Assembly (NCBI GenBank): GCA_903828675.1
Contig: CAIKND010000106.1
Location: 62,001-126,000, forward strand
DNA length: 64,000 nt
Direction of reading: 5' to 3'
DNA from: an uncultured Acidobacteriaceae bacterium
GTDB taxonomy: Bacteria > Acidobacteriota > Terriglobia > Terriglobales > Acidobacteriaceae
Positions within the stretch are counted from its first letter, which is position 1. The number at the start of each line of letters is the position of its first letter. Under the pieces are notes generated by a model, which saw nothing but the letters and a program-made list of their open reading frames with translations, had not been told where the DNA came from and made no database searches. Shown piece after piece: positions 1 to 64,000 of the stretch. Made by a program: the position numbers and the translations under genes.

Positions 1-756
1 TTTTACCTCATGCTTTCCCGGCAGATGGAAGGGGATTTCGTAGCGCACGTTTCCAATCTCTGCCCTCACCAGCAGATTCTCACCGCCTTTCTGCTCTGGA
101 AAGAACAGCCGCCCCATCGTATGCTGCCCTGGGTCCAATGTAGTTCGCTTAATCTCTTCGCCAACGAGATAGGCACCACGGCTCTGTGTTCTTCCGATGT
201 TTGCTTGCGCCCGGTTGATGGCGTCGCTTTGAGCTTGAGGATTGGGGATCGTGACGCTGTAATCAGCCGTGGTCCCGTCGCTGTAGGTAGCGGTTCCCGT
301 GGCCGTTGTTTCAGCGCCAAACGAGGACGCTCCAGCCGCAAGAGCGTTAGCGATGCGAGAGTGCCGCTCCATCGACTTTGCCATTTTGGCAGCTTCTGCG
401 CGTTTCAATTCCAACACGCCTTTGTCCGTGGCTTTGAATAGGTGGATGCTTTCAGGGTTCACGTCGATTCGTCCTGCTCCCTCCGCTGGATTTCCCACAT
501 AGACAGAAACCGCCAGCTTGCCGGAGTCAGGAATCAGGAAAACGATGAGAGATGCTTGGTTTGTAAACAGCCCCTTTTCTTCCAAGCCATTTTCGTATCT
601 ATCGTCGCAACCTGGACCGTTCGGTTTCCAAGTTATGACCAATGGATCGACCGTTAATGCCGGTGCTGAGGCTGCTCCAGACGGCGTCTGCGCAAGAGAT
701 TGAAAACCTGCGCAGAACAGGCAAGCTAGGGCAATCTGCTGATTTTTCCCTTTCAC
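1..756 (-). CDS. secreted protein of unknown function, C-terminus cut by window edge
   Basis: An open frame runs from a GTG at 756 to the left edge (252 codons visible). The start is supported by a GGAGG ribosome site five bases upstream; the overlapping ATG at 758 is followed at once by a stop in its own frame. The first ~23 residues form a signal peptide (basic KGK, hydrophobic core with two Cys, SLAQ end), so the product is probably exported. The rest has alternating beta-type stretches and a Gly/Ala/Thr-rich middle. I recognise no family. It lies at the far end of the island from the integrase and may be cargo. Confidence 0.7.
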   Translation of the reverse strand, partial: MKGKNQQIALACLFCAGFQSLAQTPSGAASAPALTVDPLVITWKPNGPGCDDRYENGLEEKGLFTNQASLIVFLIPDSGKLAVSVYVGNPAEGAGRIDVNPESIHLFKATDKGVLELKRAEAAKMAKSMERHSRIANALAAGASSFGAETTATGTATYSDGTTADYSVTIPNPQAQSDAINRAQANIGRTQSRGAYLVGEEIKRTTLDPGQHTMGRLFFPEQKGGENLLVRAEIGNVRYEIPFHLPGKHEVK

Positions 757-1037
757 ATCGTCCTCCGAGAACTTTCGTAAATACACCAAAAGCGAAACGC
801 ACGTCTTCCCTGATCCGGCATTTTGAGCTACCTCACTGGATTCTGGCAAACGGTTTGAGGCTACGGCTTGAGCGGAGTGAGGGGCAGGACTGACACGATG
901 ATGGGGATCTGGGTGGGTGCAGAGAATGGCTTCCTGTCGAATTGCTCCCACAGATCACGCATAGAGGTTCAACGAACCCCCTCTCAATGTAAGCCGCAGC
1001 TTACACGTAAGCCTTAGCATACAGCCATGCTGAAAGC

Positions 1038-1253
1038 ATGGCAACGGACATTTGCGTGCGGATCGGCAGACGGATTCGCGTCCTGAGAACAGAGCGCGAG
1101 TGGACCCAGGCCATGCTGGCGGACCACGCCGAACTGACGCGGGAGCACTTGTCAGAGTTGGAAAACGGACACAAAGAAATGGGTGTCAGGGCGCTCGAAA
1201 AGATTGCCAACGCGCTCGACATAAATCTTCACAAATTCTTTGACGGGTTCTGA
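1038..1253 (+). CDS. XRE-family helix-turn-helix regulator
   Basis: A 71-residue protein that is almost entirely one Cro/C1-type helix-turn-helix: IGRRIRVLRTER, then TQAMLADHAELTREHLSELENG (recognition helix with the usual SxxExG end) and a last helix LEKIANALDINLHKFF. Such stand-alone proteins act as small DNA-binding repressors of phages, islands or restriction genes. An in-frame ATG at 1026 is an alternative start. It is the only regulator of this type in the island; its target cannot be told from the sequence. Confidence 0.85.
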   Translation: MATDICVRIGRRIRVLRTEREWTQAMLADHAELTREHLSELENGHKEMGVRALEKIANALDINLHKFFDGF

Positions 1254-1332
1254 TGTTCAGGGTAAGAAGACCTCCGTTGTGCCGGACCTGGAGCAGTGCA
1301 CAAACCTCTGATACCCCTTAGCGGCGTTCACT

Positions 1333-1659
1333 TCATGCTGGTTGCCGGGTGCGCCGGAACCAGTATCCTGCCCATCCAAACAGCAACACGCTGATAACCA
1401 TGTCAATCGGCTGCCAGTGCTCCCGGTGCATCCTGACCGGCAGGACAGGGTTCAGCAGCAGAGCAACAGCCAGGAAAGCCCACATCCAGCCCCGTGGCCC
1501 CGCCTGATACATCCGCACCGCCCAATAGACCCCGCCCACCGTTGCAGCCGTCCTCAGCACCATGTAAAAGCCGTAGGGATGCTTCCCCTCGGCGGCAACC
1601 AGCAGGAATATTGCCACCAGCACGGTGAGCGCAACTTCCAAAACCCGTTTGTTGTCCAT
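1333..1659 (-). CDS. small polytopic membrane protein
   Basis: 108 residues from an ATG at 1659, chosen because GGAGG lies just upstream (upstream in-frame codons to 1851 read as non-protein-like basic sequence). Three to four hydrophobic segments are visible: VALTVLVAIFLLVAA, TVGGVYWAVRMY, WMWAFLAVALLLNPVLPV and IDMVISVLLFGWAGYWF. The layout resembles small uncharacterised membrane families of the DUF6804 type, but I cannot confirm this. Role unknown; probably island cargo. Confidence 0.7.
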   Translation of the reverse strand: MDNKRVLEVALTVLVAIFLLVAAEGKHPYGFYMVLRTAATVGGVYWAVRMYQAGPRGWMWAFLAVALLLNPVLPVRMHREHWQPIDMVISVLLFGWAGYWFRRTRQPA

Positions 1660-2363
1660 GAAAGCGCCTCCGCTGAGATCATTATCACGGTACTGCCCAC
1701 CTTCTTTGCGTCCGGGCCGGCACATCTGCGCGACGCTCAACCATGCAACCGACCTGAGTCTTTTTGAGCCTTTGTGAGCTTTTTTCTGCCCTCGCAAGCC
1801 TCTTCGCAATGTGCCGCACATGGCCTTCTTAAAGGTACATGTGTGCGGCACTATAAGCCGCTATAAACAAATGGGATACACGAGTAAAACAGCCATTGTG
1901 CGTCTGCGCTTTATGTTCCACTACTGCGATACCCGGTGAAGACGACTGCAAAACAGCCTACCTCCAGGCGGTCATGGACCGTAAGAAAGCGCAGCCTGCG
2001 GCTACAGGAATCGCGTGATTAAAGACGAAGAAAGACGAATATCCACGACTGATTGGCACGAGGGCCGAATCGTCCTTATTCGTGGTTCGGGTATGCGGGT
2101 GGGCCTTCACCGGGGGCTTCTGGGTTTGCTGATGCGAACCTCGACAATGAAAGCGGAAGGGCTTCGTTTTGGCTTTTGCTTTTCCATGCTCATGCCCGGA
2201 TAGTGGGAAATTCGGCCTGGGTTGAAGCTCTGGGTCAAGGCCGCGGAGCGCCGCGTTCTGCGCGGTTTAGCCTTGACGCGGAGCTGGCCAGGCCGATACT
2301 TGCTGAGCCGGGATGGCATTCCGGGAGATTCTTCGGAAAAGATTCCTTGAGTTTAATGAAGGC
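1660..2363. other. 704-bp stretch without a convincing gene
   Basis: No frame here has protein-like composition together with a good start. It holds a 10-bp inverted repeat (1811-1820 with 1842-1851) close to two TATAA-like runs, which may be the promoter region of the membrane protein gene at 1659. A short minus-strand frame ending at 2107 gives a basic 28-residue peptide (MSMEKQKPKRSP...) that I do not trust as a gene. Confidence 0.5.
1811..1851. repeat. 10-bp inverted repeat with 21-bp spacer
   Basis: GTGCCGCACA at 1811-1820 is matched by its reverse complement TGTGCGGCAC at 1842-1851. It lies about 150 bp upstream of the minus-strand membrane protein gene, and an ACTATAAG run follows at 1850. 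It could be an operator or an island-specific recombination or replication site; nothing in the sequence decides this. Confidence 0.45.
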
Positions 2364-2783
2364 TCATTGTGGACCGAAGCTCCGATGCGCACGAAGCTCA
2401 AGCCTCAGTTCTTTCTGGAGCGTCTTGCTCTTCTTGTGGCGCTTGAAGAACTCTTCGAGGACACTCACAACAATCGCGTTGATGCTTACGCCTTCGGACT
2501 CTGCCCATTCTTTTAGCGCCGCCCTGGCTTCTGGACCAACATGAAGGAGTTGTGGGTTGGAAAGCTCCAGACCCGCCTTGCGCGTTTGCTGTATCTCCAC
2601 CTTTTCTCGATCAACCTGACTCAGGGCGAAGAGCACAATCCGCGCAAGATCGCCCTTCACGCGCGATTCCTCCGTGATTGCTTCCCGCAGATCAATCGGA
2701 AGCCGGAGCGTCATTCCTGGCCTGTTGTCAGCCGCCTCTTGCGCCTTTTTAATAGCAGTCTGGGTTTTCTTCTTCACGGCCAC
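2364..2783 (-). CDS. ribbon-helix-helix-like DNA-binding protein of the island
   Basis: 139 residues from a GTG at 2783 (GAGG seven bases upstream; a second GTG at 2777 is possible). The N-terminus is Lys-rich. Residues 24-60 (MTLRLPIDLREAITEESRVKG) look like a CopG/Arc-type ribbon-helix-helix: a beta strand followed by two helices. The second half holds another helical unit with INAIVVSVLEEFFKRHKKS, again like a ribbon-helix-helix second helix. Proteins of this shape serve as plasmid or island accessory factors (mobilisation, partition) or as antitoxins. No relaxase or toxin is seen beside it. Confidence 0.65.
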   Translation of the reverse strand: MAVKKKTQTAIKKAQEAADNRPGMTLRLPIDLREAITEESRVKGDLARIVLFALSQVDREKVEIQQTRKAGLELSNPQLLHVGPEARAALKEWAESEGVSINAIVVSVLEEFFKRHKKSKTLQKELRLELRAHRSFGPQ

Positions 2784-2913
2784 AAATGGACCTCGGCTTT
2801 CATTCTGCGCTTTTCCTGAGCCTTCAAAAGGACGTGCGTTCTGTCCGCATCCGCATTCACAAAGCGCACTGAACGCCCATCACACAGACGACACTCAACT
2901 ATGATGACACGCC

Positions 2914-3027
2914 ACTACTGCCATGCACGTCGCGGTAGTCGATTCTCTTCTTGCGATTTTACCCGATGGCCGATTTGTTTGCCGAAGACGAATATGGCAC
3001 ACTATAAGCGATGTACATTGCAGTAGT
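2914..3027. repeat. near-perfect 12-bp inverted repeat upstream of the AlpA-like gene
   Basis: ACTACTGCCATG at 2914-2925 and CATTGCAGTAGT at 3016-3027 are inverted copies with one mismatch, and the second copy lies 37 bp before the AlpA-like start codon. This is a possible binding site for that protein or another island factor. It is seen only once in the window. Confidence 0.35.
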
Positions 3028-3063
3028 AGATGATCGGCAGCTTGCGGACCCGGAGGTAAGAGG

Positions 3064-3294
3064 ATGCCCGAGAAGATTCTGAGATTGCCAAACGTGTTGG
3101 ATCGCACCGGCCTGTCACGCAGTACCGTCTATCTGCGCGTCACTGAAGGAAGGTTCCCAAGGCCAGTGTCATTGGGTGCCAGGGCTGTCGGCTGGATCGA
3201 AACGGAAGTAGAGGAATGGATTGCCCGCCAGATAGAGGTCAGCCGGGAAATCAGGGGTCAACGTACTGGAGTGAATCCGTTGTCGTCAAGATGA
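3064..3294 (+). CDS. AlpA-family excisionase/transcription activator
   Basis: 76 residues with the AlpA layout: LRLPNVLDRTGLSRSTVYLRVTEGRFPRPVSLGARAVGWIETEVEEWIARQIE. The winged helix-turn-helix RTGLSRSTVY, the FPRPVSLG turn and the GWIETEVEEWI tail are typical. AlpA proteins activate or assist excision of P4-like elements and sit beside integrases of exactly the kind found at 3384-4601. GGTAAGAGG precedes the ATG. The two genes converge, with about 90 bp between their stops. Confidence 0.88.
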   Translation: MPEKILRLPNVLDRTGLSRSTVYLRVTEGRFPRPVSLGARAVGWIETEVEEWIARQIEVSREIRGQRTGVNPLSSR

Positions 3295-3383
3295 GGCCCG
3301 GAATGGGATTCCGCCTTCGCATCCGTCTGGGATCGGATTGCAGGGCATGGCCTGATTCTCTGCCGGCCGAGTTGACCGAATGG

Positions 3384-4601
3384 CTATGCGGCTGTTCCAC
3401 GGAAGGGCAACACCTTACCTCCGCGCTGCGTCCGCTCCAGAAAATCGGCCCAGTCCTGCATCATCTTGGTGCGGGGCTCCAGGTAGAGGGCGTGATTGTA
3501 GGCGGCGCTCACGGCGTTGCGTGGCGCGTGGGCGAGTTGCAGTTCAATATGCTCGTGGTTGTATCCCTGCTCGTGAAGGATGGTTGAAGCAAGGCCGCGG
3601 AAGCCGTGGCCGGTCATCCGGCCCTTGTAGCCCATCCGTTCCAGCGCCTTCAAGATCGTCATATTTGACATGGGTTTAGTCGAGTCCTGCTCGCCGGGAA
3701 AGACAAGCTCACCATTGCCCGAGATCGTTCGCAAAAGATCAAGCACTTCGACGGCTTGGATTGACAACGGAACAATGTGAGGCGTTTTCATCTTCATCCG
3801 GGTTTCGGGGATAGACCAGCGCCGGGCATCAAAGTCGAACTCTTCCCACCGCGCGCCAATCAACTCGCTGGTACGAACAAAGGTGAGGGCCATGAGCTTG
3901 ATAGCCAACCGTGTCAGTTGCCGCCCCTCATAGACTTCGACGGAGCTGAGCAGCGCCGGTAGTTCACGGGCATCGATGCGCGCCATATTGGTTTTGCGGG
4001 TCGGTTTGAGGATGTCCGATGGCCGAATCTCGGCGGCAGGGTTGCGCTTGCTCAAGCCGTGCGCGACGGCGTATCGGAAGACCATTCCCACGATCTGCAA
4101 AATCCGCTTCGCCATATCCGAGGCTCCACGGGCTTCAATCCCTTTGGCGAGTTGGACAAGCTCCATCGGCTCCACGTCGGCAATGGGTCTGTCTCCCAGG
4201 ACGGGGTAGACATTCGCCTTCAGGCGATTCCCTGTTGTGGCTGAATGACGCGCACTCTTGTTGCCACCCCAATGTTCCAGCCACAAGATGGCGACTTTCT
4301 CAAACGTATGCTCCGTGGCGACCTTGACGGCTGTCTTTTGGGCCATCCGCTCCGCCATCGGGTCGGAGCCGTTGGCAAGTCTTTTCCGGGCTGCATCGCG
4401 GCGCTCGCGGGCGTCAGCTAACGCAACTTCTGGGTATCGGCCCAGGGCCATCAACTTCTCGGCTCCGTCAAAGCGGTATTTCCATCGCCAGAGCTTTCCC
4501 CCGGCTTGGGTGATGAGCAGATGCAGCCCGCCACCATCGGAGAGCTTGTACGGCCTTGCAGCGGACTTGGAACGCCGAATCTCAGTGTCTGTGAGCGCCA
4601 T
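3384..4601 (-). CDS. tyrosine recombinase, P4-type integrase (DUF4102 N-terminus)
   Basis: A 405-residue site-specific integrase. Residues 1-90 match the DUF4102 arm-binding domain (LSDGGGLHLLITQAGGKLWRW...ALGRYPEVALADAR). A core-binding helical domain follows. The catalytic domain shows the Arg of FVRTSELIGARW, the Lys-containing turn MKMKTPHIVPLS, the box HGFRGLAST, the His of LQLAHAP and the nucleophile Tyr of SAAYNHALY. It would integrate the element at the tRNA-Val gene, whose 3' end is 188 bp upstream of the start codon. It is full length and looks active. The distal attachment copy is not in the window. Confidence 0.95.
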   Translation of the reverse strand: MALTDTEIRRSKSAARPYKLSDGGGLHLLITQAGGKLWRWKYRFDGAEKLMALGRYPEVALADARERRDAARKRLANGSDPMAERMAQKTAVKVATEHTFEKVAILWLEHWGGNKSARHSATTGNRLKANVYPVLGDRPIADVEPMELVQLAKGIEARGASDMAKRILQIVGMVFRYAVAHGLSKRNPAAEIRPSDILKPTRKTNMARIDARELPALLSSVEVYEGRQLTRLAIKLMALTFVRTSELIGARWEEFDFDARRWSIPETRMKMKTPHIVPLSIQAVEVLDLLRTISGNGELVFPGEQDSTKPMSNMTILKALERMGYKGRMTGHGFRGLASTILHEQGYNHEHIELQLAHAPRNAVSAAYNHALYLEPRTKMMQDWADFLERTQRGGKVLPFRGTAA

Positions 4602-4710
4602 GATGAATCACCCCCAAATCGCCGGATTTCAGAAATACCCCCATTTCGAAAATCCGTACCCCCGGAAATACCCCCACCGGGGATTGGCTTTCATGATACG
4701 CATTTGGACG

Positions 4711-4745
4711 TAAAAAGACAAAAGCCGCTGATTTTTCAGCGGCTT
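4711..4745 (-). terminator. rho-independent terminator of tRNA-Val
   Basis: A 10-bp perfect stem (4722-4731 with 4736-4745) with a TTTT loop is followed on the minus strand by TTTGTCTTTTT. It sits 45 bp past the CCA end of the tRNA gene and before the integrase start, so it should stop tRNA transcription from running into the integrase. Confidence 0.85.
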
Positions 4746-4789
4746 ATCGAGTCTCATTGGACTGTCTAGGATGTCTTTGAATCTAATCT

Positions 4790-4866
4790 TGGTAGGCACG
4801 ACTGGATTCGAACCAGCGACCTCTTCCGTGTCAAGGAAGCGCTCTAACCAACTGAGCTACGCGCCT
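4790..4866 (-). tRNA. tRNA-Val (GAC anticodon)
   Basis: Read on the minus strand it folds as a standard cloverleaf: acceptor AGGCGCG/CGTGCCT with one G-U pair, D arm TAGCTCAGTTGGTTAGAGC, anticodon stem CTTCC/GGAAG with loop TTGACAC (anticodon GAC, valine), and a T arm with GGTTCGAATCC. The discriminator A is followed by an encoded CCA (4790-4792). Its 3' end is the probable integration target of the neighbouring P4-type integrase. Confidence 0.95.
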
Positions 4867-5117
4867 GCAAAGCAATACAAGTTAGTTTATCAGCATCTGG
4901 GCAACGGGGAAAGTTCGGCGTGGCTGTCGCGCCCCTGTTTCATGCTGTACCATCGTTGACTAGCGAAGAACTTACCTCTGCAAGTGAATTGTCTGCAGGC
5001 ATTTCCAGAATCGGTACGACCTTCACGGTTGTCGCAGGTTGCACCCTTTTGATGGGATGGTTTCGTAGGCAAAACCGAGCGGGGGTCTCCGCATTTCTCA
5101 TGCTTGCTGAGCCTGCC

Positions 5118-5714
5118 ATGTACGACGATCCGAGCACACGCCTAAACCCGTTTCGCACTGCTCCCAACCTGCTTACGCTGTCGCGTATCTGTCTGGCGCC
5201 ATTTCTGGTGGCCGCCGTCCTGGAGGGCAAATTCGTTGTCAGCTTTATCCTGTTCATTGTCGCCGGATTGACGGATGCGCTGGATGGCACGCTGGCACGC
5301 ATGCTCAAGCAGCGCTCCATGCTCGGCCATTACCTTGACCCGGTTGCCGACAAGGTTCTGTTGAGCACCCTGTTTCTGGTGCTTATGCACAAGGGACTGA
5401 TTCCGGTCACGGTCACAGTGCTGGTTTTTGGCAGGGACGTGGGGATTCTTTTGGTTGCGGCTCTTCTCTACGCGGCCGTTGGGCGGCGGGAGTTCAAGCC
5501 AAGCATCTTCGGCAAGGCCAACACGCTGGCCCAGGTGAGCGCGGTGGCTGCCGTGCTGCTGCATCAATTGGTTGCAGCGCCCTGGGTAGTCGTTTTTCGC
5601 ACGCTGTCGCTCGATGCCACGATGCTTTTGACCGTGATTTCGGGCCTCCATTACGCATGGATCGTGTCACGCCGGGGCAATAACTCGGCGGCCAACGGTG
5701 CTGCTGCTAAATAG
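5118..5714 (+). CDS. pgsA: CDP-alcohol phosphatidyltransferase (PgsA-like)
   Basis: About 198 residues from ATG 5118; in-frame ATGs at 5100 and 4920 are alternatives, and the ~200-residue form matches the family length. The signature D-G-x2-A-R-x8-G-x3-D-x3-D is complete in ALDGTLARMLKQRSMLGHYL followed by DPVAD. It opens with PNLLTLSRICLAPFLVA, typical of phosphatidylglycerophosphate synthase, and has five to six membrane helices. The enzyme would join CDP-diacylglycerol to glycerol-3-phosphate at the inner membrane. Other CDP-alcohol transferases share the motif, so the substrate is inferred. Confidence 0.85.
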   Translation: MYDDPSTRLNPFRTAPNLLTLSRICLAPFLVAAVLEGKFVVSFILFIVAGLTDALDGTLARMLKQRSMLGHYLDPVADKVLLSTLFLVLMHKGLIPVTVTVLVFGRDVGILLVAALLYAAVGRREFKPSIFGKANTLAQVSAVAAVLLHQLVAAPWVVVFRTLSLDATMLLTVISGLHYAWIVSRRGNNSAANGAAAK

Positions 5715-5734
5715 AGCGCGTGTCGTTCGCGGGA

Positions 5735-5899
5735 TTAAGAGTCGTCCGAGACGTCCTCCGTTTCAGCGGTTTCTTCAATCTCCATATCGCGAAATTCTTC
5801 GGAGTCAAAGACCTCGCCACAATCCAGGCACTCGACAAACTCGGTGTCTTCGTGCCGGGAGACTATTCGGACCTTGGGGTGTTTGCAGGCGTTCGCCAT
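5735..5899 (-). CDS. small zinc-ribbon-like protein
   Basis: 54 residues. It has ANACKHPKVRIVSRHEDTEFVECLDCGEVFDSEEF and a very acidic tail (IEETAETEDVSDDS). The C-x-H plus C-x2-C pattern looks like a small metal-binding ribbon. An AAAGAG ribosome site lies before the ATG at 5899; the longer frame to 6244 runs through the iscR promoter and is rejected. It is divergent from iscR and convergent with pgsA. Function unknown. Confidence 0.6.
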   Translation of the reverse strand: MANACKHPKVRIVSRHEDTEFVECLDCGEVFDSEEFRDMEIEETAETEDVSDDS

Positions 5900-6041
5900 C
5901 ACTCTTTGAATCAGTTGGAATAGATGCTCGTTACCGCAAGATTGTAGCGGTCTTTGCGGCAATTTCAAACCGTTTTTTCTTGAATCTTCGTCCTTGCGCA
6001 AAGTTTTTTCAGACAAAGGCGGGAATGGCTCCCCGATGGGC

Positions 6042-6093
6042 TTGAAATGCCGACACATTCGGTCGTATACTGAACACGGACCGAAGAAGTCGG
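6042..6093 (+). promoter_or_regulatory. iscR promoter within an imperfect 15-bp inverted repeat (candidate IscR operator)
   Basis: TTGAAA (6042-6047) and TATACT (6066-6071) are separated by 18 bp and look like a housekeeping promoter. Two 15-bp arms, 6050-6064 and 6079-6093, are inverted copies matching at 12 of 15 bases (CCGAC, then TTCGGTC), and they bracket the -10 box. Since IscR-type proteins repress their own operon, this is the natural candidate operator. The motif is not the E. coli type 1 consensus. Confidence 0.65.
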
Positions 6094-6100
6094 ATATTAA

Positions 6101-6559
6101 ATGCTCAAGCTGACCAAGAAGGCCGATTACGGGTTGATGGCGCTCAAGTACCTTGCTGAGCATCCCGAGATGCCTGCGCTCAGTGCCAAGGACGTGGCCG
6201 ATGCGTACGGAATTCCGGCGCAACTGCTGGCCAAGATTTTGCAATTGCTGACGAAAAAGGGCCTGTTACGGTCACACGCCGGCATGAACGGCGGCTATGC
6301 ATTGGCGCGCGACGCGCGGGAGATTTCCGCCTTCGAGGTAATTCTGGCCATCGACGGGCCGTTTTTCATCACCTCCTGCACCAAGGGCACAAAGTCGTGC
6401 GAATTGACCCCCAGTTGCACGATCAAGGAGCCGCTGGCGCGGGTCAACGAGACAATTGCCGGAGTTCTGAAGAGCATCAGCATTCAGGACCTGGCGGAGC
6501 ACGAACAGCCTGCGATGCGGGCTCGCGAGGCACAGGCGCTGGTTTCGCTTACGTTGTAA
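6101..6559 (+). CDS. iscR: Rrf2-family iron-sulphur regulator IscR
   Basis: 152 residues. The N-terminal winged helix ([19 protein letters not shown]) with the [25 protein letters not shown] recognition region and the [16 protein letters not shown] wing is typical of Rrf2. Three Cys that can hold a [2Fe-2S] cluster lie in [17 protein letters not shown], with the spacing seen in IscR. As first gene of the isc operon it should sense cluster status and repress the operon when loaded. Confidence 0.93.
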
Positions 6560-6617
6560 CCGAACGCAGTCCTACGTAATTCCCCCTTCGCCTAAAGCGG
6601 AGAAAGTACGAAAGAGG

Positions 6618-7883
6618 ATGGAGATCAAGATGGGTACAGTAACCAGTAACGTGGAAGTCCCGGTGGGCGTCAGCCTTCCAATCTATATGGATAATCATGC
6701 CACCAGCCCACTGGACCCCAGGGTGCTGGAGGCGATGATGCCTTATTTCACCAGCAAGTTCGGGAACGCGGCAAGCCGCAATCATTCTTTTGGATGGGAA
6801 GCCGAACAGGCCGTTGAAACCGCGCGCGAGCAGATTGCCAAGCTGATAGGCGCCACTTCAAAGGAAATCATCTTTACCTCGGGCGCCACGGAAAGCAACA
6901 ACCTGGCCATCAAGGGCATTGCCGAGATGTATCGCGAGCGCGGCAACCACATCATCACCCAGGTCACTGAGCACAAGGCTGTGCTGGACACCTGCAAACG
7001 GCTGGAAAAGTACGGCTATCGCGTCACCTACCTCCCCGTAAAGGCCGACGGCCTGATCGACATGGAGGACCTGAGGCGCGCCATGGACGACAAGACCATC
7101 CTGGTCTCGATCATGGCGGCCAACAACGAGATTGGCGTACTGCAGCCGATTCGCGAAATCGGCAAGCTGTGCCATGAAAAGGGCGTAATCTTCCACACCG
7201 ACGCGGTGCAGGCGGTTGGCAAGGTTCCGGTGAACGTGATTGCCGACAACATCGATGTGCTGTCGCTCTCCGGCCACAAAGTCTATGGCCCCAAGGGTGT
7301 GGGCGCGCTTTATGTTCGCCGGCGCAACCCCCGTGTGCAGATCGCCGCGCAGATTGACGGTGGCGGCCACGAGCGCGGCATGAGGTCAGGCACGTTGAAT
7401 GTGCCTGGCATCGTTGGCTTGGGCAAAGCATGCGAGATCGCTCGCGAGGAGATGGATTCCGAAGCGGCCTATCTGCGTGGGCTGCGCGACCGGCTGAAGA
7501 CGAAGCTGGAGTCGGAGCTGGACTACGTTCACGTGAACGGGTCCATGGAGCACCGGCTTCCCGGAAATCTGAATATGAGCTTTGTGTATGTCGAGGGCGA
7601 GTCGCTGCTGATGGGCATCAACGATATAGCGGTATCGAGCGGTTCGGCTTGCACGTCGGCCACGCTCGAGCCTTCCTATGTTTTGAAGGCTCTGGGACTG
7701 GGCGACGACGTGGCGCACAGCTCGATTCGATTTGGATTGGGCCGGTTCAACACCCAGGCCGAAGTGGATTATGTCGCGGACAAGGTCATCGACATTGTAA
7801 AGAAGTTGCGCGAGCTTTCGCCGTTGTACGAGATGGTCAAGGAAGGCATTGACCTGACCAAGATTCAGTGGGCGGCACACTAA
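6618..7883 (+). CDS. iscS: cysteine desulfurase IscS
   Basis: 421 residues of the class V aminotransferase fold. The N-terminal motif [15 protein letters not shown], the PLP lysine in [17 protein letters not shown], and the flexible-loop nucleophile Cys in [21 protein letters not shown] are all present (group I type, as in IscS/NifS). It takes sulphur from L-cysteine as a persulphide and hands it to IscU. It follows iscR by 58 bp. A later ATG at 6630 (MGTVTSNV) is also possible as start. Confidence 0.96.
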
Positions 7884-7888
7884 AAGCT

Positions 7889-7966
7889 AGTTTTCAGTGG
7901 TCAGTTTTCAGTGGTCACCACCGATGAGCCCGAAACTGACAACTGTTGACTGATAACTGATAACTG
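7889..7966. repeat. short direct-repeat element between iscS and iscU
   Basis: Two copies of TTTTCAGTGGTCA stand in tandem at the left (7892-7917). A run of CTGACAACTG / TTGACTGATAACTG / ATAACTG units follows at 7936-7966, partly complementary to the first pair. Similar CAGTTATCAGTTATCAG-type runs are scattered in acidobacterial intergenic DNA as far as I recall. It lies inside the operon, so it is transcribed. Confidence 0.7.
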
Positions 7967-8002
7967 TTTTTTACGCGGCTTCCCCCGCAGGAGGAGTAAT
8001 TC

Positions 8003-8422
8003 ATGGCATACAGCGATAAGGTAATCGATCACTACAACAATCCGCGCAATGTGGGCCAACTGGACAAGGCTTCGACCGAGGTCGGTACTGGCCTGGTGGG
8101 CGCTCCCGAGTGCGGCGATGTAATGCGGCTTCAGATCCGCGTGAACTCCGAAACGCAGGTCATTGAAGAGGCCAAGTTCAAGACCTTTGGCTGCGGTTCG
8201 GCGATTGCGAGCTCCTCGCTGGCTACCGAGTGGATCAAGGGCCGGACAGTGGAAGACGCACTCGCGATCAAGAACACAGATATTGTGAAGGAACTGTCGC
8301 TGCCGCCAGTGAAAATTCACTGTTCGGTTCTGGCCGAGGATGCGATTCGCGCGGCCATCGGTGACTGGAAGAAGAAGAACAGCGTTGCGGAGACAGCGAA
8401 CGCCGCTGCCGTAGCGCACTAA
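8003..8422 (+). CDS. iscU: iron-sulphur scaffold protein IscU
   Basis: 139 residues, starting YSDKVIDHYNNPRNVGQLD as in classic IscU. The three cluster-ligand Cys are in GAPECGDVMRLQI, TFGCGSAIASSSL and KIHCSVLAEDAI, and the Asp after the first Cys is conserved. LPPVK, the recognition motif for the HscA chaperone, directly precedes the third Cys. It assembles [2Fe-2S] clusters from IscS sulphur. AGGAG lies before the ATG. Confidence 0.97.
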   Translation: MAYSDKVIDHYNNPRNVGQLDKASTEVGTGLVGAPECGDVMRLQIRVNSETQVIEEAKFKTFGCGSAIASSSLATEWIKGRTVEDALAIKNTDIVKELSLPPVKIHCSVLAEDAIRAAIGDWKKKNSVAETANAAAVAH

Positions 8423-8437
8423 GGGCGAGTCTGTTGC

Positions 8438-8472
8438 TTTTGAAGGGGCGTAGCCAAAGCCGCGCCCTTTCA
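8438..8472 (+). repeat. hairpin between iscU and iscA
   Basis: TGAAGGGGCG (about 8439-8448) and CGCGCCCTTTCA (about 8461-8472) can pair with minor bulges around a loop TAGCCAAAGC. There is no T-tract, so it is more likely a processing or mRNA-stability element within the operon than a full terminator. Confidence 0.45.
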
Positions 8473-8512
8473 GGATGAACGAGCTTTTCCAAGGAACGAT
8501 GAAAAGGCAATT

Positions 8513-8944
8513 ATGTCGAACATGGTGACAATTGAATCGAAGCCGGCGGAAGGAATGTTTGCGGCTCCGTCGCCGGTAGACTCGAAACCAGCGCAGCCGG
8601 CGGCTCCCAGCCAGGGCCTGCAAGTGACCGAGCGCGCCATCAAGCGCATTCGCATCGCTATGGCCAAGGAAGAAATTTCACCCGAGGAAGGCGGCCTGCG
8701 CCTGGGCGTTATGGGCGGCGGTTGCTCGGGACTTTCCTATTCAATCAAATTTGACACGCAACCCCGGGAGCGGGATCGCATCTATGACTTCGACGGTGTG
8801 CGCGTGTTTGTCGATCCCAAGTCGTTTCTCTACCTGCACGGCATGACACTGGATTACGAGGAGACGCTGATGCGGCAGGGATTCAACTTCATCAATCCGA
8901 ACTCCACGCGCTCTTGTGGCTGCGGTTCGTCGTTCTCCTCGTAA
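8513..8944 (+). CDS. iscA: A-type iron-sulphur carrier IscA/HesB
   Basis: 143 residues. The core (ERAIKRIRIAMAKEEISPEEGGLRLGVMGGGCSGLSY) and tail (NPNSTRSCGCGSSFSS) carry the three conserved Cys of A-type carriers (C-x~64-C-x-C). An extra ~30-residue Pro/Ala-rich N-terminal arm is longer than in E. coli IscA (107 residues). It takes clusters from IscU to target enzymes. Confidence 0.93.
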   Translation: MSNMVTIESKPAEGMFAAPSPVDSKPAQPAAPSQGLQVTERAIKRIRIAMAKEEISPEEGGLRLGVMGGGCSGLSYSIKFDTQPRERDRIYDFDGVRVFVDPKSFLYLHGMTLDYEETLMRQGFNFINPNSTRSCGCGSSFSS

Positions 8945-8966
8945 GTTTGGAGGCTGGGGTTCAGTC

Positions 8967-9671
8967 ATGTTGAAAGTTATCGATTCTGCAGTACCGGTTG
9001 CGTGCTGGTCCTGTTCCATTGGCCACAACGACTTCACGTTGTTCTGTCCGCATTGCAGCAAGATTCAGCCCCCTCCCGGCGGAGACTATTTTTCCGTTTT
9101 CGGATTGGAACCGCGGCTCAACCTTGATCTTGCCGCTCTGGAGCACGAGTTTCACCGGCTTAGCCGCAAGTTGCATCCCGACCGCTTTGCCCGCGCGCAG
9201 GAAAACGAGCGGGAATGGAGCCTGGCCGACACGGCGCTCCTGAACGATGCCTACCGCACCCTCAAAGAGCCTCTTCGCCGCACCGAATACCTGCTGAAGC
9301 TTTTGGGAGCGGAGATTGGTTCGGATGCCGGCACAGAGCAGGGTGGCCACGACAAAAAGGATCTCTCCCGCGTCCCCGCCGATCTGCTCGAAGAGGTTTT
9401 CGAGTTGAACATGCAGCTTGAAGAGATGCGCATGGCCCGCAAGTTGGGCGAGACAGATCCTGAATTGCAGGTGAGCCTGGAACGGGCAAAGAGAAAGTTT
9501 GACGTCCTTCTGAGTGAAGTGGACCAGGACTTGCGTTCGCAGTGGCAGGTATGGGACGAGGGCGACGCAGCGGTGCGCAAAACGGCGCAAAAATTGATGG
9601 TGGCCTTGCTGGACCGACGCCGCTACCTCAGCAATCTGGTCCGCGATGTTACAGAGACTCTGGGAGCTTAA
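8967..9671 (+). CDS. hscB: J-domain co-chaperone HscB
   Basis: 234 residues from ATG 8967 (GGAGGCTGGGG upstream); the longer frame from 8916 overlaps iscA and is less likely. It starts with a paired-Cys zinc finger (CWSC ... CPHC) that E. coli HscB lacks but mitochondrial HSCB has. A J domain follows (DYFSVFGLEPRLNLD..., HPD in KLHPDRFAR). The C-terminal three-helix part (EEVFELNMQLEEMRMA) binds IscU. It brings IscU to HscA and stimulates its ATPase. Confidence 0.93.
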   Translation: MLKVIDSAVPVACWSCSIGHNDFTLFCPHCSKIQPPPGGDYFSVFGLEPRLNLDLAALEHEFHRLSRKLHPDRFARAQENEREWSLADTALLNDAYRTLKEPLRRTEYLLKLLGAEIGSDAGTEQGGHDKKDLSRVPADLLEEVFELNMQLEEMRMARKLGETDPELQVSLERAKRKFDVLLSEVDQDLRSQWQVWDEGDAAVRKTAQKLMVALLDRRRYLSNLVRDVTETLGA

Positions 9672-9680
9672 AAGGGAGAC

Positions 9681-11621
9681 ATGGCGGAAGGACGCGTAGT
9701 TGGAATCGATCTGGGAACCACGAATTCCCTGGTCGCTTATATGCAAGGCGATGCGCCGGTAGTGATTCCGGGCGTGGATGGCTCAAACCTGGTGCCGTCG
9801 GTCGTGGCGCTCGATCCTATTCCTGCCGGTGGCGGCAGACCCACCGTTACCGTGGGCAACAGCGCCCGCAAGGCGCTTATCCAGACGCCGGAGCGGGTCA
9901 TCTATTCCGTCAAGCGGCTCATGGGCCGCGGGCTTGAAGAGATTCAGAGCGAGCTGAAGATGTTCCCGTTCCGGCTCGCCGACGACGTGGAAGAAGGCGA
10001 AGTTCCGCGCATCACGCTGGGCGAGCTAAAGTTCACGCCGCCTGAGATTTCGGCCTATGTATTGCGTCAGCTCAAGCGCAACGCCGAGCGGTTCTTTGGG
10101 GCGCCGGTTACGCAGGCGGTAATCACCGTGCCGGCCTACTTCAACGATGCGCAGCGGCAGGCCACCAAGGATGCGGGCCGCATGGCCGGCCTGGAAGTGC
10201 TGCGGCTTGTGAACGAGCCCACCGCGGCTGCGCTGGCCTATGGTCTCGACCGCGCCAAAGCGGGCACCATTGCTGTTTATGATTTCGGCGGCGGCACCTT
10301 CGACATTTCCATCCTCAAATTGCGCGATGGCATCTTCGAGGTGCAGTCCACCAATGGCGACACGCATCTGGGCGGCGACGACATCGACAACCTGCTGCTG
10401 ACCATTGCGCTGGACGAGATCTACGCCGAGCATGGCGTGGACTTGCGTGGGCATCCGGGTGCGGTACAGGCCTTGCGCAAGGCGGCTATCGACGCCAAGA
10501 TCAGCCTGTCTACTGAGGCTGCCGCGCACTTTGATATCGAGCTTCCCAACGGCGACCGCTACCAGCGCGAGATCCCCCGCGCGGTCTTCGAGTTGCTGAT
10601 TGAGCCGGTGCTCGAGCGGACAGCCGGCCCCTGCAAACAGGCTCTCGCGGACGCCGGCATCACCCCGGAGCAGATTGATGACGTTGTGATGGTGGGCGGC
10701 TCCACGCGTATTCCCGCGGTGCGTCAGTTGGTGGATGGACTCTTCCACCTGTCTGCGCGCGGCAAAAAGCCGCACATTGAATTGAATCCCGACGAAGTGG
10801 TTGCATTGGGCGCAGCGGTGCAGGCGGACATCCTGGCCGGAGCTTCGACAGCCACCGAGGAGATGCTGCTGCTGGACGTAACGCCGCTTTCGCTTGGCAT
10901 TGAGGCCCTGGGCGGCACGGTGGCGCGCATCATTCAGCGCAACTCCACCATTCCCGCATCGGCCACCGAGCACTTTACCACCGGCGTGGACGGGCAGACC
11001 AATGTCGCCATCCACGTGGTGCAGGGCGAGCGCGAACTGGCGGCGGATTGCCGGTCTTTGGCGCGCTTCGACCTCAAGGGCATTCCGCCCATGAGCGCCG
11101 GGCTGCCGCGCATCGAGGTCAAGTTCCTCATCGACGCCGATGGCATCCTCCATGTCTCCGCACGCGAGCAGCGCAGCGGCAAAGCCGCGGAAATTGAAGT
11201 GAAGCCCACCTACGGCTTGACCGACGAGCAGGTCGAGAGCATGATTCTCGATTCTTTCGACCACGCCGAGGACGATTTTGCCAAGCGCCTTTTGATCGAA
11301 ACGCGCAACGAGGCAGAGACGATTCTTACGGCGGTCGAGCGCGCTCCGCAAAACCCGGCGTGGCAGCTATTGACGGACGAGGAGCGCAGGATCGTTGCCG
11401 AGGCCCGCGACCAGCTCAATGCGGTCAAGACCGGCGAAGATCTGACCGCCATTCGCAATGCAACGCTGGCGCTGGACCAGGCGACACGCCGCTTTGCCGA
11501 GCTTATGATGGATGCCGCGGTCAGTGGCGCCATCCGGGGCAAAACCATGAGCGCGGCCGGCGAGGAGTTGGGCGAGGCGGTCACTGCGCCTCATGCCATG
11601 GCTCCGGCGGAATTCAAGTAA
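9681..11621 (+). CDS. hscA: Hsp70-class chaperone HscA
   Basis: 646 residues. Nucleotide-binding motifs are [56 protein letters not shown] and [16 protein letters not shown] substrate-binding beta domain follows ([17 protein letters not shown]) and then a helical lid. HscA recognises the LPPVK site of IscU and drives cluster release. It lies 9 bp after hscB. Placement in the isc operon, not sequence alone, separates it from DnaK. Confidence 0.95.
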
Positions 11622-11660
11622 CGGCAGGTTAGCCAGTCAGCACCGAAAAGAGTGTCGATT

Positions 11661-12074
11661 ATGAGCGAAGAGACGAAAGCAAGCATTCCCCCCGAAAAGC
11701 TGGTGCGCGTCACATTTCTCCCCGAGGGCAGGACGGTGGAGTTCGAGTTTGGCACTATGCCTTACCAGCATCACGGCAAGCCGATGTCGTTTCTCGATGT
11801 GGCGGAAAACCATGACGTTTTTCTCGACCACGCGTGCGGCGGCGTCTGCGCCTGCACCACCTGCCACTTGTGGATCAAGGATCAGCAGGGCATCAGCGAG
11901 GCGGATGACGATGAACTCGATCGGATGGATATGGCCGCAGACCAGCAGTTGAACTCGCGGCTGGGCTGTCAGGCTGTTATTACCCGTCCTGGCGACTACG
12001 TTGTGGAGATTCCCAAGTGGAATCGCAACTACGTCTCCGAAGGCAAGCCGCTCACCCTGGCGGAAGAGAAGTAA
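11661..12074 (+). CDS. fdx: [2Fe-2S] ferredoxin of the isc operon
   Basis: About 137 residues from ATG 11661; an in-frame GTG at 11652 is an alternative. Adrenodoxin-type cluster loop DHACGGVCACTTCHLWI with a fourth Cys in SRLGCQAVI. The acidic stretch EADDDELDRMDM matches the partner-binding helix of ISC ferredoxins. It supplies electrons for cluster building on IscU. Confidence 0.94.
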   Translation: MSEETKASIPPEKLVRVTFLPEGRTVEFEFGTMPYQHHGKPMSFLDVAENHDVFLDHACGGVCACTTCHLWIKDQQGISEADDDELDRMDMAADQQLNSRLGCQAVITRPGDYVVEIPKWNRNYVSEGKPLTLAEEK

Positions 12075-12087
12075 AGGAGCGATTCCG

Positions 12088-12306
12088 ATGCCGCGCGAGA
12101 TTCTGTGGACGGATGCCGAAGAGATCGGCATCCAGTTGCAAGAGAAGTTCCCTGATCTGGACCCCTTGACAGTGCGCTTCACCGACCTGCATCGCTACGT
12201 GACGGAACTGGAAGGCTTCGCCGACGACCCCGCGAAATCAAGCGAGGGCCGCCTGGAAGCCATTCAGATGGCCTGGCACGAGGAGTTCGAGGACGCGCAG
12301 GAATAA
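12088..12306 (+). CDS. iscX: IscX-family protein
   Basis: 72 residues. The start at 12088 is set by AAGGAG six bases upstream. It opens with the IscX pattern ILWTDAEEIGIQLQEKFPDLDPLTVRFTDLHRYVTEL and ends in an acidic WHEEFEDAQE. IscX binds IscS and iron and modulates desulfurase activity. It ends the isc operon 13 bp after fdx; its stop codon forms part of a hairpin shared with the convergent toxin gene. Confidence 0.93.
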   Translation: MPREILWTDAEEIGIQLQEKFPDLDPLTVRFTDLHRYVTELEGFADDPAKSSEGRLEAIQMAWHEEFEDAQE

Positions 12307-12334
12307 GGCCGCCTGAAACGGACCGGGGCCTTAT
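12303..12334. terminator. hairpin overlapping both convergent stop codons
   Basis: ATAAGGCC (12303-12310) pairs with GGCCTTAT (12327-12334). The left arm contains the iscX stop and the right arm the stop of the PIN-domain gene. It is a compact two-way stop between convergent transcripts, with a 16-nt loop and no strong T-run. Confidence 0.5.
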
Positions 12335-12765
12335 ATGAACTCAACCGAGAAACCAATTTGACGCGCCGCCTGCGCCAGGCGTTGATCAGCCGTTACGAAT
12401 ACATAGCCATGCGGCTCCTGTTCGCAGGCTTCCAGAGCGGCAGCCAACTGAAGGGCGTCAGCTGCGCGAAGAGGGTGCGCCTCAAGCAGTGAGCAGGCTT
12501 GGGTAAGGGTGATCGAGGAAGGACTTAACGAAGCCCAGATGTCAGCAAGTTCACGCGCTCTCTTCCTGGCAATCAGTAATTGGTCACGGCCGATGTCGCC
12601 CATACGTTCAAGCCGAGTGAGTCCGCTGATGATTTCAACTGGTGTGGCCCACCAGACTACAATTCCCAAATTCTTGTAAAGCGCTCTTGCCCTCGCGGTT
12701 TGAGCCTGCAATACGCAAAGTGGGATGAGTGCGCTAGAGTCCCAAAACGCTGCCGGTAAACTCAT
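12331..12765 (-). CDS. PIN-domain ribonuclease toxin (VapC-like)
   Basis: 144 residues of the PIN fold: the first acidic residue is in FWDSSALIPL, further conserved acids in EIISGLTRLERMG and RAADALQLAAALEAC, and the last in FVTADQRLAQAA. Such toxins cut specific RNAs and are held inactive by the partner antitoxin. The start codon overlaps the antitoxin stop by 4 bp, so the two are translationally coupled. Confidence 0.87.
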   Translation of the reverse strand: MSLPAAFWDSSALIPLCVLQAQTARARALYKNLGIVVWWATPVEIISGLTRLERMGDIGRDQLLIARKRARELADIWASLSPSSITLTQACSLLEAHPLRAADALQLAAALEACEQEPHGYVFVTADQRLAQAARQIGFSVEFI

Positions 12766-13055
12766 CGGCCTTCCCGCTCTTCACGCCAGACCTGCTCCAT
12801 CACTTCCCGAGCGACCATCGGTCCGGGCAGCTCTGGCCACTCCCGCCCTTGAACGCGAGGTGCTTTTGCGGGAGTGAGAATGCCTTTGGCGATTAGCCGC
12901 TGGGTCCGCTCGTCATTGTCATTGGCCGGTCCGACAGAGACCAATCGGGCTACTGGGGTGCTGCGGTCCAGAATCAGCACTTCCTCGCCGCGCTTTACGA
13001 ATGCGATGTGCGCGCTGAGTTTGGCCTTCAACTCGCTGATTTTTACCGTTCTCAT
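12762..13055 (-). CDS. Phd/YefM-type antitoxin
   Basis: 97 residues from ATG 13055. The N-terminus TVKISELKAKLSAHIAFVKRGEEVLILDRSTPVARLVSV is the Phd/prevent-host-death fold: it folds into a DNA-binding dimer and places a C-terminal arm on the toxin. The upstream extension to 13148 would run through the operator and is rejected. It should repress its own operon through the palindrome just upstream. Confidence 0.88.
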   Translation of the reverse strand: MRTVKISELKAKLSAHIAFVKRGEEVLILDRSTPVARLVSVGPANDNDERTQRLIAKGILTPAKAPRVQGREWPELPGPMVAREVMEQVWREEREGR

Positions 13056-13071
13056 GAGATCACTGTAACAT

Positions 13072-13094
13072 AACGTGACCAACTTGGTCACGTT
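13072..13094. promoter_or_regulatory. perfect palindromic operator of the toxin-antitoxin pair
   Basis: Two 11-bp arms, AACGTGACCAA and TTGGTCACGTT, flank one central base in perfect inversion. The palindrome ends 16 bp before the antitoxin start codon, where an autoregulatory antitoxin should bind. Confidence 0.75.
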
Positions 13095-13150
13095 GCGCTT
13101 TCGGGATTCCATAGAGCGGGAATGAGCAGAGCCGACCGACTTGATCAACC

Positions 13151-13636
13151 CTACTCATCTGTTCTCCACTCGTTCCAGCCGAAGGCGCCTTCGAAGTGGA
13201 CGAACTCCTTCTTTTGTCCCGGCACCAGGTACACGCTGATCGCGTCGAAACGAACCTGCGGCGCAGTCGGCCGCGGCAACTGCCGCACATACTGGCGAGC
13301 CAGGCGGCGTAGCGTATTGCGCTTGTGCGTATCGATGGCGACCTCAGCCGGCGTCATGTCATGAGCAGTGCGGGCTTTTACCTCTATAAAGCAGAGCAGG
13401 GGCCCCTGCCAGGCGATCAGATCGATATCGCCGGGTTGATCGCCCGACGACCAGCGCCGCGCCACGACGATGTAACCCTTGCGGCGCAGGTAGAAGCAGG
13501 CAGCGTCCTCGCCCTTGATGCCAGTCACCAGATGCGCGGGAAGATCCGCGGTTCGGCCGCGCCATTGGGCCACCCGGTCCAGCCCGGCCAGCGTTCGCTC
13601 CAGGCAGTTGATCCGCATCTGTGCCAGCCATTGCAT
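13151..13636 (-). CDS. YraN/UPF0102 nuclease-fold protein
   Basis: About 161 residues from ATG 13636; a GTG at 13696 is an alternative. The UPF0102 core is clear: GIKGEDAACFYLRRKGYIVVARRW, then GDIDLIAWQGPLLCFIEVKAR, i.e. the D-(x)n-E-x-K arrangement of restriction-like nucleases. A ~45-residue N-terminal helix region precedes the core. The role of YraN is not firmly known (links to DNA processing and cell division have been proposed). Confidence 0.87.
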   Translation of the reverse strand: MQWLAQMRINCLERTLAGLDRVAQWRGRTADLPAHLVTGIKGEDAACFYLRRKGYIVVARRWSSGDQPGDIDLIAWQGPLLCFIEVKARTAHDMTPAEVAIDTHKRNTLRRLARQYVRQLPRPTAPQVRFDAISVYLVPGQKKEFVHFEGAFGWNEWRTDE

Positions 13637-13705
13637 CGCACACCATTCTCGCCCGGATGAGCCGGGGGTGCAAATCTCGTCCCCAAGGCAGAGCACGCAT
13701 CAGGC

Positions 13706-15100
13706 TCAAGCCATCGCCGCTTCACGTGCGGCGGTCTGCTGGTGTTCCATCTCAACCAACGTTAGCGCCTCCTCGAGAATATCGAGGGCGACAGTGGCCT
13801 CGTTTTCGCTGACGATGAGCGGCGGGCACAACCGGATCGAGGTTTCGCCGCAGCCCAGGATCATCAGGCCGCGCTCGAAGGCCAGCGTCTCCACGCGATT
13901 GCGCAGGGCGGTGGCCGGCTCGCGGGTGGTCTTGTCCTTCACTAACTCGATGCCGATCATCAGCCCGCGTCCGCGCACATCGCCCACCAGAGGGTGGCTT
14001 TGCACCCAGCCGCGAATCCGTTTCAGGATGAACTCGCCCACACGGGCGGCGTTGCCCATGGCTTCCCGTTCGATAATGTCCATCGTGGCCAGTGCCGCCG
14101 CAATGCACACAGGATTGCCGCCGAAGGTGGATGCGTGAGAGCCGGGCACCCAGTCCATTACATCTGCACGCGCCATGCAAATACCGAGGGGCATGCCGCT
14201 GGCAATTCCCTTGGCCATGCAGACGATATCGGGCTCGACGCCGGAGTGCTCAATGGCCCACCACTTGCCGGTGCGCCCGGCGCCGCACTGCACCTCGTCT
14301 GCGACCAGAAGAATGCCGTGGCGCGTGCAAATAGCGCGCAGTTCGCGGAGGAAGTTGGTGGGAGCGACCACGTAGCCGCCCTCCCCCTGGATCGGCTCGA
14401 CAAAGATTGCGGCCACCTCCTCGGGCGGAAGGATGGTCTTGAAGAGCTTCTCTTCGATGTAGCGCGCGCAGCCCAGGCTGAAGGCTTCCTCGTCCTGCGC
14501 TCCGCCGGTGCAGCCGCGGTAGGCATAGGGATAACGGATGTGCGTCACGCCCGGAACCAGCGGCGAGAAGCGGCGCTTCTGCTGCGGCTTGGAGCCGGTG
14601 AGCGAAAGGGCGCCCATGGTGCGTCCGTGGAATGCGCCAAAGAACGAAATCACCTGCTGGCGTCCGGTGTGATAGCGAGCCAGCTTCAGTGCGCACTCGA
14701 CAGCCTCGGCTCCGGAGTTTCCGTAGAAGACCCGGTGCGGGCCGGGCATGGGGGCGATGGCGGAAAGCCGCGCGGCCAGATCCGTCAGCGGTTCGTTATA
14801 GAAATCGGTTCCCGAGATGTGGATCAGCTCCGCTGCTTGTTTCTGGATTGCGGCCACTACTTCAGGATGGCAGTGCCCGGTGGAAGCCACGGCGATGCCT
14901 GCGGAGAAGTCGAGAAACTCGTTTCCGTCCACGTCTTCGATGCGGATGCCGCGGCCGCGCTTGGCCACCAGCGGATAAGAGCGCGTGTAGCTGGGCGAAA
15001 TGAGGCGGTCGTCCGCCTCGATGGCGGCCCGCGCCTTGGGGCCGGGCAGGGGACAGACAAGTTTGGGGCCGTACTGGGCGTGCAAACCTTGCTTGGTCAT
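13706..15100 (-). CDS. class III PLP aminotransferase (GABA/acetylornithine type)
   Basis: 464 residues from ATG 15100 (GAGGAG upstream). The fold-type I class III features are present: GNEFLDFSAGIAVASTGHCHP, GNSGAEAVECALKLAR, FHGRTMGALSLT, EPIQGEGGYVV, the co-factor Asp in LLVADEVQCGAGRTGKWW, the PLP lysine in CMAKGIASGMPLG, and STFGGNPV. It transfers the omega-amino group of a substrate such as 4-aminobutyrate or acetylornithine to 2-oxoglutarate. No arginine or GABA genes are nearby, so the substrate is open. Its upstream region is long and structured. Confidence 0.9.
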   Translation of the reverse strand: MTKQGLHAQYGPKLVCPLPGPKARAAIEADDRLISPSYTRSYPLVAKRGRGIRIEDVDGNEFLDFSAGIAVASTGHCHPEVVAAIQKQAAELIHISGTDFYNEPLTDLAARLSAIAPMPGPHRVFYGNSGAEAVECALKLARYHTGRQQVISFFGAFHGRTMGALSLTGSKPQQKRRFSPLVPGVTHIRYPYAYRGCTGGAQDEEAFSLGCARYIEEKLFKTILPPEEVAAIFVEPIQGEGGYVVAPTNFLRELRAICTRHGILLVADEVQCGAGRTGKWWAIEHSGVEPDIVCMAKGIASGMPLGICMARADVMDWVPGSHASTFGGNPVCIAAALATMDIIEREAMGNAARVGEFILKRIRGWVQSHPLVGDVRGRGLMIGIELVKDKTTREPATALRNRVETLAFERGLMILGCGETSIRLCPPLIVSENEATVALDILEEALTLVEMEHQQTAAREAAMA

Positions 15101-15487
15101 AGAAGGGTCTCCTCGGCAGATTCGGTTGTGCGGCGGTGGTGCGGCCACGGATCCCAACGGCTGGGATCATCCAATTCCGCTCGCTCCTGAGTACGAGAAG
15201 CAGCAGGCGAGACGGAGCAGGTCCCGAAGGCCTTTGCGGACCTTCGGCGGACGCACGCTAATCGCTTGCGAAGAGACTGGGTCGGGTACAGGTGGGCAGG
15301 GCGCGCAGGTGGTTTCTAGGGCAAATAGACGGCGCACACTCTCGGGACCAGCGTCTGGTGGCCGGCAGCAGCAGCAACCCCTTGGCGGCTCGCATGTGCA
15401 TTGAACCCCCGCAGCGTTGAGAATAGCACGCATTTTGCGCGCCTTTCTACGGAGTTGCGCAGCTCACGCTACGATGGAATCAACGCC
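15101..15487 (-). ncRNA. structured intergenic region: long 5' leader or small RNA candidate
   Basis: There is no believable protein frame, but strong secondary structure. On the minus strand a TATTCT-type box near 15425 could start a transcript of ~320 nt ahead of the aminotransferase ATG. Arms 15220-15227 and 15342-15349 are perfect 8-bp complements, extended by 15211-15214 with 15352-15355. Local hairpins occur at 15150-15168 (GATCCCA/TGGGATC) and at about 15224-15246 (CCGAAGG/CCTTCGG). I could not match it to 6S RNA, RNase P RNA or a known riboswitch. Confidence 0.3.
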
Positions 15488-16462
15488 ATGCCCGCTTCCA
15501 AGTCCCATTCGGAACACAAAACGGCCACCAGGGCTTCCATCGTGCTGGCCTTTGCCTGCGTCTATTTCTTCTGGGGTTCCACCTACACCGCCATTCGCAT
15601 TGGAGCGGCGGAAATGCCCGCGCTGTTGCTGGCCGGGACGCGTTTTCTGCTTGCCGGCGTAATCCTGCTGGCCTGGTGCCGATGGCTCGGCTTGCGCCTG
15701 GTGTGGCCAGCCAAAACCATGCTCATGCTCGGCGTAATCGGCCTGTTGCTCCTGGGCGGCGGCAACGTGGGCCTGGTGTATGCGGAGCAGACCGTTCCCA
15801 GCGGACTGTCTTCGCTGGTCTTCGCCGTCACCCCCCTCTATGTAGCGCTGATTGAAATGGCATTGCCGGGAGGCGAGCCCTTGCCCGTGCGTGGCTGGCT
15901 GGGCTTAATGCTTGGATTTGCGGGATTGGCCGCCCTGCTATGGCCATCCTTGCGCAACGGCCTGGGCGGAGACCCAGCCCTGCTGTGGGCCCTGGCGGCT
16001 CTGTTCGCGGGAGCGCTCTCCTGGACCGTGGGAAGCATTTTGTCGCGGCATGCGCGGCTCAAGGCGAACAGCTTTGTGGCCGCCTCCTGGCAGATGCTTT
16101 TTGCCGGCGCGTTCAATTTCCTTTTGGGGACGGCATTAGGCCAGTGGCGGCACTTCCACTTGAACACCGCGGCGATCGGGTCAATGGCTTATCTCATCAC
16201 CGGCGGCTCGCTGCTGGGCTACACCGGCTTTATCTATCTTCTTGAGCACGTGCCGGTCGCCAAGGTCGTGTCCTATACCTATGTGAACCCGGTGGTTGCC
16301 GTGCTGCTGGGAATCTTCCTGCTCCATGAGCGTCCCGTATCCGCGGAGTTCGCCGGCATGTCCAGCATCGTGGTGGCGGTATTTCTACTCACCACGGCTC
16401 AGGTCAAGGCGAAAGGCAAGCCGCAGCTCATCGAAGAACTGGAGCAGATGCCTGCGGAGTAG
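15488..16462 (+). CDS. EamA-type drug/metabolite transporter
   Basis: 324 residues with ten predicted membrane helices in two EamA repeats. The first repeat carries VYFFWGSTYTAIRIGAAEMPALLLAGTRF; the second carries GYTGFIYLLEHVPVAKVVSYTYVNPVVAVLLG, the usual end of the second half. These proteins export small metabolites or amino-acid-like compounds. ATG 15488 is preferred over the upstream in-frame start. A second, clearly related transporter is at 26603-27541. The last codons form one arm of a 15-bp hairpin. Confidence 0.9.
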   Translation: MPASKSHSEHKTATRASIVLAFACVYFFWGSTYTAIRIGAAEMPALLLAGTRFLLAGVILLAWCRWLGLRLVWPAKTMLMLGVIGLLLLGGGNVGLVYAEQTVPSGLSSLVFAVTPLYVALIEMALPGGEPLPVRGWLGLMLGFAGLAALLWPSLRNGLGGDPALLWALAALFAGALSWTVGSILSRHARLKANSFVAASWQMLFAGAFNFLLGTALGQWRHFHLNTAAIGSMAYLITGGSLLGYTGFIYLLEHVPVAKVVSYTYVNPVVAVLLGIFLLHERPVSAEFAGMSSIVVAVFLLTTAQVKAKGKPQLIEELEQMPAE

Positions 16463-16475
16463 GCATCTGCTCCAG
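16439..16475 (+). terminator. 15-bp perfect hairpin at the end of the EamA gene
   Basis: CTGGAGCAGATGCCT (16439-16453) and AGGCATCTGCTCCAG (16461-16475) are exact inverted copies with a 7-nt loop that includes the stop codon. No T-tract follows on either strand, so it may act as a two-way terminator of another type or as an mRNA 3'-end protector. Confidence 0.55.
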
Positions 16476-16483
16476 CAAAGGCC

Positions 16484-17029
16484 TTACTTCAGCAGGAGTA
16501 CCGATGCGGCTGACAAGATGCCGCCCAGTGAGAACACCAGCCCGAAGTACCAATAAATACGCTTGCGCGTGAGCAGCGTAACCGAGGTGATGACCAAGCC
16601 AATCTCCAGCAGAGCCTCGCCCAGGTCGAAGCGGTCTGCGCGGGCTTCGGCGGCCTTCACCTCGCCCTCGAGCGCCTTGGCCTCTTTGGACTCATCCGCC
16701 ATTTTCTCTTCCCACCTGGCCTGGTCCTTGCGACGGTCATCCACGTCTTTTGCGGTCGCGGCCTTGTCTGTGACAGGCAGGATCTCGGTCAGTTTGATGT
16801 GCAGTTCCGCGTCATAGGCGCGGATATTCTGCGCCTGGAACTCGCCCCACATATCGGTGGCCTTGTTCTGGTCCAGTACGGCCTCGGTGTGGGTGCGGTG
16901 GCCGAGTACGGTGGTCACCGCCACCAGCACCGCCAGTACGGTCATGGTTAAGGCGACGGGGCGCAGCATGGACTCGTGCGAACCATGCTCGGCATGTTCC
17001 TGCAACTCCTGAACTTCGTTAGCTTCCAA
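16484..17029 (-). CDS. DUF4337-type membrane protein
   Basis: About 181 residues. The start is probably TTG 17029, because GGAGG lies eight bases before it; a TTG at 17044 is also open. One N-terminal helix (VALTMTVLAVLVAVTTVLG) is followed by an Asp/Glu/Lys-rich coiled-coil region (residues ~70-135) and two C-terminal helices (ALLEIGLVITSVTLL and YWYFGLVFSLGGILSAASVLLL). This is the DUF4337 layout. Function unknown. Confidence 0.8.
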   Translation of the reverse strand: MEANEVQELQEHAEHGSHESMLRPVALTMTVLAVLVAVTTVLGHRTHTEAVLDQNKATDMWGEFQAQNIRAYDAELHIKLTEILPVTDKAATAKDVDDRRKDQARWEEKMADESKEAKALEGEVKAAEARADRFDLGEALLEIGLVITSVTLLTRKRIYWYFGLVFSLGGILSAASVLLLK

Positions 17030-17086
17030 GGGGAAAACCTCCAAGCTCCAATTGTAGAAGGTGAATCAGATGGCGGGTTTCGGCGG

Positions 17087-17452
17087 CTAGCACGGATAAG
17101 TCAGATGGTCTCCGTTGGCAGAGATGCCAATATCCAGACAACGCCACTTCCATCGAAACTCAGCCGTTACTTTACCGGTTGCGGACGGTATCGACCAGCT
17201 TGAAATGCAGGAGATAAACGGGCCGTCGTCCTTGATCAGCGGCATACGCACACCTTTGATGTGGATCGGCTTACCGTTTGGGTCTACTTCGAAGGCGAAG
17301 ATCGCGGTGAACTGGGCCTCACGCCAGACATCGGCGATGGGAATGGTCGAGCACCAGTGGACCGTGTCCTTTTGCGGCGCCTGCTGTGCAAACGCAACTT
17401 GGGCACTAGAGGCCAGCAGAAGGAAAAACACAAGACTTGTTTTTGCGCTCAT
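17087..17452 (-). CDS. small secreted protein of unknown function
   Basis: 121 residues from ATG 17452 (GGAGG upstream). The signal peptide is KTSLVFFLLLASSAQVAFAQ, with cleavage after AFA or FAQ. The mature part (~100 residues) has four Cys (HWCSTIP, FISCISSW, KWRCLDIG and a C-terminal Cys), which suggests disulphides and an export role. I recognise no family. Confidence 0.75.
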   Translation of the reverse strand: MSAKTSLVFFLLLASSAQVAFAQQAPQKDTVHWCSTIPIADVWREAQFTAIFAFEVDPNGKPIHIKGVRMPLIKDDGPFISCISSWSIPSATGKVTAEFRWKWRCLDIGISANGDHLTYPC

Positions 17453-17484
17453 CCAATCCTCCGGTCCATTCGACACATAATTCG

Positions 17485-17533
17485 AAGCCAGCAGCCAAAA
17501 ACTGAAAGCTAGAGGCTGAAAGCTGGAGGCTCC
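17485..17533. repeat. short imperfect direct repeats upstream of the secreted-protein gene
   Basis: Units of the type CTGAAAGCTAGAGG / CTGAAAGCTGGAGG stand in tandem between cysS and the secreted-protein gene. They resemble in style the tandem element between iscS and iscU and may belong to the same class of acidobacterial intergenic repeat. Confidence 0.5.
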
Positions 17534-17536
17534 TAT

Positions 17537-19015
17537 CTATTTCCGCTTCCAGCGCACGCCGTCCTTCGAGTCTTCCAGAATGATGCCTTTTTCGGCCAGT
17601 TCGTTCCGGATCTGGTCGGCGCGGGAAAAATTGCGCTGCCTTTTTGCCAGTGTACGTTCGGCCACCAGCGCGTCGATCGCCTCATCGGTCAGCGATTCAC
17701 GGCCCACCAGTTCGGGAGCTACATCCGCCTCGCGGCCTGCCTGCACAGCCCATTCAATTGCCTTGCGGGTCGGTTCCGCATCGCTATCTTGAATCACGTC
17801 GAAGACCTTGTCAAAACTGGCCAGAACGCTCAGAATCGCATCCCTATCCCCGGCCAGCAGTTGCCCCTGGTCGATGGCCGTATTGGCTGCGCGCACCAGG
17901 TCGAAGATGGGAGCCCGTGCTTCCGCGGTGTTCAGGTCGTTGGAAAGTGCGGCCAGGTAATCCGCTTGCGCCTTTTTCGCGGCCTCTTGCAGCGCTGGGT
18001 TCTCGCCCGGCGCGTAGTTGCCCGTCTTCAGCCGCTGGCTGAACGTGCGCAGCCGCTCAATGGCGTTGGTAGCCTCGATCAGTCCGTCGAAGGTAAAGTT
18101 GAGCTGGTGCCGGTAGGGCACTGAAATCAGCGCCATGCGAATCGCGGAGGCCTTGTAGCCCTTCAGCAGCAAGTCGCGCAGGGTATAAAAGTTCCCCTCA
18201 CTCTTCGACATCTTGCGTCCGTCCACCAGCAGAAACCGGACATGCATCCAGTGGCGTGCAAAAGTCTTGTGCGTTACGCTCTCGCTCTGGGCAATCTCGT
18301 TCTCGTGATGCGGAAACATCAGGTCTTCGCCGCCCGCATGCAGATCGAAACTCTCGCCCAGGTACTCCATCGCCATGGCCGAACATTCAATATGCCAGCC
18401 TGGGCGGCCCCGCCCAATGGCCGTATCCCACGAGGTTTCGCCCGGTTTGGCGGCCTTCCACAGCGCAAAGTCGCGCGCCGAGTCCTTCTCGTACTCGTCC
18501 ACATCCACGCGGGCGCCGTCTTCCATGCCGCTCAAATCTTTTTTGCTCAGCTTGCCGTATTCCGGAAACGCGGCCAGCCGGAAATACCACGACCCATCCT
18601 CGGTCTGGTAGGCAGCCCCGGCGGCGGCCAGCTTCTGGATCAGCTCCACCATCTTCGGAATATGTTCCGTTGCGCGCGCAAGCTGCTCGGGGCGTTGCAC
18701 CTTCAGCGCTTCCAGGTCCTCAAGGAATGCCAGCTCGAACGGAGCCGTGTACGCGCCAATGGAGATGCCCGCGGCGGTCGCATTGCGGATGATCTTGTCG
18801 TCCACATCCGTAATGTTCATCACGTGCCGCACCTTGGTTCCGGTCAGCAGCAGGAAGCGGCGCAGGATATCGACTGCCAGAAACGTGCGGAAGTTGCCGA
18901 TGTGCCCGAAGTCGTAGACCGTGGGCCCGCAGGCATACATCCGCAGCGCCTTGCCGTCGGAAGGGACAAGATCGTCGAGTTGTCCTGAAAGGGTATTGAA
19001 AAGGCGGAGCGTCAT
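17537..19015 (-). CDS. cysS: cysteinyl-tRNA synthetase
   Basis: 492 residues from ATG 19015. Class I motifs: HIGN within YDFGHIGNFRTFLAVD (HIGH equivalent) and KMSKSEGN. The zinc-ligand Cys in MYACGPTVYD, another in GWHIECSAMAM, and the following HHENE complete the metal site that selects cysteine. It charges tRNA-Cys in the cytoplasm. The C-terminal anticodon-binding part ends in GVRWKRK. Confidence 0.97.
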   Translation of the reverse strand: MTLRLFNTLSGQLDDLVPSDGKALRMYACGPTVYDFGHIGNFRTFLAVDILRRFLLLTGTKVRHVMNITDVDDKIIRNATAAGISIGAYTAPFELAFLEDLEALKVQRPEQLARATEHIPKMVELIQKLAAAGAAYQTEDGSWYFRLAAFPEYGKLSKKDLSGMEDGARVDVDEYEKDSARDFALWKAAKPGETSWDTAIGRGRPGWHIECSAMAMEYLGESFDLHAGGEDLMFPHHENEIAQSESVTHKTFARHWMHVRFLLVDGRKMSKSEGNFYTLRDLLLKGYKASAIRMALISVPYRHQLNFTFDGLIEATNAIERLRTFSQRLKTGNYAPGENPALQEAAKKAQADYLAALSNDLNTAEARAPIFDLVRAANTAIDQGQLLAGDRDAILSVLASFDKVFDVIQDSDAEPTRKAIEWAVQAGREADVAPELVGRESLTDEAIDALVAERTLAKRQRNFSRADQIRNELAEKGIILEDSKDGVRWKRK

Positions 19016-19092
19016 CGTTCGAACTTCTTGCCCAAAAAGTACTGAAATCGGCGGTTTTCGGCCCACTTGATTGTAGCAATACGGGGTTACAT

Positions 19093-20301
19093 TTACCGCC
19101 CCAGCGCCAGCGACGGATCGGCAGAGAGGGACTGGTCGGCGAAATCGCCCGCTTGCAGGCGCGGCCAGGCGGCGGTGGCGATCATGGCGGCGTTGTCTGT
19201 CGAGAGGGCCAGCGTGGGAAAGGCCACCCGGACGTGGCGGCGGGCGGCTTCCGCAGTAAACCGTGCGCGCAGTTCGCGGTTAGCAGCCACGCCGCCGGTC
19301 ACCAGGATGCGCCGCGCCCCCAGCGCCTCGGCGGCGGCGAAGGTCTTCTTCATCAGGTCGCCCACCACGGCGTGCTGGAAGCTGGCAATCAGGTCCAGAG
19401 TGGCCTGAGGACAAAGCGCTAGAGCCTCGGCTTTGGTTTTTGGCGGGGACGGGGGTTGGCCACCTTCGGGCGGGAACAGGCGGGCGGCGCGGGCCTGAGC
19501 CTCCGGGCGCAGGTTGTGGAGTTCCACGTAGCGCAGAACGGCTGTCTTGATCCCCGAAAAAGAGAAAAGAAAATGCGGATCGAGGTTGGCGATCGGTGCT
19601 GTTTTGGCGGCCTTGGTCCGGGGAGCCTTGCCGGTCAAATGCAGCTTGGTCTTGATCTGCGAAAAGGCAAAAGGGACGGCCAGCGGATTGCCGTAGAGCG
19701 CCAGGGCGTCAATCCAGGGGCCGCCGGGATAGCCAAAACCAAGCAGCTTGGCCACCTTGTCGTAAGCCTCGCCGGCGGCGTCGTCCACGGTGCGGCCAAT
19801 GAGTTTATAGGTCCAGACGCTGTGCGCTGGGCGGGCCAGAAACAGGTGAGTGTGGCCGCCGGAGACTACCAGCGCCAGCGCCGTTTCGTCAGGCGATTCC
19901 GTGTCCGGCGTGGATTCCCGCTCGTTTAGCAGCACCGCGTGAATGTGGCCTTCCAGGTGGTTGATGGCGATCAGTGGAATGTTCTGCGCAAAGGCCAGCG
20001 CCTTGGCATAGGTGATGCCCACCAGCAGCGCCCCGGCAAGTCCCGGGCCGCTGGTCACGGCGATGGCGTCCAGGTCGTCGAGCGTGATGTTGGCCTGCGC
20101 CAGCGCACCGCGAACCACGGGAACAATGGCGCGTAGATGCTCGCGGCTGGCCAGTTCTGGGACGACCCCGCCATAGCGCGCATGAGTGGCGATCTGCGAG
20201 GCCACCACCGAGGAGAGAGTGCGGCAGCCGCGTTCAACCACGGCGGCGGCAGTCTCGTCGCAGGAGGATTCGATGGCTAAGATGAGGCCGCTACCATGCA
20301 T
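19093..20301 (-). CDS. tsaD: tRNA N6-adenosine threonylcarbamoyltransferase
   Basis: 402 residues of the Kae1/TsaD ASKHA fold. It opens with [17 protein letters not shown]; the metal-binding His pair is in [44 protein letters not shown] and [11 protein letters not shown] follow. It makes the t6A37 modification of ANN-reading tRNAs together with TsaBCE. A ~60-residue Pro/Lys-rich insert (about residues 205-275) makes it longer than the usual ~340 residues. It is divergent from cca. Confidence 0.96.
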
Positions 20302-20359
20302 CCTTCTAGTTTAGCGGCTCGAATCTTGGCGGTCTGGAGGATTACTCTCAAGCAAAGAT

Positions 20360-21742
20360 ATGTTTCCGGCTACCAGGCAATTCGAAGCGGCTCTCGGGGT
20401 GTTGAGAGAACTGCGCGCCGCGGGGCATGAGGCCTTTCTCGCCGGCGGATGCGTGCGCGATCTGCTGTTGGGCCGCGACCCGATGGACTGCGACGTGGCC
20501 ACCAGCGCGACGCCGGACGTAGTTTTGGCGCTGTTTCCGCGGACGTTTGCCGTGGGGGCTCACTTCGGAGTCGTCCTTGTCGCCGATGGCGATGAGGAGG
20601 GCTATTTGACCACCGAAGTGGCGACGTTTCGCTCCGATGGCGCCTATTCCGACGGCCGCCATCCCGACGCCGTCAAGTACACAAAAAGCGCCGAAGAGGA
20701 TGTAAAGCGCCGGGACTTCACCATCAACGGATTGCTTCTTGACCCGCTCAGCAACACGACCGATCTGCGCTCTGCGGTCATCGATTTTGTCGGTGGAGTT
20801 GCGGACCTGGATGCCGGACTGGTGCGCGCAATCGGCAAGCCCGAGGAGCGTTTTCTCGAAGATCATCTGCGTATGCTGCGCGGTGTCCGCTTCGCCGCGC
20901 GATTTGGGTTTGCGCTGGAGCCGGGCACCGCACGCGCCATGCGTTCTCTGGCCGCACGCATCGACGCGGTGAGTCGGGAGCGTGTGCGCGACGAACTGAC
21001 CAAGATGCTCACCGAGGGGCAGGCGCGGCGGGCCTTCGAACTGCTGGACGAGACAGGCCTTCTCGCCGAGGTGCTGCCGGAAGTGGCGCGGATGAAGGGA
21101 GTCGAGCAGCCGCCGCAGTTTCATCCCGAGGGCGATGTCTGGGTGCACACCCTGGGGCTGCTCGGTCAGCTTGAAGCGGGTTGCTCCATGACGCTGGCCT
21201 GGGGTGCTCTGCTGCACGACGTCGGCAAGCCGCCCACATTCCGCCGGGCCCCCGACCGTATCCGTTTTGACGGGCACGTCGATGTAGGTATCGCGGTGGC
21301 GGCTGACATCTGCAGGCGCTTCCGGTTTTCAAATGAGGAAGCGCGGCAGGTGCTGGCGCTGGTCGAAAACCACATGCGCTTTATGGATGCCAAACGCATG
21401 AAGACCTCCACGCTCAAGCGGTTTTTCAGGCTCGACAGGTTCCAAGAGCATCTTGCCCTGCATCGCATGGATTGCCTCGCGGGCAGCGGATTTCTGGACA
21501 ACTGGGAGTTCATGCGCGAGCAGTGGCTGGCCATGCCGGAAGAGACGGTCAGGCCGCAGCCGCTTATCACTGGCCGCGAGCTGATTGCCGCCGGCTACAA
21601 GCCTGGGGCCGGGTTCAAAGAGATGCTGCGGATGGTCGAGGACGCGCAACTGGAAGGCGCGATTGGGACAGCAGATGAAGCATTGACGCTGGTTCGAGAG
21701 CGGTTCAGGAGCAGCGAGGAATTGGGAGGAAGCCCACCTTGA
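20360..21742 (+). CDS. cca: CCA tRNA nucleotidyltransferase/poly(A) polymerase family with HD domain
   Basis: 460 residues. The head has FLAGGCVRDLLLGRDPMDCDVATSA, with the catalytic D-x-D as DCD, then RRDFTINGLLLDP and EDHLRMLRGVRFAARFGF. A C-terminal HD metal site is in WGALLHDVGKPPTFRR. It adds or repairs the CCA end of tRNAs, and the HD part may hold phosphohydrolase activity. CCA and PcnB members cannot be separated with certainty from sequence. Encoded CCA in the local tRNA-Val is consistent with a repair role. Confidence 0.9.
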   Translation: MFPATRQFEAALGVLRELRAAGHEAFLAGGCVRDLLLGRDPMDCDVATSATPDVVLALFPRTFAVGAHFGVVLVADGDEEGYLTTEVATFRSDGAYSDGRHPDAVKYTKSAEEDVKRRDFTINGLLLDPLSNTTDLRSAVIDFVGGVADLDAGLVRAIGKPEERFLEDHLRMLRGVRFAARFGFALEPGTARAMRSLAARIDAVSRERVRDELTKMLTEGQARRAFELLDETGLLAEVLPEVARMKGVEQPPQFHPEGDVWVHTLGLLGQLEAGCSMTLAWGALLHDVGKPPTFRRAPDRIRFDGHVDVGIAVAADICRRFRFSNEEARQVLALVENHMRFMDAKRMKTSTLKRFFRLDRFQEHLALHRMDCLAGSGFLDNWEFMREQWLAMPEETVRPQPLITGRELIAAGYKPGAGFKEMLRMVEDAQLEGAIGTADEALTLVRERFRSSEELGGSPP

Positions 21743-21760
21743 GGAAAGTGGTCGTCGGGT

Positions 21761-22468
21761 TCAATGCCCGCGGCGGCCGAGATAGTCGGCGATCCAGCCG
21801 ATTATGAATCCGAGGATTCCGCTTACGATGACCACGGCCACGTGCCAAACGATCACATGAATCGCCTTTAGATTCGGGCAATGCAATTCGAGCATGCCCA
21901 GACCGGTAAGGCCCGCCAGCGTGCCCGCGGCAATTCCCGCCATGCCCCTCTCCATCACAAAGCCACGGCGCAGGATGAGGGCTGCGATCAGGCCGGTGGG
22001 GATCGCCACACTCAATCCTGCGATCAGGCAAGGCACTCCTTGGTGTACGAATCTGAGAGTGCTGTAATCGTGGAAGAGAAGTGAGAAAAGAACGGGAAAT
22101 GCACCGGCGGAGAGGAGCAGCGCGATTGCTCCCAGGTGCGATCCGGCGGCGGGGCGCATTTCTCGGGCGCACGCCGCCGCAGCCAGCCAGGCGGCCGCGA
22201 CCAGCACTGGGAAGATGAGTACGCGCTGGAACTGGCTAAGTACGCGAATTCCGTACAGGCCAGGAGGCAATGCGCCCCCTACAGCGAAAATGGCGAATAG
22301 AGCCAGCAAGGCCAGCGTGAAAACCCAAAGCGGAGCCAGCGGCCGGACCGGGCGCAGGTTACTAAGGACGGTGCTGCGGATTCTCTGAACGGCCGCGCGG
22401 CCGGCATCTGGAGGAAGGGCGCGTTGGGCGGCTTGGGCGAGGATATTGTCGATAGGGTCTGGCTTCAT
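21761..22468 (-). CDS. NrsF-type (DUF1109-like) membrane anti-sigma factor
   Basis: 235 residues with six predicted membrane helices after a ~45-residue cytoplasmic N-terminus (DPIDNILAQAAQRALPPDAG) that would contact the sigma factor. The late motif LELHCPNLKAIHVIVWHVAVV matches the conserved C-P-x5-H-x3-WH signature of NrsF-like anti-sigma factors. It overlaps the upstream ECF sigma gene by 4 bp, which fits a sigma/anti-sigma pair. Confidence 0.75.
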   Translation of the reverse strand: MKPDPIDNILAQAAQRALPPDAGRAAVQRIRSTVLSNLRPVRPLAPLWVFTLALLALFAIFAVGGALPPGLYGIRVLSQFQRVLIFPVLVAAAWLAAAACAREMRPAAGSHLGAIALLLSAGAFPVLFSLLFHDYSTLRFVHQGVPCLIAGLSVAIPTGLIAALILRRGFVMERGMAGIAAGTLAGLTGLGMLELHCPNLKAIHVIVWHVAVVIVSGILGFIIGWIADYLGRRGH

Positions 22469-23052
22469 GTTGTCCTCACTCTGCTGCCAAGAACATCGCG
22501 CAGCTTTTCGTACGCTCGATGCGCCTTCTGTTTTACCGATCCAGCGCTGGAAGATGTGGCGCGCGCGACTTCCTCAACGGTCATTCCGGAAACCTTGAGC
22601 ATGACGATCACTTCACGCTGGCTGGCGGGCAAACCGGCAAGCATCTCATCCAAACCGGGAATGCCACTATTGGAACTCTCAGGCTGCGAACCTGCATGGG
22701 TCGCAGCAGTCTCAGGCAGCACGTCTACCTGCATCTCGCGGAGTTCCACGCGCCGCGCCTTGCGATAATTGTCCAGGCCAGTGTGGCGGGCGATGGAAAA
22801 GATCCAGGGCAAAACAGCTTCGCCCGTCCGATAAGTGTGGCGCGCCTTGTGTATCCGCATCCAAGTGTCCTGCAACAGATCGTCGGCAAATCTCCGGTTC
22901 GCGGCCTGAACCAGGAAATAGCGAAGCAGCAGGGGGCTCACCCTTTCGATTAGAGCCGTGGCCGCTTCCTCATCCGCCTGCTGGTAGCCGGACATTAGCG
23001 ACTCGAGCCCCAGCAACGGCGCCGCATCGGACGCCGAAGGAGTGGGCATCAT
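22465..23052 (-). CDS. ECF sigma factor
   Basis: About 195 residues from ATG 23052 (AGAGG upstream; a GTG at 23094 is an alternative). Sigma2 region: RRFADDLLQDTWMRIHKARHTYRTGEAVLPWIFSIARHTGLDNYRKARR. Sigma4: LPASQREVIVMLKVSGMTVEEVARATSSSAGSVKQKAHRAYEKLR. It would direct RNA polymerase to a stress or envelope regulon when released by the NrsF-like partner. The target promoters are not visible. Confidence 0.92.
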   Translation of the reverse strand: MMPTPSASDAAPLLGLESLMSGYQQADEEAATALIERVSPLLLRYFLVQAANRRFADDLLQDTWMRIHKARHTYRTGEAVLPWIFSIARHTGLDNYRKARRVELREMQVDVLPETAATHAGSQPESSNSGIPGLDEMLAGLPASQREVIVMLKVSGMTVEEVARATSSSAGSVKQKAHRAYEKLRDVLGSRVRTT

Positions 23053-23187
23053 GGGATCCTCTTGGGTCCGCGGGGACGCGGTCGAGATCTTCACTTCCCA
23101 TTATGCCCGCGTCCGCCAGCGGCGTGGGCTTTTCTTTTGCAGAAACGTCCACGCCGCACCCTGTCCATTGATCCATCTGCGTTTTCG

Positions 23188-24207
23188 TTAGTCGTCTCCC
23201 GGAATGATGGCGACGCCGTTGGTTCTGGGGGTGGTGGCAACGCCGGCCAGGTTGAGGTTGCCGTCTCCGTCCACCTTGAAGATAGAGAGGTGAGAGACCG
23301 TCCCGGCTCCGTCGATCACCGCCACCAACCCCGCCTTGTACGCGATGTCGGTTGGACTGCCATTCAATGTCGCGGCCACTGCGGCCTGCTGCACGATCTT
23401 GTTGCCGTATGCCAGGTAGCGCGAAATGCTCTTGCTGGGGGAATTGGAAGAGAACAGATACGGCCCGTCCAGCGCGACCCAGCAAGGAGCGTGCTGCGTG
23501 CCGGAACCGGTCACCGTGACAACAGCGTCGCGGCGCACCAGGCTGATCTCGTCGGCATGGGCAATGGTTACGTATGCGTCGTTGCCCCGGGTAACAAGCC
23601 CAAATGGAGCGCTTACGTTGGCGGGAATGTTCTGGACCAGCGTAGCCGCGCCGGTGACAGCTTTGTCGGCGGTAAGGTCGACGGTCTCGATGGCGTTGCT
23701 CTTCTCAGAGATGATCAATTGTGTACCCAGGACGCCTACCTGCGCGGCCGAGCCGTCTGCCTTGAAGAGCATCGCGATGCCATCGGGGCTCGAAGCGACG
23801 CCGTAGTCGAAGATCTGGTGCGATTCGACCTTGGTTGTTCCGAGCACGTAAAGGTGGTTGTGCCCAAATGCCACGCTCAGAGGGCTGGATGCGGTCGGGA
23901 TCACTTGTTTCAGTTCAAAGCCATCGTTGGACCTCTGAAAGATGGAAACGGACTGAGAACCGAAGTTGACAACCGCGAGTTGGTCGCGCCATGAGGCGAT
24001 GCCGCCGGAGTTCCCGCTGGCCCCGCCCTCGCCGCCTGTAGCCACGGTTTGCGTGAGAATGCCGGAGGCGTCGTAGACAAGCAGTTGGTTCGTGGCTGCA
24101 TTTGAGGCTGTCACGACGAGGGTTTGCCGGTCCTGATTCTGGGCAGGGAGGGTGGAAGCGGTTCCGAGCAAGAGGGCGAGGGCGCTGACGTAGTAGAAGC
24201 TCTTCAT
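23188..24207 (-). CDS. secreted beta-propeller-like protein
   Basis: 339 residues from ATG 24207 (GGAGA upstream). A signal peptide KSFYYVSALALLLGTASTLPAQ comes first, followed by repeated ~45-residue blade-like units (for example QLAVVNFGSQSVSIFQ, HLYVLGTTKVESHQIF, GTQLIISEKSNAIETVDL, DAYVTIAHADEISLV, YLFSSNSPSKSISRYL). This resembles YVTN/lactonase-type propellers. It is probably periplasmic or extracellular. Substrate unknown. Confidence 0.75.
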   Translation of the reverse strand: MKSFYYVSALALLLGTASTLPAQNQDRQTLVVTASNAATNQLLVYDASGILTQTVATGGEGGASGNSGGIASWRDQLAVVNFGSQSVSIFQRSNDGFELKQVIPTASSPLSVAFGHNHLYVLGTTKVESHQIFDYGVASSPDGIAMLFKADGSAAQVGVLGTQLIISEKSNAIETVDLTADKAVTGAATLVQNIPANVSAPFGLVTRGNDAYVTIAHADEISLVRRDAVVTVTGSGTQHAPCWVALDGPYLFSSNSPSKSISRYLAYGNKIVQQAAVAATLNGSPTDIAYKAGLVAVIDGAGTVSHLSIFKVDGDGNLNLAGVATTPRTNGVAIIPGDD

Positions 24208-24596
24208 CTGTGTCTCCATTGATAGGGGAAGTCCCGCCGCGGCGCCGTAGGAAATGCCCCGGATGAGGACAGGCCCTGCAGTTTCGGCGGTCACTTGCAG
24301 GTTCGCCTCAGCGGAGGGAAAAGTTACGGTGCGCGCCAAATATTTTATTGCGGGCCTGGCACAGGCGGCGCCGGACCTGAAGGTGGGGATCGCCTATTCA
24401 CGGACAATGCGCATCTTTGTTCGCGAGGATTACGCAGATGTGCGAATGAGACGTTAATGCGGGTTCAGAGGCGAATTCCCATAATGTGATGTGGCGCACT
24501 GCCAAGTGTGATGGTGAATGAGATAAAAAAGGTGAGCCCTTTCGGGCGGTGAACCGGTTTTGAGCGCGTCAATTCCCCAAGGAAAGCGAGAAAACT
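24208..24596. other. 389-bp divergent intergenic region
   Basis: It lies between the propeller gene (minus) and the DUF4914 gene (plus) and must hold both promoters. No gene is credible. An AAATATTTTATT run at about 24338-24349 and a GCCC-TTTC-GGGC hairpin near 24536-24547 are the only features noted. Confidence 0.5.
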
Positions 24597-26573
24597 ATGA
24601 GCACTTCGGCGGCTGACGGGAAACTTGTCGATTTTCAGGCTTGCTGGGCGGATATGGATTTGCCTGCCGCTGTTAAGGAAGTGCTGAGCGCGGCGCCCCT
24701 GGTGCAGACCCCGGAGACGCGCGGCCAATTGATGGATTGGGCGCTCGGGCGCGCCACCGGGGAGACGGATTGGACCTTGGGCAATCGCGAGGACCATGGG
24801 CAATATGAGGCCGTCTTTCTGACGCCGGGCATGGGACGGATTGCCGAGGCGGTGGTCACCAAGGCGCGCAATGGCCTTGCCATCAACTTTCCTGATCCGG
24901 CCATGCGCCGGCGCGATCCCGATGCAATGGTCATCGGGGACAAGTTGCCCACCGACAAGCCGACCTACGAGGAGCGGTTTGGCGAGACCTTCGAAAAGAC
25001 CCGGCAGGAGACGCTGGACTGGCTGAAAACTCAGGAGTTGGTGGCCATGCCGTTCTATGCCGGCACCGATGCGCTGGGGTATGGATCCTTGCTGATTGTG
25101 CCGCGGCAGGCCGCATTTTTTGCCGCAGCTCTGGGCGACTTGCAGGGGATGATTCCGCGCAACCAGGTTCCAGCCGGCTTCAGCATTACCGGCGGAGTCT
25201 TGTTCGTTGCGCCCCCCTTCCGCCATACCCACTTTGGAGGACGCCAGGTGGTTGTGCACCAGCGCACAGAGACCCACCAGGAAGTGTTTGCCTACAATCT
25301 CTATCCGGGTCCAAGCGCGAAAAAGGGCGTGTACTCCATGCTGCTGGACAAGGGCGAGCGCGAAGGCTGGACCACCAACCACTGCGCGGCGGTGGCCGTG
25401 GTTACGCCTTATGAGAACCAGTTGATTCTGATGCACGAAGGCGCCAGCGGCGGCGGCAAAAGCGAAATGACCGAGCACATCCACCGCATGGAGGACGGAC
25501 GCCTCTTGCTCGGCCGCAACGTGGTCACCCACGAAGAGCGGACGCTGAACCTGCCCGAGGCCTGCCACCTGCGGCCCATCGCCGACGACATGGCATGCGC
25601 GCATCCAAAAATTCAAGGCAACAGCAAGCGGCTCACCGTGGCCGACGCTGAGAACGGCTGGTTTGTGCGCGTCGACCACATCCATAGCTACGGCACGGCG
25701 CCCAATCTCGAGCGGCTATGCATCGACCCCCCCGAGCCCCTGATTTTTCTCAACCACTACATTGTGCCCGGCGGCACCTGCCTTACCTGGGAACACGTCG
25801 AAGACGCACCGGGGAAGCTCTGCCCGAATCCGCGAGTGATCCTGCCGCGCCGCATGCTCGAAGACATTCTGGACGGGCCGCAGCGCGTGGACGTGCGCAG
25901 CTTTGGCGTGCGCTGCCCTCCGACCCACAAGGGAAGCCAGCTCTACGGAATTCTGGCCATGCTGCATGTGCTCAGCCCGGCGCTCGCCTTCCTGTGGCGC
26001 CTGGTGGCCCCGCGCGGACATGCCAACCCGAGCATTCAAACGCAGAAATCCAAAGAGATGCAGTCCGAGGGCGTTGGCTCCTACTGGGCTTTTGCCACCG
26101 GCCGTCGCGTGGACCAGGCGAACCTGCTGCTCCGCCAGATAGTCGATACGCCCGAGACCCGCTATGTGCTCTTGCCCAACCAGCACATCGGCGCGTGGAA
26201 GGTGGGCTTCATGGCCGAGTGGATGGCGCGCGAGTACCTGGCGCGGCGAGGCAGCGCGAAGTTTGCACGCGAGCAGGTGGGCGAGGCAATCTGCCCGCTG
26301 TTGGGATATATCCCGCACCAGTTGAGGATTGAGGGCTCCATGATCCCGCGCGTGTTTCTCGCGGTCGAAGAGCAGATCCAGGGCGGAATGGACGTGTATG
26401 AAGAGGGCGCGCGCCAGTGGCGGGAGTTTTTTGCAAAGGAACTCACGCAGTTCCTGGTGCCGGAACTCGATCCACTCGGGAAGAAGATCATCGAGGCGTG
26501 TCTTGACGGAGCACATCAGGAGGATTACCGCCGCCTGATTCCGCATCCGATGTTCCGCGACGACGGGCTGTAA
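24597..26573 (+). CDS. DUF4914 family protein with P-loop
   Basis: 658 residues. A clear Walker-A-like loop GASGGGKSEM lies at about residue 285, preceded by QLILMHEGASG, as in phosphoenolpyruvate-carboxykinase-like and HPr-kinase-like P-loop folds. Other conserved-looking blocks are YVLLPNQHIGAWKVGFMAEW and GSYWAFATGRRVDQANLLL. The family is known as DUF4914 and has no settled function. The fold hints at a nucleotide-dependent kinase or carboxykinase. It is cytoplasmic and stands alone. Confidence 0.75.
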   Translation: MSTSAADGKLVDFQACWADMDLPAAVKEVLSAAPLVQTPETRGQLMDWALGRATGETDWTLGNREDHGQYEAVFLTPGMGRIAEAVVTKARNGLAINFPDPAMRRRDPDAMVIGDKLPTDKPTYEERFGETFEKTRQETLDWLKTQELVAMPFYAGTDALGYGSLLIVPRQAAFFAAALGDLQGMIPRNQVPAGFSITGGVLFVAPPFRHTHFGGRQVVVHQRTETHQEVFAYNLYPGPSAKKGVYSMLLDKGEREGWTTNHCAAVAVVTPYENQLILMHEGASGGGKSEMTEHIHRMEDGRLLLGRNVVTHEERTLNLPEACHLRPIADDMACAHPKIQGNSKRLTVADAENGWFVRVDHIHSYGTAPNLERLCIDPPEPLIFLNHYIVPGGTCLTWEHVEDAPGKLCPNPRVILPRRMLEDILDGPQRVDVRSFGVRCPPTHKGSQLYGILAMLHVLSPALAFLWRLVAPRGHANPSIQTQKSKEMQSEGVGSYWAFATGRRVDQANLLLRQIVDTPETRYVLLPNQHIGAWKVGFMAEWMAREYLARRGSAKFAREQVGEAICPLLGYIPHQLRIEGSMIPRVFLAVEEQIQGGMDVYEEGARQWREFFAKELTQFLVPELDPLGKKIIEACLDGAHQEDYRRLIPHPMFRDDGL

Positions 26574-26602
26574 GGGCAGAGCCCGGTTGCAGCCGGCCGA
26601 TA

Positions 26603-27541
26603 TTAGCTTCGGCGACCGGGTACCCCTGCCGCTGGAGCATTGCTTCCCGCTGTGGTGATAACCACTACGCTCACCAGAATCAGGAGCGTTCCAGCCACCG
26701 TGCGCAACCCCAGCGCCTCGCCGCCAAGGAAATACCCCACCACCACGGCGACCAACGGATTCACATATGCATAGGTCCCCACCTTCGTGGGCGACTCATG
26801 GTGAATCAGCCAAACGTAGGCAGTAAACCCGACGACGGACCCCGCCACGATCAGGTAGAGCAACGCAAGCCATGCGCCGCGTGAGACAGCCCAGGGGTGG
26901 AAGTTGTGAAATTCTCCCAGCGCCGCCGAGGCCAGCGCCAGCAGCAAACCACCGGCCAGCATCTGCGCTCCGGAACTCATCACCTTCGACGTTGGCAGAG
27001 GCAACTTGCGGGTAAGAGCCGAAGCCAGCGACCAGCACATGGCCGCGAAGATCAGCGCGATGGCCCCAGCCCGCTCGATGGGCGCACCGCCAAGATTCAG
27101 CGAGCGGCTCATCAGCACCGCCACTCCGCCTATCCCGATCAGAAGGGCCAGCCCCAGGCGAACGGTCAGCCTCTGGGTGCGCAGAATCACGATTTCAGAG
27201 AGCGCCATAAATGCGGGGATCGTAGCCATCATCACCGCGGCAATGCCGGAAGGCACGCGCTGCTCGGCCCAGAACAGCAACCCGTAATCAAATACAAAAA
27301 TCAGCAGAGCCAGCAGGAACGCAGAGGCCCACTGCCGCGCACTCGGCGGGCGTTCGCCATGCGTTCTCATCCAGCCGTAGAGCACCGCTCCCGCAACCAG
27401 GAAGCGCATTGCGGCCAGCAGGAACGGCGGCACTTCATGAACACCCACCCAAATGGCGAGAAAGGTCGAACCCCACACGAAGTAGATAATCGCGAAGGCC
27501 AACACTGTCTTCCATGCCGGACGATGGGTTTTGCCATCCAT
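26603..27541 (-). CDS. EamA-type drug/metabolite transporter
   Basis: 312 residues with ten membrane helices. It is a paralogue of the 15488-16462 transporter: IYFVWGSTFLAIWVGVHEVPPFLLAAMRFLVAGAVL matches the same segment there, and the second half ends with SPTKVGTYAYVNPLVAVVVGYFLGGE. It exports an unknown small metabolite. It is divergent from the Tat-exported protein at 27624. Confidence 0.9.
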   Translation of the reverse strand: MDGKTHRPAWKTVLAFAIIYFVWGSTFLAIWVGVHEVPPFLLAAMRFLVAGAVLYGWMRTHGERPPSARQWASAFLLALLIFVFDYGLLFWAEQRVPSGIAAVMMATIPAFMALSEIVILRTQRLTVRLGLALLIGIGGVAVLMSRSLNLGGAPIERAGAIALIFAAMCWSLASALTRKLPLPTSKVMSSGAQMLAGGLLLALASAALGEFHNFHPWAVSRGAWLALLYLIVAGSVVGFTAYVWLIHHESPTKVGTYAYVNPLVAVVVGYFLGGEALGLRTVAGTLLILVSVVVITTAGSNAPAAGVPGRRS

Positions 27542-27623
27542 AGCAGTTTCCTGTCAGCAATCTACCAGCTTCCGCGCGCCCCGTCGTGTACAGCTGTTGC
27601 AAGGGCGCGTTACCATTCCTTCA

Positions 27624-29603
27624 ATGATCAAACGCAATTTAATCACTGGCCTGACGCGCAGGCAGATGCTGCAACTATCAACCGCCGGCGCTGCCGCAGT
27701 GAGCGCGCGCCTGGCATTTCCGCAACTAGCTGCGGCAGAGAATCGTGCTTCAATGGCCCGGGCTCCTCATTCCGCGGAGCAAAAGCTCTATGCTGACACT
27801 TTGAAAATCTGGTGCGACGGGCTCGTTGCGCGCCAGGTTACCGGCCTCACTGACCCGGCTCTGCGCGGTGGTCTCCTGTGCCCGGCCTGCGGCTTGATCC
27901 ATGGCCGCTGCGGAGACGCGGTATATCCCCTGCTGCGGGTGGCGCATTCCACCGGCGACCAAAAATATCTGCGTGCCGCGCTCGCGGTGCATGAATGGTC
28001 CGAGCGCACCGTGAGCCGGCCGGATGGCAGTTGGGCAAACGACGTCTCGCTCAGTACCTGGCAGGGAATCACCGTGTTCCATGCAATTGCTCTGGCCGAA
28101 GCGCTCGAACATCACGGCGCAATTCTGGATGCGGCGACCCGGAAGCAGTGGACTGAGAGGCTGGCCCGTGCGGCGAAATTTCTTAATGGTTTCATCTCCA
28201 TCGAGACCGGCAACATCAATTACCCGGTCACGTCTTCGCTGGCCTTTGTGCTGTGCGGCCGGGTGCTGGGCGATGCGCACTACATCGAGCGCGGGCGCAA
28301 GATGGCGCATCAGGCCATGTCGTACTTTTCGCCCAACGGATTCTTGTGCGGCGAAGGGCATCCGCTGGCCGGCGTGAGCGTCAAGGGCTGCCGCCCGGTC
28401 GATCTCGGCTACAACGTCGAGGAGTCTCTGCCCTCGTTGGCGCTCTATGCGCTGCTTACGGACGATAAGCCGGTTCTGGACCAGACCATTGCTGCTCTCA
28501 AGACACATATGGAGTTCATGCTGCCCGATGGCGCGTGGGACAACAGTTGGGGTACGCGCAACTACAAGTGGAGCTGGTGGGGCAGCCGCACCAGTGACGG
28601 CTGTCATCCCGGCTTCGTCTTGCTGGCCGGGCATGACCCGAAGTTCCGCGAGGCGGCGCTGCGCAATCTTGAACTGATGGCCGCGTGTACGCACCAGGGG
28701 CTTCTTTACGGAGGCCAGGATTATTTTGAGCATGGCGACCAAGCCTGCATTCACCACACATTCACACACGCCAAGTCGCTGGCAACGGTGCTCGATCGGG
28801 GCAGTTTTCCCGCCGAAACCGCTGCCCGTCCCAACCTGCCGCGCGATGAGCCCTACGGGCTCAAAACATTTCCAGAGATCGGCACGCGGCTCGCGGCTGT
28901 GGGTGAGTGGCGCGCCACAGTAACGGAGAACGACTGGGAATACGTGGAACACGTACAGGCGGGCGGAGCCGGCGGGGGTGGTGGGCACGTCTCCGGCGGG
29001 GCTCTGTCGATGCTCTACCATCGCGCCCTGGGGCCGGTGCTGGTGGCCAGCATGACGGAATACCAGATGATCGAAATCTCCAATCAGCAGGCGTATCGCG
29101 GTGGGCCGCACATGGAAATGACGCCGCGCATCGAGTGCGTCAGCGGCGCAACCTACACCAGCCTGAACGATTTCAAGGCAGTTGTTACAACGGCCGAGGC
29201 AGACGGCGCAATTGTGTTCGACGCCCGTGGTCGGCTGTTGAGTACGTCGCGGCAGACCCTTGCGGGCGGGGATGTTGCCTATCACCTTGTCTGTCGGATC
29301 AGTGCCGGCGGCGTGGACCTTGAGGCAACGGTCACCGGCGCAGTTGCTGCCCCGGTACGGTTGCTCGTGCCGGTGGTTTCGCTGGCCGGGGAGCGCGTCG
29401 AGTTGCCCAACGGGCGAACCGTCAGAATTGCCAAGCCGAAGGGAACCCTGACCGTAACTACAGATGCTGCAGAGGGTTTCGAGGCGGTGCCAACCGAAAG
29501 AACCTTCAACCTGGTTCCGGGCTTCGAGGCGGTGCCGCTGTCGGTAATGTTAAAGGCAGACGAAACGGCGCGCATGAGGATAGAGGGAGCGACGAAGTTG
29601 TAG
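27624..29603 (+). CDS. Tat-exported (alpha/alpha)-toroid protein, polysaccharide-lyase-like
   Basis: 659 residues from ATG 27624. The N-terminus LTRRQMLQLSTAGAAAVSARLAF is a twin-arginine signal. The first ~400 residues are helical with toroid-type features (LLCPACGLIHGRCGDAVYPLLRVAHSTGD, AALAVHEWSERTV, TSDGCHPGFVLLAG, HGDQACIHHTFTHAKSLATVLDRG). The rest is beta-rich, as in heparinase or alginate-lyase-like enzymes. A carbohydrate lyase or hydrolase acting outside the cytoplasm is likely but unproven. Confidence 0.65.
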   Translation: MIKRNLITGLTRRQMLQLSTAGAAAVSARLAFPQLAAAENRASMARAPHSAEQKLYADTLKIWCDGLVARQVTGLTDPALRGGLLCPACGLIHGRCGDAVYPLLRVAHSTGDQKYLRAALAVHEWSERTVSRPDGSWANDVSLSTWQGITVFHAIALAEALEHHGAILDAATRKQWTERLARAAKFLNGFISIETGNINYPVTSSLAFVLCGRVLGDAHYIERGRKMAHQAMSYFSPNGFLCGEGHPLAGVSVKGCRPVDLGYNVEESLPSLALYALLTDDKPVLDQTIAALKTHMEFMLPDGAWDNSWGTRNYKWSWWGSRTSDGCHPGFVLLAGHDPKFREAALRNLELMAACTHQGLLYGGQDYFEHGDQACIHHTFTHAKSLATVLDRGSFPAETAARPNLPRDEPYGLKTFPEIGTRLAAVGEWRATVTENDWEYVEHVQAGGAGGGGGHVSGGALSMLYHRALGPVLVASMTEYQMIEISNQQAYRGGPHMEMTPRIECVSGATYTSLNDFKAVVTTAEADGAIVFDARGRLLSTSRQTLAGGDVAYHLVCRISAGGVDLEATVTGAVAAPVRLLVPVVSLAGERVELPNGRTVRIAKPKGTLTVTTDAAEGFEAVPTERTFNLVPGFEAVPLSVMLKADETARMRIEGATKL

Positions 29604-29677
29604 CCGATTTAATGCGACGTGAGATATAGTCATCGACATAGCGCATCGATAGCGCGCTTCCCCGGTCTTCCCCGACT

Positions 29678-30481
29678 ATGGACAAAAATTCGCTTCACCT
29701 TTGGTTTGCTTACCCTGACGATCTGCTGACGGAGAGCCTTGCCCGCTCGTGCGCGGCGCTGCTCAGTGAAGAGGAAATTGCGCGATGGCAGAAGTTCCGG
29801 TTCGACTGGCATCGCCGCGAATCACTCACCACCCGCGCCCTCGCGCGCACTGCCCTGTCTTACTACCACCCGATTCCGCCTGAAGCCTGGCATTTCAGGG
29901 CCAACGCATACGGCAAGCCGGTCGCTGAGCCGGACTGCGGGCTGCGCTTCAACCTGTCCAACGCCTCCGGACTGGTGGTCTGCCTTATAGCCGAAGGGGC
30001 CGAGGTTGGCGCGGATGTGGAGCCGATCAAACGTGCGGGAGATATTCTGAACCTTGCCACAGAGGTGTTTTCCGCCCCCGAATTGGCTCAGCTCAAAGCC
30101 CTGCCCGACACGGAGAAGCCGGACCGCGCCTTATCGTTGTGGACACTCAAGGAGGCGTATATCAAGGCGAGAGGATTCGGACTTTCGCTCCCCCTGCGGA
30201 GGTTCTCCTTCCTGTTTGGAGGCAAAGAGGGAATCCGGCTGGAAGTGGACCCGGCTATGGACTCTGATCCGGGGCGCTGGCGGTTCCGAATGCTCGATCA
30301 TGTCGGACACCGCATTGCGATGGTCGCGGAGGGGCCTGCCGAGCGCGACTTGCAGGTCTGGGAATCGCATCCCTTACTGACGCCGCCGACGCGGCTCGGC
30401 GCGACGGGAGAATCGTGGTTTCCCCTATCGAGCGTCCCTTTCCTCTCCGAACTCAAAAGAGAGCCAGCTCCGGTTGGGTAG
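29678..30481 (+). CDS. 4'-phosphopantetheinyl transferase, Sfp type
   Basis: 267 residues with the three Sfp motifs: GADVEPIKR (Mg-binding D-x-E), the FSAPELAQL block and LWTLKEAYIKARGFGLSLPL (W-x2-KE-x3-K). It moves the phosphopantetheine arm from CoA onto the carrier Ser of ACP/PCP domains. It converges on the PKS/A-T operon next door, which contains two carrier domains, so it is very likely their activator. Confidence 0.93.
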   Translation: MDKNSLHLWFAYPDDLLTESLARSCAALLSEEEIARWQKFRFDWHRRESLTTRALARTALSYYHPIPPEAWHFRANAYGKPVAEPDCGLRFNLSNASGLVVCLIAEGAEVGADVEPIKRAGDILNLATEVFSAPELAQLKALPDTEKPDRALSLWTLKEAYIKARGFGLSLPLRRFSFLFGGKEGIRLEVDPAMDSDPGRWRFRMLDHVGHRIAMVAEGPAERDLQVWESHPLLTPPTRLGATGESWFPLSSVPFLSELKREPAPVG

Positions 30482-30523
30482 TAAGTCAACCAACCCAAGA
30501 ATAGTTCCAAGGGCTGCATTTTT

Positions 30524-30550
30524 GCTTGGCGATGCCGCCAAGCCGCTTTT
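30524..30550 (+). terminator. terminator after the phosphopantetheinyl transferase
   Basis: An 8-bp stem GCTTGGCG/CGCCAAGC (30524-30531 with 30536-30543) and 4-nt loop are followed by CGCTTTTAATG on the plus strand. It lies between the convergent transferase and PKS genes. Confidence 0.7.
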
Positions 30551-30598
30551 AATGCGAAATTGCACAATGATTCGGGTGGGACAGAATGCTCTTCACGA

Positions 30599-33500
30599 TC
30601 ATTGCGGCAATATTTTTTTAAGCATCCCCGCAAACGTGCCCACATAGGGCTCGAACAGCATGTACATATGCTGTGTGGGAATGTTGTGAACCTCGATACC
30701 GCCACCGGCAAGTGTGCTCCATCCCAGCGCCTCATTTTCGCGTTTCCCCAGCGACTCAGGGCCGCGGTCAATGGCGCGCATCAGCGTGACTTTTCCCGCA
30801 TAGGGCGTAAAAACGTAGCGCTCGATCGCCCGGCGATGCGCTTCATCCATCTGGAAGTAGCGAAGGCTCATGGGCAATCGCAGCCCCGCAAGCCGATAGC
30901 CGGAGCAGGTAAGAACGCGGGCTTGATGGTAGATCACGTCCCACCAGTAACGGATCTTCTCCGCGGCCTTGCGCCTCAGATAACCCACACCCTGTTCGCG
31001 CAGATGCTCTCCAAACGTGGCCAGCTTGTCTTTCGTCGCGAGGATTTCCTCGCTCCCGGGAACCGACGTGTCGAACAGCAGCAGCAGGGCGGGTTCGGCG
31101 CCCTGCGCGCGCAGTTGCTTCGCCATCTCGAAGGCAACCAGCCCCCCATAAGACGCGCCCCCGATCAGATAAGGCCCCTGCCGATAGAAGGCCCGCATCT
31201 CTTTCACGTAGATTTGGGCCAGCTCTTCCACGCTGGTCTCGCCGATCACCGCCTGCGCAATCAACGGCGATTTGAAAGCATAGAAAGGCTGGTCAGAGCC
31301 CAGAGCCTTGGCCAATTGCTCGTAGAAAAGTACGTCGCCTCCCACAGCGTGAACACAGAACAGCGGTATGCGCAGGCCGTTGGGCTGTATGGGAACCAGC
31401 GTGGACCAGACTTTTTGTTCCGCAGTGGCAACGGGTTGCTGCGCCTTGCGAATGAGTTCGGCGAGCTGGCGCACGGTGCGCGCTTCAAACAGGATTGCAA
31501 GTTCCAGGTCCACCTGCCAGGCCTTCTTGATCTTCGCAAACAGTCGCACGCCCACCAGCGAATGACCGCCCAACCCGAAGAAGTCGTCGTCGAATTCCAC
31601 TTTCTCGACTCCCAGCAGGTCCTCCCACCAGGAGATGAGTGTCCCCTCAATGCCTTCACTCGCAGGCGCGGCTTGGTGTGCTATGGCCTTCGTCGCTGTC
31701 CCAGTGCTGCCTGCGTTCAACTCATCAAGGGGCTGCGCAACGGCAACCACCGCAGTGGGAGTAGAAGCAAGCAAAATGCGAACCAGCGCCCTCGCGCCCT
31801 CGCGCGGCGAAATTCCCGGCAGCGCGGGGATTTCGATGGGCAACTCCCCAGCCGAGCGTGAGTCGTCGCGAACCGCCACCTTGTTCTCCAGCGCAACGGA
31901 TGGATCCGCGATGCGCCGCATTGAGAATCCTTCAATCTCCGCGAGCACCAGGCCCCGCTCATCGAAAAGCGTTATGTCGAACGTCTCAATCTCGCTGTGA
32001 GCGGAATTTTCCTGCCGCGGCCGGATGTGACTGAAAAAGCGCGCAGGCAGCGGACGATAGGCGCACATCTTCTTGTAGGAGATGGGCAGAAACAGGTCGT
32101 TGGAGTGGCCGTAGTCTTCCGTCAGGTAGAGCGCGGCCCCAGTCGCCATGTCGAGCAGCGCGGGGTGCTGGCGCAGGGCGGATACATCCGTGGCAAACCG
32201 CTCATCCAACTCGATCTCCGCAAGACCCTCGCGATGGCCGATGTGCAGCTGTCGCAGCGATCGCCAGCGTGGGCCGAAGTCGAACTGGCGCTCCTGCCGG
32301 GTGCGATGCTCGTCGTCGAATACGACCTCGTCTTCTCGGCACCGTGCGGCAATAGCGGCACGATCAACCTGTGATGTTGGGCGATAAACGCAAGGCGCAA
32401 TGGTGCCGGAAGAATGTTCCACCCACTCGCCGGGCCGTGCCGAGCCCGCGCTCGCGAACACGGAGAAGCGGAATGCGCCCGCCTGCGGACCGGCTTCCTT
32501 GTCCCGCTGCAGCTGCACCCGCACCTGCTTGGATTCGGCGCGGTCGCACAGGAGCGGCGCGAGAAAATACACATCGCGGAACTCTATCGCGCCCTTGAGC
32601 GACCCTTGCAGAAACGCTCCGGCGACCATCTCCAGGTGACCGGTTCCAGGGATAAGCGCCGTGCCGTTCTTGAACCTGTGCTCTGCCAGCACCCAGCGGC
32701 TTGCCTGCGAAAAACTGCCGCCGTAGACAATTGCATCGGGCGTGTTGAGCAGTCGTTGCTCCAGCCACGGATGCGGCGAGCCCGAGCGTGCTCCCATGCC
32801 CACATCGCGCCACAAACCCCAGTTGACAACCGTCGCCGCGCCTTTGCGGCTGAGCGCAAAGGCGTCGAGAAATGCGTTGGCGGCCGCGTAATCCACCTGC
32901 CCCGCCTGCGGAAAAATGGAACTGATGGAAGAGAACAGGACGAAGCAGGGAGGCGGCGCATCGCCGAGTGCCTCTTCAAGGACCAGCGTTCCACGCACCT
33001 TTGGATCTAGAACGCGGGCCGCACTCTGCGCGGTCTTTAACATCAAAGGGCCATCGTCCAGAACCCCCGCGGCATGAACGACGCCGTCGATATTTCCGAA
33101 CTGCTTGCGAGCTTGCGCAACGGCCGCGCGCATCTCGTCGAGATTGGTTACGTCGGCCTGAACAACCAGCAACCCTCCGGCAAGCGAGCGAATTTCAATG
33201 AGCGTCCGAATGCGCCGCTTATCAGCTTCAGACAGTTGCACATCGCTTGCTGAGGCTTCCCACTGCGCCTCCGCGGGCAACGGCGAACGGCCCACGAGAA
33301 CCAGGCGAGCCTTGAACTCACGCGCCAACTGCTCGGCCACAACGAGGCCGAGCCCGCCCAGGCCACCGGTGATGAGGTAGACACCGCTGCGCTCCAGACG
33401 GCGGCGCTCTGGCGCAGCAGACAGATTGAAACGGTCAAGCGATTCGATGAACCGTTGGCCCTTGCGATACGCAACCGTCGTGCTTTCGCGAGCGGAGTTC

Positions 33501-36500
33501 ATCTCGGCGATCAGTTCAGCGGCGCACTCTTGCGCATTGCCTTTTTCAAAATCGATATCGACGGCGCGACACGCAATTCCCGGAAGCTCTTTGGGCAGCA
33601 CGCGCGCCGGTCCGAGCAGCACGGCACGCGCCGGATTGCGAACCGGCTCTTCCGCAACCTGCTGCATTCCATCGGAAATCAGGGCAATGTCGATGTCCGC
33701 AAGGTCGGGAGCGCCAAGCGCCTGGGCAAGATAGAGCGGGCTATAAAAGCTGCGGTCCAGCGTTTCCTCAAGAGTCGGAACAGAATCTTCCAGCGACCAA
33801 AGGTGGAGTATCTTGCGGGGCGCGGGTCCGGTCTTCAGCACGTCCGCGAGCAGTGCGTCGTAGTCCGCGCGCGCGGCGGGGCGCACGGTGTAGCTTCCAT
33901 CTTTGAGTTGTTTATAAGTGGCGCCTGCATCGACCAGAACAACTTCCTGCTTGCCGGCCCTCAGTGTCGCGGCAATGCGGTCGGCGAGCCCCAGGGCATC
34001 GCGAAAAATCATCCAGCGGAAGGGCGCGCTCGTGGCGACGGGGCTGAGCGTGGCGCTCTTCCAGATGCGACGATAGAACACTATCTCTTCGTGGCCTTGA
34101 GCAACGGGCTCAGGCTCAAGCGCAACCGCGACCGCCCGTTGAACCTTATCCGGATCGATCCAATACCTCTGGTGCTCGAAGGGGTACGTGGGCAAGGGAA
34201 CGCGCTGCACGGAACCGGGTGTATTCGGTTTGTTCCAGTCGATGTCCGCGCCCAGAGCCCAGAGCTGGCCCAGGGTTGTAAGCGCGCAGCGAAGCGCGGG
34301 AACGCTCTCGCGCGGATGAGGCAAAGACTGGAACGCCTTTGCCGCGGCTCCGCCCTGCTGCCGCGCCAACGATGTGAGCACAGTGCCAGGGCCGGATTCG
34401 AGCAGGATTTGATCCGGCCTGCGGAACAGTTCGCTCAGATTGTCTGAGAAGCGGACCGTCGAGCGAATGTGCCGCGCCCAATACGCCGGGCTCGTAGCCT
34501 CCTCGGCCTTGATCCATGTGCCGCTCACATTGGATAGATACGGAATGCGCGGCGGCTCGAACGCAATCGCGCGCATCCGCTCTTCGAATGCGCTCAGAAT
34601 AGGGTCCATCATCGCGGAGTGGAAGGCGTGCGAAGTGAACAGGCGGCGGCACGCGATGGACTGCTTGCCGAGTGCCTCTTCAAATTCCGTGATTGCTTCT
34701 GTTGGCCCTGAGACAACGCACATGCCGGGGTTGTTGATAGCGGCCATCGAGAGCGCCGCAGGCAGCCGCACTTCAGCCGCGGGCAGCGGCACGGCAAGCA
34801 TTGAACCGGCAGGCAACTCGTAGATCAGGCGTCCCCGGAATGCGACGATGGCGAGCGCATCTTTGAGCGAGAACACTCCGGCCAGGCAGGCCGCGACATA
34901 CTCTCCGATGCTGTGCCCCACCATGGCCGTGGGCTGCACGCCAAGCGACATCCACCATCGCGCCAGTGCGTATTCGATCGCGAAAAGTGCCGGTTGTGTA
35001 AGCCATGTCTGGTTCAGCTTCTCAGTGGCGGTGTCTTTTTCTTCGTCGGGCGGATAGAGCGAGCCCAGCAGGTCAATGCCCAGAGGCTCGCGCAAGTGCT
35101 GTGCGCAGACGGTGAGTGCATCGCGAAAGACCGGCTCGTTTTCGAAGAGTTCGCGGCCCATGTTGAGGTACTGGGAGCCTTGCCCCGAAAACATGAACGC
35201 CACCGGAGGCGCGGCTTTGGCGGCGATGCCGGAGACGAGCTTGTTGCGATCCACACTGAACAATGCGGCGATCGCTTCCGGGTTGTCGTCGACGGCAAGT
35301 GCACGGCGATGCGCAAAGGCGTGGCGGCCCTGTTGGCAGGTAAACGCAACGTCAGCCAGCTTCAGCTCTGGATGCGCTTGCAGATGAGCTGCCAGATCCG
35401 CGAAGGCCTGATCGGCCGCCGCCTCTGTTTTTGCGGAGACTGTCAGCAGTTGATAGGGCTTCGACTCACGCGCAACGGTGGGCTGTGGCGCTTCCTCCAG
35501 CACAACGTGGGCATTGGTTCCGCCGATGCCCAGCGCCGTCACTCCAGCGCGGCGCGGCCCGCCTGCTGAAGCCCAATCCCTCAGCGTGTTGTTGATGAAG
35601 AACGGACTGCCCTTGAGTTCAATGTGCGGATTGAGTGTCGTGAAGTTCAAGCTGGCGGGCATTTGCCCGTGTTCGAGCGCCAGCACAGTCTTGATAAGGC
35701 CGGCCACGCCCGCCGCGGCGTCCAGATGCCCCACGCTCGACTTCAACGAGCCAATGCCGCAGTACCCGCTCCTCGCGGTTGATTTGCGGAAAGCCTGGGT
35801 TAGTGCGCGAACTTCAATCGGATCGCCGACTACGGTCCCTGTACCATGCGCTTCGACGTAGGAGATATCGGCGGCCGTCACTCCGGCAAAGTCCAGAGCT
35901 TCGGCGATCACTTCGGCTTGGCCTTCAACGCTTGGCGCCAGATAACCTACCTTGCGCGCCCCGTCGTTGTTGATGGCCGATCCAAGAATGACGGCGTGAA
36001 TGTGGTCGTGGTCTTCGAGTGCATCTTCAAGTCGCCGCAACGTGACAACGCCCAGCCCGCTGGCGAAAACCGTGCCGCTCGAACTCGCGTCAAACGACCG
36101 GCAGTGCCCATCGCGGGAGAGAATTTCGCCCTCTCGATAGGGGTACCCAAGGCCATGCGGAATTTCAATTGTGACGCCGCCGGCCAGCGCCATGTCGCAC
36201 TCAAAATTGAGCAGGCTCTGGCAGGCCAGGTGCACGGCAACCAGCGATGTGGAGCAGGCGGTTTGTATGTTGATGCTGGGGCCGCGCAAATCAAATTGAT
36301 ACGAGACGCGCGTGGCCAGCACGTCCTTGTCGTTACCCGTTTGCTTCAGTTGAAACAGGCCCGCGGATTCGAGCAGCCGTCGATTGGCCAACAGGTTGTG
36401 GATCAGGTAGGTGTTCATGCCCGACCCGGCAAACACGCCGATGGAGCCCTCAAATCGTTGCGGCGGATGCCCCGCGCTTTCCAGGGCCTCCCATGCGCAT

Positions 36501-36784
36501 TCCAGAAAGTGCCGGTGCTGCGGGTCCATGATCGCCGCGTCCCTGGGGCTGAAGCCGAAGAAGAATGCATCGAAAAGAGGAACGTCGTCGAGAATCGATG
36601 CGCGCTTGACGTACTCCGAGCTGGCCAGCTCTTCAGCCGTTGCCCCGGCGGCGAGCAACTCCGCATCCGTGCGGTCGCCGATGGCCTCAACGCCATCGTG
36701 CAGGTTCTGCCAAAACTGCGCCAGATTGCGTGCGCCGGGGAAGCGTCCTGCCATGCCGACGATCGCGATTGTGGAGGGCTTCAC
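30599..36784 (-). CDS. single-module type I polyketide synthase KS-AT-KR-DH-ACP-TE
   Basis: 2061 residues from GTG 36784 (AAGGAA upstream), 10 bp after the A-T gene. KS: TACSTSLVAVH (Cys ~176), VEAHGTGT, SVGHLDAAAG. AT: GHSIGEYVAA (Ser ~624) and HAFHSAMMDP, which points to malonyl-CoA. KR: ITGGLGGLG (~1138), LDD motif in HAAGVLDDG (B-type), VDYAAANAF. DH: His ~1365 in EHRFKNGTALIPG (one residue longer than the usual H-x3-G-x4-P) and Asp in HPALLDMATG. ACP: LGGHSLVGVRL (Ser ~1739). TE: GASYGGLVAFEMA (~1876). Unusually, KR comes before DH. It would extend a starter once, reduce, dehydrate and release it. Confidence 0.95.
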   Translation of the reverse strand: MKPSTIAIVGMAGRFPGARNLAQFWQNLHDGVEAIGDRTDAELLAAGATAEELASSEYVKRASILDDVPLFDAFFFGFSPRDAAIMDPQHRHFLECAWEALESAGHPPQRFEGSIGVFAGSGMNTYLIHNLLANRRLLESAGLFQLKQTGNDKDVLATRVSYQFDLRGPSINIQTACSTSLVAVHLACQSLLNFECDMALAGGVTIEIPHGLGYPYREGEILSRDGHCRSFDASSSGTVFASGLGVVTLRRLEDALEDHDHIHAVILGSAINNDGARKVGYLAPSVEGQAEVIAEALDFAGVTAADISYVEAHGTGTVVGDPIEVRALTQAFRKSTARSGYCGIGSLKSSVGHLDAAAGVAGLIKTVLALEHGQMPASLNFTTLNPHIELKGSPFFINNTLRDWASAGGPRRAGVTALGIGGTNAHVVLEEAPQPTVARESKPYQLLTVSAKTEAAADQAFADLAAHLQAHPELKLADVAFTCQQGRHAFAHRRALAVDDNPEAIAALFSVDRNKLVSGIAAKAAPPVAFMFSGQGSQYLNMGRELFENEPVFRDALTVCAQHLREPLGIDLLGSLYPPDEEKDTATEKLNQTWLTQPALFAIEYALARWWMSLGVQPTAMVGHSIGEYVAACLAGVFSLKDALAIVAFRGRLIYELPAGSMLAVPLPAAEVRLPAALSMAAINNPGMCVVSGPTEAITEFEEALGKQSIACRRLFTSHAFHSAMMDPILSAFEERMRAIAFEPPRIPYLSNVSGTWIKAEEATSPAYWARHIRSTVRFSDNLSELFRRPDQILLESGPGTVLTSLARQQGGAAAKAFQSLPHPRESVPALRCALTTLGQLWALGADIDWNKPNTPGSVQRVPLPTYPFEHQRYWIDPDKVQRAVAVALEPEPVAQGHEEIVFYRRIWKSATLSPVATSAPFRWMIFRDALGLADRIAATLRAGKQEVVLVDAGATYKQLKDGSYTVRPAARADYDALLADVLKTGPAPRKILHLWSLEDSVPTLEETLDRSFYSPLYLAQALGAPDLADIDIALISDGMQQVAEEPVRNPARAVLLGPARVLPKELPGIACRAVDIDFEKGNAQECAAELIAEMNSARESTTVAYRKGQRFIESLDRFNLSAAPERRRLERSGVYLITGGLGGLGLVVAEQLAREFKARLVLVGRSPLPAEAQWEASASDVQLSEADKRRIRTLIEIRSLAGGLLVVQADVTNLDEMRAAVAQARKQFGNIDGVVHAAGVLDDGPLMLKTAQSAARVLDPKVRGTLVLEEALGDAPPPCFVLFSSISSIFPQAGQVDYAAANAFLDAFALSRKGAATVVNWGLWRDVGMGARSGSPHPWLEQRLLNTPDAIVYGGSFSQASRWVLAEHRFKNGTALIPGTGHLEMVAGAFLQGSLKGAIEFRDVYFLAPLLCDRAESKQVRVQLQRDKEAGPQAGAFRFSVFASAGSARPGEWVEHSSGTIAPCVYRPTSQVDRAAIAARCREDEVVFDDEHRTRQERQFDFGPRWRSLRQLHIGHREGLAEIELDERFATDVSALRQHPALLDMATGAALYLTEDYGHSNDLFLPISYKKMCAYRPLPARFFSHIRPRQENSAHSEIETFDITLFDERGLVLAEIEGFSMRRIADPSVALENKVAVRDDSRSAGELPIEIPALPGISPREGARALVRILLASTPTAVVAVAQPLDELNAGSTGTATKAIAHQAAPASEGIEGTLISWWEDLLGVEKVEFDDDFFGLGGHSLVGVRLFAKIKKAWQVDLELAILFEARTVRQLAELIRKAQQPVATAEQKVWSTLVPIQPNGLRIPLFCVHAVGGDVLFYEQLAKALGSDQPFYAFKSPLIAQAVIGETSVEELAQIYVKEMRAFYRQGPYLIGGASYGGLVAFEMAKQLRAQGAEPALLLLFDTSVPGSEEILATKDKLATFGEHLREQGVGYLRRKAAEKIRYWWDVIYHQARVLTCSGYRLAGLRLPMSLRYFQMDEAHRRAIERYVFTPYAGKVTLMRAIDRGPESLGKRENEALGWSTLAGGGIEVHNIPTQHMYMLFEPYVGTFAGMLKKILPQ

Positions 36785-36794
36785 GGCGTTCCTT

Positions 36795-38651
36795 TCAGCG
36801 TTGCCGGGCTAGTCTGCGGCGCTGCGCACGGTCAGAAAGCTGGCTCTGTGCCTGCGATCCGGCCAGGTGCCCGGCAAGCGCATTCACCGTCGAGAACTGA
36901 AAAAGATCGAGCAGTGCAATCTCGCGGCCCAGGGCCTCCTGCAGCCGCGCGTGCACTTCGGCCACAGTAAGCGAGTGAGCGCCGAGATCGAAAAAATTGT
37001 CGTCCATGCCGACGCTCCGAACCCCAAGCGCCTCCTGCCAGATGCGCGCTACAACGCGCTCGATCTCCGTGGCAGGCTCGGGACTGGCTTGGCTGGTTGC
37101 CGCGGCCGGCGTGGGCGGAGGCAGCTTCAGCAGAGCCTTGCGGTCGATCTTTCCGTTGTCGGTAAGCGGCAGCGCGTCCAGAAAAACGAAAGTGGAGGGA
37201 ACCATGTACTCGGGCAGTTGCGCGTCCAGGGCACTGCGCAGAGTGGCAGCCGTCGCGGTTGCGGCAGCGTCCGCGACCAGATAGGCGACCAGCCGCTTGT
37301 CGCCCTCGCGGTCTTCGCGAAGCACGATGACGGCCTGACGAACGCCGGGGCGTTTTTCCAGCAGCGCTTCAATCTCGCCCGGTTCGATGCGATGACCGCG
37401 AAGCTTGATCTGGTAGTCGGCGCGGCCCAGAAACTCGATGCTGCCGTCAGGCAGAAAGCGCGCCAGGTCGCCGGTGCGATAGATGCGCCCGCTTTGCAAA
37501 GTCTCGATGGTCAGAAAGCGCTCGGCGGTCAGGTCGGGCCGGTTCCAATAGCCTCTCGCCACGCCGTCGCCGCCGATGAAGAGCTCGCCCACTTCGCCCA
37601 CGGGGACCTGGTTGAACTGCTCGTCCAAAATATAGATCTGGGTATTCGCGATGGGCTTGCCGATCGAAACCAGGCTGTCGGCTTCTTCCGTGCGGCAGGT
37701 CGTAGACCAGATCGTGGTTTCCGTTGGTCCGTACATGTTGTGAATCTCGCCCGTGAACACCTGGCGCAGATGATGGAGGAGGGCGGCAGGCACAGTCTCG
37801 CCTCCGAGCAGTATCTGCTTCAGCGAGCCTAGGGCGGCGAAGGCACGCGCGTCGAGCGTCAGCATCCGCGCCAGCGACGGGGTCATCTGCAAATGGGTCA
37901 CATGATGACGCGCAATCTCATCGGCAACCGTGGATGAGCCCTCGTCGCCATGGAAGACGACTGTAAAGCCGCGCGTCAGTGTCCAGAAAATCTCCAGCAC
38001 AGATATATCAAACGACACGCTGGTAACCGCCAGCCACACTCCAGGCTCGCATCCGAGGTCGCGATCCATGCCGGTAAGAAAGTTGACGACGTTTCTGTTC
38101 TCGACCATCACGCCCTTGGGCCTGCCCGTCGAGCCGGATGTGTAAATCACATAAGCGATGTTGTTGCTAATTGCGGCGGAAGATACCGCGTCCGAGCTTT
38201 CTCGTGCGATGACAGTGTCTTTGGCGTCGACTACGGTGAGCTTTCCATTGTCTATCGGAATGCGCGGGCGCGTCTCCGTGTTGGTAACGAGCACCGTCAT
38301 GCCGGAATCTTCAATGACCAGCGAAAGCCGTTCCTTCGGATAGCTGGGGTCGAGCGGAACATAGGCCCCCCCGGCCTTGAGGATGGCGAGCATTCCAACC
38401 ACAAGCGCCGCGCACCGCCCCATGGAAATGCCCACCAGCGTCTCCGGCGTTACGCCGAGACTCTGCAAGTGGCGGGCAAGACGATTCGAGCGCTCATCGA
38501 GTTCGCGATATGTGAGCTTTTGCTCGTTTGCAATCAGGGCAACCGCGTCTGGCGTACGTGCGGCCTGCGCGCAGAACAATCCTGCAATGGTGCTTTCGCG
38601 CGGGTAGTCTGCCTCGGTTCGATTCCACTCAAGCAACTGTGCGCGTAACAT
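36795..38651 (-). CDS. NRPS adenylation-carrier (A-T) protein
   Basis: 618 residues from ATG 38651 (GGAG upstream), starting inside the end of the carbamoyltransferase gene (23-bp overlap). Adenylation motifs: LTYRELDERSNRLA, AYVIYTSGSTGRPKGVM, NMYGPTETTIWS, YRTGDLARFLPDG, LPLTDNGKIDRK. A carrier domain with LGAHSLTVAEV follows, then a basic tail that may dock to the PKS. No condensation domain is present. Aligned by hand to PheA, the specificity residues read D-I-L-Q-L-G-M-I-W-K, very close to codes I recall for glycine. It loads an amino acid for the PKS. Confidence 0.93.
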   Translation of the reverse strand: MLRAQLLEWNRTEADYPRESTIAGLFCAQAARTPDAVALIANEQKLTYRELDERSNRLARHLQSLGVTPETLVGISMGRCAALVVGMLAILKAGGAYVPLDPSYPKERLSLVIEDSGMTVLVTNTETRPRIPIDNGKLTVVDAKDTVIARESSDAVSSAAISNNIAYVIYTSGSTGRPKGVMVENRNVVNFLTGMDRDLGCEPGVWLAVTSVSFDISVLEIFWTLTRGFTVVFHGDEGSSTVADEIARHHVTHLQMTPSLARMLTLDARAFAALGSLKQILLGGETVPAALLHHLRQVFTGEIHNMYGPTETTIWSTTCRTEEADSLVSIGKPIANTQIYILDEQFNQVPVGEVGELFIGGDGVARGYWNRPDLTAERFLTIETLQSGRIYRTGDLARFLPDGSIEFLGRADYQIKLRGHRIEPGEIEALLEKRPGVRQAVIVLREDREGDKRLVAYLVADAAATATAATLRSALDAQLPEYMVPSTFVFLDALPLTDNGKIDRKALLKLPPPTPAAATSQASPEPATEIERVVARIWQEALGVRSVGMDDNFFDLGAHSLTVAEVHARLQEALGREIALLDLFQFSTVNALAGHLAGSQAQSQLSDRAQRRRLARQR

Positions 38652-40389
38652 GAAAGTTCTCCAGGAACAGAAACTCAATGCCGGTTCCGAGGAAGGTCTC
38701 AATGGCCTCATCGGGCGTATTCACGATCGGCTGCCCCTTGACGTTGAAACTGGTGTTGAGCACCATCTGGCGGCCTGTAGTCTTTCCGACGGATTCAAGC
38801 AGCGCGTGAAAATCCGGATTGTCTTGGACCGAGACTGTCTGCAGGCGCGCTGAGCCGTTGACGTGCGTAATGGCCGGCAGCAGATTCCTGACTTCGGGCC
38901 TCACGTTGACAATGCTGATCATGTAAGGAAACTCAGAGCCCTGCGGCACTTCGAACCAGCGATGCGCTTCTTCCACTGCGCACGCGGGAGCGAAGGGGCG
39001 AAAGGCCTCGCGCTTTTTGACCATCGCATTAATGCGGTCGCGCATCTCCGGGTGACCAGGGTCTGCGAGAATGCTGCGATTGCCCAGCGCACGTGGGCCA
39101 TATTCCATGCGCCCCCGCAACCACGCGATCACGCGTCCATCGGCAATGAGCCTGGCTGCCGACTCGCAGGTCGCTTCAAGCGAGCCAAGATTCCGCCACT
39201 GAACATTTCCTTCAAAGCGATGAAGCGCGGCTTCAATATCGGCAGCGGTATATTGCGGTCCGAACAGCGGCGCAGGCAGCCGGTGGTTAGGCATAGGCAG
39301 CGTGAGTGATGTGCGATAGAGCGCGGCGCCCAATGCGACGCCATCGTCGCCGGCCACCGGCTGCACATAAACTTCGTCGAAAAGGCCGGAACGGAACAGC
39401 TTTCCGTTGGCTGTGCAGTTCAGAGCCACGCCCCCCGCCAGCGCAAGGCGGCGCAGGCCTGTCTCGTTGCCAAAGTGTTCGCACACATGGATCACCACGC
39501 GCTCTAAACACTCCTGCAGCGCGGCGGCCACGTCTTCATGGATGGAAGAAACGGATTGAGCCGGAAGCCGGCGCGGTATCAGGTGCTCGTCAAGATAAGC
39601 GCGGGTGGCGGTATAGTTTTCGCGCTCTTCGCGCGTCTTGTTCAGCTTGAGAATAGGAATGCGAAAGGACCCGTCGTCGCGCAGTTCCACGGCCTGCTCA
39701 AAGAAATCCCGGAAGCGCGAAGGGTCCCCGTAAGGCGCCAGGCCCATGATCTTGTATTCGTCTGAATTGAAATCAAAACCCAGATGAAGCGTCACCAGCG
39801 AATAGAGAATGCCAATCGAGTCGTTAGCACCGATGGTGCGGATTTTTTCAATCTTGCCGTCGTGAAAATCGTAAACACTCAGGCTCTCGATTTCGCCCAT
39901 CGCATCGTTCACAACAATCAGGCATTCATCCCATCCAGATGTATAGGCGGCGCTGGCCGCATGAGCCATGTGGTGGCCGACGAAGTGAACCTTCTCCTCA
40001 GGGAATCCGGGCAGATCGCGGCGTACCTGCTCAAGCAGCGCATCGCGTGAAAACACCTTCTTGTAGAGTTCGGACGAAACCTCATCCTGCGTGTAGAGAT
40101 CGCGATAAGGAGAGTAGTCGAAGCCGTGGGCAATCTCGTCGATGTCGTCGATTGTGAGTCCCGCCTGGGCCAGGCAAAAGCGGATCGCATCAATCGGAAA
40201 TTTGCCGGTGGCCTTTTCCCTGTTGAAACGCTCCTGTTCCGCCGCGGCAACCAGCTTGCCGTCAATCACCAGCGCGGCCGCTGCATCCATACCCTGGGTA
40301 ATCCGGTATTCACGCTCCTCGAGGCCGGGAAATCTGGCCTTCTTGAACGGCATGGAGTTCTCCAGCCCGCTGATCCCAATCACCCTCAT
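38629..40389 (-). CDS. carbamoyltransferase (NodU/CmcH/TobZ family)
   Basis: 586 residues from ATG 40389 (AAAGGGG upstream). The N-terminal Kae1-like half has ISGLENS, DAAAALVIDGKLVAAAEQERF and the metal-binding HHMAHAASAAY with NDAMGE. The C-terminal half has RMEYGPRALGNRSILADP and AFRPFAPACAVEEA, the usual signature. These enzymes carbamoylate a hydroxyl (or rarely an amine) of natural products with carbamoyl phosphate via carbamoyl-AMP. It is the first gene of the operon with the A-T and PKS genes, so the product is probably carbamoylated. Confidence 0.94.
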   Translation of the reverse strand: MRVIGISGLENSMPFKKARFPGLEEREYRITQGMDAAAALVIDGKLVAAAEQERFNREKATGKFPIDAIRFCLAQAGLTIDDIDEIAHGFDYSPYRDLYTQDEVSSELYKKVFSRDALLEQVRRDLPGFPEEKVHFVGHHMAHAASAAYTSGWDECLIVVNDAMGEIESLSVYDFHDGKIEKIRTIGANDSIGILYSLVTLHLGFDFNSDEYKIMGLAPYGDPSRFRDFFEQAVELRDDGSFRIPILKLNKTREERENYTATRAYLDEHLIPRRLPAQSVSSIHEDVAAALQECLERVVIHVCEHFGNETGLRRLALAGGVALNCTANGKLFRSGLFDEVYVQPVAGDDGVALGAALYRTSLTLPMPNHRLPAPLFGPQYTAADIEAALHRFEGNVQWRNLGSLEATCESAARLIADGRVIAWLRGRMEYGPRALGNRSILADPGHPEMRDRINAMVKKREAFRPFAPACAVEEAHRWFEVPQGSEFPYMISIVNVRPEVRNLLPAITHVNGSARLQTVSVQDNPDFHALLESVGKTTGRQMVLNTSFNVKGQPIVNTPDEAIETFLGTGIEFLFLENFHVTRTVA

Positions 40390-40801
40390 TCTTGCCCCTT
40401 TCAATGAAGTGCCGAGCCTGTCCGCAAACCGCATTTGCTGCGGGCGGTTCGCAGCGCGTTCCTGGCGCTGCGCGATCGGCGATGGCCCTCGGTTTCGGCG
40501 CAGAGTTACTGTCTGAATCGACGATGCACCGGGAATGCACGAGGTTTCGGCGCAGGGCTGCGACTATCCTCCACAGAGCGGCACTCATCATCGAGAGACT
40601 AGCATAGTGGCTGCCGTCCCGAGAGAAGCGGATCGTTCGCCGCACCAAGTTCAATAACCCGAATAAGTTGCAAGGGATGGCCCTCGTGGGTGTTACGGTC
40701 GAAAAAAGCGTACCCGCCCGGTTTTCCCTGCCCACTTCTATGGCGGCAGGAGTATCCTTCCTCTTCAGACAAAAAGCGATTGCTCTCGTGAGGACAAGAA
40801 C
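40390..40801. other. 412-bp divergent control region of the biosynthetic operon
   Basis: It lies between the carbamoyltransferase (minus) and ThuA (plus) genes. It contains two 15-bp direct copies of GGTTTCGGCGCAGRG at 40491 and 40543, 52 bp apart, and a GC-rich inverted repeat near 40426-40452. On the plus strand TTGCAA (40667-40672) and TGTTAC, 17 bp apart, may be a promoter for the ThuA gene. No protein frame is convincing. Confidence 0.5.
40491..40557. repeat. 15-bp direct repeats spaced 52 bp
   Basis: GGTTTCGGCGCAGAG (40491-40505) and GGTTTCGGCGCAGGG (40543-40557) differ at one base. The start-to-start spacing of 52 bp is five helical turns, so both would face the same side of the DNA. 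They lie 102 and 154 bp upstream of the first gene of the PKS operon. Confidence 0.6.
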
Positions 40802-41797
40802 ATGAAGCGGATACTGTTTATTCTTTTGCTCTCTGCGCTGGGTGCCTGCGCGGCCTCGGCTCAAAGCAAAGGCCACGTCGCAGACCGGATTCCGGTGATG
40901 ATTCTCGACGGGCAGAGCGCCGGCGCCTACCACAACTGGAGGCTGACCACGCCTGTGCTCAAGACTGAGCTTGAAGAGACGGGACTGTTCTCGGTAACGG
41001 TCTCCACCGCGCCGGTATCGGGCGAGGACTTCAGCAATTTCAAGCCGAAGCTCAGCGACTACAAGGCCATTGTGATGAACTACGACGGCCCAGATTGGCC
41101 TCAGGATCTGCGTGCGGCCTTTGAACAATACGTGAGCGCTGGTGGCGGTTTGGTCATTGTCCATGCCGCTGACAATGGGTTTCCCAACTGGCCGGCTTAT
41201 AACCTGATGACCGGCATCGGCGGATGGAGAAATCGCACCGAGCAGGCCGGACCGTACTGGTATTACAAGGATGGCAAGCTAGTATCTGATCCTTCGCCTG
41301 GTCCCGCCGGCTCGCACGGTGCGCGTCTGCCGTTTCAGGTAGTCACGCGTGAGCCCGAGCATCCCATCATGAAGGGATTGCCTCCAGTATGGATGCACTT
41401 TCCCGACGAGCTTTACGCCACCATGCGCGGCCCCGGAAAGAACATGACCGTGCTGGCCACCGCGCACTCCGACGCCAAAAACAGGGGAACCGATCGGGAC
41501 GAGCCGATTCTGATGGTTCTGCACTTCGGAAAGGGAAGAGTCTTTCACACCATCATGGGCCACGATGTGGCGGCGCTCAGTTGCGTTGGATTCCTTGCAA
41601 CCTTTCAGCGCGGGACAGAGTGGGCGGCCACCGGAAAGGTGACCCAGAAGATCCCAGCCAGCTTTCCCACCGCGAAAACCGTGAGCTACCGTGCGGATAT
41701 TGCCGAGATGGATCCGGCCATGCTCAACGGTGCTTCGTCGGCGGTGCGTAGCCAGCAGACGCCGATTGCTGTGCCGGCGGCTACTTCGTCGCATTGA
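40802..41797 (+). CDS. secreted ThuA-domain protein
   Basis: 331 residues. The signal peptide KRILFILLLSALGACAASAQS is followed by a ThuA/class-I glutamine-amidotransferase-like fold: RIPVMILDGQSAGAYHNW, DYKAIVMNYDGPDWP, GGGLVIVHAADNGFPNWPAYNLMTGIGGW, HPIMKGLPPVWMHFPDELYATM and GKGRVFHTIMGHD. ThuA proteins are linked to trehalose and other sugar use; their exact reaction is poorly known. It converges on a GH105 gene, fitting carbohydrate degradation. Confidence 0.88.
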   Translation: MKRILFILLLSALGACAASAQSKGHVADRIPVMILDGQSAGAYHNWRLTTPVLKTELEETGLFSVTVSTAPVSGEDFSNFKPKLSDYKAIVMNYDGPDWPQDLRAAFEQYVSAGGGLVIVHAADNGFPNWPAYNLMTGIGGWRNRTEQAGPYWYYKDGKLVSDPSPGPAGSHGARLPFQVVTREPEHPIMKGLPPVWMHFPDELYATMRGPGKNMTVLATAHSDAKNRGTDRDEPILMVLHFGKGRVFHTIMGHDVAALSCVGFLATFQRGTEWAATGKVTQKIPASFPTAKTVSYRADIAEMDPAMLNGASSAVRSQQTPIAVPAATSSH

Positions 41798-41858
41798 GTG
41801 CTGTGCGTAGTTGATTCAATCGGCCTGGCGGCCTGAGATATTAGTCCCATCTATGCAA

Positions 41859-41897
41859 AGCGCCCCGGCGAAGCTCGAATGCCTTCGCCAGGGCGCT
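41859..41897. terminator. 15-bp near-perfect hairpin between convergent ThuA and GH105 genes
   Basis: Arms AGCGCCC-C-GGCGAAG (41859-41873) and CTTCGCC-A-GGGCGCT (41883-41897) pair with one central mismatch around a 9-nt loop. Its place between two convergent stops suggests a bidirectional terminator, though T-tracts are weak. Confidence 0.65.
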
Positions 41898-41913
41898 GTT
41901 GGACTAGCTTCAA

Positions 41914-43095
41914 TTACTTTGCGGTGCGGTAGATTTCAGAGCCTGCCAGCAGGTAGGCGCCCACTCCATAAACATAGCTCGACGTCTCCGTGAAAGCTCC
42001 GGGAGCAGCTCCAACCGGCTGGATCGCACCAAGCCGGCCATCGGCATAAATATGCGTCAGCATACCGCCCCACGCCTTCTCAACCGCGGGCCAGTAAGTC
42101 TTCTTGTTCAGAATCTTCTCGTTCACGCCATAAGCCAGCGCGTAGGTTACAAAGGCGCTTCCCGAAACTTCAGGCAGAGGATAGCTCTCGGCATCCAGCA
42201 TCCCGGGACGCCACAGGCCGTCCTTGCTCTGGATTGCCAGAGTCTCGGCAGCCATCTCCTTCAGCAGCGCAACATACTTGGGCCGCAGCGGAGAGTTCTT
42301 CGGCAATTCCTTCAGTACGCGGACGATGCCGCCCATCACCCAACCGTTGCCGCGCGACCAGAACACCTTCTCGCCGTTCTTCTCGTGCTTGTCCAGGTAG
42401 GATGCGTCGCGGGAGTACAGGTGCTTCGAGCGGTCATAGAGCAGGTCGGTCGTAATGTCCCACTCGTGATCCATAAACGTCAGGTACTTCTTGTCGCCCG
42501 TGGCCACTGCCATATCCGCAAACACCGGCGGCGCCATGAACAGCGCGTCACACCACCACCAGAGCGGCTTCTTTGCGTCGTCCGGGGTCGCAATCTCCGC
42601 GTCGAGCCGGGCTTTCATCGGATCGAGCATCTTCTTGTCCTTGTGGATGAAGTACTGCTCGAGATACATCTGGCCCACCGCCTGGTCGTCGGCGTGCTCC
42701 ACCCGCGGTCCGGGCGACCACTGCAGATTTTCTGCAATGTCCATCATGGCCTGCTTGTACTTGTCGCCGGCCACCGGCTGCGGTACGCCCATGAACCCGG
42801 CATACAGCGCGCCAAACGTCCAGTCGTATTGGGCCTGCTCGGGCATGTGGTTGAGCTGCCAGTCGGCCACGATCTTCATCGCCTTGGCCAGATCGGCCTT
42901 CGTCAACTTGGCCGAGAGGTCCGTCGCAAGCGGTCCGGGTGTCGGTAATGAATCACCGGGGGGTGCGAGCTTGACGTGCTCGTTTTGCGCGATCGCAACG
43001 GAAGAGGGTGAGATCAAAGCGAATATGCCGGCAATGGCCAGAACAGGGAGGCATTTAAGGCGTCCCATCCGTAGAGAAAAATTCGTAGTCTTCAT
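41914..43095 (-). CDS. GH105/GH88-family unsaturated uronyl hydrolase
   Basis: 393 residues. A signal peptide (LPVLAIAGIFALISPSSVAIAQ) precedes an (alpha/alpha)6 barrel with GH105 features: DWTFGALYAGFMGVPQ, HADDQAVGQMYLEQYF (catalytic Asp region), WWWCDALFMAPPVFADMA, WSRGNGWVMGGIVRVL and SGSAFVTYALAYGVN. The family removes unsaturated galacturonyl units from rhamnogalacturonan fragments. Periplasmic action on plant pectin is likely. Confidence 0.92.
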   Translation of the reverse strand: MKTTNFSLRMGRLKCLPVLAIAGIFALISPSSVAIAQNEHVKLAPPGDSLPTPGPLATDLSAKLTKADLAKAMKIVADWQLNHMPEQAQYDWTFGALYAGFMGVPQPVAGDKYKQAMMDIAENLQWSPGPRVEHADDQAVGQMYLEQYFIHKDKKMLDPMKARLDAEIATPDDAKKPLWWWCDALFMAPPVFADMAVATGDKKYLTFMDHEWDITTDLLYDRSKHLYSRDASYLDKHEKNGEKVFWSRGNGWVMGGIVRVLKELPKNSPLRPKYVALLKEMAAETLAIQSKDGLWRPGMLDAESYPLPEVSGSAFVTYALAYGVNEKILNKKTYWPAVEKAWGGMLTHIYADGRLGAIQPVGAAPGAFTETSSYVYGVGAYLLAGSEIYRTAK

Positions 43096-44263
43096 TTAAA
43101 TCTCCAATGATGTGAAAAAGCAGTTCAATTTGGTTGATCGCTAGGCGGGCGTTGAGCCCGGGACCGTTCGCCGCGGTAGGCAGTACCCTTCCGTTTACTA
43201 GGCGTGTTGCTGTTATCGCTCGGTGTATTTCCGATTTTCGCGCCAGACAAACTTATTGATACGCCAGTCCAATGGAGTTCCCCCCAAGAGGAAAGGCCGC
43301 CACGGTTATAGCAATTCCAGAATTGGTATACATCGAAGGCAAACCACAAAGTCGACGCGACCGTCAGGGAGCGGCAACCTTGCATGAATTCTGCCAGGGT
43401 ACGGTGATCCTGGAATTGCTCTTATTGTCCAATTAGCACTATAGATGAGTGTAATCCCACAAGAATCCAGTTCAGGCGGCTTCTTTGGCACGCGCAGTAA
43501 ATATGCGGTCCCGCACCTTCGCAACCGGCCGATGAAAATGCGCCAAATTTGCATGCCATTTATTATGAATAATTTAGAAGAAATTTTAACTGCAGATTAT
43601 TAAGGTCCATCGGCGCACAATAGTTATATGGTCTGTTTCTGCACCGACGGAATGCCATTTCGCCGGAAAGGCATCCACGCTTCCCATTGTGGGCACGGTA
43701 CCCCCACCCCCTCCCCTCCCTCCTCCCTACCCCCCTCCTCCCACCCCCCCTTGGCATTTTCCAGATTGATGCTTAACGGCGCCGATTCGCCCATCTGAAC
43801 TCGCCCTGTCAAGAGGGCCGTGGATTTCAATCTACCTAAGTCATTGATTTTATTAGCAATAAGTCCACCTTCCACTTTGCAGAAGATATACCGCCAATCC
43901 CATAGCCTTAAAGGTAAGCAGACAGCAAACGGATGTGCCGCGCCCGGAGAATGTGTACGCCCTCCCCCAATCAACGGATGGCTCCGGGGCGCGGGGCCGT
44001 TTGTGTCTGCGGGTAAACGGCTTTTCTCTGAATGGCAGACCGCAACCACGGCAACATTCAGCTTCTGGAAGCTGATCCATACCAGGCCCATGGCCGGCTC
44101 TCGGCGGGCCGGTCATGGCATTGGAGCGTTTTCGATACGACTGTGAACAATCATTTGGGTGCCCCGTCCTTGAATCGTTCTTTGATCCATGGGTGGGAGA
44201 GCACAAATCCTAATCTCCGCCGTAAGCACTTAAACAGAAGGCGCTCCAAGAGGTACCAAAGCA
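43096..44263. other. 1.17-kb gene-poor stretch with an AT-rich patch
   Basis: No frame is protein-like; the open minus-strand frame at 43624-44091 is an artefact of the pyrimidine tract (it encodes Gly/Glu runs). About 43500-43640 is strikingly AT-rich (TTTATTATGAATAATTTAG and neighbours) against a GC-rich background. A dense pyrimidine tract follows at 43701-43752. No transposase remnant, tRNA or attachment repeat was recognised. Confidence 0.55.
43701..43752. repeat. 52-nt polypyrimidine/polypurine tract
   Basis: On the plus strand 49 of 52 bases are C or T, with C-runs of 3 to 7; the three exceptions are single A. On the minus strand this gives many GGG to GGGGGGG runs with short spacers, so G-quadruplex or triplex structures are possible. 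Confidence 0.85.
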
Positions 44264-44542
44264 ATGGCTAACATCCTTGTAAACATTGAAAAGGGCATAG
44301 AAATTGGTGCAAAGGACGTCCTGAAATGGCTGAGGGGAGCTGATAGAGCCCTGGCGGCGGCCCCCGTCGTGATCGCGGCCCTCGCCATCCTGGTCGAATC
44401 CCTTGAAAAACCCCTGTCCGAGCTGGCGGGCGCCGCTGCCAACCCGCTCAACATTCCACTGGATATACAGACGGCAAAGGATCTGCGGGCAGTCTGGCCC
44501 GAGGTCAAGCTGTTTCTAGGCACTATGGGCGTGAAGTTCTAG
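44264..44542 (+). CDS. small membrane-associated protein of unknown function
   Basis: 92 residues, ATG 44264 after AAGAGG. One hydrophobic segment (ALAAAPVVIAALAILVESL) follows an N-terminal helix VNIEKGIEIGAKDVLKWLRGADR. It is paired with the next gene, 30 bp downstream, which starts with holin-like membrane segments. Together they look phage-derived or like a small envelope module; I recognise no family. Confidence 0.65.
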   Translation: MANILVNIEKGIEIGAKDVLKWLRGADRALAAAPVVIAALAILVESLEKPLSELAGAAANPLNIPLDIQTAKDLRAVWPEVKLFLGTMGVKF

Positions 44543-44572
44543 GGCACGCCGCGAATTGAAGGAGCACTCTGA

Positions 44573-45418
44573 ATGAAATCTATCTCGAATATGTGGGAAC
44601 ACCCGAAGACGTCGGCTGCCGGATTGCTGATCGCCATCGTCACCTTTGCCGGCGTTCTGTCGCAGCAGGGCGTAACCCTGGGTGCTGTCGGCACCGGCAC
44701 AGTGGTCACCCTGGTCAGCGGAATTGCCTCCGCTCTTCTCGGGCTTCTCGCCAGGGACCCGGGCGGCGCTGTGAGCCAACCCGCCTGCGGGTCCGCAAGC
44801 CAGCAAGCCAAGCTGAGCGCATGGGCGCTGATTGCGCTGCTGCTTCCGCTGCCGTTTCTCAGCGGCTGTACCGGAACAACCGTTGCCCAGAACATTGTCA
44901 ACTGGACGCCCGCTCTGCAGGGTGCGGTAGCGGCTGTGAATTCGACCGCGGCCCTGCTCACCCCCAAGGATGCGCCGGTCTTTGTTTCCGCCACGGCGGG
45001 CTTCAAGGCGGCCTCGGATCTGCTGGTGGCGCAAGCCAGGGCCTACCTTGCCAACCCTTCGGCGGGGACACTGGCGCAAATGCAGGCTCAGGTAGTGGTT
45101 CTGCAACAACAAGTGAATGTGGCTCTGCTTCAGGCCTCGAGAATCATGGACCCGTCGAGCCAGCAACATGCATTGATGGCTATTCAATCGGTGGGTGCGG
45201 TGGTAAGCGCTGTTCTGGCCCTGGTTCAATCGGTCTCAAGCAAGGCGGCGGTAGCCCAGATGGCCACGGCCTCAAAAATCAAACTGGCGTCGGTCCAGCC
45301 CTACCTGAACGAATCCTGGGTGGCCGTAATAGTAGCCGATCACTACGATGAGCCAGTCGCGCTGGCCCAGATGCAGGTAGCACAGGCAGAGCAGAGCCAG
45401 ATGCGGGCCGGCTTCTAA
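44573..45418 (+). CDS. membrane protein with internal lipobox, possible fusion
   Basis: 281 residues, GAAGGAG before the ATG. Residues 1-62 contain two hydrophobic helices (AAGLLIAIVTFAGVLS and GTVVTLVSGIASALLGLLA), like a small holin. A Cys/Ser/Gln linker is followed by a second signal-like segment with a lipobox (WALIALLLPLPFLSGC) at about residues 84-98. The rest (~180 residues) is helical with coiled-coil character (LAQMQAQVVVLQQQVNVALL). An internal GTG near 44770 could start the lipoprotein part separately. Function unknown. Confidence 0.65.
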   Translation: MKSISNMWEHPKTSAAGLLIAIVTFAGVLSQQGVTLGAVGTGTVVTLVSGIASALLGLLARDPGGAVSQPACGSASQQAKLSAWALIALLLPLPFLSGCTGTTVAQNIVNWTPALQGAVAAVNSTAALLTPKDAPVFVSATAGFKAASDLLVAQARAYLANPSAGTLAQMQAQVVVLQQQVNVALLQASRIMDPSSQQHALMAIQSVGAVVSAVLALVQSVSSKAAVAQMATASKIKLASVQPYLNESWVAVIVADHYDEPVALAQMQVAQAEQSQMRAGF

Positions 45419-45434
45419 AGGCCCGCGCAACAAA

Positions 45435-45468
45435 GGCCGCTCCAACTTCGGAGCGGCCCTCGTTCTTC
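45435..45468 (+). terminator. hairpin terminator after the lipobox protein gene
   Basis: The 9-bp stem GGCCGCTCC/GGAGCGGCC (45435-45443 with 45450-45458) and its 6-nt loop are followed by CTCGTTCTTC. It separates this gene from the convergent protease gene. Confidence 0.7.
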
Positions 45469-45499
45469 ATGGATTGGGTAAAGTAGATCGATTCCCCGC

Positions 45500-46654
45500 C
45501 TACGAATTTGTGTCTCGCGCTTCTCCCAAAATCAGTTTAAGAGTGATCTGCTTTCTGCCGCGCAGGAAGGTCACGCTGATCGTGTCGCCGGCCTGATGCT
45601 TGTCCATTAGGGCGTTGATGTCCTGCGGATCGGTCACTTCATGTCCGTCGATGGCGATAATCAGGTCGCCTCCGAGCATGATGGGCGTGTTGCCTACATA
45701 CGCCTGCTGCTTGCCGCCGTGCAGGCCGGCGCGCTCGGCCGCTCCGCCGGGAAGCACCTTCTGAATCAATACGCCATAGTCGGAGGAAAGCCCCATCTGC
45801 GAAGCCAGATCGGGACCGATGGCATAAGAGACAATCCCAAGCGAAGGCCGCTTGACGCGCCCATATCGGGTCAGGTCGGCCAGCACGGCTTTGGCCGTGT
45901 TGATCGGAATCGCAAAGCCGATGCCCGAGCTCTGGTCAGCTCCGTTCGAAGCGATCATCGTGTTGATGCCGATGACTTCGCCGCGTGAGTTCAGCAGCGG
46001 GCCGCCGGAGTTGCCGGGATTGATGGCTGCGTCGGTCTGGATCGCGTCCTCAATGGGCGTGCCGTCCGCGTTGCGAATGGACCGGATGGAGCTGATGATG
46101 CCCCGCGTCATGGTGCCGCTCAGGCCAAAGGGGTTGCCGATGGCATAGACCTTCTGTCCTACGGCAAGATCGGTCGAGTCCGCCAGCGTAACCGGCTGCA
46201 GGTTCGGCGCGTCAATCTGCAACAGCGCCAGATCGTGGACCTTGTCCGTGCCCACAACCTTGGCTTGGTAGCGGCGCTTGTTGCTGAGCATCACTTCAAT
46301 GCCGCGGTTGGCGCCCTCGACCACGTGGAAGTTCGTCAGCACGTGGCCGGCCTTGTCCAGAACGAACCCGGAGCCCTGCCCTTGCTGCGGCACGGTTCCA
46401 TAAAAGAAGTTGAAGACCAGCGTCGTCGAAGTAATGTTGACCACAGAAGGCAGCACCCTCTTATAGATGCCGATATTGTTTTGCTCCTCCGCGTCATACG
46501 TGGGCGCAGCCTCAGCCTCGGTAAGCTCGAGCGGGGAACTGGACGCCTTGGCGCCGAAAAGTGAGAAGCGGCCCAAAACAGGGGATACATGAGCGGTGAG
46601 GTACCAGAACCCGCCCACTAGCAGAACGACTAAGAGAACCCGGCGCAGTTTCAT
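45500..46654 (-). CDS. HtrA/DegP-like serine protease with one PDZ domain
   Basis: 384 residues from ATG 46654. An N-terminal membrane anchor RRVLLVVLLVGGFWYL places the protease in the periplasm. The catalytic triad is His in LTNFHVVEG, Asp in VHDLALLQID and Ser in NPGNSGGPLL. A C-terminal PDZ domain (LGIVSYAIGPDLASQ...GDLIIAIDGHEVTDPQDINALM) follows. It degrades misfolded envelope proteins. The architecture fits DegS/HtrA with a single PDZ. Confidence 0.92.
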   Translation of the reverse strand: MKLRRVLLVVLLVGGFWYLTAHVSPVLGRFSLFGAKASSSPLELTEAEAAPTYDAEEQNNIGIYKRVLPSVVNITSTTLVFNFFYGTVPQQGQGSGFVLDKAGHVLTNFHVVEGANRGIEVMLSNKRRYQAKVVGTDKVHDLALLQIDAPNLQPVTLADSTDLAVGQKVYAIGNPFGLSGTMTRGIISSIRSIRNADGTPIEDAIQTDAAINPGNSGGPLLNSRGEVIGINTMIASNGADQSSGIGFAIPINTAKAVLADLTRYGRVKRPSLGIVSYAIGPDLASQMGLSSDYGVLIQKVLPGGAAERAGLHGGKQQAYVGNTPIMLGGDLIIAIDGHEVTDPQDINALMDKHQAGDTISVTFLRGRKQITLKLILGEARDTNS

Positions 46655-46799
46655 GGTTTGGAGACCTGAAAACCTTCCTTGAAGTTGTCGGTGGTCAGTA
46701 TTCAGCAATAGCCCCTTGCGGTGAAACCGGCACTCGCTGGCAACTGATACAGCGGCTGCGCGCCCAGGTTCCATCGGAAGGGCGCTACGCCACTAACTC

Positions 46800-47495
46800 C
46801 TATTCTAAAGACATGTTCCGCTGAGAATTGTTGCTGTCCGCCTTCAGATGTTGCCACAATGCGACACTCTGGGCGCGCAAATGTTCCATATCGCCCTTAT
46901 TGTCAATCACATAATCAGACTGGGCTGCCTTTTCGGCATCTGGTATCTGGTGCGCTAGGCGAACGCGCGCATCAGCTTCGGCAGCCTCCCGCTGAGGGCC
47001 GGGCGGGCCGATTCGAGCAGCAAAGCGGGTAATTTTGATCTCATCGGGAGCCGTGACCACGACCACTCGGTCAATACGCCGTCGCCAATCGGACAGCACG
47101 CTCTCCTTTTCGCCGCGAGCGCAGGCGTCTCGGACAACCTCAAAGATGAGCGCCGACTCCACGACCGCTACAGCAGAGCTATCCCGCACGAAAACTTCCC
47201 TCATCCAGCGCTCCTGCGCTGCGATCACCGCAGGATGCACGATTGCATTCAGTTGGTCGAGCCGTCCGCCTTTGAAGGCCAGTTCGGCTAGGCGCGGACG
47301 GTTCAGACATCCGTCGGAGCCTACTACTTCCGGCCCGAAGGTGCGCACAATTTCGTCGTAGACGCTCTGCCCGGGTTCCATCATGGCGCGGCCCAGCGCA
47401 TCGGCCTCAATGACTTCGGCGCCCAATTCTCGCAGAAACCCCGCAACGGTGCTCTTGCCGCTGCCCAGTCCGCCTGTGAGCCCGACGCGCAACAC
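46800..47495 (-). CDS. coaE: dephospho-CoA kinase
   Basis: 231 residues from GTG 47495. P-loop GLTGGLGSGKSTVAGF, then ADALGRAMMEPGQ, VVESALIFEV and DRVVVVTAPDEIKITRFAAR, all as in CoaE. It makes CoA by phosphorylating the ribose 3'-OH. It starts 3 bp after the folD stop, so the two are co-transcribed. The CoA made here also feeds the phosphopantetheinyl transferase reaction. Confidence 0.94.
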   Translation of the reverse strand: MLRVGLTGGLGSGKSTVAGFLRELGAEVIEADALGRAMMEPGQSVYDEIVRTFGPEVVGSDGCLNRPRLAELAFKGGRLDQLNAIVHPAVIAAQERWMREVFVRDSSAVAVVESALIFEVVRDACARGEKESVLSDWRRRIDRVVVVTAPDEIKITRFAARIGPPGPQREAAEADARVRLAHQIPDAEKAAQSDYVIDNKGDMEHLRAQSVALWQHLKADSNNSQRNMSLE

Positions 47496-47498
47496 GGG

Positions 47499-48428
47499 CT
47501 AGAGTCCCCGCCGCGGCAAGTCTCGTCTCATTTGGGCCGCATGCACCGTGTTGGCCATAAGCATAGCCACCGTGAGCAGACCCACGCCGCCGGGCACAGG
47601 CGTATACGCTCCGGCACGTTCGAAGGCCTTTGGATGCACGTCGCCCACGATGGTGGAGCCCCGCTTGGCAAACGTTGCCTCGCGCTTGGCGTTGCCCCGG
47701 AAGAAGCGGTCGAACTCTTCGCGCGTGTTCAGGCGGTTGATGCCCACATCAACGATGGTCGCGCCGGGCTTGACCATCTCTGGAGTGATAAAGCCGGGAC
47801 GCCCGATCGCAGCCACCAGTATGTCGGCCTGACGGGTGATCGCGCCAAGGTCGCGGGTCTTCGAGTGGCAGATGGTGACGGTGGCGTTCTGGTGCAGTAG
47901 CAGCATGGCCGCCGGTTTGCCCACCAGGTCGCTGCGGCCCACAACCACCGCGTGCTGCCCGGCCATGGGAACGCCGCTGCGCTTCAGAATTTCTATAATC
48001 CCCGCCGGAGTGCAGGGAGCCAACGCCGGCCTGCCCGCCTGCAGGCGGCCCACATTCACGGGGTGAAAGCCGTCCACGTCTTTTGAGGGCAAAATCGCAT
48101 CGAGCAGGGCCTTGGTATCGACGTACGCGGGAAGAGGCAGTTGGACCAGAATGCCGTCGATGTCATCGCGATCGTTGAGGCTGGCGATCAGGTCCAGCAT
48201 GTCTTCCGTGGTGACGGTGTCGGGTGGCGTGATGAGTTCGCTGTAGATGCCGAGTTCGGCGCAGGTTTGCACCTTGCTGCGCACGTAAATCTCCGACGCG
48301 GCTACATTCCCCACCAACACCGCGGCTAGTCCCGGCCTTACACTCTGCCCCGCCAGTAAGCGAACCTCTTCAGCCACTTCCAGCTTGATTTCAGCGGCAA
48401 TCGCCACCCCGTCAAGAATTTTGTGCAT
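47499..48428 (-). CDS. folD: methylenetetrahydrofolate dehydrogenase/cyclohydrolase
   Basis: 309 residues from ATG 48428 (GGGGGAAC upstream; a GTG at 48440 is also open). Catalytic motif EIYVRSKVQTC with the Y-x3-K pair; ILVQLPLPAYVD; DVDGFHPVNVGRL; the NADP loop VVVGRSDLVGKP; and the end TPVPGGVGLLTVAMLM. It interconverts 5,10-methylene- and 10-formyl-THF, the latter also made by the formate-THF ligase at 54395-56008. Confidence 0.95.
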   Translation of the reverse strand: MHKILDGVAIAAEIKLEVAEEVRLLAGQSVRPGLAAVLVGNVAASEIYVRSKVQTCAELGIYSELITPPDTVTTEDMLDLIASLNDRDDIDGILVQLPLPAYVDTKALLDAILPSKDVDGFHPVNVGRLQAGRPALAPCTPAGIIEILKRSGVPMAGQHAVVVGRSDLVGKPAAMLLLHQNATVTICHSKTRDLGAITRQADILVAAIGRPGFITPEMVKPGATIVDVGINRLNTREEFDRFFRGNAKREATFAKRGSTIVGDVHPKAFERAGAYTPVPGGVGLLTVAMLMANTVHAAQMRRDLPRRGL

Positions 48429-48747
48429 TCGTTCCCCCACAATTCATGGTATCGCTTCCATCCATGACACTTGCACCCACCCCCGGCCGAAATAGGCAGT
48501 CAACGCCCCGCGCCACCGCTTTTCAGAAAGGCACAGTGGCACTGGCGATGAGGCAGTCTGTCCGTGAGAATCGCACAAGTTCAATGCTTCGATTGGTCGA
48601 GCGAGGCACGTCACACCGACTTGTGATTTATCTCACATACAACCATGAGATGAACTCCTGTACGGTCGAGCCTGCAAGTAATGTTTCAAATCACATGCAA
48701 TCGAGTCACGGAACCCGCTGGCAACGGCGCAACGGAGATAGGGCTTC
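48429..48747. other. 319-bp control region of the cytochrome operon
   Basis: It lies between divergent folD and the cytochrome gene. Besides the CRP/FNR-like palindrome at 48622-48637 it holds no credible gene. The promoter itself was not resolved. Confidence 0.5.
48622..48637 (+). promoter_or_regulatory. perfect CRP/FNR-family binding site
   Basis: TGTGATTTATCTCACA is an exact TGTGA-N6-TCACA site, 111 bp upstream of the tetrahaem cytochrome start codon. CRP-type regulators bind this pattern; FNR-type ones prefer TTGAT-N4-ATCAA, so a cAMP-receptor-like protein is the better guess. Confidence 0.7.
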
Positions 48748-49221
48748 ATGAGTGTTTTCAAGGATGCAGGACATCTTTTCAGGTTTGCGGGGCTGTTCGT
48801 ACTCGCCTTTCTATTGTTTCTGGTGATACGAGGGTTCGTTGTCCCCAAGACCTTCGGACAGTATGGGCACTATCGCGGTGCGGCCATCGGTGAAGTTGGC
48901 GCACATCCGATCAAGTTTGCTGGGCACCAGACCTGCGAGATCTGCCATACAGACGTTCTGGATGTAAAGAAGAGCGGCAAACACGCGCACGTCAACTGCG
49001 AGGCTTGCCATGGCGCACTGGCGAGTCATGCCGATGATCCAGCGTCGGTGACGCCGGTAAAGCCGGATACGGCTGTACTCTGCGCCCGGTGCCACACGGC
49101 TAGCGCAGCAAAGCCGAAAGGCTTTCCGCAGGTTGTGCCGGCAGACCACTCCAACGGCTTGCCGTGCCAGACTTGCCACAATCCACACAGTCCGGCGATG
49201 GCTGCGGGAGGTGCGAAGTGA
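48748..49221 (+). CDS. membrane-anchored tetrahaem cytochrome c
   Basis: 157 residues. One N-terminal helix (FAGLFVLAFLLFLVIRGFVV) anchors it with the haem part outside. Four C-x2-CH motifs: CEICH, CEACH, CARCH and CQTCH. It would pass electrons between the membrane NrfD-type subunit and a periplasmic partner. Its last 4 bp overlap the start of the ferredoxin gene, so it is the first gene of a coupled operon. Confidence 0.92.
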   Translation: MSVFKDAGHLFRFAGLFVLAFLLFLVIRGFVVPKTFGQYGHYRGAAIGEVGAHPIKFAGHQTCEICHTDVLDVKKSGKHAHVNCEACHGALASHADDPASVTPVKPDTAVLCARCHTASAAKPKGFPQVVPADHSNGLPCQTCHNPHSPAMAAGGAK

Positions 49222-49949
49222 ATCTTTCCCGGCGTCAAATGTTGATTCTTTTGCCGGCTGCGGCGGTTGCATGGAAGTCCGTGCTTGCGGGAACTCCTGA
49301 AGATTCGCCCAACTACAAGATGTCCGAGCACTGGTGGGGAATGTTGATCGACATTCCGAAGTGCATCGGTTGCGGCAACTGCGTGAGGGCATGCCAGACC
49401 GAGAACGACGTGCCGGACGGCAACTTTCGCACATGGGTAGAGCGGTACCATGTGACCGATGGCGACATGGTCAGCCCCCAGGTGATATCACCTGACGGCG
49501 GCAAGGAAGGCTTTCCCGTTGTGCAGGAAGACGCCGGAAAGTACTTCTTCGTTCCCAAGCTTTGCAATCACTGCGCGGACTCCCCGTGCACGCAGGTGTG
49601 CCCGGTGGGCGCAACATTCGTAACGCCTGACGGCGTTGTGATGGTGGACCCGAAGTACTGCCTCGGTTGCGCGTATTGCGTGCAGGCCTGCCCGTATGGG
49701 TGCCGCTACATTCATCCCGAAAAGAAAGTCGCGGATAAGTGCACGCTTTGCTATCACCGGATTACCAAGGGACTTACCACAGCGTGCTGCGAAGCCTGTC
49801 CAACAGGAGCACGCCAGCTTGTCGACTTGAAGAATCCCAAGGATCCGATTCACGAGTTTCTGAAGACCCACAGCGTGCAGGTGTTGAAGCCACAAATGGC
49901 CACCGGCGCAAAGGTCTATTACAACGACCTCGACGGTTCAGTGAGATAG
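49218..49949 (+). CDS. Tat-exported ferredoxin with four [4Fe-4S] clusters (NrfC/PsrB type)
   Basis: 243 residues. The start is GTG 49218 in a GTGA overlap, because the twin-arginine signal LSRRQMLILLPAAAVAW follows at once. Cys clusters: CIGCGNCVRAC, CNHCADSPCTQVC, CLGCAYCVQACPYGC and CTLC...CCEACP. This is the electron-transfer subunit of NrfD-type complexes, on the periplasmic side. Confidence 0.93.
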   Translation: MNLSRRQMLILLPAAAVAWKSVLAGTPEDSPNYKMSEHWWGMLIDIPKCIGCGNCVRACQTENDVPDGNFRTWVERYHVTDGDMVSPQVISPDGGKEGFPVVQEDAGKYFFVPKLCNHCADSPCTQVCPVGATFVTPDGVVMVDPKYCLGCAYCVQACPYGCRYIHPEKKVADKCTLCYHRITKGLTTACCEACPTGARQLVDLKNPKDPIHEFLKTHSVQVLKPQMATGAKVYYNDLDGSVR

Positions 49950-49979
49950 ACGCAGCTAGCCCAGGATTGGTGAAGAGAT

Positions 49980-51158
49980 ATGAATGGTGTTGAAGGCTTC
50001 ATGTATCCCAACGAAATCGCACTCCAATGGAGTGTGCTGATCGTTTTGTACCCTTTCATCACGGGGTTGGTGGCGGGCGCCTTTATTCTGGCATCGCTGG
50101 AGCGGGTTTTCCAGGTTGATGCGGTCAAGCCGACGTACCGGTTGGCGCTGCTCACTGCCCTGGCGTTCCTGTTGGATGCGCCCCTGCCGCTGGTTTTACA
50201 TCTGGGCCATCCGTTCCGCTCACCGGAGATGTACTTTACTCCGCACAGCACATCGGCAATGGCGATGTTCGGGTATGTGTACCTGTGGTACCTGATGGCC
50301 GTGCTGGTATTGGAGATATGGCTGGACTACCGGCGCGAGATCGTGCGTTGGTCGCAGCAGTCGAAAGGAATTCTTCGCCTCGTCTACAAGGTGATGACGC
50401 TTGGCTCTTGCAACATAAGCGAGCGTTCGCTGGCAATCGACGAGCGGGTCGGATGGATCATCACGCTGATCGGCATTCCTTCCGCCTTCATGCTGCACGG
50501 ATATGTCGGGTTCATCTTTGGTTCGATCAAAGCCAACCCCTGGTGGTCGTCGCCGCTCATGCCGGTGGTATTCATCTTCTCTGCAATGGTGTCGGGCATT
50601 GCGGCGGTGATGCTGCTGTACATGGGACTGACCAAACTACGCGGATACAAGATCGATATTCGCTGCGTAGACACTATTGCAATGTACCTGTTCTATATCT
50701 TCATCATCGACTTCAGCCTGGAGATGCTGGACCTTATCCACCGCATCTACGAGGCCGACGAAAGCTTCCGCAGTTTGAACTTCCTGGTCCACACACAGCT
50801 CTACATTCCGCACATCCTGATCCAGATATGCCTGGGTACCCTTACACCGCTGATCCTGCTGTTCCTCACGCAGGTGGTAAAGCTGCCCGAGATAGTGCGC
50901 AAGCGGATGTATGCCATAGCCGGCAGCCTCGCTCTTGTGGGCATCTTTGCGATGCGCTGGAACGTCGTGATCGGCGGACAGTTGTTCTCCAAGAGCTTTC
51001 TCGGATTCACAACCTACAAGATGACCCTGGTGACGCGCGAGGGACTGCTGGCGGCGATTGCCCTGACTATTCTGCCTCTCATCTTCCTCTGGATACTGGT
51101 GAAGCTGCTGCCACCTTGGACTGAGAAGAACGAGCACGAGGCTATAGCAGCGGACTGA
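49980..51158 (+). CDS. NrfD/PsrC-type quinol-interacting membrane subunit
   Basis: 392 residues with about ten membrane helices. It opens with EIALQWSVLIVLYPFITGLVAGAFILASLERVF and contains DAPLPLVLHLGHPFRSPEMYF, as in the NrfD/PsrC family. It exchanges electrons with the quinone pool and passes them to the ferredoxin and cytochrome of the same operon. No catalytic molybdopterin, sulfite or nitrite subunit lies beside it in this window. Confidence 0.9.
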   Translation: MNGVEGFMYPNEIALQWSVLIVLYPFITGLVAGAFILASLERVFQVDAVKPTYRLALLTALAFLLDAPLPLVLHLGHPFRSPEMYFTPHSTSAMAMFGYVYLWYLMAVLVLEIWLDYRREIVRWSQQSKGILRLVYKVMTLGSCNISERSLAIDERVGWIITLIGIPSAFMLHGYVGFIFGSIKANPWWSSPLMPVVFIFSAMVSGIAAVMLLYMGLTKLRGYKIDIRCVDTIAMYLFYIFIIDFSLEMLDLIHRIYEADESFRSLNFLVHTQLYIPHILIQICLGTLTPLILLFLTQVVKLPEIVRKRMYAIAGSLALVGIFAMRWNVVIGGQLFSKSFLGFTTYKMTLVTREGLLAAIALTILPLIFLWILVKLLPPWTEKNEHEAIAAD

Positions 51159-51195
51159 CCATAACTGGAACTCTACAGAACTTCGGGTGGAAGCC

Positions 51196-52929
51196 ATGGA
51201 TAATCTTCCCGACGAACTAAACCGGCTCACGGAGCGCCTGGAAACGCTCGAGCAGCGCGTCTACGCCCTCGAGCACCTCTCCCCAGCGTCCAGTGCGCCT
51301 CCCGCACTGGACGCCACTCCGTTGCTGGCGGCGCAGGCAATTGAAGCGCCCGACCTTTCCGCGGAGCGCGCCAGTTCCGCAGAGCCCACCAGTTCCTTGA
51401 ACAGCGGAGTGTTTTCTGTTCTTGGCAAGGCTATGCTTGGCATTGCCGGTGCCTACCTGCTGCGGGCAGTGGCGGAATCGAGTGTGCTTCCAAGGCAAGC
51501 CATAGCCGCGATTGCGATTCTATACGCGATCACGTGGTTGGTATCCGCATCCAGAGTCAAAGCTGGTGACTGGTTGGCAGGTGCGACTTATGCCTGCACA
51601 TCAGCCTTGATCCTTGCTCCCATGCTCTGGGAACTTACCCTCCGCTTCAAGGTTCTGCCTGCACAGTTGGCAGCTGGCGTACTCTGCGGATTTGTGATTG
51701 CGGCGTCTATCCTGGCATGGAAGCGCGACCTTGCGCCGGTATTCTGGGTAACCAATGTTACCGCCGTTGCAGTTGCACTTACACTATCGATTGCATCGCA
51801 CGATATTGCGCCGTTCGTCGCGGTATTGCTGGTGATGGTTGCGATTAGCGAATACGGGGCGGAGCGCAATCGTGAACGCGGTGTGCGGTTCCTGGTGGCG
51901 CTGGCCTCGGACCTCGGCATTTGGACGCTTATCTATATTTACTCCAGCCCGCAAAGCACACGCGAGGACTACCCGGCGATAGGTACAGCCGCATTGCTTG
52001 CTCCCGCTTTTGCGCTGTTTCTAATTTTTGCTGTAAGTGTGATCGTCAAGACCGTAATGCGCGAGAAACAGATCACAGTCTTCGAGACGATCCAGGCAAT
52101 GATTGCATTCCTGCTGGCTGCCGCCGGATTGCTCTATTTCGGGCCGGCCGCGAGTGCTGCCGTTCTCGGGATTATCTGCGTTGCATTGTCTGTCGCTTGT
52201 TACGCTGTAACGTTTGCATGCTTCGACCGCGTTGCGCAATCTCGCAATTACATCGTCTTTGTTACCTGGAGCGCCGCGCTGTTTTTGGCCGGCAGCCTTT
52301 TGTGCCTGCCCCCGTCGCTGATGACCGCGAGTCTGGGCGTGGCTGCGATCATTGCTGCAGTTGCAGGCACACGGCTGCACCGCCAGGTTCTTGAGTTGCA
52401 CGGCCTCGTGTATCTGGTGGTGGCCGCAATCGTATCCGGCTTACTGAGTCATGTGTTGCAGGCCCTGGCCGGAACACTCTCCACCACGCCGTGGTGGGCC
52501 ATATACGTGGCCGCTGCGTGCGCCGTTCTCTGTTATGCGGCCGTGAAGCCTTGTTTGGGTGAATCTTGGGGGCTGCAGACTGTTCACATTGTCTTTGCAT
52601 CCCTGGCGGCTGGCGCGGCGGTGGCGCTGCTCGTACAAGGTCTGCTGGGATTGATCGCGCTCAGCGTGATCCCAGGCGCGCACCACATCGCGTTCGTTCG
52701 CACTTTTATCCTGTGCGCCGCGGCTCTCGTGCTTGCCTACAGTGGTGCTCACTGGCGGCGGATGGAGTTGACGCGGATTGGCTACGCCGCGCTTGTGCTC
52801 GTTGCCGTCAAGCTCCTGTTTGAAGATCTGCGCCATGGCCATCTTGAATTCATTGCTGCTTCAATTTTTCTCTTCGCCATTACATTGATCATGGTTCCTC
52901 GGGTTGCGCGAATCAGGCGGCTCATGTAA
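51196..52929 (+). CDS. large polytopic membrane protein (DUF2339-like)
   Basis: 577 residues from ATG 51196 (GGTGGAAG upstream). A short coiled-coil N-terminus (LNRLTERLETLEQRVYALEHL) and a Ser/Ala linker precede about 15 or more hydrophobic helices, from GKAMLGIAGAYLLRAVAESS to FLFAITLIMVPRV. This coiled-coil-plus-many-helices layout resembles DUF2339 proteins. It follows the NrfD gene by 37 bp and may be co-transcribed, but a redox role is not evident. Confidence 0.7.
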   Translation: MDNLPDELNRLTERLETLEQRVYALEHLSPASSAPPALDATPLLAAQAIEAPDLSAERASSAEPTSSLNSGVFSVLGKAMLGIAGAYLLRAVAESSVLPRQAIAAIAILYAITWLVSASRVKAGDWLAGATYACTSALILAPMLWELTLRFKVLPAQLAAGVLCGFVIAASILAWKRDLAPVFWVTNVTAVAVALTLSIASHDIAPFVAVLLVMVAISEYGAERNRERGVRFLVALASDLGIWTLIYIYSSPQSTREDYPAIGTAALLAPAFALFLIFAVSVIVKTVMREKQITVFETIQAMIAFLLAAAGLLYFGPAASAAVLGIICVALSVACYAVTFACFDRVAQSRNYIVFVTWSAALFLAGSLLCLPPSLMTASLGVAAIIAAVAGTRLHRQVLELHGLVYLVVAAIVSGLLSHVLQALAGTLSTTPWWAIYVAAACAVLCYAAVKPCLGESWGLQTVHIVFASLAAGAAVALLVQGLLGLIALSVIPGAHHIAFVRTFILCAAALVLAYSGAHWRRMELTRIGYAALVLVAVKLLFEDLRHGHLEFIAASIFLFAITLIMVPRVARIRRLM

Positions 52930-53472
52930 GTATCAGGAGCTTCGGACGAGTATTCCTGGAGTTTGGCAAGTACAAAACCGTCACGGAACTCGAGAGCGAG
53001 ACCCGGGACTCCGCTCTTCGTCTTGAGCTACCAAATCAGCGTTATGTCTGCAGAGGCTCAATCAGGTATTTAGAATTCCTCAACTTCAGTTTTCTGATTC
53101 GGACGTTCTAATCGGTCCCGGGCAAAAGCCATCCCCGCACAAAGGTTTCCGTGCCTGCGCTCTCGACTTTGTTGGCACCGAGCCGCACCCTCGCCGTTCC
53201 GGTATCCCTACTTCCATTCACTCTAATCCCAATATTTATGCGGTCTATTTTGAAACACATGTACTTAATCAGGACAGAAGTCTCATCGCGGGAAGTCCAT
53301 CCATCCGCAACCCGCTCTCATAGTTTTCCTGACTGCTGAAAATCGGCTTCCCTGCCGAAATACTACTTATGTGTTATTAGCACGACGGGCGGCGCATGAG
53401 CCATCTCCGTCTGCATGGTATCGGGTGATTAACACTCTCTTGGGTAGTTGGTAGACATGAAGGGGACTAAAT
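52930..53472. other. 543-bp intergenic region, nothing recognised
   Basis: No gene, tRNA or strong hairpin was found. It should contain the terminator of the membrane protein gene and the promoter of the HDOD gene, but neither could be located with confidence. Confidence 0.5.
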
Positions 53473-54330
53473 ATGCAGATTGAAAGGCGGAACGACAGGA
53501 GAGTGGATCTGCCGTGGGCTCACTTGCGTTTGCCCCCGTTTCCTCAAGTCGCCATCCGCGTGTTACAGCTGGCTAACAACGAGAATGTACAGCTGCATCA
53601 ACTATGTGACTTAATCTCTTCCGACCCTGCGTTTGCCAGTGAAGTCCTGACTGTTGCCAACTCTATTCTGTATGCTCCTCGCTATCCCTCCAGCACCATT
53701 CTCCAGGCGATTGCTGTGCTCGGGGCGAACGCTTTGCAGGGCATGTGCATCACGGTTGGAGTTCGAGCTTACCTCGGGAAGTCGATGAGTCATCCCTTGA
53801 TGAGGATTCTGTGGCGCCACAATCTGGCATGCGCCATTATCGCGGAACGGCTCGCCGCTGTGGGCTTTATCGATAAGGACACTGCGTACACATCGGGAAT
53901 CATGCACGATATAGGGCGCATAGCCCTGGCGGTGATCCTGCCGAAGGAATACGCTGCCTTATTGGGCACGCATCGCGGAACTGCCTCTAGCATCATGGAA
54001 GGAGAGCGAGCGTTATTTGGATGGGACCACTGCGAGGCAGGGAGGCAGCTGATCGCGAATTGGAAGCTGCCCTCCGACTTCGATGCAACTGTAGCCGAGC
54101 ACCATTATGAAAATCCACTCGAAGGCGCTTGGGGAATGGCAGAATTGATTAAAGTAAGTTGCAAAATGGCCGACTCGGTAGGTTATCCTGCATTTTCCGG
54201 CTGCGAAGTCACTCCATATTCCGACCTGTTGGAGCGGCTTCCGGCGCGTGAGCGCATGCACTTCTGTCCCGATGTAGGAACACTCGCCTCCGATGTGGCG
54301 AATGCCATTCACGCGATCGAATCCGTCTGA
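53473..54330 (+). CDS. HDOD-domain signalling protein
   Basis: 285 residues. The HDOD core runs from LPPFPQVAIRVLQLANNENVQLHQLCDLISSDPAFASEVLTVANS to SGIMHDIGRIALAVILP, then AGRQLIANWKLPSDFDATVAEHHYENP. HDOD proteins are HD-related and often act without phosphodiesterase activity in signalling. The HD pair is retained as MHD. It is a single-domain protein with a short RR-rich N-terminus. Partner unknown. Confidence 0.9.
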   Translation: MQIERRNDRRVDLPWAHLRLPPFPQVAIRVLQLANNENVQLHQLCDLISSDPAFASEVLTVANSILYAPRYPSSTILQAIAVLGANALQGMCITVGVRAYLGKSMSHPLMRILWRHNLACAIIAERLAAVGFIDKDTAYTSGIMHDIGRIALAVILPKEYAALLGTHRGTASSIMEGERALFGWDHCEAGRQLIANWKLPSDFDATVAEHHYENPLEGAWGMAELIKVSCKMADSVGYPAFSGCEVTPYSDLLERLPARERMHFCPDVGTLASDVANAIHAIESV

Positions 54331-54394
54331 CTGCGGCCAGGCCGTTAGCCGGAATCATAAGTTTCACTCAGTATTTGCGCGCCTTCAGGCGGTG

Positions 54395-56008
54395 TCAGAC
54401 ACCGGAGATATTGCCGTCCACATCGACATCGATTGCCAGGGCACGAGGCACTCGCGGCAAACCCGGCATCAGCATCATGTTTCCAGCAACAATCACGATG
54501 AATCCTGCTCCGGCTGACAACAAGGCATCTGTCACATTGAGCGTCCATCCTTTAGGAGCACCTTTGAGACGTGGGTTGTCAGACAATGAGTATTGCGTTT
54601 TGGCAATGCAAATGGGCAGTCTGCCGAAGCCCCATTCGGTATAGTTCTGGAGCTTGGCGCATGCCTGTTCACTCAGCGTGACACCGCTCGCACCGTATAC
54701 CGTTGTTGCAACTTTGCGAATTTTCTCTTCGAGTGAGTCTTCCATAGAGTAGGCTGGCCGAATCTTGGGCAACGGATTCGCCTCTACCGCAGCAGCAACC
54801 TTTTCAGCTAGATCGACAGCTCCCATGCCCCCTTTGTTGAAGGCTTCGACAAGCGAGCAGGCAATCTCCTGCCGGTTGCACTCTTCTATAACAAATTCGA
54901 GTTCAGATTGAAGGTCCGCAGGAAACTGGTTGACGGCGACCACAACCGGAACGCCGAAGCCCTTGAGCATGGAAATGTGGTGAGTTAGGTTCGAAAAGCC
55001 AGCCTGGAGTGTTCCGCCACCCTGCTCGCGCAGGCTTTGTACCGTAGTGACAAGGACTGCGACAGCGGGACCGATCCCCGAAGACCGCATCACAATACCA
55101 AAATACTTTTCCGCGCCCAGGTCGGCGGCGAATCCGGCTTCGTTGACCACGAAGTCCGCCAAACGAATCGCCATCTGCTGCGAAAGGACACTGCTGGTGC
55201 CGTGAGCAATATTGGCAAACGGGCCTGTGTGGACAAGCGCGGCCGCGCCCTCGGTAGTCTGCACCAAGTTGGGCTCGAGAGCATCGTTAAGCAGCGCCAT
55301 CATCGCTCCGGTTGCGCCCAAATCGGCCGCACTCACCGGACGACCCGCATGAGATATTCCAACGATGATCGAGTTAAGACGATGACGAAGATCAGCGCGA
55401 CTTGAGGCAAGCCCCAGAATAGCCATAATTTCCGAAGCGGCTGTAATTACGAAACCTGTCTTGCGGCTTGTCCGTTCGCCCTTTGAATGGACCCCGACGG
55501 TGATGTGTCGCAGAGCACGGTCGTTGATATCGAGTGAACGAGGCCAGATGATCCGGGCCGGATCAAGATCCAGTTCGTTGCCGTGAAAAATGTGTGAGTC
55601 TACAATTGCGGCAAGAAGGTTGTGTGCTGAGGTAATGGCGTGAAAGTCGCCGTGGAAATGCAAATTGATCTTCTGACTTGGTTCGACCTGAGAAAGGCCG
55701 CCGCCCGCGGCTCCACCTTTCAGTCCGAAAACGGGGCCAAGCGAAGGCTCGCGCGAAGTGACGATCGCCTTACGTCCAATGCGCTCCAATCCCTGAGCCA
55801 GCCCAATCGAGACCACCGTCTTGCCTTCACCAGAAACAGTCGGCGTCGTAGCCGTAACCAGGATCAACTTGCCTCGAACAGGAAACGCGGAATCGGAAAG
55901 CAAATCCAGCTTGACTTTGGCTCCGTAAGCGCCGATTGGTTCATAATGAACAGGTGAAAGCCCAAGCTTCCGAGCAATCTCATCAATACGTAAAAGTGTA
56001 AAATTCAT
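54395..56008 (-). CDS. fhs: formate-tetrahydrofolate ligase
   Basis: 537 residues. Nucleotide loop TPTVSGEGKTVVSIGL (most members have PAGEGKTT), then SREPSLGPVFGLKGGAAGGGLSQVEP, NLHFHGDFHAITSAHNLLAA, AGFAADLGAEKYFGI and ALAIDVDVDGNISG at the end. It activates formate to 10-formyl-THF using ATP. Together with folD it connects formate to the C1 pool. Slightly shorter than the common ~555 residues. Confidence 0.95.
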   Translation of the reverse strand: MNFTLLRIDEIARKLGLSPVHYEPIGAYGAKVKLDLLSDSAFPVRGKLILVTATTPTVSGEGKTVVSIGLAQGLERIGRKAIVTSREPSLGPVFGLKGGAAGGGLSQVEPSQKINLHFHGDFHAITSAHNLLAAIVDSHIFHGNELDLDPARIIWPRSLDINDRALRHITVGVHSKGERTSRKTGFVITAASEIMAILGLASSRADLRHRLNSIIVGISHAGRPVSAADLGATGAMMALLNDALEPNLVQTTEGAAALVHTGPFANIAHGTSSVLSQQMAIRLADFVVNEAGFAADLGAEKYFGIVMRSSGIGPAVAVLVTTVQSLREQGGGTLQAGFSNLTHHISMLKGFGVPVVVAVNQFPADLQSELEFVIEECNRQEIACSLVEAFNKGGMGAVDLAEKVAAAVEANPLPKIRPAYSMEDSLEEKIRKVATTVYGASGVTLSEQACAKLQNYTEWGFGRLPICIAKTQYSLSDNPRLKGAPKGWTLNVTDALLSAGAGFIVIVAGNMMLMPGLPRVPRALAIDVDVDGNISGV

Positions 56009-56186
56009 AAAGTCTCTTCATAACTATACGAGGCAAGGCGTTCGGCGGCGTGTGATGCATGCACACTCGTACGCATCCATGACCGCACAAGTTGTCAAGC
56101 TCATCGTGATCAAGGCCGTGGCAGTTGCGTGACTTGGCGGATGCAGGCGCTGAAAAGCGTTCGTTTCCCGCACTATGAAGATCTCT

Positions 56187-59100
56187 CTAGGGCAGCCATA
56201 GTTCCCGTGACGCGAACAGCCGGAACTCTTCTGAATAGACAAACTCGTGAGTAATCCACGTGTCCTGTATCAAATCAACACGGCACCACCGGCGAAACAG
56301 GCAAATCCACCACTCTGCATGTGGAGATATTCTGTTGTCGGGAAATGCCAATTGAAGATTCGAATAGACCGTATACATAAAGTCCAAGAGTGAATTGGCA
56401 AACTGCGTCGCATAGAGCACGCTCTCCGGCGGATCCTGCGGAGCACTCCAGCTAACAAACGGAAGCGTGCCAGGTCCTGAGACGTCTTTTGGATCGAGCC
56501 TCATTGAAAGAGTGGACGTCTTTCGCGAATCATTCATGCGGTCTTCCAATCCAACCAGTTCCCTGCGCTCGCGCATTTCCTTCAAGATGCTTTCATATTG
56601 CTTTAAATGATCTCCAAAATACTTCTCCATCTCCGGAGTTCGCGGATACCAGATCGCATACATACGCCCAAAGAGCGCGCCAATATCTTCTGAGCCGCTG
56701 ACTTGGTTCTCTCCTCTTGAAAGAGCAGGCTTGATCGCGGTCGTAGCAATGTGGTGCCCCAGCCGCCGATAGGCTTCGAACAGCGTCTCAGTGAACCACT
56801 GGTTTGCTGTCGGATCCTGAGGAAACGCCGCACACTTCAATTGATGAGTGAGTAGATCCGCCGGCTCGTCTCCAACGAGAGACGACTTGAGGTAAACAAT
56901 CACGCCGGTGTAAGCATCGTCACGCGCGTCTTCCAAACACGGACAAGCAGTAACCGCGGCCGCCTTATCCGTCGCGGTTTGCGGAGGAGGATAGCGTATG
57001 GTCCCCACCACGCAGTGCGTCTTGCTGTTCCCTGTATCCGCACACCTCTGCAGTGGTCGCAGGTCCAGATCGATCTCGGCGCCAAAGTCCGCTCTGCACT
57101 TGGTGATCGCCCCTCCCATCCCTTCAAACGTCATCTCCTGATCGGCTTCTGCATCGCAAACAATTATGTATTTGCAGCGGCGCCGCACCAATTCATACAA
57201 CCCCATGTTTTCAAAGTGCCCACCATCGCTCAAATTCACATACTTCGAGCTATCGCCGACTAATCCGAATAGCTCCTTGAATAGGTGATAAAGTGCGAAG
57301 CGGGGTGTCGATCTCCCATTGGTGGATGGCCAGGCGTCCATCTTGCGCGTATTGGATATCCACCATCCCAACCGCACATTAAAGAACGTCATCAGAAATG
57401 CCAGAGCCGGGTTGCTGTTATAACCTTGGTTAGGATTGAGTGCGGCCCCACTAATGGCCACCGCGGAATCCAAATGGATGCCGCCTCCTCGATACGCATG
57501 TTCTTCGGTGAGAACATAGCCGTTATAACTCACCTGACAGTGTGGCCGGGCATCCGTCCATGGGACGCTGTAGCCAGAGTAGAGCGGAGTAAAGGCAAAG
57601 CTCGTCCCCTTTCTCTCCTGGGTTGCCAGGTCATTCCCCGTGGTGAGGTTCAACGTTGTGCAAAAGATTGGGAACGGGCCGTCATAGTGCCCCTCTTCTC
57701 CCGTAGTCCTGAAATACCCTCGCGGCAGCAGATCACGTACGCGCGGAGGGTGCTCGAGCATCACGCCTTTCCCGGTCCTCACAAAGCTGCGATCGTCGAA
57801 TCCGGTAAATGGATCTGCCTTCCTCTTCCCTGGAACCGTTGCTCCAAGATAACAGCGGGAGAGCCGATTCTTGTAGAACGCGTGCATTGAGAACTCGTTG
57901 ATATCCACCCGACAGCCCAGAACCCAAGCCACCAGGGCCGCACCCAGCAGGCACGTCACATCCGCCGTTACAAATGGTAGCCACTTGGGCCCGAAACTCA
58001 ACGGACACTGTGCCAGCAGGTAAGCAAGCTTGTCAACGCTTATGGAGGCGGCAAAAGATACAAGAAGCAGAAAACTCAGCACCGCCACCGGGGCAGCCAC
58101 TAAAGCCACAAGGTCAATTGTCTTGAAGCCCAGGAAGCCATTGCCCGTAGGCTTGCCATCCGCCTTGCCGCTCCAACCTGCAAACACAGTCGCGCCATGA
58201 GACACCACAAATGCAATTAGCGAGGTCCACGTCCACGCATTTCCTCGGACTGCAATGGCGTAACCTACATAGGGCCCCAAAAGCGCCAATGCCACGATCC
58301 CAGCCCATAACAGCGCATAGAGCATTGACCATGCCCGCAACCGGGCCAGCCATTCCCGCCTCATGTTTCCGTAGTCCCGGCCTAATAATCCGAGCGTAAC
58401 TTCAATCGCCACCCATGGAACACTAAGCAGCAGAGCAGGCAGCAGCGCCAGGCGAATGCGCCAGGCATCGACTACAATTCCGGCCTCACCGTTAACGATC
58501 GTCATGTCATGGATCCACCTGCTGAGCGTCACCGATCCCCAGCGACTAGCCTCCATGCCTGCCCAGCCCAATGCGATCGCAACCACCGTTGCTACAATTC
58601 CTCCTGCTGCAAATCCAGTCAGCGCGACTCCTGCACGCCACCAGCGTACTTCTGGATCGAAGCTTAGGAATGCCCTGTACGCTCCCCCCGCAAAAATCAC
58701 CAGCTCTGCCATCAGCAGCGTCAGTCCGCACAGAACGGCAATAGGTCCCCAGTACCGAGGTGAACTCGTAGCTATATGTAGTTGCACCCAGTAGCTCACC
58801 CACAGGGAACATCCAAGCCACGGCAATATCACCCATGCCACCACGCCGCTATTGGTCAGCAGGTTCTTCACTGAGCCCACGCTGGTCGCTGCGCGCCGTT
58901 CCTGTAGATATAGGTTCCTTGTTAGAATGCAAACTGAACAAAAGGCGTAGAGGGCCCAAGGTAGTCCAGACGCGATCCAGGCCCGTACTCCAACGCCGCC
59001 TCCATGTCTGAAGCCTGGGTGCCAGCCTTCGATTGGCCGCGGCACCAGCAGATGGACCAGATAAAATCCACAAGCAAACGCTGCCAGAATCGGGATCTGG

Positions 59101-60854
59101 TTAAGAATTGTGTTCCTAAGCCATACCGCCACCGCCGTCCAGGTATCGGCGGAGAGAACTCCACGTGAAGGTGTGAGATAACTCGCGTACCGCTTGAGCC
59201 ATAGGATTGGCTCTGGCGCCCTCGGTAGACAACCCGGCTCCGCTTGCGGTATCAACTCCTTGATTACTCTCGACTGGCTCCCGTTGTGCAGAATCCAGCC
59301 CGCAAGAAACTCGTGTATATATCCACCACCTGACACCGAGGACATATACTCAATCCTTGGCAGCAGTCCCATTTGCGCAAATCCCTGCAACACACCCAGA
59401 TTAAACGTCGCGCTCCGTATTCCCCCTCCGGAAAAGCACACCCCCGTCAGGCCCTTTTCGGCCACAATCTTGTAGATATCTCCTGCCGCCGTATCGCCAT
59501 TCCACACCCGCCTGGAATGCATTTCCTGTTCCAATAGCCATTTGCTCGGCATAAAGTAAGTCTTGGCCGCCAGTCGCTGCTGTAGCTTCGGATCTGCTAT
59601 TAGGTCATCCCATATATCGTCTTTCGAATAGAGCCTGCCACCGAGCTCTATCTGGGACGGGAGGATTTTCTCTACTATCTCGGGAGCACTCATCTGCTCA
59701 GAGTCAGACTCGTCGACTCCGGCCACTCTCATCCGCAAATCTGCATCGTCGCGTAACGCCGCGCACAGCTCATCTCTGGTTTGCCGCCTCCCCTCGATGT
59801 CTACCGTGTCAGGAAATGCAACTTCTATCAGGCGCCTGCAATACAACTCAAGCATCCATTTGCTGCGCGGATACCCACAAGCGGTTCCAACGAGATTTCG
59901 ATAGCTTCCGCTCCCCGCTTGCAGAGCGTTGCGCAGTTCATCTTTCTCTTTGTATCTCGTCAGGCAAATCCGGACCTCCTGCGGCTCAAGTCCATTCTTC
60001 TTCGCAAATGCCACATCCACCAAGCTCTCCCAATACAGCTCGTTGGAAGCGTAATGGTATGTCTCCGCTACATTCCGCCTCAGCGTCGGCGAAGCTTTCA
60101 TCTCCGCGTACAATCGATCTCGATCGTAATTCGCTCCACAAATATTAACTGTTCGTGGGAACACTATTCCGGCGATCTCTTCCCCGGCTGCGTCAGGATC
60201 GGCTCCGTATTTTGCGGCTACGCGCCGTTTGAACTCTATATCGCTTTTGAGTGCAGCCTGCAGCCTCCCCTCGCTGTACAAAGCACCCTCAATCCACGCC
60301 CCCGCGGGGAACGCAATGTCTGTTAGCCGAGTGCAATACTCCTCATTCGCCACAAGGGCAGCAACCCTCTGGCGTAGCCTCAGATCGACAGTCATTGACC
60401 TCATAAGCGAGTGCTGAGTAAACTTCACGCCTTCGACGGTGAACTCCGCAATCGGATATCCTTGCTCGTCCTTTCGAGCAAATACCTTGTCAACTAAGTC
60501 TCTGCTCTCCAGTTCGCCTGCGAATCTTCTGGCTACCCGCAAGCGAAGCCGCGGGTTCTTCATCAGTTCCGCATGCAGTCTTTCCCGATCGAATCGTCTG
60601 ACCCATAGCCTTAACTTTTCGGGAAAAATGGCCCTTACAATCTGCTGCACTTCCGGCTTACCGGATTGTTGCAGATGCTGCCCCGCGACCTCATAACTGA
60701 ATTCTTCACTCGCAAGAAGCGCTGTGCGTAGTTGTTGTTCGCTGTAGGTCTTGCCGCCTATCTCCACTTCCGTCGGGAATGCCGCGGCAACTAGACGACT
60801 GCACTCGACGAAGTCCGAGTCTGCCTCTATGGTGCGCTTCTGCTTGTCGTTCAT
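56187..60854 (-). CDS. giant membrane patatin-like phospholipase with N-terminal repeats
   Basis: 1555 residues. Residues ~10-450 hold about eight degenerate ~50-residue units of the pattern 'IVxxAFPxxVxIxGxxYxxxxLxxALxxdxxLrxRVA' (for example VAAAFPTEVEIGGKTYSEQQ, IEVAFPDTVDIEGRRQTRDE, VEKILPSQIELGGRLYSKDD). A patatin core follows: oxyanion loop FSGGGIRSATFNLGVLQGF (~472), GxSxG in SSVSGGGY (Ser ~507) and Asp in SDGGHFENMG (~1207). Between these last two lie about ten membrane helices (~590-990). It probably acts on lipids at the membrane. Last gene of a four-gene operon. Confidence 0.9.
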   Translation of the reverse strand: MNDKQKRTIEADSDFVECSRLVAAAFPTEVEIGGKTYSEQQLRTALLASEEFSYEVAGQHLQQSGKPEVQQIVRAIFPEKLRLWVRRFDRERLHAELMKNPRLRLRVARRFAGELESRDLVDKVFARKDEQGYPIAEFTVEGVKFTQHSLMRSMTVDLRLRQRVAALVANEEYCTRLTDIAFPAGAWIEGALYSEGRLQAALKSDIEFKRRVAAKYGADPDAAGEEIAGIVFPRTVNICGANYDRDRLYAEMKASPTLRRNVAETYHYASNELYWESLVDVAFAKKNGLEPQEVRICLTRYKEKDELRNALQAGSGSYRNLVGTACGYPRSKWMLELYCRRLIEVAFPDTVDIEGRRQTRDELCAALRDDADLRMRVAGVDESDSEQMSAPEIVEKILPSQIELGGRLYSKDDIWDDLIADPKLQQRLAAKTYFMPSKWLLEQEMHSRRVWNGDTAAGDIYKIVAEKGLTGVCFSGGGIRSATFNLGVLQGFAQMGLLPRIEYMSSVSGGGYIHEFLAGWILHNGSQSRVIKELIPQAEPGCLPRAPEPILWLKRYASYLTPSRGVLSADTWTAVAVWLRNTILNQIPILAAFACGFYLVHLLVPRPIEGWHPGFRHGGGVGVRAWIASGLPWALYAFCSVCILTRNLYLQERRAATSVGSVKNLLTNSGVVAWVILPWLGCSLWVSYWVQLHIATSSPRYWGPIAVLCGLTLLMAELVIFAGGAYRAFLSFDPEVRWWRAGVALTGFAAGGIVATVVAIALGWAGMEASRWGSVTLSRWIHDMTIVNGEAGIVVDAWRIRLALLPALLLSVPWVAIEVTLGLLGRDYGNMRREWLARLRAWSMLYALLWAGIVALALLGPYVGYAIAVRGNAWTWTSLIAFVVSHGATVFAGWSGKADGKPTGNGFLGFKTIDLVALVAAPVAVLSFLLLVSFAASISVDKLAYLLAQCPLSFGPKWLPFVTADVTCLLGAALVAWVLGCRVDINEFSMHAFYKNRLSRCYLGATVPGKRKADPFTGFDDRSFVRTGKGVMLEHPPRVRDLLPRGYFRTTGEEGHYDGPFPIFCTTLNLTTGNDLATQERKGTSFAFTPLYSGYSVPWTDARPHCQVSYNGYVLTEEHAYRGGGIHLDSAVAISGAALNPNQGYNSNPALAFLMTFFNVRLGWWISNTRKMDAWPSTNGRSTPRFALYHLFKELFGLVGDSSKYVNLSDGGHFENMGLYELVRRRCKYIIVCDAEADQEMTFEGMGGAITKCRADFGAEIDLDLRPLQRCADTGNSKTHCVVGTIRYPPPQTATDKAAAVTACPCLEDARDDAYTGVIVYLKSSLVGDEPADLLTHQLKCAAFPQDPTANQWFTETLFEAYRRLGHHIATTAIKPALSRGENQVSGSEDIGALFGRMYAIWYPRTPEMEKYFGDHLKQYESILKEMRERRELVGLEDRMNDSRKTSTLSMRLDPKDVSGPGTLPFVSWSAPQDPPESVLYATQFANSLLDFMYTVYSNLQLAFPDNRISPHAEWWICLFRRWCRVDLIQDTWITHEFVYSEEFRLFASRELWLP

Positions 60855-60881
60855 GGATTCTCCAACAGCGTTCCGTGCCGA

Positions 60882-62444
60882 TCATTTCATCAGTTGTGGA
60901 CTCAGGCGCTGAAGGGCCTTTCCCCGTGGCGTAAAGAAGAATGTATCTATAACAAATGAGATAAAACGTTGTGTGAAGATCGTGCTGTGATCCGGAACAA
61001 CATCAGGATCGATCTCCATCATCCAGTAGGGTGTACCGTTGCAGCGATTTGGCCTCTCCTGAATAGCGAAACATGCGTGCGTATCCGCGAGGCGGAACGT
61101 GCTTACAATATTCAGGTGCTGCTTGTTAAACAGGTCGCGATTGCATCCAGCTATCGCGCTTGGATCTTCGATCTGGATGACCTGGCCCGTCGATGACACG
61201 CGCATCTGGTTCGCCCCAACTGCCTTCAGCATCACGTGGCTTTGCAGAATCTGCATGTGAGGCGCAGTGCTCAAATAATATGAGCTCTGCGCTTGGGCGC
61301 CTTCCTCCTTCGTCTTGAGTTTCCAGTAGGGATGCTCCCTGTGTGGATCGAAGCAGGTAAGATCGAGATCGCCTCCCGGCTCAGAACTCAGTTTCCGAAA
61401 GCTCCCGTTTGCCTTGAACCCAAAGTATGGAAGTCCGTGTCCGATTGGCAGCGCGACCTTTGTAGCCATATCTGTGGTGGATGTAAGGGAAACAAAGAGA
61501 GGTCTGTCTAGCTCACTTTCCGCCGAGGATGCGCCTTCGGAATCCTGATCGTCCTTGCCGAGTGCGAGCGGATGGTATTTGTATCCGTTATAAGTTAGAA
61601 AGTCCAACATTTGCTTGGCCTCGGTGGCCGCCCCTGCCGGATTGATGAAGATCACCAGGTCGGCCCGTGAGTCTACCGCCAGCCTTGCTGCGAGTCTCTT
61701 TTCGCTCGCTGCCTGCGGATTTTCCTGGGCATCGGCTTCCTGAGTGTAGATGGTTGCCTCCGCAATTTGACTCGCGGTCGCCTCGCTCACGGTGCGCTCC
61801 AGCAGCAAGCCGCCGAAAGAATGCCCGATGAAGACTGCCAGAGCTCTTTTGTTTTCATGAGTGCGAGTAGCAATCTGAGTCAGCGCACTTGACAACGTCG
61901 CGCCAGGCACGCGGATTGCCGTAGCCTCGCGGTTGAAGTAAGAGAACTGGCGCGCAATCGGAAAATAGCTCTTCACCAAGTCGCCGCGCCAGCCAATATA
62001 TATACCGATTACACGATGCGTTTTCTGAAATCTTCGGTATACCTCCTGCAGCGCAGCTTTGAAGCCCTCGACATTTTGGTTCGTTTCACTGGCATTGTTC
62101 TTCCACCCATGCACAAAAGTGATGACGATTGGGTCAGACTGTCCTGGCTCGGCATTTGCAAGGTCGTTTGCCTGGCGGATGAGCCGAAGCGCCGTATCCA
62201 CCTCGCCCTTTTCGAATAGCTCGCCCATGTCGTCAACTTCAATGAACGCCAGGCATACCGCATTACTCGCGCCTGTGCAGTCTTTGTCCGGTACGTGGGC
62301 CGCACTATTGTTTCCTGAGGAATCCGGTGGCGCGGGCACCGCAATCGCTGGATGCTGCAGACGGTACGACTGCAATGGCACATGACAGCCGGTAAGAGCG
62401 AAGAGCAGGAGTCCGGCTGCCAACGTCTGGCCTTTCGTGATCAT
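60882..62444 (-). CDS. lipoprotein alpha/beta hydrolase
   Basis: 520 residues. A lipoprotein signal LLLFALTGCHVPLQ anchors it outside the inner membrane. An alpha/beta-hydrolase fold follows: HGWKNNASETNQNVEGF near the first strand, GIYIGWRGD, and the nucleophile elbow FIGHSFGGLLLERTV. It is an esterase or lipase-like enzyme. The start overlaps the upstream secreted-protein stop by 4 bp and the stop is 27 bp before the patatin gene, so two lipid-type hydrolases are made together. Confidence 0.88.
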   Translation of the reverse strand: MITKGQTLAAGLLLFALTGCHVPLQSYRLQHPAIAVPAPPDSSGNNSAAHVPDKDCTGASNAVCLAFIEVDDMGELFEKGEVDTALRLIRQANDLANAEPGQSDPIVITFVHGWKNNASETNQNVEGFKAALQEVYRRFQKTHRVIGIYIGWRGDLVKSYFPIARQFSYFNREATAIRVPGATLSSALTQIATRTHENKRALAVFIGHSFGGLLLERTVSEATASQIAEATIYTQEADAQENPQAASEKRLAARLAVDSRADLVIFINPAGAATEAKQMLDFLTYNGYKYHPLALGKDDQDSEGASSAESELDRPLFVSLTSTTDMATKVALPIGHGLPYFGFKANGSFRKLSSEPGGDLDLTCFDPHREHPYWKLKTKEEGAQAQSSYYLSTAPHMQILQSHVMLKAVGANQMRVSSTGQVIQIEDPSAIAGCNRDLFNKQHLNIVSTFRLADTHACFAIQERPNRCNGTPYWMMEIDPDVVPDHSTIFTQRFISFVIDTFFFTPRGKALQRLSPQLMK

Positions 62445-63274
62445 TGATTGCCCCCTGTGCCTGATTTCGGCTGCGAACCGCGGCGAAACAGCGCGCCCAG
62501 CACGTTAGTAATCTCCGGCTTGTATTCACAGTAGAAGCTCGAAAGCACTGCGGTGCCCAATGCGCCTGCCGCACGCTGTCCCACTTTTCCCGCGGAATTC
62601 TCCGCACCGGGATACCACGGAAAGCCCGCGTATGCGCCGCCGAGCTCTGCCGCAAAACGTGAGATCGCTGGTATACGGTGGCCGTGCCCTTGAACGGAGG
62701 AGCGGCGAACGGTTACCACGTCGAACCATGCGTGATCGAATCTCTTCCAGCCGTCATGAGCGAAGGCATCCAGGCTCTCCGCCGACGGATTCACGCAACT
62801 TTCTTGGGCCCCAATCGACATTCGCGCGGCGAGAGCGCAGACAGCATCCCTGTGACGAGCAAGGACTGCGGCATCGGAGTGATAGGCAAGGAATCTCGGG
62901 TCATCCTTGAGCATAAGTCCAAAGACATACTGTGCCGCCCCTTTGCCAATGGCTTGCGAGTAGCGGGAGCCAACGCGCCTGCCATAGCCGTCCCAGTTGC
63001 GCCCCCACTCCGGCGGTGACTTGATCACTTGCGCTCCGAATCCAAACACCAAAGCTCCAAGCAGAGACTGGTCGCTGACAGAGCTTGACACGAAGTCCAG
63101 TGTCCGCTGCCGCGTCGTGTAACTACAGTCTCTTGCTGTAAGGTCGGTGGGGAATGCCCCGGGGCACACCTGGATTGCCGCAACCTTCTGCGTTACAGTT
63201 GGTTGAGCACCCACCGCCCCTGCCGCGATAATTGCGGTAATCAGGAAAAGCAACTGGACTGGCCTCAATATCAT
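62441..63274 (-). CDS. secreted protein of unknown function
   Basis: 277 residues. The signal peptide is LLFLITAIIAAGAVGAQP. The mature part has ALVFGFGAQVIKSPPEWGRNWDGYGRRVGSRYSQAIGKGAAQYVFGLMLKDDPRF, a Gly/Arg-rich motif typical of a group of acidobacterial exported proteins whose function I do not know. Six Cys suggest disulphides. It is translationally coupled to the hydrolase gene (ATGA overlap) and 17 bp after the oxidase gene. Confidence 0.8.
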   Translation of the reverse strand: MILRPVQLLFLITAIIAAGAVGAQPTVTQKVAAIQVCPGAFPTDLTARDCSYTTRQRTLDFVSSSVSDQSLLGALVFGFGAQVIKSPPEWGRNWDGYGRRVGSRYSQAIGKGAAQYVFGLMLKDDPRFLAYHSDAAVLARHRDAVCALAARMSIGAQESCVNPSAESLDAFAHDGWKRFDHAWFDVVTVRRSSVQGHGHRIPAISRFAAELGGAYAGFPWYPGAENSAGKVGQRAAGALGTAVLSSFYCEYKPEITNVLGALFRRGSQPKSGTGGNQ

Positions 63275-63291
63275 TAACCCCCTCCATCCAC

Positions 63292-64000
63292 TTACGAGAG
63301 CAGTTCCCTGAAATATGCATTCAGCAAGCGGCCTTGCGGGTCATATTCCCTGCGGGCATCTGCCAGAACCTTCAGCCGTTCTCCATAGGCATTCTGCACG
63401 ATATTTGCATCCAGGCCCGGCGTCTGATTCGGCAGAGGTTTACCATTCCTCTCGACACAGAACTTGTTGTAGGCATCGAGATAGTCGAACCACCCAGGGT
63501 TCGCAGTGGATACGGGATCAATGGTCATCACCGTTCCGTCGTAGGAATACGAAAGTAGCGCCTTCTGATCCTGCGCGATGCGATAGCCAACATAGAGCAG
63601 GTTTGACCGATAGCCCTTTTGCGCATAATAGTCGTTGCAGAACTTGAAGAAATCAGTAATGGCCGTCGGATACTCGTCCTCGGGGAAGGCAAATAGGCTG
63701 AATGTGTAGCGGCTGTCGTCGGACACCGGCGGATACTGAATGATCTGATCTGGCGGGATAGTGTAGTCGCTCGAAACAATGGATTCCAGTTGCAAACGCC
63801 AGGCTGCGTTGAAGGCATCTATGATCCCGTACCGTATGGACGGGATGGAGATATTCTGTTCGATGTCATGCCCGAACTTGGGGCCCGATGTACCCCAGAT
63901 GTGATTTCTCAATGCCCATGCGGCGTGGTTTGGTTCGCCGGATGCGCCAGGATTGTACTTGCGGAACTCGACAGTAATCTTGCCGTCGAAGGGGAAAATG
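63292..64000 (-). CDS. FAD-linked oxidase, C-terminal part (cut by window edge)
   Basis: The open frame continues past the right edge; 235 codons are visible. The tail ADARREYDPQGRLLNAYFRELL matches the end of FAD-linked oxidoreductases of the lactone-oxidase/BBE type, and VGYRIAQDQKALLSYSYDGTVMTIDPVS and HAAWALRNHIWG look like cap-domain segments. The FAD-binding half lies outside. It is the first visible gene of the four-gene operon with the secreted protein, hydrolase and patatin. Confidence 0.75.
   Translation of the reverse strand, partial: IFPFDGKITVEFRKYNPGASGEPNHAAWALRNHIWGTSGPKFGHDIEQNISIPSIRYGIIDAFNAAWRLQLESIVSSDYTIPPDQIIQYPPVSDDSRYTFSLFAFPEDEYPTAITDFFKFCNDYYAQKGYRSNLLYVGYRIAQDQKALLSYSYDGTVMTIDPVSTANPGWFDYLDAYNKFCVERNGKPLPNQTPGLDANIVQNAYGERLKVLADARREYDPQGRLLNAYFRELLS

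Follow-up and report, generated by a model that had tools for sequence, protein, structure and literature searches.

What does a long series of degenerate repeats do at the N-terminus of a bacterial membrane lipase, and where did it come from? The question is raised by one gene in a stretch of acidobacterial DNA of 64,000 nucleotides, here called the window. The source is described as a soil bacterium. The original prediction had placed an open reading frame at 56187-60854 and left its strand unnamed; the frame is real and lies on the minus strand, where a single ORF of 1555 aa begins with an ATG at 60854, with a Shine-Dalgarno-like GGAG 5 nt upstream. Its closest relative is an orthologue of 67% identity in a Terracidiphilus MAG of the same genus. 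Genomes and loci that have to be told apart are labelled as follows: G000 is the source genome, G268 is the Terracidiphilus MAG (loci L070 and L110), and the other two are G169 (L033 and L111) and G183 (L032). Searches with the whole protein found relatives in 40 of 200 family genomes and in 13 of 80 genus genomes; a first scan of genome contigs with a single protein sequence found no relative, and a phage search with the protein gave no match. Rfam returned nothing on 55500-64000, and promoter and terminator patterns at the locus were at chance level. The gene is listed here together with its C-terminal region, which is conserved in the three closest aligned relatives and is helical in the model.

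56187..60854, minus strand: membrane patatin/cPLA2-like protein with N-terminal repeats, 1555 aa
56190..56729, minus strand: C-terminal helical region (aa 1376-1555)

Eight units of about 50 residues (48-63 aa) fill aa 18-446, with starts at aa 18, 69, 117, 174, 225, 276, 339 and 390. Each is supported by the unit HMM and by class scores, to which are added the self-comparison for units 1 and 2, the structural model for units 4 to 7 and the comparison of linkers for unit 8; the classes A, B and C are taken up below.

60651..60803, minus strand: repeat unit 1, class A (aa 18-68)
60507..60650, minus strand: repeat unit 2, class B (aa 69-116)
60336..60506, minus strand: repeat unit 3, class C (aa 117-173), the weakest class assignment
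60183..60335, minus strand: repeat unit 4, class A (aa 174-224)
60030..60182, minus strand: repeat unit 5, class B (aa 225-275)
59841..60029, minus strand: repeat unit 6, class C (aa 276-338), with a SKWMLE-like tail at its end
59688..59840, minus strand: repeat unit 7, class A (aa 339-389)
59517..59687, minus strand: repeat unit 8, class B (aa 390-446), leading into the PSKWLLEQE linker

When aa 1-470 were compared with themselves in ungapped 25-residue windows (BLOSUM62), the top score was 60 and 159 windows scored at least 35, against a maximum of 37 and 0-2 such windows in 20 shuffles. Self-matches so far above the shuffles confirm the proposal that about eight degenerate repeats occupy residues ~10-450, and the consensus drawn from 17 units, LVExAFPxxVxxxGxxYxxxxLxxALxxxPxLxxRVA, comes close to the core pattern that was given with it; core positions are common to units across the array. 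Pairwise identity among the units is 15-36%, and Tandem Repeats Finder detected no DNA array, the repeats being detectable at the protein level only. On these two grounds a recent tandem duplication at the DNA level was rejected.

The original prediction knew of no named repeat with this pattern, and this is borne out by profile searches, in which no curated repeat model was matched. The whole protein had no match in Pfam at E<=1 and no convincing match in NCBIfam, PADLOC, PHROGs or PDB sequences; the 17 units scanned singly against Pfam gave one weak match (Lmo2446-like_N, E 0.013), and the repeat profile found no convincing PDB sequence (best E 0.16). An AlphaFold2 model of aa 169-470, which covers units 4-8 and the linker (mean pLDDT 86.2, pTM 0.73, with pLDDT under 50 at residues 119-125 of the model), predicts the same order of elements in each of the five units: a helix, two short strands forming a beta-hairpin, a helix and a further helix. 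The alignment behind this model has 14 rows, 10 of them single-module relatives that cover the last unit or two, and units 4-6 were modelled from the window and L110 sequences alone. Structure prediction had been proposed as a check on the array, and for units 4-8 it yielded repeated units rather than a structure without them. Searches with the array model gave weak matches throughout, in the PDB by Foldseek (best E 0.61), by VIA-align (best Z 3.9) and in a viral structure library (best E 0.25), and a weak match is no proof of a new fold. Ankyrin repeats are helix-turn-helix elements of ~33 aa plus a hairpin. An ankyrin fold was considered for the units and rejected, as they are 48-63 aa long, follow a helix-hairpin-helix-helix order in the model and have no ankyrin match.

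Behind the array lies the enzyme, whose two catalytic halves are separated by a block of membrane helices.

59160..59453, minus strand: catalytic half 1 (aa 468-565), cPLA2-like fold, with the oxyanion loop SGGGIRS and Ser508 in SVSGGGY
57909..59150, minus strand: inserted membrane block of about ten helices (aa 569-982), from hydropathy and the model
56730..57899, minus strand: catalytic half 2 (aa 986-1375), with Asp1210 in SDGGHFENM

The GGG-x-R oxyanion loop, Ser508 and Asp1210-Gly-Gly are the same in all 44 aligned sequences (the window and 43 of 56 loci, the other 13 being left out as truncated ORFs or near-duplicates), and the claim of a catalytically complete patatin holds in that all of these elements are present. 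The patatin label itself stands for the catalytic motifs and is refined for the fold: the model of aa 390-1555 from the 44 rows (pLDDT 79.5, pTM 0.79) is closest to cytosolic phospholipase A2. VIA-align placed human cPLA2 first (Z 23.1, rmsd 3.7 A over 382 residues), with Z in round figures at 15-18 for patatin, PlpD, CapV and CapE (PlpD 18.3, CapE 17.6, patatin 16.1; CapV also matched). The best Foldseek match was again human cPLA2, at E 2.3e-4 with low TM-scores of 0.18/0.32. Neither the window protein nor L070 matched PF01734 (Patatin) at E<=1, and the cut-off of that model was passed by three other relatives scanned (L045, L042 and L039); because of this missing Pfam match the protein is placed in the patatin/cPLA2 superfamily by its predicted fold and is not filed under PF01734. 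It shares the Ser-Asp motifs, the GGG-x-R loop and the fold with human cPLA2 (1cjy, 5iz5), patatin, PlpD, CapV and CapE, but unlike cPLA2 and the patatins it carries about ten membrane helices between Ser and Asp, it has no match to C2 or another Pfam domain, and its nucleophile motif SVSGG is without the Gly that patatins usually have two residues before Ser. The strict G-x-S-x-G motif is thus replaced by S506-V-S508-G-G, with Thr as the family consensus at the first place. The protein is very probably a cPLA2/patatin-like lipase in class and fold, and it probably cuts fatty acids from lipids.

The insertion of about ten membrane helices, likewise part of the original prediction, is supported by nine hydropathy peaks between aa 587 and 979 and by ten long helices modelled at aa 569-982, the latter with lower confidence (block means 30 to 90). 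The tenth candidate span, aa 872-894, contains no charged residue. Ten spans would put both catalytic halves on one side of the membrane, and because the would-be inside loops are richer in Lys and Arg (15 in 82 residues, against 11 in 117 outside, with boundaries chosen by hand), the N-terminus and the catalytic domain are probably cytoplasmic in this predicted topology.

Arrays were found in four genomes, always on the same membrane-lipase enzyme family: 8 units in the source genome, 5 in G268, 2 in G169 (Acidicapsa dinghuensis) and 2 in G183, which is of the same genus as G169. An HMM made from the eight window units only finds the 5 units of L070 and the 2 of L033; the relative L032 scores at a full E of 6e-10, one of its units coming out clearly and the other, which carries an insert, in weak fragments, and the count of 2 there comes from inspection and from a profile that already contained the L032 units, just as L110 and L111 were scored with a profile already containing theirs. 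The original prediction had also suggested looking for the repeats on other output domains. The repeat profile was run over three overlapping sets of genomes, 398 from the family, 299 from the class and 396 from the phylum, and it found neither a further array nor repeats on another output domain, with the first pass scoring part of the candidates per genome, so that a miss does not equal absence. Outside the enzyme family there were single partial hits only, of 18.5-22.4 bits, among them a short stretch of 22-23 positions that recurs in ten genomes of one distant genus; we treat these as chance or as a short shared helix. The repeat is real and uncatalogued, and it has so far been seen in a narrow lineage.

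How the array grew can be approached from the units themselves. Units of the window protein that share a class (1,4,7 / 2,5,8 / 3,6) score 58.6 with one another on average, against 38.2 for other pairs, and 2 of 560 labelings separate the units equally well. Against these classes, unit 3 has a score of 50 with unit 7 but 34 with unit 6, its class mate, and unit 8 is no closer to its own class (45 and 52 with units 2 and 5) than to unit 1 (51). The classes need three changes on the unit tree, where the minimum is two, and none of 200 shuffles went as low; the tree itself is poorly resolved, with one starred branch of 14, 11 of 14 forks open, and long branches for w2B and w3C. A clean proof of A-B-C blocks from the tree was attempted and failed on these long branches and open forks. 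The copy numbers of 2, 5 and 8 look like the addition or loss of a three-unit block, a step model that, like its direction, is unproven because the unit tree is too weak. Since units 1-3 differ more from units 4-6 (36, 30 and 21% identity) than units 4-6 differ from their L070 counterparts (53, 42 and 57%), the block may be older than both species, with a loss in one of them instead of a gain in the lineage of the window.

A possible starting point is seen among the membrane-helix relatives, acidobacterial and other bacterial proteins named "patatin-like phospholipase family protein" that share the catalytic domain and the membrane insert. These comprise 85 distinct loci (96 minus 11 that were duplicates or had no match), 77 of them with a readable start region and 8 left out. 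The PSKWLLEQE linker that follows unit 8 is common to the array protein and to single-module relatives: a linker of this type, Y-x-P-x-x-W or a close form, stands before the catalytic domain in 26 of the 77, of which 22 are without an array. Four genomes have at least two units, 22 of the 77 loci have one module-like N-terminal stretch, and 51 have other N-termini with neither linker nor single module. YCxRLA-like starts occur in 15 of the 22 single-module loci, or in 19 of 26 when the arrays are counted. A profile of the 15 single-module starts matches the two-unit A-B block, linker included, with probability 97.6 over 36 columns, most of which is the linker; once the linker is removed, 27 columns match the unit profile with a probability of 29.8, where 20 column shuffles reach no more than 2.5. 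A single-module ancestor, which we infer from these comparisons, is plausible, and amplification of a family module is mildly favoured as the origin of the array, the odds being lowered because the homology weakens once the linker is taken out and a minority of relatives carry the single module.

Does the array do anything beyond filling space? Compared with L110, units 4-8 are 51% identical, the membrane block 63% and the catalytic halves 86% and 80%. The faster evolution of the array relative to the catalytic halves, together with a copy number that varies from 2 to 5 to 8 among the closest relatives, is what would be expected of a mainly structural element (a lid, a spacer or a means of oligomerisation) whose copy number drifted and which has little function beyond the unit on the catalytic side. 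Yet pN is 0.32 and pS 0.76 in the array, where dS against L110 is mostly saturated and the direction pN < pS is all that is used, and this points to purifying constraint; the same core positions are kept in the units, and orthologous units of the two species (window and L070) retain 42-57% identity. We consider a mainly structural array rather unlikely. Of the roles that the original prediction had offered (a sensor, a binding array or an assembly platform) none is decided on, and a docking and regulatory scaffold is what we favour. Such a role is suggested by the position of the array and by an animal enzyme, iPLA2-beta (PLA2G6), whose N-terminal ankyrin repeats are thought to serve docking or regulation and which is described as without transmembrane domains in the available part of the source (PMC5823874). 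Both proteins have a repeat array followed by a lipase domain, whereas the window protein differs in its units, each ~50 aa long and made of three helices and a hairpin, which have no ankyrin match, and in its membrane helices. By this analogy the docking or regulatory role is quite possible, if short of probable.

What the lipase may be working for is suggested by the genes upstream of it.

60882..62444, minus strand: putative lipoprotein alpha/beta-hydrolase, 520 aa (LTGC lipobox and GHSFGG by eye)
62441..63274, minus strand: 277-aa protein, its N-terminus signal-like by eye; 4-bp overlap with the hydrolase gene
63292..64000 and past the window end, minus strand: FAD-linked oxidase, C-terminal part (450 aa whole; ALO-like; FAD_binding_4)

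The hydrolase gene lies 27 bp upstream of the patatin gene; its product has no Pfam hit and has relatives in L044 and L049, and in L044 a relative of the 277-aa protein adjoins it. The oxidase matches FAD_binding_4 at E 1e-17, and its whole gene is L031:11293-12645. Just beyond the window, upstream and on the same strand, follows a haem protein of 963 aa (PF03098, E 3e-63) whose best PDB sequence matches are 4kvj (E 6e-53) and 4kvl (3e-52), both fatty acid alpha-oxidase, and 4hhr (2e-49), an alpha-dioxygenase, all three of them plant enzymes. The residues aligned to His157, His311, Thr316, Tyr379, His382 and Arg559 (numbering is chain position minus 3) are all identical; they correspond to the catalytic Tyr, the proximal and distal haem His, and the three residues His311, Thr316 and Arg559. 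By its sequence the neighbour is a homologue of the fatty-acid alpha-dioxygenases in which the catalytic residues are retained. It shares the haem- and fatty-acid-binding residues with plant and cyanobacterial alpha-dioxygenases (4kvj, 4hhr; PMC8720084, in the available part), and differs from them in its length of 963 aa with extra sequence, its signal-like N-terminus and its place beside a lipase and a flavin oxidase. The same part of PMC8720084 reports the family in Acidobacteria, and the available parts of PMC8720084 and PMC9305512 name neither a role for bacterial alpha-dioxygenases nor a lipase partner. Among the best-ranked papers of the open literature on bacterial patatins with haem peroxidases or alpha-dioxygenases, and on repeat-bearing membrane patatins, there was no description of the cluster or of the repeat. 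The signal-like N-terminus, judged by eye, makes the dioxygenase look exported, and direct docking of it on the array is unlikely because the array and lipase are probably cytoplasmic.

Whether lipase and dioxygenase belong together was followed across genomes. The dioxygenase occurs in 14 of 200 family genomes, and PF03098 in 8 of 80 genus genomes and none of 14 control genomes. All four repeat-bearing genomes (G000, G169, G183 and G268) have it, co-occurrences that are not independent, because relatives in the same genus carry a dioxygenase without a lipase match (G102 and G197, of the genus of G169 and G183). We compared 15 acidobacterial dioxygenase loci, a set that leaves out G187 (split frames), G244 (fragments), G252 (a peroxidase of another kind) and the distant second types that G098 and G040 carry. 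The membrane patatin adjoins the dioxygenase in 3 of the 15 (G000, G268, G040) and a Tle1-like lipase (PF09994 in L070) in 4 (G268, G200, G222, G159), which gives one or the other lipase in 6; the FAD oxidase adjoins it in 7, and 8 loci have none of the three (G191, G130, G183, G169, G102, G197, G139, G157). G200 has a patatin relative ~19 kb from the dioxygenase on the same contig. Plasmids gave 20 records with a peroxidase homologue (26-31% identity), 5 of which have a patatin relative within 4 kb (Phyllobacterium and four Rhizobium, with a gene table for one); on the Phyllobacterium plasmid two thiamine-pyrophosphate-binding proteins stand between the two. A Calothrix plasmid combines the peroxidase with a GMC oxidase and a different patatin, Qingshengfaniella has the peroxidase homologue beside an FAD oxidase homologue (42%), a cytochrome c and an alpha/beta hydrolase, and the Rhizobium phaseoli plasmid examined has the peroxidase with cytochrome c and no patatin. 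Lipase and dioxygenase are truly linked in some lineages, and in most the link is missing.

Seen from the lipase, the case for ordinary turnover or remodelling of membrane lipids, with the array still regulating the enzyme and the dioxygenase nearby by coincidence, has to be weighed. The lipase family is widespread and its neighbours are varied: the dioxygenase adjoins 3 of the 85 distinct loci, where a ribonucleotide-reductase-like protein (by eye) adjoins 10, a cytochrome-c-like protein 5 and a GMC oxidoreductase 4, and G169 and G183 hold lipase and dioxygenase on different contigs. Coincidence is harder to reconcile with a pairing that recurs in Acidobacteria, on Rhizobiales plasmids and, with the other patatin, on the Calothrix plasmid, and with two unrelated lipase types adjoining the dioxygenase. 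We regard plain lipid turnover as rather unlikely, and coupling to fatty-acid alpha-oxidation in the source organism as an even-handed possibility that stops just short of probable.

The neighbourhood also bears on a quite different reading. Patatin lipases act as effectors in known anti-phage systems. With CapV and CapE among the structural matches, the array could be a sensor and the protein an infection-triggered membrane lipase like CapV; but neither the protein nor the three upstream proteins has a PADLOC match, no cyclase or other defence gene was recognised in the neighbourhood examined, and those upstream neighbours that could be recognised are enzymes of lipid and redox chemistry. A CBASS/CapV-type effector was rejected for want of a PADLOC match and of a nucleotide cyclase among the neighbours scanned, and a defence role of any such kind is very improbable.

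For the lipase that feeds fatty-acid oxidation we can outline the following mechanism. A polytopic inner-membrane lipase of cPLA2/patatin fold would hydrolyse membrane lipids, the lipid substrate and the coupling being what we infer from motifs and neighbours, with a dyad of Ser508 and Asp1210 at the cytoplasmic side. The fatty acids so released would be substrates for oxidation by the alpha-dioxygenase homologue and the flavin oxidase; because the dioxygenase looks exported and the lipase is likely cytoplasmic, they would have to cross the membrane, or the lipoprotein hydrolase would serve outside. The N-terminal module (a helix, a beta-hairpin, two helices and the PSKWLLEQE linker) would have been multiplied, probably in three-unit blocks, into eight units, and the resulting array may work as a docking and regulatory scaffold. 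A lipase feeding fatty-acid oxidation, with an amplified array as its scaffold, is the best explanation as a whole and one that we hold tentatively. The bolder version, in which a solenoid-like repeat amplified in three-unit steps is the scaffold of a bacterial counterpart to the cPLA2-to-oxygenase (eicosanoid-type) pathway, with the membrane lipase supplying an alpha-dioxygenase of the cyclooxygenase superfamily, is improbable.

If the explanation is true, the growth of a repeat protein could be traced in living relatives, with 2, 5 and 8 units and perhaps from one. Its units would have a fold that is confidently predicted and for which Foldseek gave no solved counterpart. The pairs of lipase and alpha-dioxygenase found in several bacterial phyla would then be candidate cassettes for fatty-acid alpha-oxidation or for oxylipins.

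Just to the right of the window, on the same contig (CAIKND010000106.1), lies one further gene of interest:

L031:12796-15687 (contig positions ~126795-129686), fatty-acid alpha-dioxygenase homologue, 963 aa

The protein belongs to the haem peroxidase superfamily, its catalytic residues are conserved and its N-terminus is signal-like. A homologue is found within 4 kb of a patatin relative on a Phyllobacterium plasmid (L186), where two thiamine-pyrophosphate (TPP)-binding proteins are encoded between patatin and peroxidase. The classic enzyme of alpha-oxidation, 2-hydroxyacyl-CoA lyase, is TPP-dependent.

The N-terminus of the membrane patatin family seems to have been replaced more than once, because at four loci (L073, L074, L075 and L080) a different region of 420-550 aa takes the place of the repeats; these regions resemble one another by eye. 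Another relative (L133; best segment 38% identity) lies on a MAG contig labelled Klebsiella pneumoniae, a bin that is possibly mislabelled or contaminated. The window's genome, G000, also encodes one separate PF01734 patatin (G000:C176:1698-2273; E 1.6e-26), and the PF01734 model gives no match to the repeat protein (window 56187-60854).

The putative lipoprotein hydrolase adjoining the lipase gene is accompanied in two distant loci by a protein of 248-277 aa (window 62441-63274; L044:1481-2227), for which no convincing Pfam family was found. At L041, an MCRA-family (oleate-hydratase-like) gene (15731-17476), another enzyme acting on free unsaturated fatty acids, lies ~4 kb from a membrane patatin.

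A cytochrome-c-like protein is encoded near the membrane patatin in five of the 85 loci of the family (L044, L125, L045, L038 and L039), three of which also carry a GMC oxidoreductase and one, L045, a DyP-type peroxidase. These five loci are a second type of lipase-redox cluster.
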